Positions 1-64,000 of a DNA stretch of 64,000 nt are shown here, piece after piece. Every line of letters begins with the position of its first letter. Within the stretch, counting starts at the first letter, position 1. Source of the DNA: an uncultured Rhizobiaceae group bacterium (GTDB taxonomy: Bacteria > Pseudomonadota > Alphaproteobacteria > Rhizobiales > Rhizobiaceae); assembly GCA_937930635.1 (NCBI GenBank), contig CALHCF010000015.1:1-64000 (forward strand). The letters are read 5' to 3'. Under the pieces are notes generated by a model. The model worked only from the letters and a program-made list of their open reading frames with translations. It did not search any database and was not told where the DNA came from. A program made the translations under genes and the position numbers.

Positions 1-76
1 CCGCAGTCGGAATTCCAGCCTCCTATTCCTTGATCATGCCGATGATCTGTTCGTCGCTGAACCGTGATTGTCTCAT
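1..76 (-). pseudogene. IS3-family transposase OrfA, 5' fragment with a nonsense codon
   Basis: Read on the minus strand from the ATG at 76, the frame gives MRQSRFSDEQIIGMIKE, then a TAG stop, then EAGIPTA up to the window edge. This is the characteristic N-terminus of IS3-family (IS407/IS511-like) OrfA, which reads KEQEAG at the place where the stop sits, so one C-to-T change (CAG to TAG) explains it. A Shine-Dalgarno-like AAGGAGA lies upstream of the ATG. The rest of the element is outside the window, so it is unknown whether OrfB is intact; as seen, the copy cannot make a normal OrfA. Confidence 0.8.
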
Positions 77-116
77 TTGTTCGTCTCCTTCTAAGGGACG
101 AATTCTACTCAAAATT

Positions 117-141
117 GGATGAAGAAACGGGGCTCAGGTCA
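117..141. repeat. Candidate terminal inverted repeat of the IS3-family element
   Basis: On the minus strand this stretch reads TGACCTGAGCCCCGTTTC and then TTCATCC, about 40 bp outside the OrfA start. IS3-family ends of this subgroup typically begin TGACCTG followed by a C-rich tract. The matching right end and any target-site duplication lie outside the window, so the boundary at 141 is inferred. Positions 142-293 hold nothing recognisable. Confidence 0.45.
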
Positions 142-293
142 CAGACCAAAGAGTTACGGCCAATCAGCAGTCCAAAGTGGGTCCTTGCGATTTGGGGAGA
201 CCTGGACCAGCTCAATCAGGTAGCTAAGTTTGAAATTCAGATACCTTCACGACGTCCACCGCTGTTTCGATACCCGATCTCATCATCACAGGT

Positions 294-1148
294 TTATTTT
301 CCCAGTTTCCAAACGGATTTGACCTCAGATGGTATTTGGCCGCCGAGTTCGGTTGTGATGTCATTTGCGGTGGTCCAAAGGGCGCGAATAAATTGATGTT
401 TGGCATCATCGTTCATCCGGGTGGTTGGAACCGCGATTGCAATAGCTCCCTTCGCGAAAATTCCGTCCGAGAAGAAGGGAACTGCAATGGAATGGATTTC
501 GGCTTCGAAGCATTGATCACATTCAGAAAACCCAATGGACCGCACTTCTGCGGCACGTTGCTTTAAAATGTCGCTGTCGACGATTGTATTTTGCGTAAAT
601 CGCTGAAGCTCTTTTGAAGTTGTCGCCTTCAAGACCGATGGGGAACCGAAAGCGAGAGCTGCAATGCCGGAGGCTGTGGCATGGGTGGGAAGCAATTGAG
701 CTTCATTGAAATATACTCTGGTTCCTCCATCCCCATAATCCTTGAAGTATAATGGCGACATGAAGCTGCCCTGGACCAGAGAGGCGTGGACCAGTTCCTT
801 GAACCGGGCAGACAGTTTATCAACATGGTGCTCCACCACACTGCGCATTGGAAACGTACGCTCCCGCACAGAGGCAAGTCTGAGAATTGCTGCCCCAAGG
901 CGGTATTTTCTTGTGTTGGGGTTTTGTTCAACGAAACCGGTTTTCTCAAGTTCAACAAGATGACGATAAACGGTTGCCTTGTTGAGATCGGACAGACGTT
1001 GAAATTCGCTGAGCCCAATCTCCGGTGTGCTCTGAGAAAAATGGTCCAAAAGGTACAGCGCCTTACTTATGGTTCCCATACCACTATCATCAAAGCCCGT
1101 GAGAAATTGAAGCAAGCGGAACTTGCCTTGACGTTCATAGGTTTGCAT
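294..1148 (-). CDS. IclR-family transcriptional regulator
   Basis: The protein (284 residues from the first start) has an N-terminal winged helix-turn-helix (about residues 25-80, with SKALYLLDHF and NKATVYRHLVELEKTG) and a C-terminal IclR effector-binding domain ending in the family pattern around GFSECDQCFEAEIHSIAVP. An internal ATG at 1079 would give a 261-residue protein closer to the usual family length; neither start has a convincing ribosome binding site. It is divergent from the tctC-tctB-tctA run and a palindrome lies between them, so it probably controls that operon in response to the imported compound. The ligand is unknown. Confidence 0.9.
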   Translation of the reverse strand: MQTYERQGKFRLLQFLTGFDDSGMGTISKALYLLDHFSQSTPEIGLSEFQRLSDLNKATVYRHLVELEKTGFVEQNPNTRKYRLGAAILRLASVRERTFPMRSVVEHHVDKLSARFKELVHASLVQGSFMSPLYFKDYGDGGTRVYFNEAQLLPTHATASGIAALAFGSPSVLKATTSKELQRFTQNTIVDSDILKQRAAEVRSIGFSECDQCFEAEIHSIAVPFFSDGIFAKGAIAIAVPTTRMNDDAKHQFIRALWTTANDITTELGGQIPSEVKSVWKLGK

Positions 1149-1172
1149 AGCAAGATTTAGATTGCAATTGAT

Positions 1173-1189
1173 GGTTCATTAATTGAACC
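1173..1189. promoter_or_regulatory. Palindromic operator candidate (IclR-type)
   Basis: GGTTCA-TTAAT-TGAACC is a perfect 6-bp inverted repeat with a 5-bp spacer, sitting in the short divergent region between the IclR regulator and tctC. Symmetric sites of this size in such positions are typical for IclR dimers. Binding is inferred from position and symmetry only. Confidence 0.5.
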
Positions 1190-1207
1190 GACGCCTGGGA
1201 GGAAAAT

Positions 1208-2152
1208 ATGAAATCAATTATCAAGTTTGCTTTGGCAGCTGCGGCTGGCATTGGCATATGCACATCCACGCCTTCATTCGCTGAGTATCCGGAGAAACCG
1301 GTAGAATTTGTTGTTCCGTGGGGACCGGGCGACCTTGAAGATGTACTCACGCGGATGATCGCTGAGGACTTTCAGAAGAAATATGGTTCACCGGCTGCTG
1401 TTGTTAACAAGCCGGGTGGCGGCGGTGGCCCGTTCCCTGGTGCGATTTATACCGCATCAAAACCAGGTGACGGTTACACGGTGGGGTCATTCGTGATTGC
1501 TGTTCCCGTGCTCGGTCATAAAATTGGTATTCCTGAACTGGCACCTGCAAAGTTCGATCCGCTTGGAATTTTCCTGACCTATCCGTTTGTCATCGTTGCT
1601 GGAGAAAATGCTCCTTATGACGATATTGACGGCCTGGCGGCCCATGCGAAAACCAATGACGTTGCGCTGGGACATTTCGGTGCACCCTTGCCCCCAACAA
1701 AGGTGACCCTCGCTCTGGCAAAAGTGAAGGGATTTAAATTCGCCTCCGATGCGGCTTTTGACAATCTGGATTGTAACAGCCTCGCCTCAGGCGATGTGGA
1801 CGTTATGAACACAACACTTCAGTTGGTTCTGCCATGCCTCGACAAAGTCAAAGTGCTTGCGTCAATTGGTGGTCAGCGCATTCCTCTGACACCTGATACG
1901 CCGACCGTGGCAGAAATTGCTCCCGAGCTTAATCTCTCCCTTTGGAACGGCCTGTTCGTCAAGAAGGACACACCGGCAGATGTTCGCGAAAAAATCATTG
2001 CGGTGGCCAAAGAAACGATTGCCTCCGACCGGGCAAAGGCGCTCGCAAAGAAGACCGGCGCGCTGATTTACTGGCAGGATGCAGCTGAATCAAATGCCCG
2101 CATCGAGAAAGATGCGGCTACATTTGGCAAGATCAACGGCATGCTCGAATAG
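1208..2152 (+). CDS. tctC: Tripartite tricarboxylate transporter substrate-binding protein (TctC/Bug family)
   Basis: Periplasmic solute-binding protein of a TTT-type secondary importer, 314 residues, the usual length. Residues 1-25 form a signal peptide ending SFA before EYPEKPVEFVVPWGPG, the conserved Bug-family opening; a glycine-rich NKPGGGGG and DTPTVAEI follow at family positions. A good ribosome binding site (GGGAGGAAA) precedes the ATG. It is the first gene of the TctC-B-A set and should decide which compound is taken up. Bug proteins bind carboxylates and related small anions; the ligand here cannot be read from sequence. Confidence 0.93.
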   Translation: MKSIIKFALAAAAGIGICTSTPSFAEYPEKPVEFVVPWGPGDLEDVLTRMIAEDFQKKYGSPAAVVNKPGGGGGPFPGAIYTASKPGDGYTVGSFVIAVPVLGHKIGIPELAPAKFDPLGIFLTYPFVIVAGENAPYDDIDGLAAHAKTNDVALGHFGAPLPPTKVTLALAKVKGFKFASDAAFDNLDCNSLASGDVDVMNTTLQLVLPCLDKVKVLASIGGQRIPLTPDTPTVAEIAPELNLSLWNGLFVKKDTPADVREKIIAVAKETIASDRAKALAKKTGALIYWQDAAESNARIEKDAATFGKINGMLE

Positions 2153-2224
2153 AGTCTGGTTTTAGGAAAACGGGGCAGCACCACTGGTATTGCCCTGCTT
2201 TTTACGGGGAGATGATGGGGGTTG

Positions 2225-2767
2225 ATGGCTCAACAAATACAGACCCTCAAGCAGATGTTCCAACGCTACCGCCGTCCGGGGAACTTCTTCTTCGCCTCTT
2301 TCTTTCTGTTTGTTTCACTCGCCCTGTGCACTCAACTGGGCAGTCAGGCAAAATGGTTGGATGGTACCAAATGGTCTTCTCAGCCGGCTCTTTGGCCAAA
2401 CATTGCCATCATAGGAATGACCATTTTTGCCGGACTGAACTGGATCAGCGCCTTCGTTTCAGAAAAAATTGACGGGCGTTGGGCTGAAATATCGATCTGG
2501 CTGCGCTCCTTTGAATTTGTCCTCTGGTTCATGGGCTATGTGGTTCTGGTGCCGAAGCTTGGTTACCTTCCATCGACAATCATATTCGGCTTAGCCCTGT
2601 CTGTGCGCATGGGGTACCGGTCACGCAAAATGCTTGCAGTATCGGTCCTGACTTCAAGCGCCATCGTCGTGACGTTCAAGTCGTTTCTTCAAGTCAGAGT
2701 TCCAGGCGGGGCGGCTTACGAATTTTTGCCTGATGCAATGCGATCATTCATGCTGACATACTTGTAG
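2225..2767 (+). CDS. tctB: TctB-family small membrane subunit of TTT transporter
   Basis: A 180-residue protein with four hydrophobic segments, matching the small TctB subunit that partners the large TctA permease. It sits between tctC and tctA, 72 bp after the former and 8 bp before the latter. The ATG at 2225 is preferred; a TTG directly before it is in frame. TctB sequences diverge strongly, so the assignment rests on size, topology and position. Confidence 0.85.
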   Translation: MAQQIQTLKQMFQRYRRPGNFFFASFFLFVSLALCTQLGSQAKWLDGTKWSSQPALWPNIAIIGMTIFAGLNWISAFVSEKIDGRWAEISIWLRSFEFVLWFMGYVVLVPKLGYLPSTIIFGLALSVRMGYRSRKMLAVSVLTSSAIVVTFKSFLQVRVPGGAAYEFLPDAMRSFMLTYL

Positions 2768-2775
2768 GGGCGACG

Positions 2776-4293
2776 GTGCAGGATCTCGTCTCAGCATTTG
2801 GACTGTTGGCACGTATTGATGTGCTGATTGCACTGTTCATCGGCTCGATTGGCGGCGTGATTATTGGCGCGATCCCGGGGGTCGGTGCCGCAGTTGCCAT
2901 CGCGATACTTCTGCCTGCGACATTCTCGCTGGAGCCACTGGTCGGCCTCACAATGCTTCTGGGCATCTATGGTTCGTCCATGTATGGCGGCTCCATTCCG
3001 GCAATTTTGATCAACACACCGGGAACTGCTGTTAATGCACTAACGACCTATGACGGCTATCCCATGACGAAAGTGGGGGAAGCCAGGCGGGCGATATCGC
3101 TTGCTTATTCGGCATCCTTTTTTGGAGGTGTCTTTGGCATACTCTGCCTCATACTGTTGTCACCTGTTCTGGCCTGGATCGCTCCGCAATTTGGCAGTCG
3201 TGAGATATTTCTGGCGTCCTTGCTCGGCATAATTCTGGTCGTCCTTGCCCATCGTGGTCAGATATTTGCCGCCGGAATGCTCGCATTTTTCGGCGTTCTG
3301 ATAAACACGGTTGGTTTGGAGCCTATCAAATACACCCAACGTTTCACGTTTGGACAAGCCTGGCTGGCATCGGGATTCGATCTGATCGTCGTTGTGCTGG
3401 GCCTGTTTGCCTTGTCGCAAGCCTTTCTTCTGCTGACCGAAAAAGACAACAGTCCAAAGGCTCAGCCCCTGACCGGGTCTCTTTTCTCGGGCATGAAAGA
3501 ATTGCTTCGACACAAACGCGTTGCTTCTGCCGCATCCGGTTTTGGTGTGATAATGGGCATGATCCCCGGCGTCGGTGAGTTCACGGCACAATTCATGTCG
3601 TACACGTATGCGCAAAAGACTTCCAAAAAGCCGGAATTGTTTGGCAAAGGTTCACCTGAAGGGCTGATCGCTTCCGAAGCTGCCAACAACGCTGTTCCTT
3701 CTGCTGCGATGATCCCCTTGCTGGCGTTAGGCATTCCCGGCGAAGCGCTGACGGCAATGATGCTCTCCGTGTTTTACGTGCACAATGTGATACCGGGGCC
3801 GCAGCTTTTTCAAAACAACATTGAGTTTGTCTATGCGCTGTATCTGGCGATGTTGATTTTGAACGTCATTGTTTTGGTCTTCCTGCTTTCCTCGACAAAC
3901 CTGTTGACCAGGATCATTCAAATACCCACCCGCTTCCTGGGAATTGTGATCCTGATCCTTGGGTTTGTGGGAGTGTATTCTCTGCGTAACTCGACCGTTG
4001 ACTGTGCAATCGCCGCTGGCTTTGGCGTCTTTGGATTGATTCTCAAACGTCAGAATCTGCCTATCGTACCCATCGTTCTGGGAATGGTGCTCGGTGGTAT
4101 CATGGAGACCAAGCTGCGCAGCGCGATGGCGCGCGTAAAGACACCTTTGGATTTCATCGATCGACCAATAGCAGCCATTTTGTTTGGTCTCATCCTGTTG
4201 GTCGTAGCGCTGCATGTTCGAACACTCATTATGGAGCATAAAAAGCGCAGACATGAGCCCGATCACGAAATGCACGACGGTCAACAACGTTAG
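2776..4293 (+). CDS. tctA: TctA-family large permease subunit of TTT transporter
   Basis: Inner-membrane permease of 505 residues with about 11-12 hydrophobic helices. Family signatures are clear: the glycine-rich GAIPGVGAAVAIAILLP near residue 37, YGGSIPAILINTPGTA near 75, and a second GMIPGVGEF repeat near 260, followed by EAANNAVPSAAMIPLLALGI. It starts with GTG 8 bp after tctB, consistent with translational coupling. It carries out ion-coupled import of the ligand delivered by the TctC protein. Confidence 0.95.
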   Translation: MQDLVSAFGLLARIDVLIALFIGSIGGVIIGAIPGVGAAVAIAILLPATFSLEPLVGLTMLLGIYGSSMYGGSIPAILINTPGTAVNALTTYDGYPMTKVGEARRAISLAYSASFFGGVFGILCLILLSPVLAWIAPQFGSREIFLASLLGIILVVLAHRGQIFAAGMLAFFGVLINTVGLEPIKYTQRFTFGQAWLASGFDLIVVVLGLFALSQAFLLLTEKDNSPKAQPLTGSLFSGMKELLRHKRVASAASGFGVIMGMIPGVGEFTAQFMSYTYAQKTSKKPELFGKGSPEGLIASEAANNAVPSAAMIPLLALGIPGEALTAMMLSVFYVHNVIPGPQLFQNNIEFVYALYLAMLILNVIVLVFLLSSTNLLTRIIQIPTRFLGIVILILGFVGVYSLRNSTVDCAIAAGFGVFGLILKRQNLPIVPIVLGMVLGGIMETKLRSAMARVKTPLDFIDRPIAAILFGLILLVVALHVRTLIMEHKKRRHEPDHEMHDGQQR

Positions 4294-4323
4294 CGATTTG
4301 CAAAGCAGCAGGACAAATTTTCA

Positions 4324-6786
4324 ATGAGTGCCAAATTACCTGAATCTGCTCCAGTCATCATCATTGGCGGTGGCATTATTGGCCTCTCAACACTCTACCA
4401 TTTAGCGCACGGGGGGGTGTCGGCTGTTTTGCTGGAGCGCAAAAAAATAGCCAGCGGGACAACCTGGCACGCTGCGGGAATTGTTGGCCAGTTGCGCGAC
4501 AGCACCGCCCAGACTGAACTGGGTAAATACACCGCAAAACTATTCCGCGACCTAGAGGAAGAAACCGGACAGGCGACGGGCTATAAATCAAACGGGACGA
4601 TAAACCTTGCATTGAGCGATGTGCGTCACGAGCAATTGCTGCGAACCCATGATCATGCCGTTCGCATGGAAGTGCCTTCACAAATCCTGTCGCGGGAAGA
4701 GGTTGCAGAAAAGTGGCCCTGGATTGGTACGGACGACGTTCAGTCCGGTTTGTTCGTGCCTTCCAATGGTCAGGTCAATCCGTTGGACGTGTCAATCGCA
4801 TTGGACAAAGGCGCAAGACAATTGGGTGCCCTGCGTTACGAAGGCATTGAGGTTGAAAACCTCATTATCAGGAACGGCAAGGTTGTGGGTGTTGCCACTG
4901 ATCAAGGCGAAATCGCCAGCGAAAAGGTGCTGATTGCTGGTGGCATGTGGAGCCATCTGTTTGCCAAAGCGCAGGGCATCACCCTGCCTCTTCATGCTGT
5001 CGAGCACTACTACATCGTCACTGAACCCATAGCTGATTTGCCTCGTGATCAGCCGATTTTAAACATTGTGGAAGAGCGCACCTATTGGAAGGAGGATGCC
5101 GGAAAACTGCTGATTGGAGCTTTTGAGGCGAGGGGCAAACCATGGGCTGCTGATGGCATTCCCAAAGAATTTGAGTTCGATGAACTGCCCTTCGATATGG
5201 AGCATGTGGAGAACGAACTCGAAGTCATGTTCGCTCGCATGCCTATGCTTGGCGAATTGGGCATTCAGACATTCTTCAACGGACCGGAGAGTTTTACACC
5301 AGACGGCAAGCCGTATCTTGGCCCGGCTCCTGAAGTTGAAGGTGTGTTCATTGCATCAGGCATGAATTCCAACGGCATTTTGAATTCTGGCGGAGTTGGT
5401 TTGACCATGGCTGAATGGATGCTGGACGGGGCTCCGTCGCGCTCGATGGGGGCGCTCATGACATCCCGTGCGCAACCGTTTCAGGCGAATACAAAATATG
5501 TCCATGACCGAAGCGCAGAAGCGATTGGTTTTCATTATGGGACACCATGGCAAGGCCGGCAGGTTTGCACGACACGTAACGTTCGCAAGGTTCCGTTACA
5601 TGACAGGCTGGCAGAAGCTGGAGCCGTCTTTGCCGAGCGCGTCGGCTGGGAAGTGCCGATGTATTTTGACTCAGAAAATCCGGTCTGGGGTGATGTGCCT
5701 GCCATGGGGTGGAAGCCCTGGTCGAAACGGGTGAAGATTGAATCTCTTGCTGCACGCGACAACGTGGTATTGATCGATCAATCCATGTACGCGAAAATTC
5801 TTGTGCAGGGAGGTGATGCCGTGAAGGCCCTTAACCGGGTTTGCGGAGCGGAAATGGACGTCGCTGTTGGAACTTCCGTCTACACACAATTTCTGAACCA
5901 GGCCGGTGGGATCGAGGCCGATGTTACGATCACGCGCATCGCCAATGAAGAGTTTATGGTCATCACAGGCCATCCATCACAAACTCGGGATAAAGCATGG
6001 ATCAAACGGCATGCCGAACCTGATTGGCAATTTCAGATTTTTGATGCCACATCTGGCTACGGTTTGCTGACCATTCATGGCCCAAAATCGCGCACTGTTC
6101 TTTCGGCGATTTCCGGCGATGATCTTTCAAACGAAGCCTTCCCATTTGGCTCAGCGCGCGAAATTGATATGGGCTATGCGCGTGGTTGGGCGATCAGGCG
6201 ATCGTTTCTGGGTGAGCTTGGCTACGAATTGATGATGCCTTGCGAGTTCACCCAGGGCGTCTATGACGCCCTTATGCTGGCGGGTGAAGCACATGGCCTC
6301 TCGCACATGGGTATGTTCGCGATGAACGCCTGTCGTTTGGAAAAGGGCTTTCGGCATTTCGGCCATGACATCGGCGAAGACGATACACCTTTCGAAACCG
6401 GTCTGGGGTTTGCAGTAAAGCTTGATAAAGAAGATGATTTTCTTGGCAAAGCCGCACTGGCCGCACAAAGGGCAAACGGTTTAGCCACAAAATACCGAAC
6501 GGTATCCGTGATGGTTGAAAGCGTGACAGCCGCTGCAGGCCCATGGTTGAGCCACAACGAACCCGTTTGGAAAAATGGTGAAATTGTCGGTCATGTGACG
6601 TCGGGAGATTTCGGATTCCGCCTCAATAAGATGGTTGGTCTTGCAAGCCTTTATAAAGAGGACGGTGTGAGCAAAGCGTGGATTGATGAGGGAAATTTCG
6701 ACGTACAAATTGCAGGGAAACTGTATCCGCTGACTGTGCAGGTCGCACCGTTTTATGACGCAAAGGGAGACCTGATGCGCGGTTGA
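4324..6786 (+). CDS. FAD-dependent dehydrogenase with GcvT domain (dimethylglycine/sarcosine dehydrogenase-like)
   Basis: An 820-residue protein in the dimethylglycine/sarcosine dehydrogenase family. Residues 10-40 hold the FAD Rossmann fingerprint ([17 protein letters not shown]) and TTWHAAG near residue 49 carries the histidine that binds FAD covalently in dimethylglycine dehydrogenase. The DAO-type oxidase domain runs to about 430; the rest is the glycine-cleavage T-protein fold with GcvT_C at the end, which in this family moves the released methyl (formaldehyde level) to tetrahydrofolate. Placement after the TTT importer suggests it demethylates the imported amine. The family also contains uncharacterised members with other N-methyl amino acid substrates, so the substrate is open. 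Confidence 0.88.
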
Positions 6787-6812
6787 CGTTGCCGCCATCC
6801 GGGGAGGAAGTA

Positions 6813-8051
6813 ATGACAGAAAAGACAATCCTGGTTGTTGGAACTTACGACACAAAAAATGACGAACTGGAATATATGGTCAGTCGTATTGCTGCGATGG
6901 GTGGCAGAACGCTGACGATGGATGTGAGCGTGTTGGGCGACCCGCAAAACCCGACAGATATTTCCAAACATGATGTCGCTGAAGCAGCGGACAGCACCAT
7001 TCAAGCTGTGATCGATAGCGGCGACGAAAACAGCGCCATGCAGATTATGGCAAATGGGGCGAGCAGGCTTACGAAACAGAAATTTGAAAATGACGAGTTC
7101 GACGGTGTTGTGATCCTGGGTGGCACGATGGGCACCGATCTGGCGCTCGACGTTTGCCGTTCCTTACCGATTGGCGTGCCGAAATATGTGGTATCAACCG
7201 TTTCCTTTTCTCCGCTCATTCCGCCGGAAAGGCTGTCTGCCGATATTCAGATGATCCTGTGGGCTGGAGGTCTTTATGGACTCAACTCACTGTGCAAATC
7301 ATCATTGAGCCAAGCAGCAGGTGCGGTTTTGGGTGCTGCGCAGGCTGTTGAAGTTCCCCAAGGCAAAACTCCTATCATTGGCATGACAGCCCTTGGAACA
7401 TCGTGTCTGCGCTATCAGAAAATCCTCAAGCCGGAATTGGAAAACCGCGGTTTTGAAGTTGCCGTTTTTCATGCAACGGGCATGGGCGGCATGGCCTTTG
7501 AAAGTGTTGCGGCAGAGGGTGGTTTTGCCTGCGTGATGGATTTTGCCTTGCCGGAATTGGGCAATCTGCTGGCCGGGTCTGTCGTCAATGGCGGGGCGGA
7601 CAGGATGCTCAATGCCGGCAGAGCAGGCATTCCACAACTGGTCGCTCCCGGTTGTCTTGATCTGATCGACTTTGCCGGATGGCAGGAGATCCCGGATCGC
7701 TATCAGGACAGACCCTTTCACGCTCACAATCGTCTTATCAAGTCTTCCGGATTGAACGGTGAGGAACGGCGCGAGACCGCGCGTGAGATGTCAAAACGCC
7801 TGGCCAAAAGCAAAGGACCCGTACATGTTTTGATGCCAAACGAGGGTATTGAAGAATGGGACCGTGAAGGCGGCGATGCCTATGACCCCGACGCTTTCGC
7901 CGAGTTTCTCGATGAGATGCGCAAGACTTTCAAAGAGCCTGTAAAATATCAGGAACTTGATTGTCACATCAACGATGAAGCATTTGCGCGGGCCGCACTC
8001 ACGGTACTGGATCGCTGGATTGCGGATGGAACGGTCAAAACAGATGTCTGA
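6813..8051 (+). CDS. Tm-1-like ATP-binding domain protein (UPF0261)
   Basis: A 412-residue member of the UPF0261/Tm-1-like family, whose plant member Tm-1 inhibits tomato mosaic virus replication; the bacterial role is not established. Visible family landmarks are TILVVGTYDTKNDEL at the N-terminus, VVILGGTMGTDLAL, and GMGGMAFE. The ATG at 6813 follows GGGGAGGAAGTA, a better start than an upstream in-frame TTG at 6783. The gene sits between the GcvT-fused dehydrogenase and the trimethylamine-dehydrogenase homologue, overlapping the latter by 8 bp, so it belongs to the same metabolic unit. No catalytic reaction can be assigned. Confidence 0.85.
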   Translation: MTEKTILVVGTYDTKNDELEYMVSRIAAMGGRTLTMDVSVLGDPQNPTDISKHDVAEAADSTIQAVIDSGDENSAMQIMANGASRLTKQKFENDEFDGVVILGGTMGTDLALDVCRSLPIGVPKYVVSTVSFSPLIPPERLSADIQMILWAGGLYGLNSLCKSSLSQAAGAVLGAAQAVEVPQGKTPIIGMTALGTSCLRYQKILKPELENRGFEVAVFHATGMGGMAFESVAAEGGFACVMDFALPELGNLLAGSVVNGGADRMLNAGRAGIPQLVAPGCLDLIDFAGWQEIPDRYQDRPFHAHNRLIKSSGLNGEERRETAREMSKRLAKSKGPVHVLMPNEGIEEWDREGGDAYDPDAFAEFLDEMRKTFKEPVKYQELDCHINDEAFARAALTVLDRWIADGTVKTDV

Positions 8052-10089
8052 CCTGAGCAACACACCTGATCCTTTCAAGATTCTGTTTGAGCCGGTTAAG
8101 ATCGGCCCTGTCACCGCGCCCAATCGCTTTTTTGCAGTTCCCCACGCCACGGGCCATTCACCGCTTATGCCCAATGGGTCAATCGCCATGCGTGAGATGA
8201 AAGCCATGGGCGGTTGGGGAACCGTGTGTATGCAGCTGGCTGAAATCGACCCGACTTCCGACATTTGCGACTTACCTATTGAAAAGTTCTGGGACGATCA
8301 GGACATTGCCTCTCATCGTATCTTGACAGAACGTCTACGGGCGCAGGGTGCGTTGTCTGCCATAGAGCTTGCTCATACGGGAATTCGCGGGCGCGGCATG
8401 GGGACCGGTATGCCCGTTTGGGGGCCATCCAATCTGCCCTGCCTGAAACCCCAGGTGCCGGTGCAATCCAAAGCCATGGATAAATCCGATATCAAAGCGT
8501 TGCGACAAAGCTATCGCGCGGCTGTTCGTCGGTCCCGCGAAGCTGGCTATGATATCGTCTATGTCTACGCGGCCCATGATGCGTCGATCCTGTGGCACTT
8601 TCTTTCGCCCACCTATAATCACCGCACCGATGAATATGGTGGCAGTTTTGAAAACCGTTTACGGCTGATGCGGGAGGTTCTCGAAGAGACGGTCGATGAA
8701 GCGAAGGGGGAGATGGCCGTCGCAATCCGTCTGGCCGTTCATGAAGTGGGTGGGCGCAGCAAGATCAGCCATGACGGTGAGGGCCGTGATGTCGTGGAAG
8801 CTCTCGCCGAACTTCCGGACCTTTGGGACGTCAACATCGCCACCTGGCCACACGACAGCGGCACATCGCGGTTTGACGATGAAGGATGGCAGGAAGAGTT
8901 CACTTCTTTCGTCAAGAACGTAACTTCAAAGCCTGTTGTTGGTGTAGGGCGTTTCACTTCACCCGATACGATGGTGAGTCAGATCAAGCGCGGTGTTCTC
9001 GATTTTATCGGCGGCGCACGCCCTTCAATCGCAGATCCTTTCCTGCCAAACAAAATCCGCGAGGGCCGGATTGAAGACATCCGCGAGTGCATCGGGTGCA
9101 ATATTTGCGTGTCATCTGATGCCTTCTCAATCCCCTTGAGCTGCACACAAAATCCAACAATTAGCCAGGAATGGAAACGGGGGTGGCATCCCGAAATCGT
9201 GCCCGCTGCGGCATCGCGCAAGTCAGTATTGATTGCCGGTTCCGGACCCGCAGGGCTAGAGACCGCACTCGTGCTCGCTCGCGCCGGGCACGAAGTCACT
9301 GTGGCCGAGCAGGCTGCCGAGTTTGGTGGGAGGTGTTTGCGTGAAAGCAGGATCTCCGGTCTTGCGGCCTGGAGCAGGGTTGCGGACTACCGTCTTTATC
9401 AGTTGCGTCAGATAAGCAACGTCTCGCTTTACACAGACAGCGAAGTCACGGCAGAAACAGCGGCTGAATTTGAAGCGGATCACATCTTCGTTGCGACCGG
9501 TGCTAAGTGGCAATCTAACGGTCTTGGACGCACACACTTTGAACCCGTTGCCGGGTTTAGCGATACAACCCTTACCGTAGACGCTATGTTGGACGGTATT
9601 CAGCCATCTGGCCCTGTGGTGATTTATGATGATGAGCATTATTACATGGGCAATGCATTGGCAGCCCATCTCGCGCGTTCAGGTCATGAAGTCACGTTGG
9701 TAACGCCCCAGCCCTATATCGCGGGGTGGATGGGATACACGCTTGAACAGCCTCGCGTCACCAAACAGATGAATGCGCTGGGTGTGCGGGTGATTCAAAA
9801 CGCTGTGGCGACCAGCTTTGACGGTCGCCTCCATTTGACAGACGCCAATACCGCAGAAACCCTGCCCGCAATAGAAGGTGTGCTTCTTCCTGTTGGATTG
9901 AGAGAACCAGATTTGTCACTGTGGAGAGAGCTGGAAACCACAGCCGAAAAAACACTGGTTGGCGATGCGGTGGCTCCAGGTATCATACAGGCCGCAGTTT
10001 TCAGCGGTCACCGGCTGTCGCGAAATTTCTTGAACGGCGGCATTGATGAGATGATGAAGCGTGAACGCCCGGTTCTGTTTGCAGGATAA
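8044..10089 (+). CDS. Trimethylamine dehydrogenase-family iron-sulfur flavoprotein, altered active site
   Basis: A 681-residue protein colinear with trimethylamine dehydrogenase (TMADH): an OYE-type FMN barrel (1-370), a 4Fe-4S site CxxCxxC-x11-C (CIGCNIC then SCTQNP), and a C-terminal nucleotide-binding part beginning VLIAGSGPAGLETAL. TMADH Tyr169, His172, Trp264 and Asp267 are kept (IVYVYAAHD; ATWPHDSG). TMADH Cys30, which binds FMN covalently, is Ala here (VPHATG), and two of the three aromatic-bowl residues that hold the trimethylammonium group are replaced (Tyr60 by Leu, Trp355 by Asp). So it is probably an amine or related oxidase for a different substrate with non-covalent FMN. The ATG at 8044 overlaps the preceding gene by 8 bp. 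Confidence 0.88.
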   Translation: MSDLSNTPDPFKILFEPVKIGPVTAPNRFFAVPHATGHSPLMPNGSIAMREMKAMGGWGTVCMQLAEIDPTSDICDLPIEKFWDDQDIASHRILTERLRAQGALSAIELAHTGIRGRGMGTGMPVWGPSNLPCLKPQVPVQSKAMDKSDIKALRQSYRAAVRRSREAGYDIVYVYAAHDASILWHFLSPTYNHRTDEYGGSFENRLRLMREVLEETVDEAKGEMAVAIRLAVHEVGGRSKISHDGEGRDVVEALAELPDLWDVNIATWPHDSGTSRFDDEGWQEEFTSFVKNVTSKPVVGVGRFTSPDTMVSQIKRGVLDFIGGARPSIADPFLPNKIREGRIEDIRECIGCNICVSSDAFSIPLSCTQNPTISQEWKRGWHPEIVPAAASRKSVLIAGSGPAGLETALVLARAGHEVTVAEQAAEFGGRCLRESRISGLAAWSRVADYRLYQLRQISNVSLYTDSEVTAETAAEFEADHIFVATGAKWQSNGLGRTHFEPVAGFSDTTLTVDAMLDGIQPSGPVVIYDDEHYYMGNALAAHLARSGHEVTLVTPQPYIAGWMGYTLEQPRVTKQMNALGVRVIQNAVATSFDGRLHLTDANTAETLPAIEGVLLPVGLREPDLSLWRELETTAEKTLVGDAVAPGIIQAAVFSGHRLSRNFLNGGIDEMMKRERPVLFAG

Positions 10090-10545
10090 CGCTATCCGGT
10101 TTCTCAAGTGGGTATTTTAGCGGGCTGACCGAGTTTGACGGGTTGCTGATCCCACCTTCCGTTGCGTCATTTCGCCGCAGACCGGGCGGAATGGTAACGG
10201 ACAGCAGGGTCCCAGATTGGCATTGATACCCCGATCTGGCGGGGAGAGTTTGCCAAATAACGGCGAGCAATTTGGGTTTCAAAGTAGTAGGCCGAAGCCG
10301 AAAAAACCTGGATCATCAAGCCGATTGTCAGGTGTGTGGACTGGTGGAGCGTGTTGCTCCGCCGACAACCGATCCACAGTCCGCACTCAATATTCCAGTT
10401 ATAAATAACGTACAAAGAAGAGAAACGTCTCCTCAAAAAAGGAGAACAGAGGCTCTAAATTGAATTTTAACTAAAGTCCCGAATGGTGCCTCGAATAATG
10501 TTGTCGAAATTCGCCCTTTCGACGCATCAGGGGAAGCAGTTTAGT
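10090..10545 (+). other. Long leader/intergenic region before the ammonium transporter-GGDEF-EAL gene
   Basis: About 450 bp without a recognisable gene. Short open frames here match nothing known to me. The one notable element is the nested stem-loop at 10334-10386, annotated separately. No match was seen to the conserved core of the GEMM c-di-GMP riboswitch. Promoter elements could not be assigned with confidence. Confidence 0.4.
10334..10386 (+). promoter_or_regulatory. Candidate structured RNA element in leader
   Basis: GTGTGGACT (10334-10342) pairs with AGTCCGCAC (10378-10386) with one G-U pair, and directly inside it GGTGGAGC (10343-10350) pairs with GCTCCGCC (10356-10363), again with one wobble, closing a GTGTT loop. 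A 14-nt bulge lies on the 3' side. This gives 17 nested pairs about 160 nt upstream of the start codon. It may be a leader regulator, an attenuator or a chance fold; no known riboswitch class was recognised. Confidence 0.35.
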
Positions 10546-13347
10546 ATGGAAGAGTTGCGAGGGGCAATAGACCCCGCGGTCGTCGTGGCGGATATGGGCA
10601 TCACGACCATCAAAGAAATCTGGCTGCTGACAGCTACCATCATGGTCATGTTTATGCAGGCTGGCTTCCTCATGTTGGAAGCCGGGTCTGTTCGATCCAA
10701 AAACACGATCAATGTCGCGCAAAAGAACATTGCGGACTTTATCGTGTGTGGTTGTGTTTTTCTGATAATTGGTGGGCCAATTATGTTGGGCACATCCATT
10801 GCGGGTACATTTGGCATCCTGGGTTGGGGTGGTCTCGACTTTGGAGACAGCACAGTCCGGCTCCAGTTTCTCTATCAATTTGCATTTTGCGCCACGGCTG
10901 CGACCATCATATCCGGCGCTGTTGCCGAACGTATGACTTTCAACGCCTATGTGTGTACCACGGTCCTGATCGCTGCATTTGTATATCCGATTTTTGGCCA
11001 TCTCGCCTGGGGCAACGCCATTATCCCAGACAACCCATCGTTCCTTGCTGATCTGGGTTTTCTGGACTACGCGGGCTCCACAGTTGTGCATACAATTGGC
11101 GGCATGGCGGCTCTTGCAGCTGTATGTGTTGTCGGGTCACGACACGGTCGGTTCGATGAAAACGGGAAGCCAGTCGTCATCCGCGGTCACTCAACAGTGC
11201 TCAGTAATTTTGGCACCATGGTTTTGATGTTTGGATGGATCGGGTTTAACGCCGGTGCTGCCGACCCAACGAGCGGTCTCGTTTCCAAAATCGTACTGAA
11301 CACCATCATCGCCATGACTTTCGGTGGCTGTGCCGGAATGCTTTACGGCTTGTGGAAATCCAAAGGCAAAACTCATCCCAAAGTTTCCGCAAACGGTATT
11401 CTGGGCGGCCTGGTCGCCATGACCGCGGGCTGCGCCTACTACGATCCTTACACTTCAGCACTTGTTGGCCTGTTGGGTGGGCTTGTTGCTGTTGGGCTGG
11501 GAGATATCATGCTGCACAAGTTCAAACTCGATGATCCGATTGACGCAATCTCGGTTCATGCTGGCAGTGGGATATTGGGTACTCTTTTGATTGCTGGCCT
11601 TGCTGAAGAGCAATTCCTGAATGGCTCACGGCTCGAGCAGTTTGTTGTGCAGCTTATGGGTGTCGCACTGGCGTGTACGTTCGCCTTTATCACCGTCTTT
11701 GTGTTTATGAAGGTGTTGTCGAAGGTCTTGCGCGTGCGGGTGTCCGTTCTCGAAGAAGAGCTTGGATTGAACCTGTCCGAACACGACGATGAGTTCGACG
11801 TTACAGAAGCGGAGTCCGTACTCGCTGTAAAATCGGATGAAGAAGATCTGTCCAAAGGTATTGGAGAGACCATTGGTGAAGCTCTGGGCGACTCAAACCA
11901 GCAAATCGGCACTTTGAGCAGAATTGTCAAAGGCGCAAACATCACACAGCTGAGGATTCTTGAAGCAGAGGATGAGATTGTCAATCTGGCGACCAGAGAT
12001 CAATTGACTGGCCTCCATAACCGCAGGGCCTTCAAGGAAGAAATTCTCAATCTGAAAGATTCTTCCAATGGAGACGAAACCGGTTTTGCCGTTCTTTATA
12101 TTGATCTGGATGGCTTCAAGAGCATCAATGACGGGTTTGGTCACAATGTTGGTGACGAGATCCTGAGAGTAGTGAGCCAGCGCCTTGTTGATGCGGCACA
12201 AGATGGAGCTGTTGTATCCCGTTTTGGCGGCGACGAGTTTGTGGTGAAGTTGCCGGTGGATTCGGTCGATCAGTCAGATCACTGGAAAGATGTTACGAGT
12301 GAAATAATATCTTCCATCAGCGAGAAAATAGAGCTGGACAATTTGGAACTGTATGTCGGTGCCTCGGTTGGTGTTTCGCTTTACCCTGATCACGATAGAA
12401 GGCTCGATGAACTGATCCTCAAATCAGATATGGCCCTCTATGAGGCAAAATCCACTGGTAAGGGTAAATGGGTCGTATTTGACAGATCGATGGAAGACCG
12501 GGCCATGCGTCGCAAGGAACTTGAGGCCGATATGCGTGCCGGTATGGAACGCGATGAATTCTTTGTTGAATACCAGCCCCAGGTATCGATCTCTGAAGGT
12601 TCACTGGTTGGTTTTGAAGCACTCATGCGCTGGCGTCATCCCGTTCATGGCTTGATCTCACCGATGGAATTTATTCCAATTGCTGAAGAAACCGGTCTGA
12701 TAGTTCCGTTGAGTGAAAGTCTCGTGGAAACCGCTTGTGCCGCCGCCAGAGATTGGCCGCTTGTCAGAGGCAAGCGTTGTACAGTTGGGGTCAATATCTC
12801 ACCAAGTCAGTTTACCCGCTCAGACGTTTATTCCAGTCTCAAACAAATACTGGAACGTACCGGATTGCCGGCTGAATGCCTTGAAATTGAGGTGACCGAG
12901 AGCATGTTGGTGACCAATATGCAGGAAACCAAGGCCACGCTGGAGCAAATACGGTCTTTGGGTGTGAAGATAGCGATTGATGATTTCGGAACAGGATATT
13001 CATCCCTGAGCTACCTGCAGGAATTCCCGATTGATCGCCTGAAGGTGGACCGCAGCTTTGTCAGGGAGATTGAAAACAGCGCATCTGATCAGCGCATTGC
13101 CAAAGCAATCGTTGATCTTGGTAAGAGCCTTGGTCTTAGCGTTATCGCAGAAGGTGTGGAAACCGAAGGGCAAAGACAGTTCCTGGAAGAACTGTGCTGT
13201 GATCAGCTTCAAGGGTTCCTCTATTCCCCTCCTGTATCGCTGGTCAAAACTCTAAGCCTGATTACACGAGCCAATATGATCAATGACCGGCGCGCAGACA
13301 AGGAAGTCAGCGCAACCAGATTTGTATCATCAAACCCAACGGGTTGA
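10546..13347 (+). CDS. Ammonium transporter (Amt) fused to GGDEF and EAL domains
   Basis: A 933-residue membrane protein. Residues 1-415 are a full Amt/Rh channel with 11 predicted helices and, by alignment to E. coli AmtB, conserved Phe114 (F107), Trp155 (W148), Asp174 (D160), His182 and His338 (twin His), Phe234 (F215); AmtB Ser219 is Ala238. The Amt C-terminal tail LNLSEHD is kept. A linker leads to a diguanylate cyclase domain with intact FGGDEF (561-565) but no RxxD inhibition site, then an EAL phosphodiesterase domain with FEALMRW (691-693), VTES and DDFGTGYSS (812-820). It should convert ammonium sensing or passage into a change of c-di-GMP. The ATG at 10546 is preferred over one at 10483. 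No glnK neighbour is visible. Confidence 0.92.
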   Translation: MEELRGAIDPAVVVADMGITTIKEIWLLTATIMVMFMQAGFLMLEAGSVRSKNTINVAQKNIADFIVCGCVFLIIGGPIMLGTSIAGTFGILGWGGLDFGDSTVRLQFLYQFAFCATAATIISGAVAERMTFNAYVCTTVLIAAFVYPIFGHLAWGNAIIPDNPSFLADLGFLDYAGSTVVHTIGGMAALAAVCVVGSRHGRFDENGKPVVIRGHSTVLSNFGTMVLMFGWIGFNAGAADPTSGLVSKIVLNTIIAMTFGGCAGMLYGLWKSKGKTHPKVSANGILGGLVAMTAGCAYYDPYTSALVGLLGGLVAVGLGDIMLHKFKLDDPIDAISVHAGSGILGTLLIAGLAEEQFLNGSRLEQFVVQLMGVALACTFAFITVFVFMKVLSKVLRVRVSVLEEELGLNLSEHDDEFDVTEAESVLAVKSDEEDLSKGIGETIGEALGDSNQQIGTLSRIVKGANITQLRILEAEDEIVNLATRDQLTGLHNRRAFKEEILNLKDSSNGDETGFAVLYIDLDGFKSINDGFGHNVGDEILRVVSQRLVDAAQDGAVVSRFGGDEFVVKLPVDSVDQSDHWKDVTSEIISSISEKIELDNLELYVGASVGVSLYPDHDRRLDELILKSDMALYEAKSTGKGKWVVFDRSMEDRAMRRKELEADMRAGMERDEFFVEYQPQVSISEGSLVGFEALMRWRHPVHGLISPMEFIPIAEETGLIVPLSESLVETACAAARDWPLVRGKRCTVGVNISPSQFTRSDVYSSLKQILERTGLPAECLEIEVTESMLVTNMQETKATLEQIRSLGVKIAIDDFGTGYSSLSYLQEFPIDRLKVDRSFVREIENSASDQRIAKAIVDLGKSLGLSVIAEGVETEGQRQFLEELCCDQLQGFLYSPPVSLVKTLSLITRANMINDRRADKEVSATRFVSSNPTG

Positions 13348-13393
13348 GTTGTACCTGACAGCGATACCGTTTGTGGCTTAAAGGTATCAAAAA

Positions 13394-13437
13394 AGGGCAT
13401 TGAAGTTTGCTTTGAAGAATAGGGAGCTTCATGCCCT
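13394..13437. terminator. Convergent hairpin, probable bidirectional terminator
   Basis: AGGGCAT-T-GAAG (13394-13405) pairs with CTTCATGCCCT (13427-13437) with one bulged base, an 11-bp stem. A weaker GATACC/GGTATC repeat followed by an A-run lies just before it. The pair sits between the convergent Amt-GGDEF-EAL and AraC-family genes. Confidence 0.55.
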
Positions 13438-13497
13438 GACGGGCTCAACACGCCGATTGTTGCAACGGGCTGCGCGTCGCCTTTAAAGCTCGCGGCC

Positions 13498-14427
13498 CTA
13501 GCGATATTCGCCGGGCGCTTTCCCAAACACCTCACGGAAGCGCCGGTTGAAATAGGAAATATCGGAAAACCCGGACCGAAATGCGATTGTACTGATGAGT
13601 ATCGGATTGTCGGCCTTCGCGTTTTCCAGAAGGTTCTGGCGTGCAAATTCCAATCTCTTGGCCAACAGGTATTTTGTTGCCGTTGTTCCAAGGGATTTGA
13701 ATCCGCGCTGAACGTGGTGCGTGGGTATTCCAAGATCCTGAGCGATCATGTGCGGCGCAAAATCAGGGTCCCGGAACCGGGTTTCAACATAAGCGATGGC
13801 GCGGCCAAGCACTGTTTCGTCATTGGGCCCCACCGCGTGGTCGGTTGCCGGGCCGCTATCTTTGTGTTCCAGCAGAAACACGCCAACAAGGTTCAGCAAT
13901 GCCTCTTGCAGGTGAGCGCCGCCTTCCTGAGTACCGCGACTTTTGGCAATAATTGCATGGATTGCCATGGCCGTGGGGTCATTGCGTGTCATGCCAACCC
14001 CGCCAGGAATATTGGGGCCGAACCGTTCTTCGAGATCCACACGCGGCAGGTGAAGGGATATCTGACGGCTGCGGTCACCAAAGAATGTGAACTCTGAAGG
14101 GCGTGCACTGTCGATAAGCGCCATATCGCCCGGGTGCAGCACCGCGAACTTCTCGTCCTGGCCCATCAGGGCACGGCCTTCTTCCTGTACGATGAGAAAA
14201 TAATTTTCGCCGTCATCCTGACGGATATTCTTGGAAGTTCGCAGAATTTGCTGCATGTCCGTGGCAACAAGGGCCATGTCCAGCCCCATGTTTTCAAAGC
14301 CGAGAACACCACCCCACGCCTCATCTTTTCCCGCAGAAGGGCGTGGATCAAAGCAGCCGCAGACGTCCAAAAGACTATCTGTAAAGCTCTCAACCGGAAG
14401 AGTTTCTGTTCTAAACTGCAAGTCCAT
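13498..14427 (-). CDS. AraC-family transcriptional regulator (FeaR-like)
   Basis: A 309-residue regulator with an N-terminal AraC-binding-like ligand domain (GENYFLIVQEEG, LHPGDMALIDSARP, as in FeaR-type proteins) and two C-terminal helix-turn-helix motifs (about 215-309) ending RSGFSDISYFNRRFREVFG, the AraC signature. It is divergent from the aldehyde dehydrogenase-GMC-ABC operon, with 138 bp between them. FeaR itself activates an aromatic aldehyde dehydrogenase gene, and the arrangement here fits an activator of the neighbouring oxidation operon. The inducer is unknown. Confidence 0.9.
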   Translation of the reverse strand: MDLQFRTETLPVESFTDSLLDVCGCFDPRPSAGKDEAWGGVLGFENMGLDMALVATDMQQILRTSKNIRQDDGENYFLIVQEEGRALMGQDEKFAVLHPGDMALIDSARPSEFTFFGDRSRQISLHLPRVDLEERFGPNIPGGVGMTRNDPTAMAIHAIIAKSRGTQEGGAHLQEALLNLVGVFLLEHKDSGPATDHAVGPNDETVLGRAIAYVETRFRDPDFAPHMIAQDLGIPTHHVQRGFKSLGTTATKYLLAKRLEFARQNLLENAKADNPILISTIAFRSGFSDISYFNRRFREVFGKAPGEYR

Positions 14428-14450
14428 GTTGATACCTTAGTGGCTGCTTC

Positions 14451-14467
14451 ATGCTTATCAAAAGCAT
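14451..14467. promoter_or_regulatory. Inverted repeat in divergent promoter region (operator candidate)
   Basis: ATGCTT-ATCAA-AAGCAT is a perfect 6-bp inverted repeat with a 5-bp spacer between the AraC-family gene and the aldehyde dehydrogenase gene. A second repeat, GCAATTT (14523) with AAATTGC (14546), lies just before the ribosome binding site of the latter. AraC proteins usually bind direct repeats, so the assignment is tentative. Confidence 0.3.
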
Positions 14468-14565
14468 ATTTTCGTGTGTCGCTAGAATCCAAAGATCTTG
14501 TTGCTCATGTCCAAGACACGGCGCAATTTTTCTTCTTTGTTAAGGAAATTGCAAAGGAGAGTCTA

Positions 14566-15972
14566 ATGACAACATTGGGAATGTGCATCAACGGTGTGGC
14601 GGTATCTGGTACAGATACTTTTGCGGTCAACAATCCATCGACCGGGGAAACTGCCGGCTATGCACCCAATGCAACCTTGTCTGATTTGGACAACGCTGTC
14701 GCCGCTGCACATGAGGCTTTTAAGAGCTGGTCGCTGAAATCCGACGAGGAACTGGCCAGTTATTGCGGCCAGGTGACTGAAAAGATTGGTGAACATGCCG
14801 AAGAACTGGCCACCCTTTTAACCGCCGAACAAGGCAAGCCATTAAACGGTCTTGGGTCGCGCTGGGAAATGGGCGGCTCCCAGGCCTGGGCAGAATATAC
14901 AACAGGTCTGTCCCTTCCGATGAAGGTGTTGCAGGACAATAATGAAGGCAAGGTAGAGTTGTTCCGCAAGCCTATCGGTGTTGTCGGATCGATCACGCCG
15001 TGGAATTTTCCCGTGATGATCGCGATCTGGCACATCATGCCCGCGCTGCGTACCGGTAATACGGTGGTGATCAAGCCATCTCCCCTGACTCCGCTGGCAA
15101 CACTGCGTCTTGTTGAAATCATGAACGAGGTCCTGCCCGCCGGTGTGGTCAATATAGTGACTTCCGATGACAGCGGCGACAACATTGGTGCGGCAATGTC
15201 AGCCCACCCGGATATCCGCAAGATCATATTTACGGGGTCCTGTGCGACCGGCAAAAAGGTTGCGGCCAGTGCGGTTGAAACCGTCAAACGCATGACCCTT
15301 GAGATGAGCGGCAACGATGCCGCAATCGTGCTGCCAGATGTGGACGCCAAAGCCATCGCAGAGGGTTTGTTTTGGGGCGGGTTCATAAATAACGGCCAGA
15401 CATGTGCTTGTATGAAACGGCTTTATGTTCACGAAGACGTTTATGACGATGTCTGTTCGGCCCTGGTGGATTTTGCCAGGAATATTCCTGTCGGTGACGG
15501 GATGAGCGAAGACAGTATTCTCGGTCCTGTGCAGAACAAGATGCAGTTCGAGAAGGTCGCGCGACTGGTCGAGGCGAGCAAAACCAAGGGTCGCGTATTG
15601 CTTGGCGGCACCCCGGGCGAAGGGCTTTTCTTCCCGCCGACGATTATCGCTGACCTTGAAAATGGTGATCCGCTGGTGGACGAAGAACAGTTCGGTCCGG
15701 TGCTGCCAATCATCAAATACAGCAATATTGAAGATGTCATTGTTGCCGCAAATGATAACCCAACAGGTCTGGGCGGTTCGGTCTGGTCCTCAGATATCGA
15801 GGCAGCCAAGAAAATCGGTGCCCGTATGGAATGTGGGTCGGTGTGGATCAACAAACATGGGGCGATCCAGCCAAATGCACCTTTTGGCGGTGTGAAATCT
15901 TCAGGCATCGGTGTGGAATTTGGCGAGGAAGGTCTTGCCGAATACACCGACATTCAGGTGATGTTCTCATGA
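14566..15972 (+). CDS. NAD(P)-dependent aldehyde dehydrogenase
   Basis: A 468-residue aldehyde dehydrogenase superfamily member. It shows the oxyanion-hole Asn motif TPWNFPVMIAIW, the cofactor loop FTGSCATGKKV, the general-base Glu in LEMSGND, and the catalytic Cys in NNGQTCACMKR. The ATG at 14566 follows AAAGGAGAG; a longer frame reaching upstream to 14134 would run through the AraC promoter and gene and is rejected. It overlaps the next gene by 4 bp (ATGA). It would oxidise the aldehyde made by the GMC oxidoreductase to a carboxylate. Confidence 0.93.
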   Translation: MTTLGMCINGVAVSGTDTFAVNNPSTGETAGYAPNATLSDLDNAVAAAHEAFKSWSLKSDEELASYCGQVTEKIGEHAEELATLLTAEQGKPLNGLGSRWEMGGSQAWAEYTTGLSLPMKVLQDNNEGKVELFRKPIGVVGSITPWNFPVMIAIWHIMPALRTGNTVVIKPSPLTPLATLRLVEIMNEVLPAGVVNIVTSDDSGDNIGAAMSAHPDIRKIIFTGSCATGKKVAASAVETVKRMTLEMSGNDAAIVLPDVDAKAIAEGLFWGGFINNGQTCACMKRLYVHEDVYDDVCSALVDFARNIPVGDGMSEDSILGPVQNKMQFEKVARLVEASKTKGRVLLGGTPGEGLFFPPTIIADLENGDPLVDEEQFGPVLPIIKYSNIEDVIVAANDNPTGLGGSVWSSDIEAAKKIGARMECGSVWINKHGAIQPNAPFGGVKSSGIGVEFGEEGLAEYTDIQVMFS

Positions 15973-17579
15973 GTGAAGAATTTGACTACATTATTGTTGG
16001 TGGTGGTTCATCCGGTTGTGTCGTTGCATCGCGCCTGAGCGAGGATCGCGGCGTCAAGGTCTTGATGATCGAGAGTGGCCGCAAGGACACCAACAAATGG
16101 ATCCACATCCCCGCTACCTTTTTCAAGGTTCTTGAGGGCGGCAAAGACGTTACCGCTTATGTCAGCGCGCCATCGGACGCGCTGAACGGTCGTCCCAATG
16201 TAGTGCCGCAGGGACATGTGTTGGGGGGCGGGTCGTCTGTGAACGCGATGCTTTATGTCCGCGGTCAATCCGAAGACTATGATAACTGGGGCCAGCTGGG
16301 TCTGCGTGGCTGGGCTTATAAAGACGTGCTTCCGGTATTTTCCGATCTGGAAAGCAACATGGTTTTCTCCGATGAATTCCACGGGATTGACGGAGAATTA
16401 AGCGTCTCGGAAAAGCGCTATGGTCATCCTCTGAGCCGTGCGTTCATCCGCGCCGCGCAGGAAGCCGGGCTGCCCTATAACGAAGATTTCAACGGTGCCA
16501 AACAAGAGGGTGTCGGGTTTTATCAGACCACAACCAAAGACGGGCGCCGCTGGAGTGCTGCGCAGGCATTCATCCGTAAAGCGGAAGGCCGCAAGAACCT
16601 CAAGATCATGACCGAAACGCGCGTCGCGCGTGTGACCTTTGATGGGACAAAAGCAACTGGTGTTGAACTTGAAGATGGCACCAGGATTGTCTGCAAGGGT
16701 GAGGTGGTTATGTGCGCAGGTGCGATTGAAACACCGCGGCTGCTGCAATTGTCCGGTATTGGAAATGCCGAAGAACTTCGCGGTCACGGCATCGATGTTG
16801 TGCATGACCTTCCAGGAGTGGGCGAGAATTACCAGGACCACATGGAAACCACTGTGCAGGGTGAAACCAAAGACCCGATCTCGATTATGGGTCAGGATAA
16901 AGGTCTCAAAGCCGTACGCCACATGGCCGAATACATGCTCAACCGGAGCGGATTGTTGACATCGAATGTGGTGGAATGCGGCGGCTTTGCCGATGTTTCT
17001 GACGGCGGTATTCCCGATCTTCAGTTTCATGTTCTGCCATTCATGGTCGGCGGTCTCGATCGCGATGCCATAGAAAAGCACGGTATTGCGATTGGTCCGT
17101 GCTTCCTGAGACCCTATTCACGCGGTTCTGTAAAGCTGGCGTCCAGCAACCCCAAAGATGCGGCCGCTTTTGACAGTGGCGCGCTAACCGATCAACGCGA
17201 TGTCGATGTTCTGAAACGGGGCGTCAAACTGGCTATCAATATTCTCGACACTCCGTCGCTGGCCAAGTTGATCACCCGCAGGCACCTGCCTGAACCGGGG
17301 GTCGAAGAAGACGACGCCAAACTGGATGACTATGTGCGTCAGACAGCCAAAACGGTGTTCCATCCCTCATCCACGGTGAAAATGGGTACTGCCAACGACA
17401 AGATGGCTTGCCTTGATGAAGAGCTGCGTGTGCGCGGAACGCAGGGCCTTCGGGTCTGCGATGCTTCGGCCATGCCCAACCTTGTTAGCGGCAACACCAA
17501 CGCACCGACAATGATGATCGCGGAACGTTGTACGCGCTTCATGCGCGGACAGGAAACTTTGCAAACAACAGTCACTTAA
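15969..17579 (+). CDS. GMC-family FAD-dependent alcohol oxidoreductase (choline dehydrogenase-like)
   Basis: A 536-residue glucose-methanol-choline oxidoreductase. It has the N-terminal FAD motif YIIVGGGSSGCVVASRL, the GMC signature GGGSSVNAMLYVRG, the second signature GAIETPRLLQLSGIG, and the C-terminal active-site His in VFHPSSTVKMG followed by SGNTNAPTMMIAE. No signal peptide is seen, so it acts in the cytoplasm or at the membrane face. It starts inside the end of the aldehyde dehydrogenase gene (ATGA). The pair predicts alcohol to aldehyde to acid oxidation. Choline is one possibility, but no betaine-specific neighbours are present. Confidence 0.92.
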   Translation: MSEEFDYIIVGGGSSGCVVASRLSEDRGVKVLMIESGRKDTNKWIHIPATFFKVLEGGKDVTAYVSAPSDALNGRPNVVPQGHVLGGGSSVNAMLYVRGQSEDYDNWGQLGLRGWAYKDVLPVFSDLESNMVFSDEFHGIDGELSVSEKRYGHPLSRAFIRAAQEAGLPYNEDFNGAKQEGVGFYQTTTKDGRRWSAAQAFIRKAEGRKNLKIMTETRVARVTFDGTKATGVELEDGTRIVCKGEVVMCAGAIETPRLLQLSGIGNAEELRGHGIDVVHDLPGVGENYQDHMETTVQGETKDPISIMGQDKGLKAVRHMAEYMLNRSGLLTSNVVECGGFADVSDGGIPDLQFHVLPFMVGGLDRDAIEKHGIAIGPCFLRPYSRGSVKLASSNPKDAAAFDSGALTDQRDVDVLKRGVKLAINILDTPSLAKLITRRHLPEPGVEEDDAKLDDYVRQTAKTVFHPSSTVKMGTANDKMACLDEELRVRGTQGLRVCDASAMPNLVSGNTNAPTMMIAERCTRFMRGQETLQTTVT

Positions 17580-17604
17580 TTTGTACCAATTGGGAGGAAA
17601 ATAA

Positions 17605-18867
17605 ATGAAACATCTGATTTTAGCCGGCTTAACTGCCGTGGGCCTTGCGGGGCTGAGTGCAACAAATGCGGCGGCTGATGGCCATGCAGCAAAGTGCGGT
17701 ATGGGCACAGGCGTACAGGCCACTGGCGAACCGATTAAGGTCGGCGGCATCCACGGCAACGCGGCACCTGGCGATTTTTCGTCGTCAACTGATGCGGCTG
17801 CGGCATATTTTTCATGCGTGAACGCCAATGGTGGCATCCATGGTCGCCCAATCGAATATCTGGTCGAAAATGATCAGTGGAACCCGGAATTGGCTGGCCA
17901 GGCTGCGTTGAAACTGTTGGTCGATGAAAAAGTTGTCGCCATGGTTGGCAACGGCTCATTCCTTGAAATGGCCGTGAACGCGGGCACCTACGCGGAGCAG
18001 GGCATCATGACGATGGCATCTGCCTGTGCTGTGTCAGAATGTTTTGAAAGTTCAAATATTGTTTCAACAAACCAGGGGCCGTTGGCGTCCAACATTGGAG
18101 CCGCACAATTTGCCCAGGAGGAATTAGGTTCCAAAAGCGTCGCCTGTATCGGTCTTGCGATCCCCAACGTGGGTACATGGTCCTGCGATCAGGTAACAAA
18201 GCTGATGGAATCCCGTGGGGGTGCAGGTCATTCGATCTTCCTGAACCCGGCCGCACCCGACGTGAACTCTGCCCTTCTTGAGGCGGTGGCAACAGGCGCA
18301 GATACCATGCTGCTGAATCTGCCTGCAGGTTTGGGCATTGCTGTGCTTAAAGCTGCCGAAGAGCAAGATCTGCGCGATGCATATAAATGGATCGCACCAA
18401 CGCCACTTTATGATCTTTCAGTGCCTGAGGCGATTGGCAAGTATTGGGATGGTGCTGTCTATGTGAACGCTGAACTGGCACCATTCACCGATGGCGGTGC
18501 TGACAACAAAAACTGGATCAAGGTAATGGACAGCTATGCCAAGGCTGACGATCCACGCGATTCATTCTCGCAGTCGGGTTATCTGTCTGCACGTTTCTTT
18601 GTCGACACATTGTTGGCCATGGATGCAGCCGATGTCGGAGACCGCACCAAGGTCAATGCCGCGATTACTGCAATCAGCGGCTATAAGAGCGATCTGCTAT
18701 GTGGGCCATATTATGTGGGCAAAGCCGATTTCCACATGCCGAACCACGCAGGGCATATGGTGCTGATCAAGGATGGTGGATTTGAAGTTGTCCGCGACTG
18801 TTACGACTATGACAGCGCCTATTTCAAACCCCATTTTGCCATTGAAAAAGAACTTGGCCTGCGCTGA
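17605..18867 (+). CDS. ABC transporter substrate-binding protein, branched-chain amino acid type, cysteine-rich
   Basis: A 420-residue periplasmic binding protein of the LivJ-type type I fold. The signal peptide ends around ATNAAA, followed by DGHAAKCG. IKVGGIHGNAAPG and RPIEYLVENDQWNPELAGQAALKL fit the family. Eight cysteines occur in the mature part (for example SACAVSEC, WSCDQ, DLLCGPY, RDCYDY), unusual for this class and suggesting disulfides. It begins the importer part of the oxidation operon, 25 bp after the GMC gene with GGGAGGAAA before the ATG. The ligand is presumably the alcohol or a precursor. Confidence 0.9.
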   Translation: MKHLILAGLTAVGLAGLSATNAAADGHAAKCGMGTGVQATGEPIKVGGIHGNAAPGDFSSSTDAAAAYFSCVNANGGIHGRPIEYLVENDQWNPELAGQAALKLLVDEKVVAMVGNGSFLEMAVNAGTYAEQGIMTMASACAVSECFESSNIVSTNQGPLASNIGAAQFAQEELGSKSVACIGLAIPNVGTWSCDQVTKLMESRGGAGHSIFLNPAAPDVNSALLEAVATGADTMLLNLPAGLGIAVLKAAEEQDLRDAYKWIAPTPLYDLSVPEAIGKYWDGAVYVNAELAPFTDGGADNKNWIKVMDSYAKADDPRDSFSQSGYLSARFFVDTLLAMDAADVGDRTKVNAAITAISGYKSDLLCGPYYVGKADFHMPNHAGHMVLIKDGGFEVVRDCYDYDSAYFKPHFAIEKELGLR

Positions 18868-18874
18868 AGTTATA

Positions 18875-18906
18875 CCATTGTGCCGCCCTTCGCGGCGGCA
18901 CAATGG
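18875..18906 (+). terminator. Perfect 13-bp intercistronic hairpin between binding protein and permease
   Basis: CCATTGTGCCGCC pairs exactly with GGCGGCACAATGG around a 6-nt CTTCGC loop. No T-run follows, so it is more likely an mRNA-stabilising or partial-attenuation hairpin than a full terminator. Such structures after binding-protein genes commonly keep the binding protein in excess over the membrane subunits. Confidence 0.75.
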
Positions 18907-18919
18907 AGCATGATTTCCA

Positions 18920-19882
18920 ATGAAAATTGATCGCACACTCGCTCTGTCTTTCGCGGCCTACGTCATCATTATGGCGTTGGCTGTTGTCTGGCTGACATGG
19001 GGCAAACCCGCGACCGTGATCGGCCTTTTTGCTGTGTCGGGTCTGGCGACAGGGTCGCTTTACGCGCTTGGCGGAATTGGGCTTGTCGTTCTTTATCGCG
19101 CGACGGGTGTGCTGAACCTTGCCAATGGCGCAATGGGTGCCGCCGGTGTCATGTTTGCCTGGCAGTTGGTGCAATGGGGAACACCCGGCCCTGCTGCGTG
19201 GGCGATTGGTATTTTACTGACAACCGGTTTGTCGCTTGGATATGGGCGCGGAATAGCGCCGCATCTGGCCTATCAACCGCCCGTTGTTAAAGCCGCTGCG
19301 ACCCTGGGGGCGGCATTGATCATCCTTGGGTTGATCAATTTTTTCTGGATCGAAGACGCACGAAAATTCTCGTTTCCAACAGATGCGATCGGGGTCAAGA
19401 TCCTTGGGCTTCGTGTAACAGGAACACGGCTGATTGCCCTGTTGGCGGCTATCGGTGTTGTGGTTGCGACGCAGATATATCTGACCCGGTCTGTTCGGGG
19501 GCTTCAGATGCGCTCGCTTGCTGACAATCGCGATCTTTCCGCGTTGATTGGTATTCCGATACTGCGTGTCGAAACCCTGGCCTGGGGCATTTCCGGCCTG
19601 CTGGCCGGGTTCGCTGGTTTGATGTTTGGCAACCTGATCCGGCTGGAGCCAACGGTTATTACTTTCATGGTCATTCCGTCCATTGCAGCCGCAATCTGTG
19701 GCCGTCTGGAAAATCTGTGGCTGGTATTGATCGGCGGGCTGTCGATTGGCTTGCTGGAATCTCTTCTTACTTTCTCGCCGTTGTTGAAGGGCGTACGCCC
19801 GATGACGCCGTTCGTGATTGCAGCCCTCGCCATGCTTTGGATGCAGCGCGGTCAGCGCCTGACATTTGCAGGGTCAGATTAA
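18920..19882 (+). CDS. Branched-chain amino acid-type ABC permease (LivH family)
   Basis: A 320-residue inner-membrane permease with about 8 hydrophobic helices. It shows the LivH opening ASGLATGSLYALGGIGLVVLYRATG-like region (GLATGSLYALGGIGLV) and the cytoplasmic coupling stretch LQMRSLADNRDLSALIGI with GIPILRVE. It follows the binding-protein gene after the 13-bp hairpin and is one base from the LivM-LivG fusion gene. Confidence 0.93.
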   Translation: MKIDRTLALSFAAYVIIMALAVVWLTWGKPATVIGLFAVSGLATGSLYALGGIGLVVLYRATGVLNLANGAMGAAGVMFAWQLVQWGTPGPAAWAIGILLTTGLSLGYGRGIAPHLAYQPPVVKAAATLGAALIILGLINFFWIEDARKFSFPTDAIGVKILGLRVTGTRLIALLAAIGVVVATQIYLTRSVRGLQMRSLADNRDLSALIGIPILRVETLAWGISGLLAGFAGLMFGNLIRLEPTVITFMVIPSIAAAICGRLENLWLVLIGGLSIGLLESLLTFSPLLKGVRPMTPFVIAALAMLWMQRGQRLTFAGSD

Positions 19883-19883
19883 G

Positions 19884-21584
19884 ATGGACCGGCTCGCGAT
19901 CTTCATGCCTAAAACTGCGTCTGCACGGCAGGCGATTGTTTTCTCCTTGCTGGCCTTTTTTGTCCTGCCGTCGGTAATCGGCGCGCAATGGACGAACATC
20001 CTCACATCGGCTGCATGCTTTGCGGTCGCAGCCGCCGGTGTCGCGTTCCTCTATGGACGTGTGGGAATGGTCAGCCTGACCCAGGTGGGGCTAATGGGTG
20101 TTGGCGGCTGGGTGATGTTGCGTCTCAGCCACGGTACGGACCTGCCGTTCGAGATCAACCTGATCCTGGCAGGCGGCGTCACGATGGTCTTTGGTGCCAT
20201 TCTGGCCTTTCCGGCGTTGCGCCTGCGCGGTCTTTACCTTGCGCTGATCACGCTGATGGCTGCGGGTGGCTTTGAGATACTCTTTGCGACCTATCAGTTC
20301 CCAAATGGGGGCGAGGGTTTTTGGGGTGTGCAAACCGGCACCGAAGTTGGCGTGCGTCGCCCGACAATTGCAACAAGTGATACCGGGTATCTGAGGTTCA
20401 CCATTGCGGTTTCTATTGCTTGTTTCCTGCTAATCGAATGGAACCGCCGCAGCAAGCCGGGTCGTGCGTGGGCCATGTTGCGCCAGTCCGAGGCGGCCGC
20501 GATGGCTGCCTCTGTAAATGTTGTGTTTCACAAACTCTGGGCCTTTGCCCTGTCCGGATTGATTGCCGGATTTGCGGGCGCGCTTTTGGCGGGCAGTATC
20601 GGATTGCTCGACCCATCCACTTTCCGCGCCAGCGAAAGTATCCTGTTGTTTGCCCTTGCTATCGTCGGGGGTGCTAGGTTCTGGCAGGGCGCACTTATTG
20701 CGGCAGTCCTGTATCGTATTCTGCCGGCGCTGCTGAATGATTGGGGGCTGGATCCGGATCTCGCATTCATAATTTTTGGTGCGGGTCTCCTGCATGCATT
20801 GATCACCGCACCAGACGGAATCGCCGGGCAAATTTTCGGCAACCGCGCTGTCGCAAAAGGTTCAACGGATGGCGGTCTGTCGATTGCGGGCTTGTCAGTG
20901 CGCTACGGCGGGGTCGTTGCACTGGAACCGCTCGACGTTTCTTTTACCAAACCCGTCGTCGGTATTATCGGACCAAATGGTGCAGGTAAAACCACCCTGA
21001 TGAATGCATTTTCGGGCTTTGTGTCGAGTACCGGCCACATCGATGCGGGCGGCACTCGCCTGTCCAGTTTGGCCCCCCACAAACGCAGTCAGTGGGGTTT
21101 GCGCAGGTCGTTCCAAAAGGCTGAGATTGCTGAAGATCTCAGTGTGCGGCAAAACATTCAGGTACAGCTTGATGGAGCCAAAATTTCTGCGTCAGAACGC
21201 GATAAGGCCATTTCCATTGCGCTGGATTTCGTCGGGTTAGATGGTCAACAAGATACTCTTGCCGGACAGCTTTCCGGCTTTGAGCGCCGCCTGGTCGATC
21301 TGGCGAAAGCCGTTGTCGGCAGCCCGCGTATTGTCATGCTGGACGAGCCTGCTGGCGGGTTATCCAGTGATGAGACGGAAAAACTGGGTGATCTGATCCT
21401 TGGCATCCATGCCCATTGCGGCGCACAAACGCTTTTGATCGATCATGACGTTGATCTGGTAAAACGGGTGTGCGGTGAAACACTGGTTCTGAATTTTGGC
21501 CGCAAGATTGCATTTGGTCCGGTGCAGGAAGTGTTTACGCATCCCGATGTTGTTGCGGCTTATTTGGGTGGGTCGGAAAAATAA
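19884..21584 (+). CDS. Fused LivM permease and LivG ATPase
   Basis: A 566-residue polypeptide joining two subunits normally encoded separately. Residues 1-320 are a LivM-type permease (VSLTQVGLMGVGGWVML; RLRGLYLALITLMAAGG). Residues about 330-566 are a LivG ATPase with Walker A GPNGAGKTTLM, a signature in the form LSGFERRLVDLAKA, Walker B IVMLDEPAGGLS and a switch His in LLIDHDVDLV. The signature is less canonical than LSYGQQR or LSGGQ. The ATG at 19884 is one base after the livH stop; an in-frame TTG at 19866 is less likely. With the separate LivF, the predicted importer is LivH, LivM-G and LivF. Confidence 0.92.
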   Translation: MDRLAIFMPKTASARQAIVFSLLAFFVLPSVIGAQWTNILTSAACFAVAAAGVAFLYGRVGMVSLTQVGLMGVGGWVMLRLSHGTDLPFEINLILAGGVTMVFGAILAFPALRLRGLYLALITLMAAGGFEILFATYQFPNGGEGFWGVQTGTEVGVRRPTIATSDTGYLRFTIAVSIACFLLIEWNRRSKPGRAWAMLRQSEAAAMAASVNVVFHKLWAFALSGLIAGFAGALLAGSIGLLDPSTFRASESILLFALAIVGGARFWQGALIAAVLYRILPALLNDWGLDPDLAFIIFGAGLLHALITAPDGIAGQIFGNRAVAKGSTDGGLSIAGLSVRYGGVVALEPLDVSFTKPVVGIIGPNGAGKTTLMNAFSGFVSSTGHIDAGGTRLSSLAPHKRSQWGLRRSFQKAEIAEDLSVRQNIQVQLDGAKISASERDKAISIALDFVGLDGQQDTLAGQLSGFERRLVDLAKAVVGSPRIVMLDEPAGGLSSDETEKLGDLILGIHAHCGAQTLLIDHDVDLVKRVCGETLVLNFGRKIAFGPVQEVFTHPDVVAAYLGGSEK

Positions 21585-22283
21585 ATGGCACTGACAGTCC
21601 AATCCCTGACAATCGAAAATGACGGCAAGACGCTGGTGTCCGAGGTCTCGCTTTCTGTTGCCGCAGGGCGAATGACAGCGATACTTGGCGCCAATGGTGC
21701 AGGTAAATCAGAGCTTGTTCTTGGTATTGCGGGAATGCTTCCTGCCTCCGCGGGCCGGGTTTTGGTTGATGGAACAGACATCACCAACAAGACACCGGAG
21801 ATCATTCGTCGTGCCGGTGTCGCCGTTGTTCCTGAAGGTCATCAGGTCTTGAGCCACCTGTCCGTGAAGGACAATTTGCGAGCGGCAGGAAGTATCTTTG
21901 GTAATATGGAGGAGGGGCAGCAGAAGGTGTTGCACATCTTCCCCGAACTGGAGGTTTTGCAGGATCAGACAGCAGGCACGCTGTCGGGAGGGCAACAACA
22001 GATGGTGGCTCTGGGTCATGCACTCATGGCACGCCCAAAGTACCTGATCCTTGATGAGATGTCGCTTGGTCTCGCTCCGGTTGTGGTCAATCGTTTAATG
22101 ACCGCGATACGGCAATTGTGCGACGACGGTGTCGGGGTTTTGCTGATCGAGCAATTTACAGACCTTGCGTTGCAGAACGCGGATTTTCTCACCGTTTTGC
22201 GCCAGGGGTCAGTTGCCTTCACAGGTGCGCCTGCAGATATCCGTCGCGATGACAGCATTTTGCAATCGGCCTATTTTGGTTGA
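21585..22283 (+). CDS. ABC transporter ATPase, LivF family
   Basis: A 232-residue ATPase starting immediately after the stop of the fusion gene. Walker A is GANGAGKSELVLG (Ser-Glu where LivF usually has Ser-Thr), the signature is LSGGQQQM, Walker B is YLILDEMSLGLAP and the switch region is LLIEQF, where LivF proteins carry Gln or His. It pairs with the LivG half of the fusion protein to power import. It ends the operon, followed by a hairpin with a T-run. Confidence 0.93.
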   Translation: MALTVQSLTIENDGKTLVSEVSLSVAAGRMTAILGANGAGKSELVLGIAGMLPASAGRVLVDGTDITNKTPEIIRRAGVAVVPEGHQVLSHLSVKDNLRAAGSIFGNMEEGQQKVLHIFPELEVLQDQTAGTLSGGQQQMVALGHALMARPKYLILDEMSLGLAPVVVNRLMTAIRQLCDDGVGVLLIEQFTDLALQNADFLTVLRQGSVAFTGAPADIRRDDSILQSAYFG

Positions 22284-22369
22284 AACGATGTTTCTCCAAA
22301 GTATTGACCACGATATCCGGTCGGCCAGGTCCTGCTTGAAGTGCCGATTTGTTCAATTTTTCAGAGGGG

Positions 22370-22388
22370 CCGCGCAGTCCGCGGTTTT
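22370..22388 (+). terminator. Rho-independent terminator of the ABC operon
   Basis: CCGCG-CAGTC-CGCGG followed by TTTTCT, directly before the stop codon of the convergent HxlR gene. The stem is short but fully GC, extended by a G-T pair. Confidence 0.55.
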
Positions 22389-22775
22389 CTAGGTTTGGAC
22401 ACGACTATCAAATGCATCACGGGCCTTCTCAATATCAGAGCGTTTTTGCAGAGCCCATTTTGAGAGAGAGGCCAACGGGTCGAGTAGAGATTTCCCAAGA
22501 TCCGTCATTTCGTAATCGACGCGGGGCGGGATTGTCGGGGTCATCGTTCGCAGCACCAGACCGTCGCGTTCCAGTTTGCGTAGTGTTTGCGTCAACATCC
22601 GCTGAGAAATGTCAGGGATTGCCCCTTGCAGTTCTGAAAATCGATGGGATCCAAATGTCAGATGGGTGATTATCAGCAAACTCCATTTGTCACCAATCTG
22701 GCCCAGAACAGACCGAACCGGGCAAAGCTCAACTTTGTAATAGGCGTCAGGGGCCTTGTTTGGTGACTTTTTCAT
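22389..22775 (-). CDS. HxlR-family transcriptional regulator
   Basis: A 128-residue winged-helix regulator with the family hallmark [39 protein letters not shown] as recognition region, and [15 protein letters not shown]. Cys18, in ELCP, corresponds in position to the redox-sensing cysteine of YodB/HypR-type members. It is divergent from a DsbA-like gene, with operator-like half-sites just upstream of its start, which suggests autoregulation and control of that gene, possibly by electrophile or oxidant stress. Confidence 0.93.
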
Positions 22776-22795
22776 GTATTTTACAATTTTTCTTA

Positions 22796-22830
22796 GGTTA
22801 CTAAAAAGTGCCTACTTCCGAAAAGTAACC
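22796..22830. promoter_or_regulatory. HxlR operator candidate
   Basis: GGTTACT (22796-22802) and AGTAACC (22824-22830) form a perfect 7-bp inverted repeat, and an intermediate AGTGCCT at 22807-22813 gives an imperfect nearer partner. These half-sites resemble known HxlR-family operators and sit 20 bp upstream of the hxlR start codon, facing the DsbA-like gene. Confidence 0.55.
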
Positions 22831-23047
22831 ACATATCCCTATATGGTCAATAAGGTCGGCAGTTGGGCACATACAGGAGCAGTTTCCTGCTCATTCAAAT
22901 GGAAGGCGTTTCCATCGCCAACCGTTAAAGTTTTGCGATCTATTCCGGGTTGAAGGAAGCAGCATGGTTCAACGTCGGGGTGTCGTTCAGAAAATCCCCT
23001 TAGCCGCTAATACGTGCCGGTAAGGCCCTAATCAGAAGGACAAAAAG

Positions 23048-23710
23048 ATGACAGATTCAACACGGCTTGTTTATGGCTATGACGCTATTTGTGGGTGGTG
23101 CTTTGGTTTCGTTCCCGCAATGCGAAAGTTTGCTGAGACACATCCAGATGTCGCGATTGATGTTGTCCCTGGCGGGTTGTTTTCGGGCGATCGCGCCTGT
23201 CATTACACGCAGCTCGTTGATCATATCGTCCATGCATTTCCCAGAATTACCTCGATTACAGGGCAGAAACCCTGCGACGGATTCTGGGACCTGATCAAGC
23301 AGCCGGGTGGTGCTGTGGCAAACTCAACTGTGCCCAATATGGCTGTTGCGATGATGGCTGAAAAAGCTCCTGAACGTTCCCTTGAATACGCCCATCGGCT
23401 GCAGGAAATTCACTTCCTGGAAGCTGCTGATTTCAATGTTGCTGAAACCTATGAGACACTACAGAACCGGCACGGTTTTCCTGAACTTGATTTATCGGCC
23501 ATAATTGGCGCAACAGATGACAGTCCTGAGGTTGCAAAGGCCTATGCGCGGTCCAGGCGGTTGCAGATATCGTCATATCCGACCGTGTTGCTGGTAGATG
23601 ACAAAGACACCGTTCTGTCGGTCCTGCCGAGCACTTACGATCCCGCTGGATTTGAGCAGGCTTATTTTGCAGCGCTGAGCGTGCCTGCACATGAACCAAA
23701 TCCGATCTGA
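23048..23710 (+). CDS. DsbA-superfamily thiol oxidoreductase
   Basis: A 220-residue thioredoxin-fold protein of the DsbA/FrnE type. The active site CGWC (Cys15, Cys18) follows the first strand LVYGYDAI, and the cis-proline region is SSYPTVLLVD. There is no signal peptide, so it is cytoplasmic, unlike classical DsbA. It is divergent from the HxlR regulator, 272 bp away, and its last 49 bp overlap tail-to-tail with fumarylacetoacetase. Such HxlR-linked cytoplasmic DsbA proteins are probably part of thiol or electrophile stress responses. Confidence 0.88.
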   Translation: MTDSTRLVYGYDAICGWCFGFVPAMRKFAETHPDVAIDVVPGGLFSGDRACHYTQLVDHIVHAFPRITSITGQKPCDGFWDLIKQPGGAVANSTVPNMAVAMMAEKAPERSLEYAHRLQEIHFLEAADFNVAETYETLQNRHGFPELDLSAIIGATDDSPEVAKAYARSRRLQISSYPTVLLVDDKDTVLSVLPSTYDPAGFEQAYFAALSVPAHEPNPI

Positions 23711-24897
23711 TAGCCGTTTCCCCGAGCCGCGCCCCGCAGGGTCAGCGTGTCTCCATCTTCAACAAAACTCCGCCGCAGACCCTCATTCAGTTCAATGGGT
23801 TCCTTGCCGCCCCAGGATAACTCCACAAGCGAACCCAGACTGTTTTTTTCGGCTCCTGAGATGGTTCCTGAACCAATCAGATCACCAATACGCATGGGGC
23901 AGCCACTGGACGTGTGTTGTGCCAGTTGCTGCGCGGCGGAATAGTACATCTCGTTGTAGTTCGTTCGGCAAATCACGGTTTCCGAATTATCTTGCGGTCG
24001 CAAACCCACTTCAAGCTCGATGTCATAAAGCATCGGACCCGGTTCCTGAAGATAGGCCAGAAGTTCCTTTTCCCGTTCGGGGGTAGAACAGCGAAAAGGT
24101 TCAAGGGCAAGCGCGGTTACAATCCACGCACTGATGGTCGTTGCCGTTGCTTTAGCCTGAAATGGCCCAAGCGGCTGATATTCCCACGCCTGGATATCGC
24201 GGGCTGACCAGTCATTGAGCAGGACGTATCCAAAAATATTGTTAAAGGCCTGTTGTACACTGATCGGCCCCCGTGACCTCTGCCCCACAATCGCCCCCAG
24301 TTCCAACTCGATATCAAAACGCTGCGAAGGGCCAAATCTGGGAACTTCGTCATCGGGTCCCTTGAGCTGGCCATGGGGTCTTTGGATATCCGTGCCGGAA
24401 ACAACGACTGATGATGCGCGTCCATTGTAACCGATGGGCAGGTGCAGCCAGTTCGGTGGCAGGGCGTTGTCGGCCCCTCGAAACATGGTTCCAATATTAG
24501 TGGCGTGATGTCTGCCCGAATAGAAATCGGTAAACTCAGCCACTTCAAAGGGCATGTGTAGCGCGGCTTCTTTCAGCGGCACCAGATAAGGTTCAATATC
24601 GGCTTGCCTGTCGCTGTCTTCCGCCAGAAGTCCCGTCAACTCATGGCGTAATCTGCGCCAGTGAGATTGCCCCAGTGCCATGAACGAATTCCAGATGCCG
24701 GACTGTAACGTACCGTCGAAAGAAATGATTCCAGCACTTTCCAATCCGGCCACGTCCAGAATCCTGTCGCCAATAGCCACGCCGCATCGATGTGGCCCGG
24801 CACCAATGGAAAAGACGCCATAGGGCAGGTTGTTGAGTGGAAACTGGCATGTAGCGCTGTTGGCGCTGTCCACCCAACTTCGTTTCAGATCGGTCAT
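23662..24897 (-). CDS. fahA: Fumarylacetoacetase
   Basis: A 411-residue enzyme that hydrolyses fumarylacetoacetate to fumarate and acetoacetate, the last step of tyrosine/homogentisate breakdown. It has the N-terminal SH3-like part (LPYGVFSIGAGPHRCGVAIG) and the catalytic fold with DFYSGRHHATNIGTMFRG, the metal-binding ELELGAIVG, and LLNDWSARDIQAWEYQPLGPF. Length is as expected. Its 3' end overlaps the convergent DsbA-like gene. It lies downstream of homogentisate dioxygenase on the same strand. Confidence 0.96.
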   Translation of the reverse strand: MTDLKRSWVDSANSATCQFPLNNLPYGVFSIGAGPHRCGVAIGDRILDVAGLESAGIISFDGTLQSGIWNSFMALGQSHWRRLRHELTGLLAEDSDRQADIEPYLVPLKEAALHMPFEVAEFTDFYSGRHHATNIGTMFRGADNALPPNWLHLPIGYNGRASSVVVSGTDIQRPHGQLKGPDDEVPRFGPSQRFDIELELGAIVGQRSRGPISVQQAFNNIFGYVLLNDWSARDIQAWEYQPLGPFQAKATATTISAWIVTALALEPFRCSTPEREKELLAYLQEPGPMLYDIELEVGLRPQDNSETVICRTNYNEMYYSAAQQLAQHTSSGCPMRIGDLIGSGTISGAEKNSLGSLVELSWGGKEPIELNEGLRRSFVEDGDTLTLRGAARGNGYQIGFGSCAGTLSAAK

Positions 24898-24924
24898 GTT
24901 CTGGCTCTCAAGTGTTGCGTCAGA

Positions 24925-25083
24925 TTATATTTCCGGCCCTGCGTCGACAAATCCCGGGAGCGTGGGACACAGCGCTTGGGTGGGGTTGGGCGCGTAAAGT
25001 TTCCCTGTCCGGTTTGCAAACGCATCGAGCAAGTGTCTCGTTTCTTCCAGATTGAATGCAATTGCTGCGCGATACACGGTCAT
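24925..25083 (-). CDS. Possible 52-residue ORF between hmgA and fahA
   Basis: An ATG-to-TAA frame of 53 codons starts 23 bp after the hmgA stop and ends 27 bp before fahA on the same strand. It begins MTVYRAAIAFNLEETRHLLD and ends with a proline-rich stretch. No ribosome binding site is visible and I recognise no family, so it may be chance or a remnant of a lost gene. Apart from this, the 210-bp gap holds nothing clear. Confidence 0.25.
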   Translation of the reverse strand: MTVYRAAIAFNLEETRHLLDAFANRTGKLYAPNPTQALCPTLPGFVDAGPEI

Positions 25084-25106
25084 GGGTCATCGAGAAGAAC
25101 AGGGTC

Positions 25107-26459
25107 TTACTTCTGGCCCGGTGTGCCATCGAAGTGCTTTTCCATATCTGCCCATACGTCGATATAATCCTGCTGGAGCGGCGCTTCCTTTGCTGCGAAT
25201 TCCGTAAGATGCTGAGGAAACCGGGTTTCGAACATGAACGACATTGTGTTGTCGAGTTTGCTGGGTTCCAGTTTTGCGTTGGTCGCGCCTTCATACGCGT
25301 CCTTGTCCGGGCCGTGAGGCAGCATCATGTTGTGCAGCGACAAACCGCCGGGAACGAAACCTTCGGGTTTGGCGTCGTAGATGCCATAGATATTGCCCAT
25401 CAGTTCCGACATGATGTTCTTGTGATACCAGGGCGGCCGAAACGTATCCTCCGCCACCAGCCAGCGTTCGCGAAACAGGACAAAATCAATATTTGCCGTT
25501 CCAGGATTGCCAGATGGCGCAGACAACACTGTAAAAATAGATGGATCGGGATGATCAAATAACACGGACCCGACTGGGCAGTAGCTGGACAGATCGTATT
25601 TATAGGGTGCGTAGTTCCCGTGCCACGCCACCACATCCAGCGGTGATTGGCCAATTTCGGTTTTGTGGAACTGACCGCACCATTTGATTGTCACCGTTGA
25701 TGAAGTCTCACGATCTTCAAACGCGGCAACGGGGGCCTTGAAATCCCGTGGATTTGCGAGGCAGTTGGCCCCGATGGGGCCGCGAGCCGGTAGCTCAAAT
25801 TTTTGACCGTAGTTTTCACAAACAAACCCGCGCGCCACCTCGTCCAGTAATTCCACCCTGTAAACAAGCCCGCGCGGAATGATGGCGATTTCTGTCGGCT
25901 CAAGGTCGAGGATGCCAAGTTCCGTGTGGAAACGAAGACGCCCCTGCTGAGGAACGACCAGAAGCTCGCTGTCAGCAGAGTAGAAATAGTCATCCACCAT
26001 TGACTCGGTGACAAGATACACATGACTTGCCATCCCGGTTTGCGTATTCACATCACCGGCTGTGGTGATGGTGCGCATCCCGCTGACCCATGTGAGCGGC
26101 TTGTCTGAGACCTCCATTGGATTCCAGCGATACTGACCCAGGCTCGCCACGTTTTCGATGATGTTGGGAGCGGACTTCCAATAGAGGACTTCCACTCTTG
26201 TGTAACGGGCTGAATGTTTGACAGACGGCCGAATGCGATAGCACCACGTGCGTTCAGGTGGGTGTGCGGTGAACGCGGTCCCTGAAAGCTGCTCTGCATA
26301 GAGGCCATAATTGCATTTTTGAGGGCTGTTCATGCCTTGCGGCAGCGCTTCCGGCAAAGCCTCGGTCTCATGATTGTTGCCAAACCCAGGCATATAGCCG
26401 GGTGTGGTTGCGTTTGTTGAAAGCTGTTGAACGATTGCTCTGTTCTGGGTTGAGTTCAT
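25107..26459 (-). CDS. hmgA: Homogentisate 1,2-dioxygenase
   Basis: A 450-residue non-haem iron enzyme that cleaves homogentisate to maleylacetoacetate. The opening [20 protein letters not shown] is characteristic. The iron ligands lie in [16 protein letters not shown] (His and Glu) and [14 protein letters not shown] (His). The ATG at 26459 is preceded by GGGG and matches family N-termini; an upstream frame to 26561 is not needed. It is followed by fahA, but maleylacetoacetate isomerase and 4-hydroxyphenylpyruvate dioxygenase are not nearby. Confidence 0.96.
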
Positions 26460-26587
26460 TGGAAACCCCTGTGATCTGAAAGTCCGGCGAACAAAATAGA
26501 TATCTCCAATATGCAGCTGGTGATGCGTAGGCTGGCAATGACCGGCCGTCTTGTAAAGCAATCCTGATTGAGCAGATTACGCCGGCT

Positions 26588-27772
26588 CTATGACACGCCT
26601 GCAACTGGATTTGTATCGCGTCTGGGTAAAAAGCAGGCCAAAATCAGCGCACTTCCAATCATGGTTGCAAGGCTGGCAAAGGCAATGTCGTAGCTGCCCG
26701 TTCTGTCAAATACCTGGCCCGCGAAGATGGGTCCGATCGCGCCCCCGGTCGTACCGAAGAAGACAATCACGCCAAAAATGGAACCATGGGCCCGGGTGCC
26801 GAAAAGCTCAGCAATGGTTGGTGCAACAACCACGAAAAGCCCGCCATGTGCTGCGCCGTAGAGGGCCATGAGAGCAAACATCAACTGATGGTCTCGCACA
26901 AAAACCAGCAATGTCAGTGCTGTTATCATGGGTGCCAGACATAGAAGATAGGCGGTGCGTCCTCCAAGCCGGTCAAAGAACGCCCCAATGCTGAGCCGCC
27001 CGACAACGGATGAAGCCCCAATGACTGACAAAAGACCCGCCGCCGTGGCCTGAGACATTCCAAGATCCATCCCGTGTACGGCGGTGTGTAGAGGAACGGT
27101 CATCAAGGCGGGGAAAAACAGAAGCTGCATTACACAAAGTGTCCAAAAGCCCCGGGTGCGCCTTACCTGTGCAAACGACAGGCCAGCGGCTGGCGTTGAA
27201 TTGCCAGTATCTGGTTCAGGTGGAACCCGCATGAATTGAGCGCCCACAACGAGCAGCAGGGCAGCGCCAATCCCCAGAAATTGCATGGCATGAGCCCAGC
27301 CATAGGTTGCGATCAGTATCGCTGCGACCGGGGGCAGGATCACCTGACCGGCAGCTGTGCCAGATTTCACGATGCCGGTCATCATCCCTTTGCGGTTTGG
27401 AAACCATCGGGCAATAGCGCCCAACGTCACGACATCATGGGTGCCCATCCCAAGACCAAGAAACAGGCCGCAGATTACATATAAGTGCCACGGTTCTGAA
27501 ATCAGAGATATCGAAGCGTAGCCAAGACCGTAGAGCAGACCGGAGCATGTAAGCACAACGCGCGGCCCGAAAAGATCACTCAGTCTTCCACCTATAATGG
27601 CGTATCCGCCCATAAGCAGGCCGGCAATAGAAGCCCCGATGGACAGAACCGTCCGTGACCAACCAAATTCCAGCTCCAGTTCCTTGATCAGAAGCGAATA
27701 GATGAAGAACAGCCCGATTACTAAAAACTGGGTCATTATCGCGCCCAGCACCACAAGGTAACGTCGATCCAT
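26588..27772 (-). CDS. Major facilitator superfamily transporter (oxalate/formate antiporter-like, monocarboxylate type)
   Basis: A 394-residue protein with 12 predicted membrane helices in two halves. LSDLFGPRVVL in the loop 2-3 position and its counterpart RLSIGAFFDRLGGR in the second half are MFS signatures; FGWSRTVLSIGASIAGLLMG and GTHDVVTLGAIARWFPNRKG fit the monocarboxylate/oxalate-formate branch. The ATG at 27772 is preferred over a TTG 9 bp upstream. Being upstream of hmgA on the same strand, it may import homogentisate or a related aromatic acid; this is inference from position. Confidence 0.88.
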   Translation of the reverse strand: MDRRYLVVLGAIMTQFLVIGLFFIYSLLIKELELEFGWSRTVLSIGASIAGLLMGGYAIIGGRLSDLFGPRVVLTCSGLLYGLGYASISLISEPWHLYVICGLFLGLGMGTHDVVTLGAIARWFPNRKGMMTGIVKSGTAAGQVILPPVAAILIATYGWAHAMQFLGIGAALLLVVGAQFMRVPPEPDTGNSTPAAGLSFAQVRRTRGFWTLCVMQLLFFPALMTVPLHTAVHGMDLGMSQATAAGLLSVIGASSVVGRLSIGAFFDRLGGRTAYLLCLAPMITALTLLVFVRDHQLMFALMALYGAAHGGLFVVVAPTIAELFGTRAHGSIFGVIVFFGTTGGAIGPIFAGQVFDRTGSYDIAFASLATMIGSALILACFLPRRDTNPVAGVS

Positions 27773-28124
27773 ATCTCTCAATTCTAGGAGTCTGACTTGT
27801 CAGCGAAGCCAAGTCACATCAGAGGCCAGTCATCGGGTCAAGCGCCAGCCGGGGAAACATCCAGAACCGACACCGGGTTTGGCGTGATCAAAAGAGATCG
27901 GCGCCTTTCCATGATGCTGGTCCGGTTCAACGTTGTCTTGCCGGGCTGTCTTGTTGCCAGTGCGAAGAAATTGAGTGCTCGTGGAGCAACACGCCGAGGA
28001 CAATATGCTGCCCGATGCCACCACCGTTCGGTGAATGCGGCATGAGATAAACAAAAGTTAGGTGGATCACGCCGCTGGCAGCGATAATTTTCCAGCGGCC
28101 CTGGTTGACCTCGCCGTTTGATTT
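27773..28124. other. Intergenic region without recognised gene
   Basis: About 350 bp between gcrA and the MFS gene, both on the minus strand. Two small open frames here have no recognisable features. Close to the gcrA stop there is an inverted repeat GCCGCTGG (28071-28078) with CCAGCGGC (28092-28099), which could end gcrA transcription although no T-run follows. The rest should hold the promoter of the MFS gene. Confidence 0.4.
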
Positions 28125-28673
28125 CTAGCGGCGGCGGCGTCGTTCGCTTGGCGGTTGATAGGCCAGTTTCGAGTGAAACTCGCAATAGGGTTTCTCGTCC
28201 TTGCTCTTGTGGCCGCAAAACGAGAAGCCCGGCATTGTCGGGTCGCCCGTTGGCCATTTGCAGGTCGATTCCGTGAGCTGAAGAAGATCGAGCTTGCGAG
28301 AGATCGGAAGGACAACGTCCTCAACCGGTTTTTCCACCGGCCGGAAATTGACTTCGGCCTCAAGCCCCATATCCATTTTCAGGGCCGCGTTGCCAATGCT
28401 GCCGCCTGCGGACCGGCTGGAGGCACGGGCATAGGTGCTCCCTGTGCGGGAACCGCCACCACCGCCGGTCGACCGGGTCTTGGTGGTTTTGCGACGGGCT
28501 GCTCCACCGGACTTGCCTGCAGGTTTGGCCCGGCCGGAAAGGCCCAGCCTGTGTACCTTGCCGATTACGGCATTGCGGGTAACACCACCAAGGTCAGCAG
28601 CGATCTGGCTTGCGCTCAAGCCGTCGGCCCACAATTTAGACAATCGCGCTACGCGCTCGTCGGTCCAGGACAT
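28125..28673 (-). CDS. gcrA: GcrA cell cycle regulator
   Basis: A 182-residue member of the GcrA family, found only in alphaproteobacteria. The N-terminal helix-turn-helix MSWTDERVARLSKLWADGLS with NAVIGKVHRLGL is diagnostic. A basic, glycine-rich linker follows, and the C-terminus carries CKWPTGDP, FCGH and YCEFHS, the region contacting sigma-70. GcrA acts with the CcrM GANTC methyltransferase to activate S-phase genes. Upstream of it, five GANTC sites lie within about 200 bp, suggesting feedback by DNA methylation. Confidence 0.96.
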   Translation of the reverse strand: MSWTDERVARLSKLWADGLSASQIAADLGGVTRNAVIGKVHRLGLSGRAKPAGKSGGAARRKTTKTRSTGGGGGSRTGSTYARASSRSAGGSIGNAALKMDMGLEAEVNFRPVEKPVEDVVLPISRKLDLLQLTESTCKWPTGDPTMPGFSFCGHKSKDEKPYCEFHSKLAYQPPSERRRRR

Positions 28674-28725
28674 GGATTTCTCCCCGTTTCAAATTTGTGG
28701 AGCCGGAAACGCTGCACAAGACCTG

Positions 28726-28928
28726 GAATCAAGCGCGCAAAAACCTGTGGTTGGCCAAGAAGGCAAACTCAAAAACCTCCGCAGAATACGGGGTTGGTAC
28801 ACAGGATTTTAGCCGCTCAGGTCGTCCGGCAAACTCTGGCTGGAAGCTACAATGAGGCTGGACTCGCGAGCAAGAGTCTGCACAGGCACTCGAATCTTTT
28901 TTTCACTTTGTCCCCAAGTGAGAGAATC
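28726..28928. promoter_or_regulatory. Cluster of five GANTC (CcrM) sites upstream of gcrA
   Basis: GANTC occurs at 28726, 28861, 28874, 28892 and 28924; four lie within 68 bp, where chance would give less than one. The last is inside a GAGAAT-CAAT-ATTCTC palindrome (28922-28937). The sites lie 50-255 bp upstream of the gcrA start codon, in the promoter region shared with argD. Methylation-dependent control is inferred from the known GcrA-CcrM link. The rest of the 520-bp gap (28674-29194) holds no recognisable gene. Confidence 0.6.
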
Positions 28929-28971
28929 AATATTCTCATGAAATGCGGAAACTGGGGACAAAAGAGCAAAA

Positions 28972-28986
28972 TTAATCCCCTAGTAA
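28972..28986. promoter_or_regulatory. CtrA-box-like site upstream of gcrA
   Basis: TTAA-N7-GTAA differs by one base from the CtrA consensus TTAA-N7-TTAA. In Caulobacter, CtrA represses gcrA, so the position is suggestive, but a single near-match in an AT-rich stretch may be chance. Confidence 0.3.
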
Positions 28987-29194
28987 CTTTTGAGCCACTG
29001 TTTTGGGGCTTCTTTAAATACCGAATACGGGTTTGTCTTTGTTAATTGACAGTATCCGGTCGATGCATAGAATGGCTGCTCGCTCCGCCAACAGGTGGTT
29101 TTTCGTTTCCCTCGACCAGCTTTATCCGCGGCATCAGGCGCGGTGTTCGTCTTACTATTGGCGATAGCTGTTACAGCCTTTCAGGAACCAGATA

Positions 29195-30391
29195 ATGTCC
29201 TCCGGTGAAAAGACCACTCAGCTCTTCGATGCATTTGCCCGCGCGCCGCTGCATTTTGAACGAGGTGAAGGTGTGCGTCTGTACACCAGTGAAGGCGATG
29301 AGTTTCTGGATTTTGCTGCAGGTATTGCGGTCAATTCCCTTGGCCATTGCCATCCGCATCTGGTTGAAGCGCTGACCAAACAGGCTGAGACATTGTGGCA
29401 TGTTTCAAACCTTTATGAGAGCCCTCAACAGGAGTCGCTGGCCAGGCGCTTGTGCGACAACAGTTTCGCTGACCGCGTTTTCTTCACCAATTCCGGGTCG
29501 GAATCAATGGAATGCGCCTTCAAGACGGCGCGGCGGTGGCATCATGACAATGGCGCACCGCAGCGCGTGGATATCATCACCTTCGAAGGTGCTTTTCATG
29601 GACGCACCCTTGCGGCCATCGCTGCGGGCGGGAATGAAAAATATATGACGGGGTTTGGACCCAAGGCCCCCGGATTCCCGCAGATTCCCTTTGGTGATCA
29701 CGAGGCCCTCAAGGCGGCTATTGGTGAGACCACAGCTGCCGTGCTGATTGAGCCGATTCAGGGCGAGGGTGGTATCCGCCCGGTGCCGCATCAGTGCCTG
29801 CGTGGCTTGCGCGACTTGTGCGATGAACACGGCATCTTTCTTATCTATGATGAAGTGCAGTGTGGTATTGGCCGTACCGGCAAGTTGTTCGCGCATCAAT
29901 GGATTGAGGGTGCGGAGCCCGATATCATGGCTATTGCCAAGGGTATCGGCGGCGGATTTCCAGTGGGGGCGTGCCTTGCAACTGAAAAGGCGGCCTCCGG
30001 CATGCAGCCCGGTTCTCATGGCACGACTTATGGGGGCAATCCACTGGCCATGGCTGTGGGCAACGCTGTTCTCGATATCGTTCTTGAAGATGGGTTTTTG
30101 GAGAAGGTGCAGGACCGGGCCATTTTCATGCGCCAGCGGCTTGCAGAACTCGCAGACAGTCATAGCGAGCTGATTGAAGGGGTTCGTGGTGAAGGTTTGA
30201 TGCAGGGCCTGAAATGCAAAGCTTCGAATTTGGACGTTGTTGCTGCGTTGCGTGAAGAACGCCTCTTGTCGGTTCCGGCCGGCGATAATGTTGTGCGGCT
30301 TATCCCGCCGCTCACAGTCGAGGACGACGAAATTCGCGAGGCGCTGGACAAAGTGGATGTAGCGCTCACCCGCATGAAAAAGGCGGGATGA
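29195..30391 (+). CDS. argD: Acetylornithine aminotransferase
   Basis: A 398-residue class III PLP aminotransferase making N-acetylornithine in arginine synthesis. [54 protein letters not shown] and the PLP lysine in [14 protein letters not shown] are the ArgD pattern. It is 4 bp upstream of argF, the usual alphaproteobacterial pair. A related function such as succinyldiaminopimelate transamination is also common for ArgD. Confidence 0.95.
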
Positions 30392-30395
30392 CGCC

Positions 30396-31307
30396 ATGGC
30401 CCGACATTTTTTGGACATTAGTGCCGTTGAGGGCGGTCAGCTTCGGGGGATTCTCGATTCTGCATCTGATATGAAGCAGGCGCTTGCCGCCGGAACCACG
30501 TCAAAGCCTTTGGAAGGCAAGGTGCTTGCCATGATCTTTGACAAGCCATCGACGCGCACCCGTGTCTCATTCGATGTGGGTATGCGGCAACTGGGTGGTG
30601 AGACCATTGTGCTGGAGGGCGAGTCTTCGCAGCTTGGGCGTGGTGAAACCATTGCCGATACCGCACGTGTCCTGTCGCGCTATGTCGATGCGATCATGAT
30701 CCGCACCAGCGGTCATAACCGGTTGCTCGAACTGGCTGAACACGCAACAGTGCCTGTCATCAATGGGCTTACCGACGAAACCCATCCCTGCCAGATCATG
30801 GCCGACATCATGACATTTGAAGAGCACAAAGGGGCGGTTGCCGGTAAAACGCTGGCTTATACCGGCGATGGCAACAACGTCACTCACTCGCTGATGGAAG
30901 CATCGGCCCGCTTTGGTTTTTCGTTGAATGTTGCGACCCCGAAAGGGCACGGCCCCATGGAGCGCTACGCCAATTGGTCGCGTGTGGAAGGGGGAGACGT
31001 CAACCTGTTTCGCGATGCCAAAGATGCCGTGTCGGGCGCAGACTGCGTGATTACTGACACGTGGAGTTCCATGGGAATGGAAGACGATGCTGCGGGTCAC
31101 AACACATTTGCGCCTTATCAGGTGAACGCCGATTTGATGGCCAGTGCCGACAAGGATGCAGTTTTCATGCACTGTCTTCCCGCGCACCGTGGCGATGAGG
31201 TTACCGACGAAGTCATGGATGGCCCGCAATCTGTCATTTTTGATGAGGCAGAAAACCGTCTGCATGCGCAAAAGGGTATCTTGATGTGGTGCCTGCAGGA
31301 GCGCTGA
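30396..31307 (+). CDS. argF: Ornithine carbamoyltransferase
   Basis: A 303-residue enzyme that carbamoylates ornithine to citrulline. The carbamoyl-phosphate motif STRTRVSF, the HPCQ motif in [10 protein letters not shown], and the ornithine-binding [11 protein letters not shown] are present in order. It follows argD by 4 bp and precedes hslO, as in many rhizobia. Confidence 0.97.
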
Positions 31308-31414
31308 TCTTGGTTGAGGCGTTTCCCGCTTGAATATGGTGGCATTAACAACCAGTTAGAGCGCAGCACGCGTTGCCAACCCCAAAAAACAATTCAGCAA
31401 AGATGAGACCGGCT

Positions 31415-32419
31415 ATGGCTCAGATGCCTTCCAATACGTTGAATATTTCCTTTGCAGGACAGGATTCTGTGGTGCCTTTTCAGGTTGCACCGCTGGATGT
31501 TCGCGGCCGAGTTGTTCAGATGGGGCCGGTGATCAATGAAATTCTGGACCGTCACGCCTATCCCGAGGCTGTCAGCCGATTGCTGGCAGAGGCGATAACG
31601 CTCACAGTGCTTCTGGGCACAGTGTTGAAGTTTGACGGTAAATTTATTCTGCAGACAAAGACCGATGGTCCGGTTTCCATGCTGGTCACCGACTTTAGCA
31701 CGCCTGATGCCGTACGGGCCTACGCCCGGTTTGACGAGGAAGCCGTTGCAGCCTGTGTTGACGCGGGAAATGCTGATGCGCCAAGCCTGTTGGGCAAGGG
31801 TATTTTGGCCATGACGATCGATCAGGGCCAGCATACCCAGCGCTATCAGGGCATTGTGCAGCTGGATGGTATCACGCTTGAAGAAGTTGCCCGTCGCTAT
31901 TTCCGTCAATCAGAACAGATACCGACCGAGGTGCGCCTTGCCGTTGGTGAGGTTTTTACACGCCAGGAAGGTGAGGGTCCTCGTCATGACTGGACGGCGG
32001 GAGGGATGCTTTTGCAGTTTCTGCCCGATTCTGAAGAACGGATGCGGATGAAAGATCTGCATGGCGGCGATGGTGCGCCGGAGGATGATGGCTTTCTCGA
32101 AGACGATGCCTGGGCTGAGGCTCAGGCGTTGATGGGTACGATTGAAGATGTGGAACTAACCGACAAATCAGTAGAGCCGGAACGCTTGCTCTATCGGTTG
32201 TTTCATGAGCATGGGGTGCGGGTTTTTGACGCGATTGCGGTTCAGGATCAGTGTACCTGCTCCCAAACCAAGGTTCGCAACGTGCTATCCGGTCTCAGCG
32301 ACACAGAACGCGCTGAAAGTGTAGAGGCAGGCGAAATTCGCGTAACTTGCGAATTTTGCAGTGAAAAATACACATTCCAACCCTCAGACCTCTCTACCGG
32401 GAATGAGGCTGCAGATTAA
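31415..32419 (+). CDS. hslO: Hsp33 redox-activated chaperone
   Basis: A 334-residue holdase chaperone switched on by oxidation. The N-terminal domain shows VVPFQVAPLDVRGRVVQMG and the C-terminal redox switch has CTC and, about 30 residues later, CEFC, the four zinc-binding cysteines. The ATG at 31415 matches family N-termini; in-frame ATG 31403 and TTG 31373 are alternatives and none has a strong ribosome binding site. It follows argF. Confidence 0.93.
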   Translation: MAQMPSNTLNISFAGQDSVVPFQVAPLDVRGRVVQMGPVINEILDRHAYPEAVSRLLAEAITLTVLLGTVLKFDGKFILQTKTDGPVSMLVTDFSTPDAVRAYARFDEEAVAACVDAGNADAPSLLGKGILAMTIDQGQHTQRYQGIVQLDGITLEEVARRYFRQSEQIPTEVRLAVGEVFTRQEGEGPRHDWTAGGMLLQFLPDSEERMRMKDLHGGDGAPEDDGFLEDDAWAEAQALMGTIEDVELTDKSVEPERLLYRLFHEHGVRVFDAIAVQDQCTCSQTKVRNVLSGLSDTERAESVEAGEIRVTCEFCSEKYTFQPSDLSTGNEAAD

Positions 32420-32543
32420 TGGTATCTTCGCCTTAATCTTGCTCACCGGTCACCTATATGTTTCAGAAAGTTAACTTGAGGGCAAAAGACCTGACCCTAT
32501 ACTAGAAGTAGCAAGGGGACATTCCGTCCCGAGGAAACGCCAT

Positions 32544-34115
32544 ATGCTCGACAAGGTGGGCGAAAAACATCTGACAGTTGTCTCTGATGCCGATACTGCT
32601 GTTTTACAGCCTGCCGGTGCAGAAGAACTGGCGCGTTCGGATTTGGAAAATCCGGTACGGAATGTCTGGTATTATGTTGGCCGTTCACTGCTGGCAATTG
32701 TTCAAGCCGCCCTGATGGTTGCTGTTCTGGCTGGTGCCTACGTGATTGCTGATCGCATGATTGCGGGCAAGCCGGAACCACGCAAACGCCAGCCTTTCAA
32801 GACGGTCTATACCGTTGAAACTGTTGATGCGGTTTTGAAGGATCATCAGCCTTCTTTCACCTCCTATGGTCAGACGGTTGCTGCCAGAAACGTTGATCTG
32901 CGGGCACTTGTGTCGGGCGAAATTGTCTCCATCAGCCCAAAATTGCGGGTTGGAGAGCGGATCAATCAGGGAGAGCCTCTGGTTGAAATAAACAATTTTG
33001 AATATCGCGGCGCACTTTCGGAAGCCAAGGCCAATCTCAAGGAGGCTCAGGCGCGGCTTGCAGAAACTCAGGCGCAGATTGCGCTGGAGAAGGGCCGGCT
33101 GGAAGGCACACGTGAACAACTGGAATTTGCACAGGCTGACGTTGTACGTGCCGAAACCCTGCTCAAGCGGCGTTCCACAACGCAGCAACAGCTTGAAGCT
33201 CGAAAGCTGATTGTAAGTCAGCGCAAGCAGGCGCTCGCCCAAAATCAGGATACGGTGAAAGTACAGGAAGCGCGCGAAGGTCAGATGCAGGCTTCCATGG
33301 ACCGCCTGCAATGGCGTGTCGAACAGGCCCAGCGCAACCTCAATTCAACCACCCTCGTCGCGCCGTTCAGCGGGGTTGTGCGGGTTGCATCGGCAGAGAT
33401 TGGCCGTGTCGTCACCGCTAATGATGTGGTCGTTTCGCTTTATGAAGCCGACACACTTGAAGTTCGTTTTACCCTCAATGACTCGCAATATGGACGCCTG
33501 CAAACAGACAGGGATGGTCTGATTGGCCGGAAAGTCGATGTGGTCTGGGTGGTCGGTGGTCGTGAATGGATCTATCCCGCAACCATTGAACGGCTGGGAG
33601 CCGAAATCACCTCCAATCGCGGTGGCGTCGAAGTCTTTGCCCGGGTTGGCGAGACCGACAATGCCGTTGCCATCCGCCCGGGTGCTTTTGTTGAAGTACG
33701 GGTGCCTGATGTGGTCTTTGCCAACAGTGTGTCTGTTCCCGACACGGCCATCTACGGCACCGATACTGTTTATGTGGAAGTCGATGGAAAACTGGTCGAA
33801 AAGACCGTGAAGATAGCCGCCTTCGAGGGTGAAAGGGTCATTGTTGCATCCGGCCTGGAAAGCGGTGAGAAGGTGCTAATCACCCGCATAAGCGAAGTTA
33901 GCGAAGGTCTCGCCGTGAGGCGTGAGGGCGATCCTGTCGCGCCACCCAAGGCAAAAGGAAAGTCTAACGGAAAAACTGCTGCATCCGGTCCACCCTCAGA
34001 AGTGGAAATGACGGCCATCGCAAAGGCGAACAAGATAACGCTTGTTCAGTTCCGTGCTCTGCCCACGGAAGAACGCCGTAAATTGGTACGCAGCTACCGT
34101 TCAGCGAACCGGTAG
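32544..34115 (+). CDS. RND efflux membrane fusion (periplasmic adaptor) protein
   Basis: A 523-residue HlyD/AcrA-type adaptor. A membrane anchor lies at about residues 45-72, the lipoyl-like half begins at VKARNVDLR-like sequence (AARNVDLRALVSGEIVSI), a long helical hairpin rich in Glu, Gln, Arg and Ala spans about 155-265, then the second half SGVVRVASAEIGRVV and the beta-barrel. It is longer than typical adaptors (350-400) owing to N- and C-terminal extensions, the latter lysine-rich. It links the RND pump encoded 9 bp downstream to an outer-membrane channel, which is not in the window. Confidence 0.92.
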   Translation: MLDKVGEKHLTVVSDADTAVLQPAGAEELARSDLENPVRNVWYYVGRSLLAIVQAALMVAVLAGAYVIADRMIAGKPEPRKRQPFKTVYTVETVDAVLKDHQPSFTSYGQTVAARNVDLRALVSGEIVSISPKLRVGERINQGEPLVEINNFEYRGALSEAKANLKEAQARLAETQAQIALEKGRLEGTREQLEFAQADVVRAETLLKRRSTTQQQLEARKLIVSQRKQALAQNQDTVKVQEAREGQMQASMDRLQWRVEQAQRNLNSTTLVAPFSGVVRVASAEIGRVVTANDVVVSLYEADTLEVRFTLNDSQYGRLQTDRDGLIGRKVDVVWVVGGREWIYPATIERLGAEITSNRGGVEVFARVGETDNAVAIRPGAFVEVRVPDVVFANSVSVPDTAIYGTDTVYVEVDGKLVEKTVKIAAFEGERVIVASGLESGEKVLITRISEVSEGLAVRREGDPVAPPKAKGKSNGKTAASGPPSEVEMTAIAKANKITLVQFRALPTEERRKLVRSYRSANR

Positions 34116-34124
34116 GAAAGACCT

Positions 34125-37100
34125 GTGGTACCGCGCTCCGTATCCTCCCGTTTCGGTATGGTGAGCCTGTTTGTACGGCACCGCAATGCTGCCAATCTGG
34201 TCATGATCCTGATGATCATTTTTGGTGTCTTCGCCATGGGGCGTATCAACACCCAGTTTTTCCCAACCACCGAAATCCCGGTCGTGAGTGTCAGTGTTTC
34301 CTGGCCAGGAGCCAGTGCTGACGATGTTGAATCCAACATTCTGGAAGTGATGGAACCGGAACTGCGCTTTCTGGATGGCGTGGAGCGCGTAACATCGCGG
34401 GCACGCGAGGGGGTTGCCTCCATTGGGCTGGAATACGCTCCCGGCACCGACATGAAGGAAGCGGAACGTGAAGTTGAGACGGTTGCAAAGGGTGTTCAAA
34501 ATCTGCCGGAAGATTCCGAGACGCCGGAAATCCGCCAGAGTGCGTTCTTTGACCGTGTGGCTCGTCTGGCTGTCACTGGGCCGGTGTCTGAAAAAGCGCT
34601 GCGCTTCTATGCCAAGAAAATTCGTGATGATCTGATTGAGAGAGGGATCGACAAGGTCTCGTTTACCGGCATGCGCTCTCGCGAGATTCACATTGATGTG
34701 CCGGAGCGTGAGCTACGCCGTATCGGTCAGACAGTGGGTGATATCTCAACCACCATCCAGCGCAATTCCCGTGACCTGCCATCCGGGCAAATGGATGGCA
34801 ATGTCGAAAAACAGCTCCGCACCCTTGCCAACAAAAAGACGCCCCAGACAATTGGCGAAATCGAGATTGCGGCCTTCGCCACCGGAGAAAAGGTCCGCCT
34901 CAATGAAATTGCCAGTGTCAAAGATGGCTTCAACGCCAATGAACCTCGGGGTTTCATGAACGGTCAGCCTGCCATTCAATTAGATGTGCAACGCGCTGAA
35001 ACGGCGGATACGCTGGCCACTAACGAGATCCTGAACCGCTACCTGAAGGATATCGAAAATGCGCTTCCGGCAGGTCTGGAAGTCAAGAAATACGATGTGC
35101 GGGCTGACCCGTTACAGAAACGAATCCTCCTCTTGGTCACCAACGGGCTTGGCGGTCTGGTTCTGGTTGTTGGCATCCTGTTCATTTTTCTCAATGCCCG
35201 TATCGCCTTTTGGGTTGCCGCGGGAATACCCGTGGCGATGCTTGCAACCATCGGGCTGATGTGGGTTTCGGGGCAGACGATCAACATGATCTCGCTCTTT
35301 GCGCTTATCATGATGCTGGGAATTATTGTTGATGACGCCATAGTGGTGGGAGAGCATACGGCGACCCGTTTTGAACAGGGAGACGAGCCCTATGCGGCGG
35401 CTGAAAATGGGGCGGGTCGTATGATCATGCCGGTGAGTGCCGCCATGATTACGACGATTGCAGCCTTTGGTCCCATGCTCGTGATCGGTGATGTGCTTGG
35501 CCAGATTATCGGTGTTATGCCCTTCGTTGTAATCGCAGTGGTGATTGCAAGCCTGGTGGAGTGCTTCCTCATCCTGCCGGGCCATCTCGCGCATACTTTG
35601 CAGCCACGCCGTAAGCGGCGCTGGTCCTATTGGCGCCAATTTGCCGTGGCTTTGACCATCGGCGTATTTGCCGTGTCGGTTGCGGATACGGGAAAGGGTG
35701 GCTGGTTTGTCGAACTGACGAATGGCCTGATGGCACTGGTGCGCAGTTATGTGGATGTGCCACCAATTCCGGTGTCACCGGAAGCGATTGTCGCATTTAT
35801 TCAACAACAGCGTGAAGCAGCAGGTTCCTTCAGTCGCTTTGTCGTGGCTCTCGCGATCATTTCATACGTGGCATCGGTTTTGATTGAAGCTGTGATCGCC
35901 CTCTATGTGACCTGGCGGCGGCGTGGCAAGTCTGAGGCTGCCGTTCTTGGAGACGGATGGTTCAGGCGCAATTTTGATGCCGGTTTCAACTGGTTTCGTG
36001 ACAAGCCCTTCAACGCACTGGTTAGTTGGTCTTTCTCAGCGCGATACCTCACGATTGCACTGGCGGTCGCTGCCGCCATGGTTGGTGCCTGGGGCATGGT
36101 CATGAGCGGCAAGGTAGGGTTTGTTTTCTTCCCTTCGACAGAAGCCGAAAATATCAATGCCCGTCTCGTGTTCAATGCCGGTCTTCCCGAAGCGAAGGCC
36201 ATCGAAGCGATGGGGCGGGTTGAGGCTGCACTGCGCAAAACCGAACAGGATCTGACCGATGGTGATGAAAAACTCATCATTGCCGCCTTTACCACACTGG
36301 GCAGGGCGGGGCGTTCGACCGGCGACAACGTTGCTGAAATCCGGGTTCAGCTCACCACCTCGGAAGAGCGTACTGTGCGGACGCCCACCATTGTTCGAGC
36401 CTGGCGCAAAGCCATTCCCAACATGGCCGGGGTTCGCAGAGTGTCTCTTGCGCAATCACGCGGCGGACCTCCGGGACGCGACATCGATATTCAGTTGCAA
36501 GGCCCTGACATTGCTGTTTTGAAACAGGCTGCCACAGCCATCGTACCTCTTGTTGATGCGATAGCGGGCACGTCAGGCGTGTCTGATGATTTGCCCTATG
36601 GCAAGCCGGAACTGACGATGCAGCTCACTCCCAGAGGGGCCGCGCTGGGCTTTTCTATAGAAGATGTTGGCCGCCAGTTACGCAACGCTTTTGAGGGGGC
36701 TATCCCACGCCGCTTTGCCGATGGTGATGATGAAATTACCGTGCGTGTTTCCAAAATTGCGCGAAATTCCGGAACCGCCGCATTGCGCAATTTCGAGCTG
36801 CGGAGTGCGGCAGGAGATTTTGTTCCCCTTTCGCAGGTTGTTGAGATCAGCGAGCAACAGGGCTTTGCCGCTATAGAGCGCATTGACGGCAAAGCCACTG
36901 TATCTGTGGGGGCTGATATTGATGATAAAATCAACACAACTGAAAAGGCGATTGAAAGCCTTGAAGTTTCTGGTCTGCCCGAGCTCGTGTCCAAGTTTGG
37001 TATCACGTACAAATATTCAGGCCGTGATCAGGAGCGTCGTCGCGCTTTTGCCGACCTGCAGATTGGCGCACTGATCGCACTTGCCGTTATCTACATCGTT

Positions 37101-37607
37101 CTTGCCTGGGTCTTTGCAAGCTACTGGCGACCGTTTGCTGTCATGCTGATCATACCCTTTGGTATAGTTGGTGCTGTGCTTGGTCATTGGTTGATCGGGC
37201 TGAAGCTGACAATTCTATCGGTTATTGGTCTGCTTGGTCTGGCCGGAATTCTGGTCAATGATTCCATTATTCTGGTCAGTCGGCTCGATGAACGGCTCAA
37301 GCAGGGGAACAGTATGCGCGAAGCTGCGATAGGTGCCAGTCGTGACAGATTGCGGGCCGTATTGCTGACCTCGCTGACCACAATTGGTGGCCTTGTGCCG
37401 CTGATGTTCGAAAAGAGCCTGCAAGCCCAGTTTTTGCTTCCCATGGCGACAACCATGGTGTTCGGCCTGGCCTCCGCCACATTGCTTGTCTTGTTTCTCG
37501 TACCGGCCTTTGTGGGCGTGGGAGATGATATCGGCCGTACCTTCCGGGTCCTTTTTGGCACAACAAAAATGCCAGCGAAAAGCTCGGAACTTCAGCCAGC
37601 TGAATAG
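34125..37607 (+). CDS. RND efflux transporter with an extra transmembrane hairpin
   Basis: A 1160-residue inner-membrane proton-driven exporter of the AcrB/HAE-1 superfamily. The first TM is near NAANLVMILMIIFGVFAM, the proton-relay aspartates are in MLGIIVDDAIVVGEHTATR (TM4), and the second-half repeat shows LAGILVNDSIILVSRLDERL. It is about 120 residues longer than AcrB: between TM6 and TM7 (about residues 490-640) two extra hydrophobic segments, WRQFAVALTIGVFAVSV and FVVALAIISYVASVLIEAV, are inserted. GTG at 34125 is taken as start; ATG at 34158 is possible. Its substrate is unknown. Confidence 0.92.
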   Translation: MVPRSVSSRFGMVSLFVRHRNAANLVMILMIIFGVFAMGRINTQFFPTTEIPVVSVSVSWPGASADDVESNILEVMEPELRFLDGVERVTSRAREGVASIGLEYAPGTDMKEAEREVETVAKGVQNLPEDSETPEIRQSAFFDRVARLAVTGPVSEKALRFYAKKIRDDLIERGIDKVSFTGMRSREIHIDVPERELRRIGQTVGDISTTIQRNSRDLPSGQMDGNVEKQLRTLANKKTPQTIGEIEIAAFATGEKVRLNEIASVKDGFNANEPRGFMNGQPAIQLDVQRAETADTLATNEILNRYLKDIENALPAGLEVKKYDVRADPLQKRILLLVTNGLGGLVLVVGILFIFLNARIAFWVAAGIPVAMLATIGLMWVSGQTINMISLFALIMMLGIIVDDAIVVGEHTATRFEQGDEPYAAAENGAGRMIMPVSAAMITTIAAFGPMLVIGDVLGQIIGVMPFVVIAVVIASLVECFLILPGHLAHTLQPRRKRRWSYWRQFAVALTIGVFAVSVADTGKGGWFVELTNGLMALVRSYVDVPPIPVSPEAIVAFIQQQREAAGSFSRFVVALAIISYVASVLIEAVIALYVTWRRRGKSEAAVLGDGWFRRNFDAGFNWFRDKPFNALVSWSFSARYLTIALAVAAAMVGAWGMVMSGKVGFVFFPSTEAENINARLVFNAGLPEAKAIEAMGRVEAALRKTEQDLTDGDEKLIIAAFTTLGRAGRSTGDNVAEIRVQLTTSEERTVRTPTIVRAWRKAIPNMAGVRRVSLAQSRGGPPGRDIDIQLQGPDIAVLKQAATAIVPLVDAIAGTSGVSDDLPYGKPELTMQLTPRGAALGFSIEDVGRQLRNAFEGAIPRRFADGDDEITVRVSKIARNSGTAALRNFELRSAAGDFVPLSQVVEISEQQGFAAIERIDGKATVSVGADIDDKINTTEKAIESLEVSGLPELVSKFGITYKYSGRDQERRRAFADLQIGALIALAVIYIVLAWVFASYWRPFAVMLIIPFGIVGAVLGHWLIGLKLTILSVIGLLGLAGILVNDSIILVSRLDERLKQGNSMREAAIGASRDRLRAVLLTSLTTIGGLVPLMFEKSLQAQFLLPMATTMVFGLASATLLVLFLVPAFVGVGDDIGRTFRVLFGTTKMPAKSSELQPAE

Positions 37608-37647
37608 ATGGCCGATGATGTGAAGGCCCGGATGGACGCCGAAGCGA

Positions 37648-38265
37648 TTAGATGAGTTTCAGGTCGCTTGGATCATAGACGTGACGACCGGTTTCCGAAG
37701 GCAACGCAATTTTCTTCGCCCAAACCCTGCGAACGTCATCCATACTTAAGCTGGGATTGTCGGAAAGAAAATCACGGGTGTATTGATTGAACTGGTTGTG
37801 GCCCTTGATTTCAGTTTTGTACCCGGGAGACTTTTCCCGATCCCTGATTGCCACATAGGCGGTGCAGGCATCTTCCAGGGTCCGTCCCTCATTAGACTTC
37901 ATCCATTCCATGAACGCGATGTTGAAGCGGAAATGCTCGCCAATAGCTTCTTTGAAAAAGCGCCGGACATTTTGTGTGTTCTTGTACGAATCTGTAATAA
38001 CACTGGCTTTGGTCAGCTTCTCTTTGTGCCAATCAAAATTTGATCGTTTGGATTTACGCTGATCACCAGGAAAGGCCGTTTCGCCTGTATCCAGGAAATG
38101 GGCAATACGTTCCAAAATGACAAACTTGCCAGAAGTTGTCTTGATGCCCAGCGTCCGGGCGCGGGCAACAAGCTCATCCTTGCGCCAGTACCAGCGTTTC
38201 AACTCTGCCCCATCAGCAATCTGATCAATACTCGGGCGTATCTCTAAATTGCTTTTATCGGGCAT
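37648..38265 (-). CDS. SAP-domain / DUF6434 protein
   Basis: A 205-residue soluble protein. Residues about 15-65 (LKRWYWRKDELVARARTLGI) fit a SAP-like helix-extended-helix motif that often binds nucleic acids, followed by a basic linker (RKSKRSNFDWHKEKL) and a conserved C-terminal part with YKNTQNVRRFFKEAIGEHF, the DUF6434 pattern. Function is unknown. It lies 26 bp downstream of trkH on the same strand. The ATG at 38265 is taken; an in-frame GTG is at 38280. Confidence 0.75.
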   Translation of the reverse strand: MPDKSNLEIRPSIDQIADGAELKRWYWRKDELVARARTLGIKTTSGKFVILERIAHFLDTGETAFPGDQRKSKRSNFDWHKEKLTKASVITDSYKNTQNVRRFFKEAIGEHFRFNIAFMEWMKSNEGRTLEDACTAYVAIRDREKSPGYKTEIKGHNQFNQYTRDFLSDNPSLSMDDVRRVWAKKIALPSETGRHVYDPSDLKLI

Positions 38266-38291
38266 CGAATAACGTTCCACACAGGTTCAGC

Positions 38292-39764
38292 CTACATGCG
38301 CCAGAATCGGGGCGAAAGCAGCACCAGGACAGTGAACAGCTCCAGCCGGCCGACCAACATGGTAACGGCAAGTATCCATTTTGGTAAATCACCAAGCGGC
38401 TGATAGTTGCCGGCCGGACCAATGATTGCCCCCAGTCCCGGTCCCACATTGGAAATCGCGGAACCTGCACCAGAAAGGGCGGTTATGGGGTCAAGCCCCG
38501 CAAAGGACAAAGCCATGGCCGAGATGGCAAAGGTTAACATGTAGAGGAAGAAGAAACTCATGACAGCGGAGGTAACATCCTCGCTGATCGGTCGTCCGTT
38601 AAACCGCTGCGTAAAAATGCCATTGGGATAAAGAATGCTGGCAAGGTGCTGGCGGACATTTTGAAACAGCACCTGAAAGCGGAAAATCTTGATGCCGCAG
38701 GAAGTGGACCCGGCGCAACCGCCAATAAACATGATGAAGAAGAAAAACCCGACTGCCACAGGCCCCCAGCCATCATAATTGGTGGTGGCATAGCCCGTTC
38801 CGGTCAGAATTGATGTCACGTTGACCACCGCAAAACGCAGTGCATCGGTTCCGGCCCGGATACCGGAGGTTTCCTCAATGATCCAGGCAAACAAAATGAC
38901 TCCGCCCAACAGCAGCAAGAAAGTGCGTACCTGACCATCGCGGAAAAGCGGGCGAAACTGACCCTGCAAAGCCTGTACATACAGCAGGAAAGGCAGCGAT
39001 CCGATGATCATGAAAACGGTGGCAATGGCATCAACCGACACATTTTCGAAATATCCAAGAGACGCGTCATGGGTGGAAAATCCACCGGTCGCAACAGTGG
39101 TCATGGCATGAACCGTTGCATCGAGCAGGTTCATGCCGGCGAGCAGATAGCACATGAGGCAAAGGGCTGTGATGTTCAAAAAGATAAGAGTGATGAACCC
39201 TGAAATCTGAGTGGCCCTTGGCAGGATTTTTTCCGATGTTTCAAAGGCCTCCACCTTGAAAAGCTGCATACCTCCGATTTGCAGCATCGGCAGGACCGAA
39301 ACCGCCATAACGATGATCCCAAGTCCACCCAGCCATTGCAGAATTCCACGCCATAAGAGAATGCCGGGGGGCATGGTATCCAGTCCGCTCATGACCGTGG
39401 CGCCTGTCGTCGTCAGGCCGGAAATCGATTCAAAAAAGGCATCGGTATAGGTGGGGACAAGCCCGGACAGGTAGATCGGCAATGCCCCAAAGGCAGACAG
39501 AGTAACCCAGACAACCACGGTCATGACAAAGGCCTGCCGCGTGGTGAGGGATCGCCCGCCGCCTCTGGTTGTCAAAAACATCAGCGAGCCGCTCGCGGTT
39601 GTCACCAATGCCGAAACGGCGAAGGCCTCCCAGTCTCGATTGTCCGCCGCAAAATCTACCAGCAAAGGAACGAGCATCGCCGTTCCCAGCATAACCAGCA
39701 AAACACCTGCCACCAGAATAATCGGGCGGGGGTCAAGAAAAATACGAAGTGGAACAGCGGTCAT
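38292..39764 (-). CDS. trkH: TrkH-family potassium uptake protein
   Basis: A 490-residue membrane protein with four MPM (membrane-pore-membrane) repeats. The selectivity-filter glycine regions are visible as GLTTTGATVMSG, TVATGGFSTHD, ILTGTGYATTNYD and AISNVGPGLG. It imports potassium with the TrkA NAD-binding subunit, which is not in the window. It follows apaG by 11 bp. Confidence 0.95.
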   Translation of the reverse strand: MTAVPLRIFLDPRPIILVAGVLLVMLGTAMLVPLLVDFAADNRDWEAFAVSALVTTASGSLMFLTTRGGGRSLTTRQAFVMTVVVWVTLSAFGALPIYLSGLVPTYTDAFFESISGLTTTGATVMSGLDTMPPGILLWRGILQWLGGLGIIVMAVSVLPMLQIGGMQLFKVEAFETSEKILPRATQISGFITLIFLNITALCLMCYLLAGMNLLDATVHAMTTVATGGFSTHDASLGYFENVSVDAIATVFMIIGSLPFLLYVQALQGQFRPLFRDGQVRTFLLLLGGVILFAWIIEETSGIRAGTDALRFAVVNVTSILTGTGYATTNYDGWGPVAVGFFFFIMFIGGCAGSTSCGIKIFRFQVLFQNVRQHLASILYPNGIFTQRFNGRPISEDVTSAVMSFFFLYMLTFAISAMALSFAGLDPITALSGAGSAISNVGPGLGAIIGPAGNYQPLGDLPKWILAVTMLVGRLELFTVLVLLSPRFWRM

Positions 39765-39775
39765 CGACGTCCAGT

Positions 39776-40180
39776 CTAGTTCACGCTTTTGGGTGTGCCG
39801 GGAATATCGAGCGAGAAAGCGGGAATATCCACCTCAAAAACCTCCCCACCTTCGGAGACCATCGTGTATCGCCCAACCATAAAGCCTGAAGAGGTGGTGA
39901 GCGGACACCCGCTGGTATAATGAAAGGCATCACCTGGGTTGAGTATGGGTTGTTCCCCGACCACGCCCGGTCCACGCACCTTTTCGACTTTGCCGTTGGC
40001 ATCCGTGATATCCCAGGCCCTGTCGCGCAGCTGTACCGTCATGTCGCTGTCATTGATGATCTCCACCTGATAAGCCCATACAAAGCGGTTTGCGTGAGGG
40101 TCGGACTGCTCCTCAAGGTAGTGGGGTTGAACATTCACACAAATACCTCGGGTAATGGACTGGTAGTGGTCGCCATTCAT
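39776..40180 (-). CDS. apaG: ApaG (DUF525) protein
   Basis: A 134-residue immunoglobulin-like fold protein. [31 protein letters not shown] and the C-terminal [21 protein letters not shown]-like end ([15 protein letters not shown]) are the ApaG signature. In enterobacteria it affects Co/Mg efflux phenotypes; its molecular role is unclear. The ATG at 40180 gives the usual length; the frame extends to 40243 but that part does not match the family. Confidence 0.93.
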
Positions 40181-40297
40181 CCTATCTGAGGTAGGTCTCT
40201 TTGCCACGCCATTCACCGCCTGTTGTCTTGTCGCGCACGTCACGCATGGTTAGACACTCTTATCGTATCGAACCCTAATCTCACAATCGGTCCTCTT

Positions 40298-40903
40298 ATG
40301 TTCGATTCCACACTTAGAACCATTATTGACCCGGTTCTCAATCCGGTTGGAAGGGTTCTTGCCAGTTGGGGCGTTGGTGCCAATGCGCTTTCCTGGTTGG
40401 GGTTTGGGGTTGGTTGCCTTGCTGCATTTGCCATTGCAACCGAGCATTATATCTGGGGGGTCGTCCTGTTGTTGATTTCCCGTTTGTTTGACGGGCTTGA
40501 CGGAGCCGTGGCACGCGCCAACCGGAAAACTGACCTGGGTGGATTCTTGGACATTGTTCTCGATTTTGCCTTTTACGGTATGATTCCATTCGCCTTCATC
40601 GTTGCTGATCCGCAAACAAACGCGGTGGCTGGAGGGCTGTTGTTGCTGGTGTTTTATGTTAACGGCGCAAGCTTTCTGACCTATGCACTAATGGCGGAAA
40701 AACAGGGTATCACGGAGCAGGATCGCGGATCAAAATCCCTGCTCTATACAACCGGTCTTGCAGAGGCATCGGAAACGATCATTGTCTTCTGCATCCTGTG
40801 CCTGTTCCCGCACTGGTTCTGCGCTGTTGCCTATGTTTACGCGCCCATCGTCGCAGTGACGACTGCCAGCCGGTTTGCACTGGCCTATAAAAATTTCGAC
40901 TAA
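40298..40903 (+). CDS. CDP-alcohol phosphatidyltransferase family protein
   Basis: A 201-residue membrane enzyme with about 5-6 hydrophobic helices and the CDP-alcohol motif [20 protein letters not shown] followed by GFLDIVLD, which supplies the metal-binding aspartates. The spacing between AR and the following G is 7, one less than in PgsA and PssA, as in the YnjF-type branch. It joins a CDP-linked lipid to an alcohol, but the acceptor cannot be told from sequence. The ATG at 40298 is chosen over an in-frame extension to 40223. Its last 4 bp overlap the convergent ybaB. Confidence 0.88.
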
Positions 40904-41223
40904 AACGGCAGTTTCATCCCTGGTGGCAAGGGCAAACCGGATGTGAGCTCGGCAGTTTTCTCACGGGTGATTTCCTCAGCACGCTCCTTGGCCGAATTAT
41001 GGGCTGCAATCAGCAGATCTTCCAATATTTCGACATCGTCTTCCTTGAACAGGGAAGGATCAATCTTAACGCTTCGCATGACGCCTTTGCCGGAAAGCGT
41101 GACAGTTACCATACCACCTCCGGCAACACCTTCGGCTTCAAGTTCTTCGAGTTCGGCCTGCATGCCTTCCATCTTGGCCTGCATTTCCTTCACTTTGCCC
41201 ATCATGCCCATAAGGTCTTTCAT
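40900..41223 (-). CDS. YbaB/EbfC nucleoid-associated protein
   Basis: A 107-residue DNA-binding protein of the YbaB/EbfC family. It opens [20 protein letters not shown], has the [13 protein letters not shown] core, KIDPSL and ends in [11 protein letters not shown], all typical. The ATG at 41223 is 19 bp after the dnaX stop; the dnaX-ybaB pair is widely conserved. The upstream extension of the frame to 41364 is within dnaX and does not match. Confidence 0.95.
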
Positions 41224-41242
41224 CGCACTTCCTGTCGTCCTT

Positions 41243-43156
41243 CTAATTGAAGTAATCATCCAGCCCGGTCGCGCCGGGATCGGTATCATCACCAGCGCCG
41301 TCTTCGCTGTCGGGATCATCGAGGCCCGCAACCAGAGCTGTGGCTTCATCCAGTCCATCAGCACCGGCGCTGGGTAACCGAACGTCCAGAATCCTAGACT
41401 TGGGGAATGTTTTTAAAACCGCTGCAACAACAGGGTCTGCTTCCGCATCCAAGACCAATTCAGCGCGCTCGGTCTCTTCGCGTTCTTTGACTGTTGCCTG
41501 ACCTGGATCTTCACTCTTGATAATCTCCCATGCTTCGCCGGTCCATTCCCGCAATTTGGTCTGCAATTGCTGGGTAATGTCTGCAGGTGCAGTGCCCACA
41601 GGATTGAACTCAATGCGACCCGGTTGGAATGAAATCTCGCTGAAATTATTGCGCAACATAAGCTTGAAGCGAATGTCCCGCTTCTTTTCGGCAAGCGCCA
41701 GTAAATCCGCAAAAGTCTCGACTTTATCATGCACCGGTTGCAGAACCTGAGGAGGCTGCGCAACGTCGGCGTCGGACACCTGTTCTGGATTATCGATCAC
41801 CAGTGTCGGCCCGTTAGCAACCTGGTGCAGGGTTGCGCCTCCGCCCTCATGGGCTGAGCTTCGCGCTATTTCCGCACCGGTCGCATTTGTTTGCTGCGCG
41901 GGTTCCGCACTGCCGGAAGACGGGAGTGACGCTGATGAGGTTTGCCTGGCTGCGGGCGGATCATCCTGATTACTCAGGGTTTTCAACAAATCTTCCGGCG
42001 ACGGCAGGTCGGCTGCGTGGGTCAGACGAACAAGCACCATGTCTGCGGCCGCGAGAGGGCGGGGCGAAGCCTGTACTTCGTTGATACCTTTCAGCAGCAT
42101 CTGCCAGGTCCGGCCCAGAATACGAGGAGACAACGTATCAGCAAAATCCTTGCCCCGCGTCTTTTCTTCCTGACTGAGAGACGGGTCATCAAGTGCTGTA
42201 TCCACGTAACGAACGCGGGTAACAAAATGAACAAACTCGGCCAGATCTGTCAGAATTGTCGCTGGATTGGCACCAATATCGTACTGCTCCTTCAACTCGG
42301 CGAGGGCGGCAGCGATATCCCCCTTCATGATCTGTTCAAACAGATCAATGACCCGCGCCCGGTCGGCGAGACCCAGCATGGACCGCACGTCATCAGCCAA
42401 GACCTTGTCACCACCGGCACCGGCGCTGTGGGCAATGGCCTGGTCCAGCAGAGACAAGGCATCCCGTACCGAACCCTCGCCCGCCCGGGCAATCATTGCC
42501 AACGCCTCATCCTCGGCCTCTATGCCCTCAGCCTTACCTATTTTTTGCAGGTGAGCAGTCAGTTCGCCCGCTTCAATACGGCGTAAATCGAAACGCTGGC
42601 AGCGTGACAGCACCGTGATGGGCACCTTGCGGATCTCAGTTGTCGCAAAAATGAACTTCACATGCTCAGGAGGTTCTTCCAGCGTCTTCAACAGCCCGTT
42701 GAAGGCCGCCGTTGAAAGCATGTGAACCTCGTCAATAATATAGACCTTGTAACGTGCCGAAACGGGTTTGTAGCGCACCGCCGCTATGATTTCGCGAATA
42801 TCGCCGATGCCCGTATGGGAAGCTGCATCCATTTCGATTACATCAACATGGCTTCCTTCCATAATGGCCTGGCAATGATCTCCAGGTGTGCTGAGGTCCA
42901 GATTTGGTTCAGCCACGCTGCCGGATTCATAATTCAGAGCGCGCGCCAGAATGCGAGCCGTGGTGGTTTTGCCAACCCCGCGTACGCCCGTCAGCATATA
43001 AGCCTGTGCGATACGGTTGCTGGCGAACGCATTGGTCAGCGTCCGCACCATCGGCTCCTGTCCAATCAGATCGTCGAACGAGGAAGGGCGGTACTTGCGC
43101 GCAAGCACTCGATACTCGACATCATCTTTCTTATCGGATGTCGTTGGTTTGCTCAT
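41243..43156 (-). CDS. dnaX: DNA polymerase III subunit gamma/tau
   Basis: A 637-residue clamp-loader ATPase. [20 protein letters not shown] starts the AAA+ domain, with Walker [18 protein letters not shown], Walker [10 protein letters not shown], sensor [19 protein letters not shown], then the collar and a tau C-terminal part with a Pro/Ala-rich linker. Of the usual zinc-binding cysteines only one is seen ([10 protein letters not shown]), common in this group. The ATG at 43156 is the start; the open frame continues to 43285 but that stretch is the SRP RNA gene. Confidence 0.96.
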
Positions 43157-43182
43157 GTCTACCGGTTGCTTGAGAAACAGGT

Positions 43183-43283
43183 GGAAGACTGGCTTAGCGT
43201 GACCCGATCCGGAATCTCGTTGGGGCTGCTTCGTTCCCGATCTGACCCGGTTGGCGAGTGGATCGTCCACAAACCAGCCTTCC
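43183..43283 (-). ncRNA. ffs: Signal recognition particle RNA (4.5S type, small bacterial form)
   Basis: On the minus strand the conserved helix-8 core reads GGGTCAGATCGGGAACGAAG followed by CAGCCCC, matching GGUCAG...GGAA...AGCAGCC of bacterial SRP RNA. The ends pair: AAGGCTGG (43281-43274) with CCAGTCTT (43192-43185), giving a rod of about 100 nt with a GGAA tetraloop. Location just upstream of dnaX is the usual alphaproteobacterial place. The exact ends are estimated from pairing. Confidence 0.88.
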
Positions 43284-43357
43284 AAGAAAGATCATATCAT
43301 GTGTGTATGGGATAAAAGCAAGCGCAACTGCGGCAAAAGTTCTGGTAGATTTGTCGA

Positions 43358-43804
43358 ATGGACAAAAAACCCTTCAATCTGGATGCACGCCTGAGTGCTG
43401 ATACGTTTTTGCTTCGACGCGATGATGATTTTCAAACGCTGTTGATGAACGATAATCGTTGGCCGTGGATCATCGTGGTCCCCTGCATGGCAGATATGGA
43501 GGACATTGATGATCTGCCGCACCAGCAGCGTGACGCGCTGTTCCGTTATGCTGCACTTCTCTCCCAAACCCTTAAAGCCATGGATGTTGCGGAATCCACC
43601 AATGTTGCAACTTTGGGCAATGCGGTGCGCCAATTCCATTTGCACGTTGTCGGCCGCAATTCGGGCGATCCAAACTGGCCGGGACCCGTATGGGGGTTTG
43701 AGACGGCAAGGAGTTATGATGTCAGCGCATCAGCAAAGTTCATTGATGACTTCAATTTGGCCTTGAAAAAGCTTGTTCCCGACTCCGACCCCGTGAGAGG
43801 ATAG
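43358..43804 (+). CDS. HIT-family protein
   Basis: A 148-residue protein with the histidine-triad-like motif FHLHVVGRN in place of HxHxHxx, with the following NWPGPVWGFE typical of a subgroup of short HIT proteins near nudC. Members hydrolyse or transfer nucleotide monophosphates, but the middle/last His positions are changed, so activity is uncertain. It is followed 30 bp later by nudC. Confidence 0.85.
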   Translation: MDKKPFNLDARLSADTFLLRRDDDFQTLLMNDNRWPWIIVVPCMADMEDIDDLPHQQRDALFRYAALLSQTLKAMDVAESTNVATLGNAVRQFHLHVVGRNSGDPNWPGPVWGFETARSYDVSASAKFIDDFNLALKKLVPDSDPVRG

Positions 43805-43834
43805 AAGCATTCAGATTATCCAGCGGTCATCTTT

Positions 43835-44821
43835 ATGAAACGATCTTTTATCGATTCTGGCTATTTACCGCCGGAAACCAGTAGCAGACTTGTTTACAGC
43901 GGCGGTCGGCTTGACCGATTTTCGGAGGAGCGGAATGAAAACTGCATCGCCGATGCACTGGCGGATCCATCAACCCGTCTGATCGGCATGGCGCGCGGGC
44001 GCGCACTGGTCCGCCTCGGCGAAGAGAAGACCGATCTGCTTTTTACACGCGAAGAATTGGCGCCATTTCAACCCAAGATGCAGCAAACGATCCTTCTTGG
44101 AGAAGAAGAGGGAGCGCATCGGCTGGCGGTACCCCTGAACATCAACCCGGATGAAGAGGGGTTTGCGCTTCCAGAACCTTTTAAAGCCATCGATTTTCGG
44201 TCGTTGGCCTTCCAGAGCTTGCTGTCACATAGCGAATTTGGTCTGGTTGCCTATGCCGGATCCTTGCTTGCATGGCATGCGACCAACCGGTTTTGCGCAC
44301 GCTGTGGCAATCCAAGTGAATTGCGGGAAGGAGGTGCAAAAAGAGTTTGCTCATCCTGCGGGAAAGAGCATTTTCCGCGCACTGACCCGGTGGTGATCAT
44401 GCTCACGGTATCCGGTGATAAATGCCTGCTGGGTCGTTCGCATCACTTCCCGCCGGGCATGTATTCGGCACTGGCGGGTTTTGTTGAACCGGGCGAAACC
44501 ATGGAGAGCGCTGTACGGCGCGAGACGTTTGAAGAATCCGGTATTCGCGTGGGCAAGGTCTCCTATCACGCCACCCAGCCCTGGCCGTTTCCTCACTCCC
44601 TGATGATCGGCTGCTATGGTGAGGCGCTGGAAGACACAATTGTGAAAGATGAACAGGAACTGGATGATTGCCGTTGGTTTGCCCGCGCGGAAATTCTGGC
44701 CATCTTGGCGGGTGAGGGCGAAAAGAACGAAGACGGCACCGACAAGATTTTCCTTCCGCCCCGCATGGCTATCGCCTCCTGCCTCGTGAACGACTGGGCG
44801 AAGGGCCATGTCACTATTTGA
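43835..44821 (+). CDS. nudC: NAD(H) pyrophosphatase NudC
   Basis: A 328-residue Nudix hydrolase. The zinc ribbon CARCGNPS...CSSCGKEHFPRTDP sits mid-protein, followed by the Nudix box GFVEPGETMESAVRRETFEE and the NudC tail SLMIGCYGEA. It hydrolyses NADH and removes NAD caps from RNA. It overlaps the convergent oxidoreductase gene by 8 bp. Confidence 0.95.
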   Translation: MKRSFIDSGYLPPETSSRLVYSGGRLDRFSEERNENCIADALADPSTRLIGMARGRALVRLGEEKTDLLFTREELAPFQPKMQQTILLGEEEGAHRLAVPLNINPDEEGFALPEPFKAIDFRSLAFQSLLSHSEFGLVAYAGSLLAWHATNRFCARCGNPSELREGGAKRVCSSCGKEHFPRTDPVVIMLTVSGDKCLLGRSHHFPPGMYSALAGFVEPGETMESAVRRETFEESGIRVGKVSYHATQPWPFPHSLMIGCYGEALEDTIVKDEQELDDCRWFARAEILAILAGEGEKNEDGTDKIFLPPRMAIASCLVNDWAKGHVTI

Positions 44822-45893
44822 CGGCCAGGCCCATCAGCGCGCCAAAATTTCCATCAACCATGAACCGAGCCATCTCCTCAGCGACCACGGGTGCGCGCAG
44901 ATAACCGGCACCGGCATGGCTGAGGCTGTAATAGATCTGTGGATTCTCGCTGGACCGGCCAAGCCTCAGATTGCCATCCCCGATCTTGGCCCTCAGGCCA
45001 GCTGTAACGCCCAGTAAAGGCAATTGACGCACCGTTGGCAGAATTGGTTCGGCATTGGCCAGGAGCCGTTCAATCACATCGCTTGAAGGGTCAAGCGATG
45101 TTTCGCCCGGTTCGTAGGTCGTTCCAACAATAAGGTGGCGGTCGCCGCGTGGGCACAAATTTCCCCGGTGATGTTTGATCATGTGACGCAGCGGTTTTTG
45201 CAGCGCCGTCATGTCCAGATTGAGATTGACCCCACGGACCGCCCGACAAGGTCCGATATCTGCAGGCAGCCCATTGATTGGATGGCTGCCCGTACCTGTA
45301 CACAACAAGATGGCATCACAGTCGATTGCCCGACCGTCAGAGAGGGTTGCGCGGCAGTTTTTGCCATCCTGACCAATCTCGCTCAGTGCGGTCTCCTGGA
45401 TTATTTCACCATCGGCCTGCACGATTATCCTGGCGAGAGCCTCACAGACTTTCTGCCCGTTGACCCACCGGATATCGGGCAAAAAACAACCCGCCGCGAT
45501 TTCTTTTGACAGCGCTGGTTCCAGTCGGTTGAGGTCGTCTTGTTTGAGTGGCTCAACCCTCCACCCGTCATTGCATCGTGTTGTCTGATCCTTTTCAAAC
45601 CGGGCGAGGTTATCACTGATTGCAACGCGGATTTGCCCTTCGGTGCGAAATTGAACACTGATACCACTGTCTTGTTCCAAAGCGGCGACGAATTCCGGCC
45701 AGCGCCGCAAAGCCTCCCATTCGACCTTGCGCATGGGCGTTGTTCCAAGCCGCGGTTCCAGATAGCTGGTCGCCACGCCGCTGGCACCACAGGCGATCTT
45801 TCCCGCCTCCACAACCGTAACCTGCGCCCCTCGTGCCAATAATGCATGAGCCGTCGATAATCCTGCTATTCCGGCACCAACAACCAGAATCAT
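44814..45893 (-). CDS. FAD-dependent amine oxidase (ThiO / MnmC C-terminal-like)
   Basis: A 359-residue DAO-family flavoprotein. MILVVGAGIAGLSTAHALLA is the FAD fingerprint; HRGNLCPRGDRHLIVGTTYE and SHAGAGYLRAPVVAEEMA fit the glycine oxidase (ThiO) and MnmC oxidase group. It starts inside the end of mnmD (ATGA), in the same order as the methyltransferase and oxidase halves of bifunctional MnmC, so it may be a separated MnmC oxidase that removes the carboxymethyl group from cmnm5U34 in tRNA. A metabolic amino acid oxidase is an alternative. Confidence 0.82.
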   Translation of the reverse strand: MILVVGAGIAGLSTAHALLARGAQVTVVEAGKIACGASGVATSYLEPRLGTTPMRKVEWEALRRWPEFVAALEQDSGISVQFRTEGQIRVAISDNLARFEKDQTTRCNDGWRVEPLKQDDLNRLEPALSKEIAAGCFLPDIRWVNGQKVCEALARIIVQADGEIIQETALSEIGQDGKNCRATLSDGRAIDCDAILLCTGTGSHPINGLPADIGPCRAVRGVNLNLDMTALQKPLRHMIKHHRGNLCPRGDRHLIVGTTYEPGETSLDPSSDVIERLLANAEPILPTVRQLPLLGVTAGLRAKIGDGNLRLGRSSENPQIYYSLSHAGAGYLRAPVVAEEMARFMVDGNFGALMGLAVK

Positions 45894-46618
45894 TGTTTGA
45901 TTCCTGCAATCATCTCGCGCTTGGTTCCAAATCCGGGCAGTTTTTTCATAACAAAACCTGCCGATTCCAGATTGCGCCGAACCCAGCCCGCAGCAGTATA
46001 GCTGGCGCAGGTACCGCGTATCTTGGTCTTGTCGGCAACTGCCTGCATAAGCTCGCCCGACCACATTTCGGGGTTTTTTGCGGGGGAAAATCCATCAAGA
46101 AACCAGGCGTCGGCAGGTTTTTTGAAATCGTGCAAAGCCTGGTCTGCCGGTTTTGCGATCACCTGCAGAGTGGTTTGAGCGTCGAGCAGAACCGTTTCAT
46201 TTCCCAGCCTTTCCCAGTTTTCCAGCAGGATCCTGGTCAGCGGTGCCAGATCTTCCCAGCCTGATAGCGCGCGTTCCGCTTCACTGGCTTCAATTGGAAA
46301 AGCTTCGATAGAAATGTAATCCAGCATCTGTCTTTTTGTGCGGGTCTGTTGCCAGTTGGCCCAGGTTTCAAGAAAATTCAACCCGGTGCCGAACCCAAGT
46401 TCTCCTATCGTGAAATTCTCTTGCTCCAGCCAGCGCTGCGGCAGGTCATTTCCTCCCAAAAACACATGGGCACATTCGCGCCGACCGTCATGGCGCGAGT
46501 AATAGTAATCTCCAAAACGGGTTGAGAAGGGAAGATCGTCTTCATGCCAAAGAAGCGCTTCTTCGGTTGTGGAACCAGTATCATTCATGCCGTTTTGAGC
46601 CGTAGCGGGCGTTTTCAT
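45890..46618 (-). CDS. mnmD: tRNA (5-methylaminomethyl-2-thiouridine)-methyltransferase, MnmD type
   Basis: A DUF752-family SAM methyltransferase (242 residues from 46618). Recognisable parts are FSTRFGDYYYSRHDG, VFLGGNDLPQRW, the SAM site IGELGFGTGLNFLE, DAWFLDGFSPAKNPEMW and TCASYTAAGWVRRNLESAGF. It adds the last methyl of mnm5U34 in the tRNA wobble position. Starts at 46588 and a GTG at 46669 are also possible; no clear ribosome binding site decides. It is a free-standing form of the MnmC N-terminal half. Confidence 0.9.
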   Translation of the reverse strand: MKTPATAQNGMNDTGSTTEEALLWHEDDLPFSTRFGDYYYSRHDGRRECAHVFLGGNDLPQRWLEQENFTIGELGFGTGLNFLETWANWQQTRTKRQMLDYISIEAFPIEASEAERALSGWEDLAPLTRILLENWERLGNETVLLDAQTTLQVIAKPADQALHDFKKPADAWFLDGFSPAKNPEMWSGELMQAVADKTKIRGTCASYTAAGWVRRNLESAGFVMKKLPGFGTKREMIAGIKQ

Positions 46619-46733
46619 GGTTGCCGCGGTGCGACAAATGCCAATTGGAGTCAATCTCTGACTTGTCACTGCCAGACTGCGGCACTATCAAACACCCTTA
46701 TATACATGTGGTTCGGCAAACAGGGAAAATAGC

Positions 46734-47702
46734 ATGGCGCTCGATATCGACATGGTTCTGGACAGGCGGTTGTTGCGGCGGCGTCTGACATTCTGGCGGA
46801 TTGGCGCGCTCGTTGCGATTGCCATTGCGGCCATCGCGTTTCTTGGCGCAACCGGCGTTTTCGAGAATGTGGGCAAACCCGGTGAGCATATTGCCCGTGT
46901 CACTATCAACGGCATGATCACGGAAGACCGACCATTGCTGAAGATGCTCGATAAAATCAGCAAGGATGATTCTGTAAAGGGCGTGATCCTGTCGATTGAT
47001 TCACCAGGCGGCACTACGGTTGGCGGAGAAGCAATATTTGAGGCGGTCCGCAAAGTGGCCAAGGAGAAACCCACAACCGCCAGTGTTGGAACTCTGGCCG
47101 CTTCTGCCGGCTACATGATCGCGTCTGGCAGCGACCATATCGTCGCCCGCAGGTCATCCATTGTCGGTTCCATCGGCGTCATCTTTCAATATCCGCAGGC
47201 ATCGGAACTGCTCGACAAGATTGGTGTGCAGTTAAAAGAGATCAAATCGTCACCGCTCAAGGCAGAGCCTTCTCCCTTCCATGCTCCGCCACCAGGAGCC
47301 GAGGCCGTCATCGAAGAATTGATCGACGACAGCTACAATTGGTTTGTTGATCTGGTAACTGACCGCCGCCCACTCAACCGGGCACAAGTGCTCAAGCTGG
47401 CGGACGGGCGTATTTATTCAGGACAAAAGGGGCTGGAAACCAAGCTCATCGACGCGCTGGGCGGTGAAGATATTGCCAAGGCCTGGCTGGTGAAGGAGAA
47501 GGGTGTTTCGAAAGATCTCAAAACCCTCGACTGGACACCCCAAAGACCTCGCCGCGGCGGATTGTTTGCCAACACATTCACGCGTTGGCTGCTGGGGAAA
47601 TCTGATGCCTCCTTAAGAGATATTTCGGCAGATGATCTTCCGGCTGTTATTCCGCGCAGACTGTTTCTTGACGGCCTGCTGTCGATTTGGCACGGTCGCT
47701 GA
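46734..47702 (+). CDS. sppA: Signal peptide peptidase SppA (36K type)
   Basis: A 322-residue membrane serine protease that degrades cleaved signal peptides. A membrane anchor is at about residues 18-42; the catalytic core has VILSIDSPGGTTVGGEAIF, the nucleophile Ser in LAASAGYMIAS, SSIVGSIGVIFQYP, and the Lys of the Ser/Lys dyad in IKSSPLKAEPSPF. Length and order match the short bacterial type. It is followed by a strong hairpin and ihfB. Confidence 0.95.
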   Translation: MALDIDMVLDRRLLRRRLTFWRIGALVAIAIAAIAFLGATGVFENVGKPGEHIARVTINGMITEDRPLLKMLDKISKDDSVKGVILSIDSPGGTTVGGEAIFEAVRKVAKEKPTTASVGTLAASAGYMIASGSDHIVARRSSIVGSIGVIFQYPQASELLDKIGVQLKEIKSSPLKAEPSPFHAPPPGAEAVIEELIDDSYNWFVDLVTDRRPLNRAQVLKLADGRIYSGQKGLETKLIDALGGEDIAKAWLVKEKGVSKDLKTLDWTPQRPRRGGLFANTFTRWLLGKSDASLRDISADDLPAVIPRRLFLDGLLSIWHGR

Positions 47703-47719
47703 GGCTTGGCGGGAATTCG

Positions 47720-47755
47720 TGGCAAAAAGAACATGTGGGGTTGTTCTCTTTGCCA
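47720..47755. terminator. Strong hairpin after sppA
   Basis: TGGCAAAAAGAACA (47720-47733) and TGTTCTCTTTGCCA (47742-47755) form a 14-bp stem with one A-C mismatch and an 8-nt loop. On the plus strand no T-run follows, so it may be a processing or attenuation hairpin between sppA and ihfB. Confidence 0.55.
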
Positions 47756-47830
47756 AAAACGAGGAAGTAAAGGCGGTGGTAAGGCTGCGTAGAACAGCAA
47801 CACTATCGGTAGGAGAGGAATTGACCGTAA

Positions 47831-48109
47831 ATGATTAAGTCGGAGCTGGTTCAGATTGTTGCTGAACAGAACCCCCATTTATTTCAGCGCGATGTCGAGA
47901 ATATTATTAATGCGATATTGGACGAAATTTCAGAAGCACTCGCAAATGGCGACCGGGTAGAGTTGCGCGGTTTCGGTGCGTTCTCGGTAAAAAATCGTAG
48001 CGCGCGTGTTGGAAGAAACCCGCGTACCGGTGAACGCGTTGAAGTTGAAGAAAAGTGGGTGCCGTTTTTCAAAACAGGTAAAGATCTGCGCGAACGGTTG
48101 AACGTGTAG
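47831..48109 (+). CDS. ihfB: Integration host factor subunit beta
   Basis: A 92-residue DNA-bending HU/IHF family protein. [35 protein letters not shown] and the beta-arm tip [20 protein letters not shown] are the IHF-beta form (HU lacks the KxxxxFK ending of this type). It pairs with IhfA, encoded elsewhere. Confidence 0.95.
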
Positions 48110-48155
48110 GCACTCTGCTGCCATTTATGTTTGATGGTTATTGAGGTAGCGGGTG

Positions 48156-48183
48156 ACAATTTGCCCGCAAAAGGGCAGATTGT
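48156..48183 (+). terminator. Hairpin downstream of ihfB
   Basis: ACAATTTGCCC (48156-48166) pairs with GGGCAGATTGT (48173-48183) with one mismatch around GCAAAA, followed within 8 nt by a pyrimidine-rich CTTTATCACTCTTTTC. A plausible intrinsic terminator for ihfB. Confidence 0.5.
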
Positions 48184-48228
48184 GCCTTTATCACTCTTTT
48201 CGTTTGCAATCTGAGGATTGAGAATTCG

Positions 48229-48612
48229 ATGTTGAAGCGACTGGCTACTGTTTTTGTTATTGTTCCAATCGGGCTGATTGTGATCACTCTTGCCGTTGCC
48301 AACCGGCAGCCGGTTACCCTTGTGGTCCCGCCACAGATAGGTGACACCTTCTTCCTGTCCCTGACAGTCCCGCTCTTTGTGCTGGTCTTTGCATCGCTGC
48401 TGGTTGGAATGTTCCTGGGCGGATTTGTGACATGGGTCCGTCAGGGAAAATATCGCAAACAGGCGCGTGAAAGCCGTTCCGAAGTTGTGAAACAGGCGTT
48501 TGAGGTTCAAAAGCAAAAAAACCGGGCCGATGAGCTGGCCCAGCAAAATGCTGAACAGGCTCCTGTTGCCGGAAAGGCCATTGGCCTGCTTGCATCATCA
48601 AAGGCTGCCTGA
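48229..48612 (+). CDS. LapA-domain (DUF1049) membrane protein
   Basis: A 127-residue protein with two membrane helices (about 4-25 and 42-65), RQPVTLVVPP between them and a positively charged, coiled-coil-like cytoplasmic tail rich in Gln and Lys. This is the LapA layout, which in enterobacteria takes part with LapB in control of lipopolysaccharide synthesis. No lapB is adjacent; alphaproteobacteria commonly carry this gene next to ihfB. Confidence 0.88.
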   Translation: MLKRLATVFVIVPIGLIVITLAVANRQPVTLVVPPQIGDTFFLSLTVPLFVLVFASLLVGMFLGGFVTWVRQGKYRKQARESRSEVVKQAFEVQKQKNRADELAQQNAEQAPVAGKAIGLLASSKAA

Positions 48613-48620
48613 CAGCACTT

Positions 48621-49670
48621 TTAAATCTGAGCGCGCCGCGCCAGCCCTTTTGCTTCAATCGCGATGGCCAGCAGGGCTGTGGACGTCAATGGAACAGCCA
48701 GAGCTGCGCTTGTCCGCGTCTCAAGAGATACTTTATCCAGCCGCGTCAGAGTGCGTTCCAGTGCAACCGAAGGCCAGATAGCAATGGCGCGGGAAAGTTT
48801 ATCGCGCCTTTGAAAATTCACAGGTGGCCGCATGGCACCAACGATTGCCGATGCAGGCTGCCGTTTTGCATCCATCTGCGCCCGTGCCAGATGAAGTGTC
48901 TGGAAATGCCGTTGCAACCCGTTGACGATCTGGAAAACGGCCACACCCTGCGCAATAAGGCGTTTGAACGTGTGCTCCATAACCGCGATATCGCCTGTAC
49001 TGGCTGCGTCAATCACAGTATCCACAGCAAGAGAAGAAGCATCACCCACGACCGCTTCAATATCGGCAAGGCTGATGCTTTCCTGCCCCTTGGCATACAG
49101 GCAGAGTTTTTGAACTTCACCGCGAGAGGCGAGCCTGTCGCCACCCAGTAAGGATTTGAGAACCTGCCGCGCTTCACGGTCAATCGAAAGGCCAGCCGCC
49201 TTCAGTTCTTCATCGATAATTCCGTCAATCGCCTTTGCCTGATCCTGATAGCAGGGCAGAGCAACTGATGAGGGTGATTTCTCCACCCGGGTTCGAAGCG
49301 GGGCGCTCTTCTTTAGGTCGCCCGCTTCAATCAACAAAAGGGCATCGCTGGGCGGCACATCGAGGACGGGTTGCACGGCGGCTGCCAAGTTCTTTTGCGT
49401 GCTGCCACGTATCCAGACGAGACGTTCACCACCAAACATCGAAACGGTGTGCACTTCATCTGCAATACGCGCCGGGTCAGATGCTGCATCATCAGCATCA
49501 AGACGAATGGTTGAAAACGGATCTTCCAGACTGGCACCGCTCGCTTTGGCGAAGCGTGTTGCTCGCTCTGAAACAAGGCCCTTGTCGGGCCCGTAAATCA
49601 GAATAACGCGGTGCTTGCCATCTGGTTTTGAAAGATAGCGGTCGACTTCATGGGCTTTCAATTGCGCCAT
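48621..49670 (-). CDS. holA: DNA polymerase III subunit delta
   Basis: A 349-residue clamp-loader subunit. VILIYGPDKGLVSERATRFA opens the domain; GGDRLASRGEVQKLCLYA and FKRLIAQGVAVFQIVNGLQRHFQ are HolA landmarks. It is downstream of lptE and leuS in the same orientation, the standard order in many proteobacteria, 16 bp after lptE. Confidence 0.95.
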   Translation of the reverse strand: MAQLKAHEVDRYLSKPDGKHRVILIYGPDKGLVSERATRFAKASGASLEDPFSTIRLDADDAASDPARIADEVHTVSMFGGERLVWIRGSTQKNLAAAVQPVLDVPPSDALLLIEAGDLKKSAPLRTRVEKSPSSVALPCYQDQAKAIDGIIDEELKAAGLSIDREARQVLKSLLGGDRLASRGEVQKLCLYAKGQESISLADIEAVVGDASSLAVDTVIDAASTGDIAVMEHTFKRLIAQGVAVFQIVNGLQRHFQTLHLARAQMDAKRQPASAIVGAMRPPVNFQRRDKLSRAIAIWPSVALERTLTRLDKVSLETRTSAALAVPLTSTALLAIAIEAKGLARRAQI

Positions 49671-49686
49671 GGCAAACGTTCAAATC

Positions 49687-50244
49687 CTAAGTGTCGGCGA
49701 TTGCCTGTGCGATTGCGAGACTGATCTGGTGGGCAGCCGTCTTGGCGGCACGATTCTCGGCATCCCGTTCGGCGCGCTGGTTGGCGAAACTTTGCGGCGT
49801 TCTGTCGAAGGCGGCTATTGTCTCACGCACTCCGGCATCAATTTCCTTGCCGGTTTTTTTGTCCACCAGCGTATAATTGACGCGCATGATCACCTGGGCC
49901 GATGTTGGTGAGAGGTTATTGGCCTCTACAGAAAGACGAACAACCCGCGACAACACCACCAGGGTAACGTCATAGTCTGTGGTGTCGGGTTCCTGCCCTC
50001 CATGGAAAGCGAAAAGCAATTGGTTGCGCACCTGTTGCGCCTGTCTTGTGTTGACCTGTTTTATCCCCACACGTGACAAAGCTTCCCGCGTGGTCAATCC
50101 AAACGAACCCGCTGAAAGCTGGCCACCGGGGCGTGAGGCGTTGAGAGGTTCAACGGTACAGCCGGACACCATTGCGGCAACCGCAATCAGCACCGCCATA
50201 AGGAGTTGGTTGGGCATATTCACACCGGGCCTAAATGACCACAT
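49687..50244 (-). CDS. lptE: LPS-assembly lipoprotein LptE
   Basis: A 185-residue outer-membrane lipoprotein. The signal sequence ends in a lipobox-like VSGC before [12 protein letters not shown]; the rest matches the alphaproteobacterial LptE layout with [12 protein letters not shown] and [15 protein letters not shown]. LptE plugs LptD in LPS delivery. The ATG at 50244 is preferred: GGGAGA lies 8 nt before it and it adds an Arg to the signal n-region; it overlaps the end of leuS by 14 bp. ATG at 50217 is the alternative. Confidence 0.88.
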
Positions 50245-52813
50245 TGACAATTCTCCCAGGTACAACGACGACCTTTCTGGGTTGCTTACCAGAAAGGGCG
50301 TTTTGTACAAAGTCCAGAGCAAGAACTTCGTTTTCGACGCCCTCCTTGTCCATATCCTTTGCAACAGTAAGATCGCCGCGTTTTTTGCCATTAATTTGCA
50401 CAGGCAGTGTAACAGTTGATTCCTCCAGCAATGAGGCATCAATTTCGGGCCATGCAGCAGAACTGATCATGCCTGTTTGGCCAATCACACCCCAGCATTC
50501 CTCTGCCAGATGCGGCATCATCGGCGCGACCATTTGCAGGGTCATGGAAATGGCTTCTTTCAAAACAGGTGGCCCGACTTTTGCGGATTTAACCGCCTGT
50601 TCGATAGCGTTGACCAGAGTATATATCTGCGCAACCGCCGAGTTGTAACGCAGCCCCGGTATCATCTCGTCAACATTGTGCAGGGCCTTATGGGCGGTCT
50701 TGCGCAATTCCAGATCAGCTTCTTTGCTTCCAGCCGTGTCATCGCCGTCTGCGATTGTATGAACCAGCCGCCACAGGCGTTGGACAAAACGATGAGCACC
50801 TTCGACACCGGCTTCGGTCCAGATTACATCGCGGTCCGGCGGTGAATCAGAGAGCACGAACCAGCGTGCTGTATCGGCACCATAGCTGTTGATGATGTCG
50901 TCTGGATCGACAGTGTTGCGTTTTGACTTCGACATTTTTTCAATGCCGCCGATGGGAACTTCCGCCCCGTTGTCTCGGCGGAATGCACGCCGCCCGTTAC
51001 CGCCTTCGTCAATATCCAGCTCAGATGGCTGAAACCAGCCCATGTCCTTGTCGCCATAGGTTTCGTGAACGACCATGCCCTGGGTAAAAAGACCTCTGAA
51101 CGGCTCTTTAACCTCCATGTGTCCGGTAATCTGCATCGCGCGCGCAAAGAAGCGTGAGTACAACAGATGCAGGATCGCATGTTCGATGCCGCCGATATAC
51201 TGGTCGACTGGTAACCAGCGGTTTGCAGCTGTCACATTGGTCGGTGTGTTGACCGTGTTATCCGTGAAGCGGGCAAAATACCACGATGAGTCAACAAATG
51301 TGTCCATCGTGTCGGTATCGCGCTCAGCGGCCTTGCCGCAACTGGGGCAGTCCACGTATTTCCAGGTCGGGTGCACGTCCAGCGCTTTGCCGGGTTTGTC
51401 AAAATCAACATCCTCTGGCAGCACCACAGGAAGATCCTGCTCTCGAACCGGTACAGCACCACAATCATCGCAATGGATCATCGGGATCGGACAGCCCCAA
51501 TAGCGCTGGCGTGAGATACCCCAGTCGCGCAAACGGTATTGCAGTTTTGCAGATCCAAGCCCCTGCTTTTCTGCCCAGTCGATCGTCGCCTCAACGCCCT
51601 CCTCGCCTGTTGTTATTTCGACCCCGGCAGGCTGGTTCACATAGCGTACCTTTTGGCTTTTAAGCGGCACAAAAGCATCGTTTGCGACCGGCGTATCATC
51701 GTCGAGAGCAAAGAAAGTATCGATTACAGGCAGGTCATATTTTCTGGCGAAATCCAGATCACGTTGATCGTGTGCCGGACAGGCAAAAACCGCCCCCGTA
51801 CCATAGCCCATCACAACAAAATTCGCGACATAGACCGGCAGGGTTTGATCTTCATATAGGGGATGTTTGACCTTCAATCCGGTGTCAAATCCCAGCTTTT
51901 CGGCCTTCTCCAGCTCTTCTTCAGATGTTCCGGACCGACGTACTTCGGTATTGAACGTCGCAAGATCAGCATTGTCTTGGGCCAGCGCAATCGCGAGCGG
52001 GTGTTCTGGCGCCATGGCAATAAAACTGGCACCGGCCAGTGTGTCTGGCCGGGTTGTGAAAATTTCAATCCCATCAAAACCCAGAACCGATTCGGTCAGA
52101 CCAAATGTCATCTGCAGGCCACGTGACTTGCCGATCCAGTTGGCCTGCATCAGTTTCACCTTGTCGGGCCATTGATCAAGCGTGTCGAGGCTGGTGAGCA
52201 AGTCTTCGGAAAAATCGGTAATTCGACCAAACCACTGCGTCAGGTCGCGCTGTTCCACATCGGCACCGGAACGCCAGCCCTTCCCATCGATTACCTGTTC
52301 ATTGGCCAGAACGGTCATATCGACAGGATCCCAGTTCACCCGGGAGTTCTTGCGATAGACCAGCCCGGCCTCAAGAAAATCAAGAAACAGTTTTTGCTGG
52401 TGCTGATAGTAGTCAACGTCGCATGTTGCGAATTCGCGCGACCAGTCGAGCGATAGTCCCATGGACTTCAGCTGCTTTTTCATCGCCTCGATATTGGAAT
52501 AGGTCCAGTCCTTGGGATTGACCTTGTTCTGCATCGCCGCATTTTCGGCAGGCAGGCCAAATGCATCCCAACCCATAGGGTGAAGCACCTCGAACCCTTT
52601 GGCCCGCTTGTAGCGGGCAATGACGTCACCCATGGCATAGTTGCGCACATGCCCCATATGAATGCGCCCGGAAGGGTAGGGGAACATCTCAAGCACGTAA
52701 TAGGTTTCGCGGCCGCTTTCGGGATCGGTGACCGCCTCAAACAGTTTCGCCTCATCCCATCTCTGCTGCCATTTTGTTTCAACAGATTTTGCGTTGTAAC
52801 GCTCGCTTGCCAT
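50231..52813 (-). CDS. leuS: Leucyl-tRNA synthetase
   Basis: An 860-residue class I synthetase. The HIGH motif is in [18 protein letters not shown], the KMSKS loop in [16 protein letters not shown], and the editing domain with MAPEHPL lies between them. The ATG at 52813 starts the standard [18 protein letters not shown]-terminus; the frame extends upstream to 52972 across the divergent YggS gene and is not used. It shares a transcript with lptE and holA. Confidence 0.97.
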
Positions 52814-52895
52814 TTCCGGGGTCTTCGTCAAAAAGGGGAGTGATTTGAGCCGGTAGTGACCAGAAATGCCCGGCATCGTCAACAGGAGATCCGGT

Positions 52896-53558
52896 GTGAG
52901 CGATCGTGAGAGACTAGATGAAGTTCTGAACAGGGTCTCTGTGGCGGCCGATAAGGCGGAATTGGCTGCCAATGATATTACCCTGATTGCGGTATCAAAG
53001 ACTTTTGACGCGGATTCAATCCGCCCGGTTCTGAAAGCTGGTCAGCGGGTATTTGGCGAAAATCGCGTTCAGGAGAGTGAGGGCAAATGGCCCGGCCTGA
53101 AGGAGGAATTTCCAGATGCCAGGCTGCATTTGATTGGTCCGCTTCAATCAAACAAAACCCGTGAAGCTGTGGCGCTTTTCGATGCCATCCATACCGTTGA
53201 CCGTGAGAAAATCGCGGTGACGCTGGCAAAGGAAATGGTGGCGCAGGGCAGAACCCTTGAGTTGTTCGTCCAGGTTAATACCGGGGAGGAGCCTCAAAAG
53301 GCAGGTATCAGCCCGCGTGAAGCGGTCGCATTTGTTGAACGGTGCAAAACCGTTCATGGCCTGAGCATCGAGGGTTTGATGTGCATTCCGCCGTTTGACG
53401 AAAATCCCGGCCCCCATTTTGCCCTGCTGCGCAAGCTGGCGCAGGAAGCCGGGTTGGAAAAACTCTCAATGGGCATGTCCGCCGACTTCGAGACCGCAAT
53501 CGAGTTTGGAGCAACCCATATACGGGTGGGCAGTGCAATTTTCGGGTCACGCGGTTAG
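52896..53558 (+). CDS. YggS-family PLP homeostasis protein
   Basis: A 220-residue TIM-barrel protein. The PLP lysine is in [17 protein letters not shown], followed by [54 protein letters not shown] and VGSAIFG, the full YggS/PROSC pattern. It controls PLP supply rather than catalysing a reaction. The GTG at 52896 is chosen because AGGAG lies 7 nt before it; the ATG at 52866 has no such site. Confidence 0.93.
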
Positions 53559-53573
53559 GTGCGGTAAGCAGGT

Positions 53574-54029
53574 CTACGAAATCTGGTCGCTGACACAGGT
53601 TGACGGCTGATCCGTATACCAGGCTCTGGCGGTCCAGCCCTGCCCAAAGCGCTTTTCATCCAGCGAAGCGATGGTGCCGCCATCCACATTCTCACTGTAA
53701 AAATCGAAACAGTTGGCGCTGCGTTTCCAGACCTCAAAACATCCTCCGGCGAATCCGCTGGTCTCACCATAATCGAAACACAGCAGGTTGCTCTTCAAGG
53801 TCATCTTGCCTGGAATGGCGATGCCGTCCTCGACATAGCTGGTTGAACCATCTCGATTGAACCGTTCCGCCCAGGACTTGCCGTTGGAATATTCACCAGT
53901 CATTGCAAATCCGAACATTGACTGGCGGATCTGCGCTGCACCAAGCGGCCCCTTCGCAAGCTGGGCATAGGCGGAATTTCCAAGCGTGACCGCAGTGGCG
54001 ACCAGCAGCATGGCAACAATGTTTGACAT
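53574..54029 (-). CDS. Exported protein of unknown function
   Basis: A 151-residue protein with a signal peptide (MSNIVAMLLVATAVTLGNSA, cleavage after YAQ region). The mature part has the pattern FAMTGEYSNGKSWAERFNRDG and cysteines in LLCFDYGE, GGCFEVW, SANCFDFY, suggesting a small disulfide-bonded periplasmic domain. I recognise no named family with certainty. It is convergent with the YggS gene. The start at 54029 is the one giving a standard signal peptide. Confidence 0.7.
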   Translation of the reverse strand: MSNIVAMLLVATAVTLGNSAYAQLAKGPLGAAQIRQSMFGFAMTGEYSNGKSWAERFNRDGSTSYVEDGIAIPGKMTLKSNLLCFDYGETSGFAGGCFEVWKRSANCFDFYSENVDGGTIASLDEKRFGQGWTARAWYTDQPSTCVSDQIS

Positions 54030-54109
54030 TTTGCACCTAGTCGCTAAAAAGCCGCCCATGATTACGAAGGCCGTCAAAACAAAGACCACCTTGTAACTGC
54101 TCCCTCCCG

Positions 54110-54159
54110 CACTCTCCCCGGGAGAGAGTGGCTGGTTCTCTTTGCGACCAGGGAGAGAG
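54110..54159 (+). promoter_or_regulatory. Repeat-bearing leader before asd
   Basis: CACTCTC (54110-54116) pairs with GAGAGTG (54124-54130). A 9-bp direct repeat GGGAGAGAG occurs at 54120-54128 and 54151-54159, the second copy overlapping the ribosome binding site of asd, so CTCTCCC (54112-54118) could also cover it. This allows two exclusive pairings; no lysine riboswitch core was recognised. Confidence 0.3.
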
Positions 54160-54173
54160 GAGCAAAAATTATC

Positions 54174-55205
54174 ATGGGTTATCGAATTGCTATCGTTGGA
54201 GCCACTGGAAATGTGGGCCGTGAAGTTCTGACCATCCTTGCCGAACGGGGATTTCCCGCCGATGAGGTTGTGCCACTGGCCTCGCGTCGGTCACAGGGTA
54301 CAGAGATTTCCTTTGGTGATAAAGTGCTGAAAGTACGTTCACTCGATGCCCATGATTTTGGTGAGACGGATATCGCGATCATGTCGGCAGGCGGTTCAAT
54401 TTCTACGGAATGGGCGCCGAAGATCGCCGCCAAGGGGTGTGTTGTCATCGATAACTCTTCGGCGTGGCGCTATGACCCTGACGTGCCTTTGATTGTTCCG
54501 GAGGTCAATGCGGATGCGGTGGAAGGTTTCCGCAAGAAGAACATTATTGCCAACCCTAACTGCTCTACTGCGCAACTGGTTGTCGCGCTCAAGCCATTGC
54601 ACGACAAGGCAACCATTAAACGGGCGGTTGTCTCTACCTATCAGTCGGTTTCCGGCGGCGGCAAGGACGCGATGGATGAGCTGTTCAATCAGACCCGCGC
54701 CGTCTTTGTGGCTGATCCTATCGAACCGGAAAAATTCACCAAACGCATTGCCTTCAATTGCATTCCCCATATCGACGCCTTCATGGATTCCGGCGATACG
54801 AAAGAGGAATGGAAAGTTAATGCGGAAACCAAGAAAATTCTCGACCCGAAAATCAAGGTGACCTGTACGGCGGTTCGGGTGCCTGTTTTCGTTTCCCATT
54901 CCGAGGCCGTGAACCTGGAATTTGAGAATGAACTGTCAGCAGACGAAGCGCGCGAAATTTTGCGTCAGTCCCCCGGCTGCCTGGTCGTCGATAAGCGCGA
55001 GGATGGTGGATACGTCACGCCTTACGAGGCTGCTGGCGAAGATGCCACCTATATCTCGCGCATTCGCGAAGACCCAACAGTCGATAACGGCCTCAATATT
55101 TGGGTGGTTTCAGATAACCTGCGCAAGGGCGCGGCACTCAACACGGTTCAGATCGCCGAATTGCTGGTCAACCGTGGTTTGCTGGACAAACGTCAGGCAG
55201 CTTAA
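54174..55205 (+). CDS. asd: Aspartate-semialdehyde dehydrogenase
   Basis: A 343-residue enzyme that reduces aspartyl phosphate to aspartate semialdehyde, leading to lysine, methionine, threonine and diaminopimelate. IVGATGNVGREVLTILAERG binds NADP, the catalytic Cys is in IANPNCSTAQLVVAL, and GGGKDAMDELFNQT and RVPVFVSHSEAVN are family regions. A strong ribosome binding site AGAGAGGAG precedes the ATG. Confidence 0.96.
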   Translation: MGYRIAIVGATGNVGREVLTILAERGFPADEVVPLASRRSQGTEISFGDKVLKVRSLDAHDFGETDIAIMSAGGSISTEWAPKIAAKGCVVIDNSSAWRYDPDVPLIVPEVNADAVEGFRKKNIIANPNCSTAQLVVALKPLHDKATIKRAVVSTYQSVSGGGKDAMDELFNQTRAVFVADPIEPEKFTKRIAFNCIPHIDAFMDSGDTKEEWKVNAETKKILDPKIKVTCTAVRVPVFVSHSEAVNLEFENELSADEAREILRQSPGCLVVDKREDGGYVTPYEAAGEDATYISRIREDPTVDNGLNIWVVSDNLRKGAALNTVQIAELLVNRGLLDKRQAA

Positions 55206-55232
55206 GGGCAGAACCCGACAATTTGAGATAAC

Positions 55233-55265
55233 CGGTTAGGCGGCAACCACACAGTCGCCTAACCG
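55233..55265. terminator. Perfect 10-bp hairpin between asd and the small ORF
   Basis: CGGTTAGGCG (55233-55242) pairs exactly with CGCCTAACCG (55256-55265) around a 13-nt loop. It lies between the convergent asd and 32-residue ORF; the stop codon of the latter is in the second arm. No T-run follows on either strand. Confidence 0.6.
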
Positions 55266-55357
55266 AACGAATAGGCAATCACTGCAAGAATTGCACACAG
55301 GATTAGGCCCACAAAAAAGCAGGTCCAGACATTCTCCCGGTAGTCTGTTTCAGCCAT
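55259..55357 (-). CDS. Small membrane protein, 32 residues
   Basis: An ATG-to-TAG frame of 33 codons, not found by ordinary size cut-offs. It begins MAETDYRENVW and continues into an uninterrupted hydrophobic stretch (TCFFVGLILCAILAVIAYSF), one predicted transmembrane helix with two cysteines. AAAGGAG sits 8 nt before the ATG, a near-ideal ribosome binding site, and a perfect hairpin covers its stop codon. These points make it a likely real gene. Function is unknown. Confidence 0.65.
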   Translation of the reverse strand: MAETDYRENVWTCFFVGLILCAILAVIAYSFG

Positions 55358-55387
55358 AATCTACTCCTTTCATGGTCAAAGACACAC

Positions 55388-55831
55388 TTATGCGCCGCCG
55401 ACCTTCTCCGTAAAGTTGGTGAAAAACTGATTGGCCATTTTTTTGGCAGTTGAATCGATCAGGCGCGACCCCAGTTGGGCAATTTTCCCGCCAACCTTAG
55501 CATCGACCGTGTAGTCAAGCTGCGTCCCACCATCAACTTCGGTCAGTTTGACGTCTGCTCCTCCCTTGGCGAAGCCTGCAATACCGCCCTTTCCTTCACC
55601 GGAAATAGTGTAACTCTCTGGTGGATTGAGATTTTCGAGAGTGACTTCGCCCCTGAACTTGGCTTTTACCGGCCCGACCTTAGCAACAACCGTCGCAGAC
55701 ATTTGCGTTTCTGACTGCATGTCCAGTTCTTCGCAGCCTGGAATACACGCGCGCAGCATATCGGGGTTGTTGAGCGCCTCCCATACAGTCTGACGATCTG
55801 CTGGGATGAGGTGGCTGCCGTTCATTTCCAT
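55388..55831 (-). CDS. CoxG-family (SRPBCC) protein
   Basis: A 147-residue SRPBCC-fold protein of the carbon monoxide dehydrogenase subunit G family. IPADRQTVWEALNNPDMLRA, CIPGCEELD, the VKAKFRGEVTLENLN strand and GGKIAQLGSRLIDSTAKKM are typical. CoxG anchors CO dehydrogenase to the membrane in CO oxidisers, but no coxMSL genes are present here, so this is an orphan member of unknown role. The start at 55831 matches family N-termini. Confidence 0.85.
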   Translation of the reverse strand: MEMNGSHLIPADRQTVWEALNNPDMLRACIPGCEELDMQSETQMSATVVAKVGPVKAKFRGEVTLENLNPPESYTISGEGKGGIAGFAKGGADVKLTEVDGGTQLDYTVDAKVGGKIAQLGSRLIDSTAKKMANQFFTNFTEKVGGA

Positions 55832-55946
55832 GTCTTGCGATACTCCGCTTGCCAATCAATATTTTTGCAATTCGTCCCTAAGTAGCAGCCGCCACAAACA
55901 CCAACAAGGGGCTTGCGCCGGCCTGCGGAACCTCTAAAGCGAAGTC

Positions 55947-57032
55947 ATGGCGAAACCGAAGTATAAACGCGAGCGCAAGAAGGCCCCTCCGTCGCGGAGC
56001 AAATCTGCCCGAAAGCCTGCTGCTGCGCCTGTGCCGGCGAAGCCATCAACGGTGGAAAAAGCACCGCTATTGCCGCCGCGCAAACGTCATAGAGGTGAAC
56101 GTTTGCCGGGAAGCGCCGGAATGGTGCTGGAGTCACTGCCCTCCCGGGACTATGCATTGCTCGACAGCGGCAACGGCGAAAAGCTTGAACGTTATGGCGC
56201 GCTGACTGTGCGCAGGCCAGAGGCGCAGGCTCTGTGGCTGCCTTCATTGCCCACTTCGGCCTGGGACAATGCAGATGCCATATTCACTGGCGATACTGAT
56301 GAGGAGGGGCAGGGACGTTGGCGTATGCCGAAGGGACCGCTGGAGGAAACCTGGCCACTCATGTTCGACGACCTCGCCTATCTTGGCCGTTTCACCTCAT
56401 TTCGTCACACCGGCGTTTTCCCGGAACAGGCCGCCCACTGGTATGCCCTGCAAAACGTTATCCGGGCCGCATCCCGGTCATTTGACCGTCCGGTTCGCGT
56501 GCTTAATCTGTTTGGCTATACAGGTCTCGCCTCGCTGGTTGCTGTTCGTGCGGGTGCGGAAGTAACCCATGTTGATGCATCAAAGAAGGCGATTGGTTGG
56601 GCGCGAGAAAATCAGCGAGTTGCGGGTCTGGAAGACAAGCCGGTCCGTTGGATTTGCGATGATGCGGTCAAGTTTTGTGCCCGGGAAGAACGTCGCGGCC
56701 AGACCTATGATATTATCCTGCTCGATCCGCCAGCTTACGGGCGTGGCCCCAAAGGCGAGGTCTGGCAGCTCTTTGACCACCTGGCTCACATGCTCGATCT
56801 TGTGCGCAGCCTTCAAAGCGACAGGCCGCTGATGACAGTACTGACCTCGTATGCCATTCGTGCCTCTCACTTCACCTTGCATGAACTGATGCAGGAGGTC
56901 TTTGCCGGTATGAACGGTCGTCTGGAGTCCGGAGAGTTGATCCTGCGCCAGGAAGCTGAGGCGCATGGCACGGGACGTGCTCTGTCCACTTCCATGTTCT
57001 CACGGTTCGTGTCGATGGAAGCGGAATTATGA
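55947..57032 (+). CDS. Class I SAM-dependent rRNA methyltransferase (RlmI/RlmK-like)
   Basis: A 361-residue protein. The first 50 residues are a Lys/Arg/Pro/Ala-rich basic tail. The methyltransferase core has the SAM site VLNLFGYTGLASLVAVRAGAE, the acidic HVDASKKAIGWA, and LLDPPAYGRGPKGE, the DPP-containing catalytic motif of the RlmI/K group. Its stop overlaps the start of the next gene by 4 bp. The exact base modified cannot be given. Confidence 0.88.
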   Translation: MAKPKYKRERKKAPPSRSKSARKPAAAPVPAKPSTVEKAPLLPPRKRHRGERLPGSAGMVLESLPSRDYALLDSGNGEKLERYGALTVRRPEAQALWLPSLPTSAWDNADAIFTGDTDEEGQGRWRMPKGPLEETWPLMFDDLAYLGRFTSFRHTGVFPEQAAHWYALQNVIRAASRSFDRPVRVLNLFGYTGLASLVAVRAGAEVTHVDASKKAIGWARENQRVAGLEDKPVRWICDDAVKFCAREERRGQTYDIILLDPPAYGRGPKGEVWQLFDHLAHMLDLVRSLQSDRPLMTVLTSYAIRASHFTLHELMQEVFAGMNGRLESGELILRQEAEAHGTGRALSTSMFSRFVSMEAEL

Positions 57033-57880
57033 GTGAGGCGGTTTCAAAGCCGGGTCGTGTCGAGGAAATCTCGTCCACAGCCAATCCGCGCATCAAGTCG
57101 ATCAAGGCCCTGGCGATGAAAAAGAACCGGGATCGTGAAAGCGTATTTCTGGTTGAGGGCGAGAAACTGGTCCATGATGCGTTGGCCAGTGGCTGGATAA
57201 TCCGCACGCTGATCTATGCCCGTAAGGCACATGATGATGAACGGCTGGCGCCTCGCGTTGAAAAGCTGGCAACCCAGGTTCGTGCCCGTGGTGGTGACAT
57301 CCTGATAGCAAATGACAAGGTGCTGACCTCGATCACCCGGCGTGACAATGCCCAGGCGATCGTTGCGGTTGTCCAACAGAAGCTTGTAAGCCTCGCAGAT
57401 AAAATAACACCTGCCAACGAAGTCTGGTTAGGTCTGGATCGGGTTCGTGATCCTGGCAATCTTGGAACCATTATCCGCACGGCCGATGCTTCAGGGGTGA
57501 AAGGCATCTTCCTGGTAGGGGAAACCACGGACCCTTTTGCACTCGAGGCGGTGCGGGCCACAATGGGATCGCTGTTTCATGTTCCATTGATGAAGATCAA
57601 TCCGGCGGATTTTCTGGCAATCATGGAGAGTGTGAAAACAGCGGGCGGGCAGGCTGTTGGAACCCACCTGAAGGGTGCCGTTGACCATCGGGCTATAGAC
57701 TATTCCAACGGTCCTCAGCTTCTTTTAATGGGCAACGAGCAACAGGGATTGCCTGAAGACCTCGCAAAGGCTTGCCATCAGCTTGCTTTGATCGCTATGG
57801 ACGGCGCTGCGGATTCGCTTAATCTCGCGGTCGCCACAGGCATCATGGTGTTTGAGGCGCGCAGACATGCTCTCGGTTAG
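57029..57880 (+). CDS. TrmH/SpoU-family RNA 2'-O-methyltransferase
   Basis: A 283-residue SPOUT enzyme. SANPRIKSIKAL-like start (SSTANPRIKSIKALAMKKNRD) is the substrate-binding L30-like part; motif 1 is RVRDPGNLGTIIRTADASGV, motif 2 LLMGNEQQGLP, and motif 3 DGAADSLNLAVATGIMVFE. It is translationally coupled to the preceding methyltransferase gene (ATGA) and followed by lspA. Confidence 0.92.
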   Translation: MSEAVSKPGRVEEISSTANPRIKSIKALAMKKNRDRESVFLVEGEKLVHDALASGWIIRTLIYARKAHDDERLAPRVEKLATQVRARGGDILIANDKVLTSITRRDNAQAIVAVVQQKLVSLADKITPANEVWLGLDRVRDPGNLGTIIRTADASGVKGIFLVGETTDPFALEAVRATMGSLFHVPLMKINPADFLAIMESVKTAGGQAVGTHLKGAVDHRAIDYSNGPQLLLMGNEQQGLPEDLAKACHQLALIAMDGAADSLNLAVATGIMVFEARRHALG

Positions 57881-57901
57881 GGCGACAGGGAAGGAAACAA
57901 C

Positions 57902-58405
57902 TTGAAACCGTTTCGGTTGAAATCAACACTCTTCCTCATCGTCTTTGTCCTGGTGGCGGTTGACCAGTTGACGAAGTGGTGGGTCGAAACCCGGCTGCCC
58001 TTTGAAGAACACGTGGGGGTCGTGCCTTTTTTTGCCCTGTACCGGACCTACAATACCGGCATCGCCTTTTCGATGCTCGACTGGATGGGAAGCAACGGAC
58101 TTGTGGTGCTGACAGTCCTGATCATCGGATTTCTCATTTATCTGTGGTCGCGGGTTCCGCGTGATCATCAGTTGGCCCACCTTGGATTTGCCTTCGTGAT
58201 GGCTGGGGCCGTTGGAAATCTCATAGATCGGGCGTCACTTGGTTACGTGATCGACTTTCTCTTGTTTCATACCCAAAATTGGGCGTTTGCAATCTTCAAC
58301 ATGGCTGATGCCTTCATTACACTTGGTGCAATTGCCATCATTATCGACGAAATTTTCTCCTTGAAAGGTGGCCCTTCCGCCACCGACACTCAAAAACACA
58401 CGTAA
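57902..58405 (+). CDS. lspA: Lipoprotein signal peptidase
   Basis: A 167-residue inner-membrane aspartic protease with four helices that removes signal peptides from prolipoproteins. VDQLTKWWVE, the first catalytic Asp in AGAVGNLIDRASLGYVIDF and the second in FNMADAFITLGA fit the LspA blocks. The start is TTG at 57902, preceded by GGAAGGAAA; no ATG fits the family N-terminus, so a TTG start is inferred. Confidence 0.95.
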   Translation: MKPFRLKSTLFLIVFVLVAVDQLTKWWVETRLPFEEHVGVVPFFALYRTYNTGIAFSMLDWMGSNGLVVLTVLIIGFLIYLWSRVPRDHQLAHLGFAFVMAGAVGNLIDRASLGYVIDFLLFHTQNWAFAIFNMADAFITLGAIAIIIDEIFSLKGGPSATDTQKHT

Positions 58406-58415
58406 GGAATCCTGC

Positions 58416-59402
58416 ATGTCATCCTTCAAGGCCATTCTTATTTCCCGTGATGCGGACAAGAACCAGTCTGTCGCCGTCACAGAAGTAAAAGACGAAAACC
58501 TGATGGAAGGCGACGTGACTGTCGCTGTTGAGGCAACCACCGTCAATTACAAGGATGGGCTTGCGATTACCGGCAAATCACCGGTGGTCCGCCATTGGCC
58601 CATGATTCCCGGTGTAGACCTCGCCGGCACAGTGCTGGAATCCGGTCATAAGGACTTTTCAGCCGGTGACAGCGTTATTTTGAACGGTTTCGGTGTTGGT
58701 GAGACGCATTGGGGTGCCTATGCAGAAAAGGCACGTGTCAGCGGAGACTGGTTGATCAAACGTCCTGATGGTATTTCGGCAAAACAGGCCATGGCCATAG
58801 GCACTGCTGGCTATACGGCCATGTTGTGTGTGATGGCGCTGGAAAGTCATGACATCACACCCGACCGTGGCCCAATTGCAGTAACCGGAGCCAATGGTGG
58901 TGTTGGATCAGTTGCCATCTCAATTCTATCTAAGCTGGGCTACGACGTTATTGCTTTTACCGGGCGAATGAACGAGGCGGAGTTCCTCAAAAGTCTGGGA
59001 GCCAGTGAAGTGCTCGACCGCAGTGAGTTGTCGCAAGAGGGGCGCCCGCTGGGCAAGGAACGTTGGGCTGGTGCTGTTGATGCGGTGGGGTCCTTCACCC
59101 TGGCCAACATCCTGGCGCAAACCAAATATGGTGGCGCTGTTGCCGCTTGCGGTCTGGCTCAGGGGTTTGATTTACCAACCACGGTCATGCCGTTTATTCT
59201 GCGGGGCGTCAGTCTTCTTGGTGTGGATAGTGTGATGGCTCCACTTTCTGTGCGCAAAGAGGCGTGGTCGCGTCTGGAAACCGATCTGGACATGGGCAAG
59301 CTTGAAAAGCTGACCACAGAAATCGGATTTGATGACCTCATCTCCTCGGCGCATGACATCATCGATGGCAAAATTCGCGGCCGTGTCGTCGCGGTTATCT
59401 AG
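58416..59402 (+). CDS. acuI: Acrylyl-CoA reductase (NADPH), MDR family
   Basis: A 328-residue zinc-free medium-chain reductase of the AcuI/YhdH group. VNYKDGLAITGKSPVVR, MIPGVDLAGTV, LNGFGVGETHWGAYAEKARV, MAIGTAGYTAML and VDSVMAPLSVRKEAW match AcuI throughout. It reduces acryloyl-CoA to propionyl-CoA, useful for DMSP/acrylate and 3-hydroxypropionate use and for detoxification. The ATG at 58416 follows AAGGAA 10 bp after lspA. Confidence 0.9.
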   Translation: MSSFKAILISRDADKNQSVAVTEVKDENLMEGDVTVAVEATTVNYKDGLAITGKSPVVRHWPMIPGVDLAGTVLESGHKDFSAGDSVILNGFGVGETHWGAYAEKARVSGDWLIKRPDGISAKQAMAIGTAGYTAMLCVMALESHDITPDRGPIAVTGANGGVGSVAISILSKLGYDVIAFTGRMNEAEFLKSLGASEVLDRSELSQEGRPLGKERWAGAVDAVGSFTLANILAQTKYGGAVAACGLAQGFDLPTTVMPFILRGVSLLGVDSVMAPLSVRKEAWSRLETDLDMGKLEKLTTEIGFDDLISSAHDIIDGKIRGRVVAVI

Positions 59403-59434
59403 AGCATTATTGATTTACGCCCCCAAAAGGGTTG

Positions 59435-60433
59435 CTACTTGCGGCTGGGCAGCACCCGATCAGGTGGGCGGTGCCCATCAAACAAGGCACGGATATTGAT
59501 AATCACCCGTTCCCCCATTTCCATGCGCCCTTCGATGGTGGCAGACCCCATGTGAGGCAGCATGACCAGTTTGCCCTGTTCGGCAAGGCGCAACATGCGC
59601 GGTGACACGGCTGGTTCGTGCTCAAATACATCCAAAGCGGCCCCGGCAATTGATCCGTTTTCCAGGGCATCGAGCAAGGCATCTTCATTGATGATTTCAC
59701 CACGCGCCGCATTGACGATATAGGCATCGGGCCGCATCAGCTTCAGCCGTCGTTCCGACAGCAAATGATAGGTTGCTGGGGTAAAAGGACAGTTGACTGA
59801 CACCACATCCACCCGCGCCAGCATCTGATCAAGGCTATCCCAATGGGTCGCTTCAAGCTCAGCTTCGAGATCTGGGTGCACCTGTTTTGGGTTGTGATAG
59901 TGAATGGCCATGCCAAAGGCTTTTGCCCTGCGGGCTACAGCCGAGCCGATGCGCCCAAGGCCTACAATACCAAGCCGTTTGCCGGAGATACGGTGTCCCA
60001 GCATCCATGTCGGTGACCAGCCGGACCAGCCATCTGTGCTGGCGAGAACTTTTGCACCTTCAACAAGCCTGCGTGGTACGGCAAGCATCATGGCCATGAT
60101 CATGTCTGCCGTGTCTGTGGATAGGACATTTGGCGTATTGGTGACTGCAATACCTTTTTCGCTCGCTGCTTCCACATCGATATTGTCGGTGCCGTTTCCA
60201 AAATTCGCGATCAGTTTCAGCTGATCGCCCGCCTGTTCAATAACTGCCCGAGTGATTGCGTCTGTTACGGTGGGTACAAGGACATCCGCCGTCTGCACCG
60301 CTGCCACCAGTTGTGGTTGGGTGAGGGGCTTGTCGTCGATATTCAGTTCGGTGTTGAAAAGCTCGCGCATGCGGGTTTCCACCCCATCCGGCAGCTTTCG
60401 CGTCACAACAACATGCGGCCGCTGACCGGTCAT
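59435..60433 (-). CDS. D-2-hydroxyacid dehydrogenase (glyoxylate/hydroxypyruvate reductase-like)
   Basis: A 332-residue NAD(P)H-dependent enzyme. The Rossmann motif is GIVGLGRIGSAVARRAKAFG; the catalytic Arg is in IVNAARGEIINEDAL, Glu in FEHEPAV and His in MLPHMGS. The latter two and overall length favour the D-glycerate dehydrogenase/glyoxylate reductase branch. It reduces glyoxylate or hydroxypyruvate; the exact substrate is unproven. Confidence 0.88.
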   Translation of the reverse strand: MTGQRPHVVVTRKLPDGVETRMRELFNTELNIDDKPLTQPQLVAAVQTADVLVPTVTDAITRAVIEQAGDQLKLIANFGNGTDNIDVEAASEKGIAVTNTPNVLSTDTADMIMAMMLAVPRRLVEGAKVLASTDGWSGWSPTWMLGHRISGKRLGIVGLGRIGSAVARRAKAFGMAIHYHNPKQVHPDLEAELEATHWDSLDQMLARVDVVSVNCPFTPATYHLLSERRLKLMRPDAYIVNAARGEIINEDALLDALENGSIAGAALDVFEHEPAVSPRMLRLAEQGKLVMLPHMGSATIEGRMEMGERVIINIRALFDGHRPPDRVLPSRK

Positions 60434-60675
60434 GCTGTGCAGTTCCTTTTTTGTAAGATTGTCGGTTTCATTGACCGCCTATTGCCCGTTTTCACCTCTC
60501 GCAGGTCAGTTTTACCTCCCATTAACCTTGTCTCTTTGGGGGGATTTAACCGAAATGCGAGACCCTGCTTGAACCGTACCCGCGTTGGTTCGGGACCACT
60601 TTTTTAACAGACACAAGCCGGAACGCAATGGCGGTAATGCCAGGTTCCTTGCTTGGCGGACTAGAGCGGACATTG

Positions 60676-61293
60676 ATGTCAGTTATTCAACAACAACTAT
60701 CGGTCAATCTGGCCTTTTTCAAAAAGGCGATCTTTCTCACAATACTGGTTGCTCTGGGGCTGGCCCTGGGAGCGGCATCTGTTAAAGCTCACGCGGCTGA
60801 CAGCGGTGTGAGTGACGGTCAGAAACGCGGGCGGTCGACAGGCCTGCCAGTTCCCCGCTTCGTGAGCCTGAAGGCGCGGGCGGTCAATCTGCGCGTCGGC
60901 CCGGGCCGCAAATATGCGATTTCCTGGCTCTACAAGAAACGTGGCCTTCCTGTGGAAGTGATTCAGGAGTTTGATCAGTGGCGCCGTATTCGCGATTCTG
61001 AAGGTTCAACCGGCTGGGTTCTTCATTCTTTGTTGTCGAGCAAGCGCACAGCAATCGTTGCTCCATGGGACCGCGCCAACTCAAGCGATACCAACGAAGA
61101 TGCTCTGCTTCTCGATGCTAAAAATGATGCAAGTGATGAAGCAGCCACGGTTGCCCGGCTTCAGGCTGGCCTGCTGGTCAATGTTGAAGAATGTGGTCAG
61201 GGATGGTGCGAAGTGGAAGTTCAAAACACCAAAGCGTGGCTAAAACAGGAATCACTGTGGGGCGTGTATCCCAACGAGCCGCTGGACGGTTAA
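60676..61293 (+). CDS. Exported protein with bacterial SH3 domains
   Basis: A 205-residue protein with a signal peptide or anchor (FKKAIFLTILVALGLALGA) and two SH3b-like domains: ARAVNLRVGPGRKYAISWLYKKRGLPVEV with WVLHSLLS, and a second repeat ending GWCEVEV. Such proteins bind peptidoglycan or act in the envelope. The start at 60676 gives a normal signal peptide; an in-frame ATG at 60628 would add 16 residues. It is divergent from the hydroxyacid dehydrogenase, and the 240-bp gap between holds no recognised gene. Confidence 0.85.
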   Translation: MSVIQQQLSVNLAFFKKAIFLTILVALGLALGAASVKAHAADSGVSDGQKRGRSTGLPVPRFVSLKARAVNLRVGPGRKYAISWLYKKRGLPVEVIQEFDQWRRIRDSEGSTGWVLHSLLSSKRTAIVAPWDRANSSDTNEDALLLDAKNDASDEAATVARLQAGLLVNVEECGQGWCEVEVQNTKAWLKQESLWGVYPNEPLDG

Positions 61294-61321
61294 GGCCACC
61301 GACCCTGCGAGAGCGACCTGA

Positions 61322-61780
61322 CTAGCTCTTCTCGCGCAGACGCACAATCACATCGACACGGGCTATTTCCATACCTTCGGGAGGTTCCGGCAGGTCGGTC
61401 ACGTTGATGTGGGATGCAGGCACATCCACCACCCGGTTTTCATGTTCGATGAAGAAATGATGGTGGTCGCTCGTATTTGTATCGAAATAGGTTTTGGACG
61501 ATTCCACAGCAACCGCGCGCAATAGCCCGGCCTCATTGAACTGATGCAGCGTATTATAAACGGTTGCCAGAGATACCGGCACCCGCGCCAGTACGGCTTC
61601 CTCGTGAAGAGCTTCAGCACAAATATGCCGGTTGCCCTTCGAAAACAGCAGATGGGCAAGAGACAAGCGTTGCCGCGTGGGGCGCAGGCCAGCTTTGCGA
61701 AGACGCTCTCCAAGCTGGGCCGTATCGCAGGCAAAGCCATCAGCTGCCGGTTTTTGCGTGTCTCCTTCAGCGGAAGTCAT
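61322..61780 (-). CDS. irr: Iron response regulator Irr (Fur family)
   Basis: A 152-residue Fur-superfamily regulator. LRPTRQRLSLAHLLFS and VSLATVYNTLHQFNEAGLLR form the winged helix; TSDHHHFFIEHENRVVDV holds the HHH haem/metal-sensing cluster typical of Irr. The N-terminal GCPWHD haem motif of Bradyrhizobium Irr is absent, as in other rhizobia. The ATG at 61780 has AGGGGAAA before it; the frame runs on to 61810. It is divergent from fabA-fabB, the conserved rhizobial arrangement. Irr represses iron-consuming genes when haem is low. Confidence 0.93.
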   Translation of the reverse strand: MTSAEGDTQKPAADGFACDTAQLGERLRKAGLRPTRQRLSLAHLLFSKGNRHICAEALHEEAVLARVPVSLATVYNTLHQFNEAGLLRAVAVESSKTYFDTNTSDHHHFFIEHENRVVDVPASHINVTDLPEPPEGMEIARVDVIVRLREKS

Positions 61781-61810
61781 GTGTAATTTCCCCTGATGAA
61801 AATTCTGCAT

Positions 61811-62161
61811 GTTCTTACCAGCCCAGACTTTACTTCATCGCCGCAGGATGAATTTGTTACTTTCACACCCTTAGAATAGGTCAGGATCGGGTGCCCTGCA
61901 AGCGGTCCACACACATTGATGATCAGCCAGATAACCATGCGTCAAAGACCATGCTGTGGATCAACCTTCCAGACGCGATATTATTATGACGTTTAGGGCT
62001 GAATTGTGGTTGCTCAACGGGCAGAAATTCTCTGTTACCAGCGTATGACCTTCATTTGACCCCAAATCCTCTGCACGTTAAATGCATAGGGTAAGGGCGG
62101 TGCCTAATATGGGCCGCAGAAATTTGGACTGCCGTGGCGTCCGCAAGGGTAAATTCCATTC
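61811..62161. other. Divergent irr-fabA intergenic region
   Basis: About 350 bp without a recognised gene, containing promoters for irr and fabA. A candidate fabA promoter is TTGACC (62056-62061), 17 bp, TAAATG (62079-62084); only the -35 is strong. No clear Irr-box (TTTAGAA-N3-TTCTAAA) was seen, although TTAGAA occurs near 61871. Confidence 0.35.
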
Positions 62162-62671
62162 ATGTTTGAACAAAAGTCCAGTTACTCACACGAAGAAGTG
62201 CTGTCTTGTGGTCGAGGGGAGCTGTTTGGCCCCGGCAACGCACAGCTTCCGCTTCCACCCATGCTGATGTTCGACCGGGTGACAGATACGTCTGAAACCG
62301 GCGGAGAATACGGCAAGGGCTATATTCGGGCAGATTTCAAGATACATAAGGATCTTTGGTTTTTCCCATGCCACTTCCAGGGCGACCCGGTGATGCCCGG
62401 GTGTCTTGGCCTTGACGCAATGTGGCAGCTTACCGGTTTCTACCTTGGCTGGCTGGGTGAACCTGGAAAGGGGCGGGCGCTTTCTACCGGAGAGGTGAAG
62501 TTTTCCGGCATGGTGGATCCCACCGTTGATCTGGTTGAATATGGCATAGACTTCAAGCGCGTCATGCGTGGTCGCTTAATTCTGGGTATTGCTGATGGCT
62601 GGATGAAAGCCGATGGCGAAGTCATCTACACCGCAAAAGACCTGCGTGTCGGGCTATTCAAGGACTCCTGA
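62162..62671 (+). CDS. fabA: 3-hydroxydecanoyl-ACP dehydratase/isomerase FabA
   Basis: A 169-residue enzyme of anaerobic unsaturated fatty acid synthesis. The active-site His is in [20 protein letters not shown], with the Asp in [33 protein letters not shown] and KDLRVGLF are the family ends. It makes the cis-3-decenoyl branch substrate elongated by FabB, encoded 111 bp downstream. Confidence 0.97.
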
Positions 62672-62782
62672 TGCCGATTTCGGTTGAAAGCAGTGTACGC
62701 TTCGACCATCTTGTCGCCAGATTCTAGCTTCTCATCTAATATGATCGCAGCTTTTTAGTCCCCAAACACAAAGGGCCTCTTT

Positions 62783-64000
62783 ATGAAACGGGTCGTGATT
62801 ACCGGATTGGGGATCGTATCCTCGATAGGCAACAATTCGCAGGAAGTGTTGGCTTCACTGCGTGAAGCAAAATCCGGCATCAGCTTTTCGGAGGAATTTG
62901 ACGAACACGGATTCCGGTGCCGTGTGCAGGGCGCACCTGATCTTGATCCCCAGGAGGTTCTGGATCGCCGCACCATGCGCTTCATGAGCAAGGGCACCGC
63001 CTGGAACTACATAGCTATGCAGCAGGCGATCAGCGATTCCGGGCTTGAATCTGGCGATGTGATCAACCCGCGCACGGGGATCATTATGGGTTCTGGCGGA
63101 CCATCAACCAAGACCATTGTGGAGGCTGCGCAAAAAACCATTGAGACCGGCTCACCCAAGCGGATTGGTCCAACAGCGGTCCCCAAAGCCATGAGTTCAA
63201 CATCCTCAGCGGTCCTGGCTACACAGTTCGAGATCAAAGGGGTCAACTATTCAATTTCATCGGCCTGCGCCACATCCAATCATTGTATCGGCAATGCTTA
63301 TGAGACCATTCAACTCGGCAAGCAGGATATAATTTTCGCTGGCGGTTCTGAGGATCTTGACTGGACCATGTCCAACCTGTTCGACGCGATGGGTGCCATG
63401 AGTTCAGATTTTAACGACACGCCATCAAGCGCCTCTCGTGCCTTCGATGTCAGCCGTGATGGGTTTGTTATAGCCGGTGGGGCCGGTGTGCTGGTGTTGG
63501 AAGAACTTGAACATGCCAAGGCTCGCGGTGCCAAAATATATGGTGAACTCGTGGGTTATGGCGCAACTTCCGATGGCTACGACATGGTTGCACCATCTGG
63601 CGAAGGGGCTGTGCGCTGCATCCAGATGGCGGTTGAGGGGGTCGGTGAGAAAATCGACTATATCAACCCCCATGCGACTTCCACTGGTATCGGAGATTCC
63701 AAGGAAATCAGTGCATTGAAAGAAATTTATGGGGCCGATAACTGCCCGCCAATTTCCGCCACCAAGTCTCTGACCGGTCACTCTCTTGGTGCCACGGGCG
63801 TTCAGGAGGCGATTTATTCTCTACTCATGATGAAAAACGGTTTTATCTGCGAGAGCGCTCACATCAATGAGCTTGACCCGGAATTTGCCGATATGCCGAT
63901 TGTGCTGGAGCGGCGCGACAATGTTGAGATCAACACAGTGCTTTCAAATTCCTTTGGATTTGGCGGTACCAACGCATCTCTTGTTTTTCAAAAATATCAA
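62783..64000 (+). CDS. fabB: 3-oxoacyl-ACP synthase I FabB (3' end cut by window)
   Basis: The frame is open for 406 codons to the last base, so only the stop codon and perhaps a few residues are missing. [15 protein letters not shown] begins the protein; the catalytic Cys is in [13 protein letters not shown] and the two His in [11 protein letters not shown] and [24 protein letters not shown] near the end is the usual terminus. FabB elongates unsaturated acyl chains; in rhizobia fabI normally follows. Confidence 0.96.

Follow-up and report, generated by a model that had tools for sequence, protein, structure and literature searches.

Ammonium is a central nutrient, and characterised receptors that relay information on external ammonium into the cell are few; in its accessible text, a 2026 paper (PMC12918730) still names only the anammox case. 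Among solved structures, the closest Amt relatives of the protein described here are Ks-Amt5 (‘Sensor Amt Protein’) and Sd-Amt1 (‘Receptor Sd-Amt1’, solved in ON and OFF states). According to the accessible part of the Ks-Amt5 paper (PMC5764959), this protein has a buried ammonium site formed by Q24, E31, N47, D50, T51, T109 and T112, it transports ammonium inefficiently, its kinase responds to ammonium and, like other Amts, it is a trimer. The same part of that paper cites Tremblay and Hallenbeck (2009) for an earlier mention of Amt signalling fusions; with this earlier mention, Ks-Amt5 and Sd-Amt1, the premise of a reading of the present locus from its letters alone (the sequence-only reading), that such fusions are already known, is sound.

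We analysed a gene located in a stretch of 64,000 nt from an uncultured Rhizobiaceae group bacterium (contig CALHCF010000015.1, positions 1 to 64,000; hereafter the window). Its product joins an Amt domain to both a GGDEF and an EAL domain, i.e. to the turnover of c-di-GMP, the signal by which cells attach or swim. We consider it probable that the protein is a membrane ammonium receptor that changes c-di-GMP turnover and for which ammonium uptake is not the main role; the receptor role itself is very likely.

The gene and its genomic context

The ORF at 10483-13347 on the plus strand is uninterrupted and free of frameshifts, and from the start at 10546 it encodes a single protein of 933 residues. 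The features discussed below are as follows (residue numbers refer to the 933-aa protein).

10546..13347, plus strand: Amt-GGDEF-EAL gene, 933 aa, from the preferred start (the open frame reaches back to an ATG at 10483)
10621..11790, plus strand: Amt domain of the ammonium transporter family, the presumed sensor (Pfam PF00909, E 3.2e-97; a second search agrees)
10654..10740, plus strand: helix 1-2 stretch with Q38, E45, N61 and D64 (alignment to PDB 6eu6)
10879-10917, plus strand: T120 and S123, further equivalents of Ks-Amt5-site residues (alignment to PDB 6eu6)
11077..11262, plus strand: first pore His H182, second gate Phe F234 and filter position A238 (alignment)
11548..11571, plus strand: second pore His H338 (alignment)
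11758..11988, plus strand: Amt C-terminal region (ELGLNLSEHDD), then the linker that leads to GGDEF and has no PAS (Pfam boundaries, alignment)
11989..12465, plus strand: GGDEF (diguanylate cyclase) domain, motif intact, I-site position QDGA (Pfam PF00990, E 3.4e-40)
12532..13233, plus strand: EAL (c-di-GMP phosphodiesterase) domain, signature residues intact (Pfam PF00563, E 6.7e-75)

The start at 10546, already chosen in the sequence-only reading, is better than the one at 10483 because AGGGGA lies 11 nt upstream of it (10529-10534) and four relatives (L004, L005, L006 and L127) have Met at the equivalent M-ELRG. A Pfam scan of the 933-aa protein found Ammonium_transp (E 3e-97), GGDEF (E 3e-40) and EAL (E 7e-75), E-values that exclude chance as the source of the three matches; no further domain was found up to E 0.001, and no PAS match. 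The open frame and these matches confirm the single Amt-linker-GGDEF-EAL polypeptide that had been claimed for 10546-13347.

Nearly full-length copies of the same fusion protein occur in 3 of the genus's 14 other genomes (57-59% identity), and a contig of an uncultured Rhizobiaceae group bacterium (L033) carries the fusion with a truncated start (54% identity over 809 residues). Since three congeners and L033 have the same architecture, the window gene is real and not a chimera. No relative of the fusion was found in a plasmid collection at E 1e-100, and a promoter and terminator scan with one promoter type gave no promoter-like plus-strand site at the gene, with totals within chance.

The assembly (3.04 Mb, 77.8% complete) contains one other, divergent Amt on C18 (L134, 1760-3181; Pfam 170 bits), which has Cys aligned at the filter Ser position; the genes beside it, judged by eye, presumably encode proteins resembling N-methylglutamate synthase subunits. 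The genome also has one PII gene (on C17) and one PilZ protein, and the search for other GGDEF-EAL proteins gave 13 whole-query matches among 14 scored candidates, the window's own protein included.

The fusion gene stands between a run of DAO/GCV_T, UPF0261 and OYE-type genes and an AraC regulator on the opposite strand. Its flanks (4324-10089 and 14134-18867) encode a DAO/GCV_T oxidase, UPF0261, an OYE-type oxidoreductase, an aldehyde dehydrogenase, a GMC oxidoreductase and a periplasmic binding protein, a gene set split by the fusion gene and the AraC regulator; we assume that these genes may serve methylated-amine or betaine catabolism. The loci of seven relatives compared with the window ORFs at E 1e-20 gave no match beyond the fusion gene and an overlapping antisense ORF, and with no conserved neighbours in these loci the gene neighbourhood was dropped as a functional clue.

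Fused Amt proteins and their outputs

With the window Amt part as query (E 1e-55), matches were found in 43 of 297 genomes of the order, 55 of 297 of the family and 48 of 398 of the phylum, counts that include the window's own genome and unfused Amts. Most of the stronger fused cases were retrieved for comparison. The resulting set has 79 distinct closed fused proteins: 59 with GGDEF-EAL, 14 with MCP, 5 with histidine kinase and 1 split; the 59 were assigned by comparison with the window's own domains and the other 20 by Pfam. Left out of the set were eleven matches above 300 bits from the family search that came without a locus, G131 (internal stop), matches of ∼190-200 bits with open frames of 557-662, fused or not (e.g. 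G555, G441 and G462), and ORFs cut at the end of a stretch (L034, L051, L082, L089, L090, L091, L094, L095 and L072/L129).

The chemotaxis (MCP) fusions are L007, L038, L039, L040, L041/L194, L044, L047, L054, L055, L065, L074/L133, L075, L103/L182 and L106/L185. With a channel fold at their core, they are candidate chemoreceptors for ammonium, and none of the literature matches listed describes Amt-MCP fusions. Histidine kinase fusions are L036, L071, L073, L101/L180 and L118/L192, the last with just HATPase and HAMP. Across the window protein and its relatives, a single Amt type is combined with three different outputs.

Three arrangements deserve mention on their own. In L102/L181 an Amt-PAS ORF adjoins a separate GGDEF-EAL ORF; the former has 741 aa in L181 (1449-3671, minus strand), and the latter, of 432 aa in the same stretch, groups with the fused L184, an arrangement that is either a split version or a frameshift. 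L189 is an Amt-spacer-GGDEF-EAL protein with changed EAL residues and, in the Amt site, N for D50 and A for T109. Five unfused Amts (L112-L116) have the five sensor-type site residues, and downstream of every one of them lies a similar ORF of ∼220 aa (by eye).

The Amt domain

The Amt domain scores 326 bits against PF00909 (cut-off 23.2). The sequence-only reading described a complete channel with its key pore residues. This is right for the twin His (H182, H338), the Phe gate (F114, F234) and the filter Trp (W155), all of which are kept, but not for the filter Ser, which is replaced by Ala (A238) and leaves the Trp/Ser selectivity filter incomplete. Such a filter is typical of the Amt/Mep/Rh family and is not obligatory for every member. 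The Ser is kept in just one of the six proteins of the window clade, the other five having Ala or Gly, versus 70 of 73 other fused proteins.

In the alignment to 6eu6, Q38, E45, N61 and D64 of the window protein are equivalents of Ks-Amt5 ammonium-site residues. Five of the seven site positions are kept (Q24, E31, N47, D50 and T109 in Ks-Amt5 numbering); T51 is Phe and T112 is Ser, substitutions found in nearly all fused proteins. The five residues are present together in 76 of the 77 fused proteins with a readable site stretch (the exception is L189; L033 and L193, out of 79, have no readable stretch). They are also present in 5 of 13 unfused Amts and were for this reason dropped as proof of sensing; the putative site of Ks-Amt5 type in the window protein fits sensing and does not prove it. 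Likewise dropped was the length of loop 5, with 20 aligned residues in the window protein and in Ks-Amt5, which fails to separate the unfused Amts (equal length in 12 of 13).

The pore-block positions of Ks-Amt5 (F27, Y30, F34) read F, L and S in the window protein, and Tyr at position 30 is missing from all 77 readable fused proteins. Because just F27 of the three pore-block residues is shared, the window Amt could still conduct ammonium. Coupling might then run in reverse, from c-di-GMP or GTP bound at GGDEF-EAL to the opening of a working ammonium channel, in the manner of PII/GlnK and AmtB. The intact twin His, Phe gate and filter Trp would agree with this, as would the two pore-block positions that are not bulky and the absence of an Amt gene adjoining the PII gene (the Amts are on C15 and C18, PII on C17). 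Still, chemotaxis and kinase outputs on the same Amt type fit a sensor better than a regulated channel, and the missing amtB means little because the assembly is so far from complete; we regard reverse coupling as unlikely.

A receptor for another amine, e.g. methylammonium, instead of ammonium appears rather improbable. The neighbour genes, whose domains are typical of methylated-amine oxidation, would point to it but are not conserved around the relatives of the fusion. The Ala or Gly at the filter position in five of the six clade members would point the same way; against it stands Ks-Amt5, for which the accessible text reports a Kd of 2350 uM for methylammonium vs 41 uM for ammonium (PMC5764959). 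We keep ammonium as the presumed ligand of the receptor.

The GGDEF and EAL domains

The GGDEF motif and the metal-site Asp are intact in the window protein, as are the EAL residues EALMR, N, EVTE, DDFGTGYSS, K, AEGVE and QG. The residue check thus agrees with the earlier statement that the motifs GGDEF, EAL and DDFGTGYSS are all intact, and with the statement that the cyclase inhibition site RxxD is missing, since QDGA stands at the I-site position. No protein of the window clade (0 of 6, the five with a short spacer and L127) has RxxD, which is present in 9 of 39 PAS-type relatives belonging to its order (absent in 30) and in 12 of 14 from a wider phylum sample; as none of the six carries it, the missing RxxD is a lineage trait.

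The idea that an intact dual-domain version is unusual finds no support: 59 distinct closed Amt+GGDEF+EAL proteins were recovered and rarity of the design is rejected. Their motifs are nearly always intact. The strict GGDEF motif is kept in 57 of 59 (a single letter differs in L161 and in L141); of the EAL catalytic letters, those checked are complete in 58 of 59 (L189 differs at two). LapD and FimX are GGDEF-EAL proteins that signal by contact as silent nucleotide binders, and in spite of this precedent among some GGDEF-EAL proteins it is highly unlikely that the window protein is a catalytically silent binder of c-di-GMP or GTP, given that all signature residues checked in both of its domains are intact.

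As for which of the two activities the receptor would control, stronger conservation of EAL than of GGDEF was considered as a sign of phosphodiesterase function and dropped. The EAL-over-GGDEF conservation ratio, taken only from pairs with EAL identity of 55-70%, is 0.79 in the window clade (9 pairs), 0.84 in non-Amt proteins (43 pairs) and 0.90 in PAS-type proteins (312 pairs), with sd of 0.07-0.10; with controls at 0.84 and 0.90 and sd about 0.1, the clade value carries no weight. GGDEF-EAL hybrids usually have one active domain, and GGDEF often controls EAL, according to the accessible part of PMC7825114. CdgB, in the accessible part of PMC9683572, shows mainly phosphodiesterase behaviour when overproduced in its own host, and c-di-GMP goes up when it is in E. 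coli; because of the latter, net activity is unpredictable. The sequence of the window protein by itself decides neither cyclase nor phosphodiesterase dominance and, by analogy, the chances that phosphodiesterase activity would dominate are about even.

The linker and the PAS domain

The Amt C-terminal region continues directly into the linker. The Amt-GGDEF spacer has 61 residues in the window protein and 61-66 in the group made up of the window protein, three congeners and L033 (5 of 59), versus 182-416 in the other 54 proteins. All four long-spacer proteins scanned have PAS matches in the spacer; those of L176 and L179 are strong, and those of L127 and L163 stay slightly under Pfam cut-offs; the two short-spacer proteins scanned, those of the window and L033, have none. 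The trees do not order the PAS change, loss in the window line versus gain in L127. By eye, a stretch resembling the end of a PAS domain can be seen before the window GGDEF.

The linker is 20-34% identical to those of the five closest relatives, versus 53-65% for the Amt part. A structure model was built from four sequences (window, L033, L034 and L036); with a mean pLDDT of 62.8 it is good for fold matching only. Fold prediction of the linker, suggested in the sequence-only reading, gave a mostly helical segment at low confidence, most of it with pLDDT below 50.

Phylogeny

In a quick Amt tree (69 rows) the window protein groups with its congeners (97), then with L033 (93) and L127 (100), and the sister of this clade is formed by the Amt-histidine kinase-receiver proteins L071 and L073 (100). 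The branch holding all fused proteins is supported at only 83 in this tree, and two unfused rows have a less certain position in it: the second Amt of L160, with A. fulgidus Amt1, and L002, which is very long. A careful tree (52 rows), made without L002, both L160, L118, L106, L189, Ks-Amt5 and A. fulgidus Amt1, all long or awkward rows, and with one third of the PAS-type rows kept, supports the window clade plus kinases at 100/99 and sets the ten remaining unfused Amts apart by a branch with 99/94 support.

In both trees the window Amt falls outside the order's main Amt-PAS-GGDEF-EAL clade. Constraining the Amt parts of the two GGDEF-EAL groups to one clade was rejected in the first analysis (p 0.00029; 6 plus 19 rows) and again in the careful tree (AU p 0.00072; 6 plus 13), p-values that are somewhat flattering because the groups were named after the first tree was seen. 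The GGDEF-EAL tree (65 rows) recovers the window clade at 98, and with L127 at 100. For this part alone, a shared origin with the main clade of the order is not rejected (p 0.43), and an independent origin of the GGDEF-EAL part is not upheld although the Amt part rejects a single clade. The phylogeny that had been proposed for these proteins has two sides: the Amt part is placed with Amt-kinases; the GGDEF-EAL part is compatible with a common origin.

An exchange of outputs on one Amt type would be the simplest summary. The GGDEF-EAL part may have been captured twice, or may have moved between these Amts, and the protein and its relatives suggest that the link of this Amt type to c-di-GMP was made more than once.

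Proposed mechanism

The receptor reading is supported because fused Amts separate from unfused ones, carry interchangeable outputs and keep most of the site residues; support also comes from a genome that has another Amt, PII, other GGDEF-EAL proteins and a PilZ protein. In the sensing role proposed by the sequence-only reading, it is the receptor part that kinship supports, while the ligand (ammonium) and the effect on c-di-GMP, as well as the direction of the switch, the pairing model and the net activity, are what we infer.

External ammonium would bind in the Amt domain, at a buried site as first seen in Ks-Amt5. The movement would pass via the Amt C-terminal region and the short PAS-less linker to the GGDEF-EAL pair, which would then alter c-di-GMP turnover. 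The GGDEF domain may be a GTP-binding gate or a second, conditional activity. GGDEF catalysis requires pairing of two domains, as stated in the accessible part of PMC7825114, while Amt is trimeric, which would make pairing within or between trimers a natural switch; the signal would likely depend on the extent to which GGDEF domains pair within one trimer or across two.

A two-way transceptor, in which ammonium would set c-di-GMP turnover, GTP or c-di-GMP would set conduction and pairing would gate the channel, the whole being assembled independently of the main lineage, is quite improbable. For the ammonium receptor acting on c-di-GMP turnover, the PAS-less form provides the shortest ammonium-to-c-di-GMP chain among the dual-domain proteins recovered here and is for this reason a clean object for the question of which enzyme is switched; it also suits the question of how pairwise-acting enzymes come under the control of a trimer.

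Comparison with known systems

Among the open-licence literature matches listed, none describes an Amt-GGDEF or Amt-GGDEF-EAL protein. GGDEF is absent as a term from PMC10433425, PMC10794816, PMC12918730 and PMC5764959, and Amt from PMC5845226, as far as the accessible text of these papers goes.

Compared with solved structures, the model matches 6eu6 and 8qpf with TM by target of 0.86 and 0.88, respectively. Sd-Amt1 of Shewanella denitrificans (PDB 8qj3, 8qj4 and 8qpf), like the window protein, has Amt and then GGDEF on one chain; its seven site positions read Q/E/N/D/F/T/S, the same as in the window protein, and the Amt identity is about 40%. Unlike the window protein, its deposited chain (644 or 661 residues) lacks EAL, it keeps the filter Ser, and RxxD is readable before its GGEEF. 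Ks-Amt5 of Kuenenia stuttgartiensis (PDB 6eu6), in the accessible part of its description (PMC5764959), is likewise an Amt sensor joined to an output, with five of seven site residues in common; it differs in its histidine kinase output, and two of three pore-blockers, two site residues and the filter Ser are not common to both.

Amt-PAS-GGDEF-EAL proteins (e.g. L163, L127, L176 and L179) have the same three main domains with intact motifs; they differ in that their spacer is longer (182-416 residues) and gave PAS matches in all four proteins scanned; in the order's main clade of such proteins the Amt is separate from that of the window. Pseudomonas aeruginosa PA0575 (PDB 5m3c) and MorA (PDB 4rnh) share with the window protein the tandem GGDEF-EAL (about 40% identity), but their solved pieces are GGDEF-EAL only, with no Amt. 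Amt signalling fusions were already known, as was an Amt-GGDEF receptor in the PDB.
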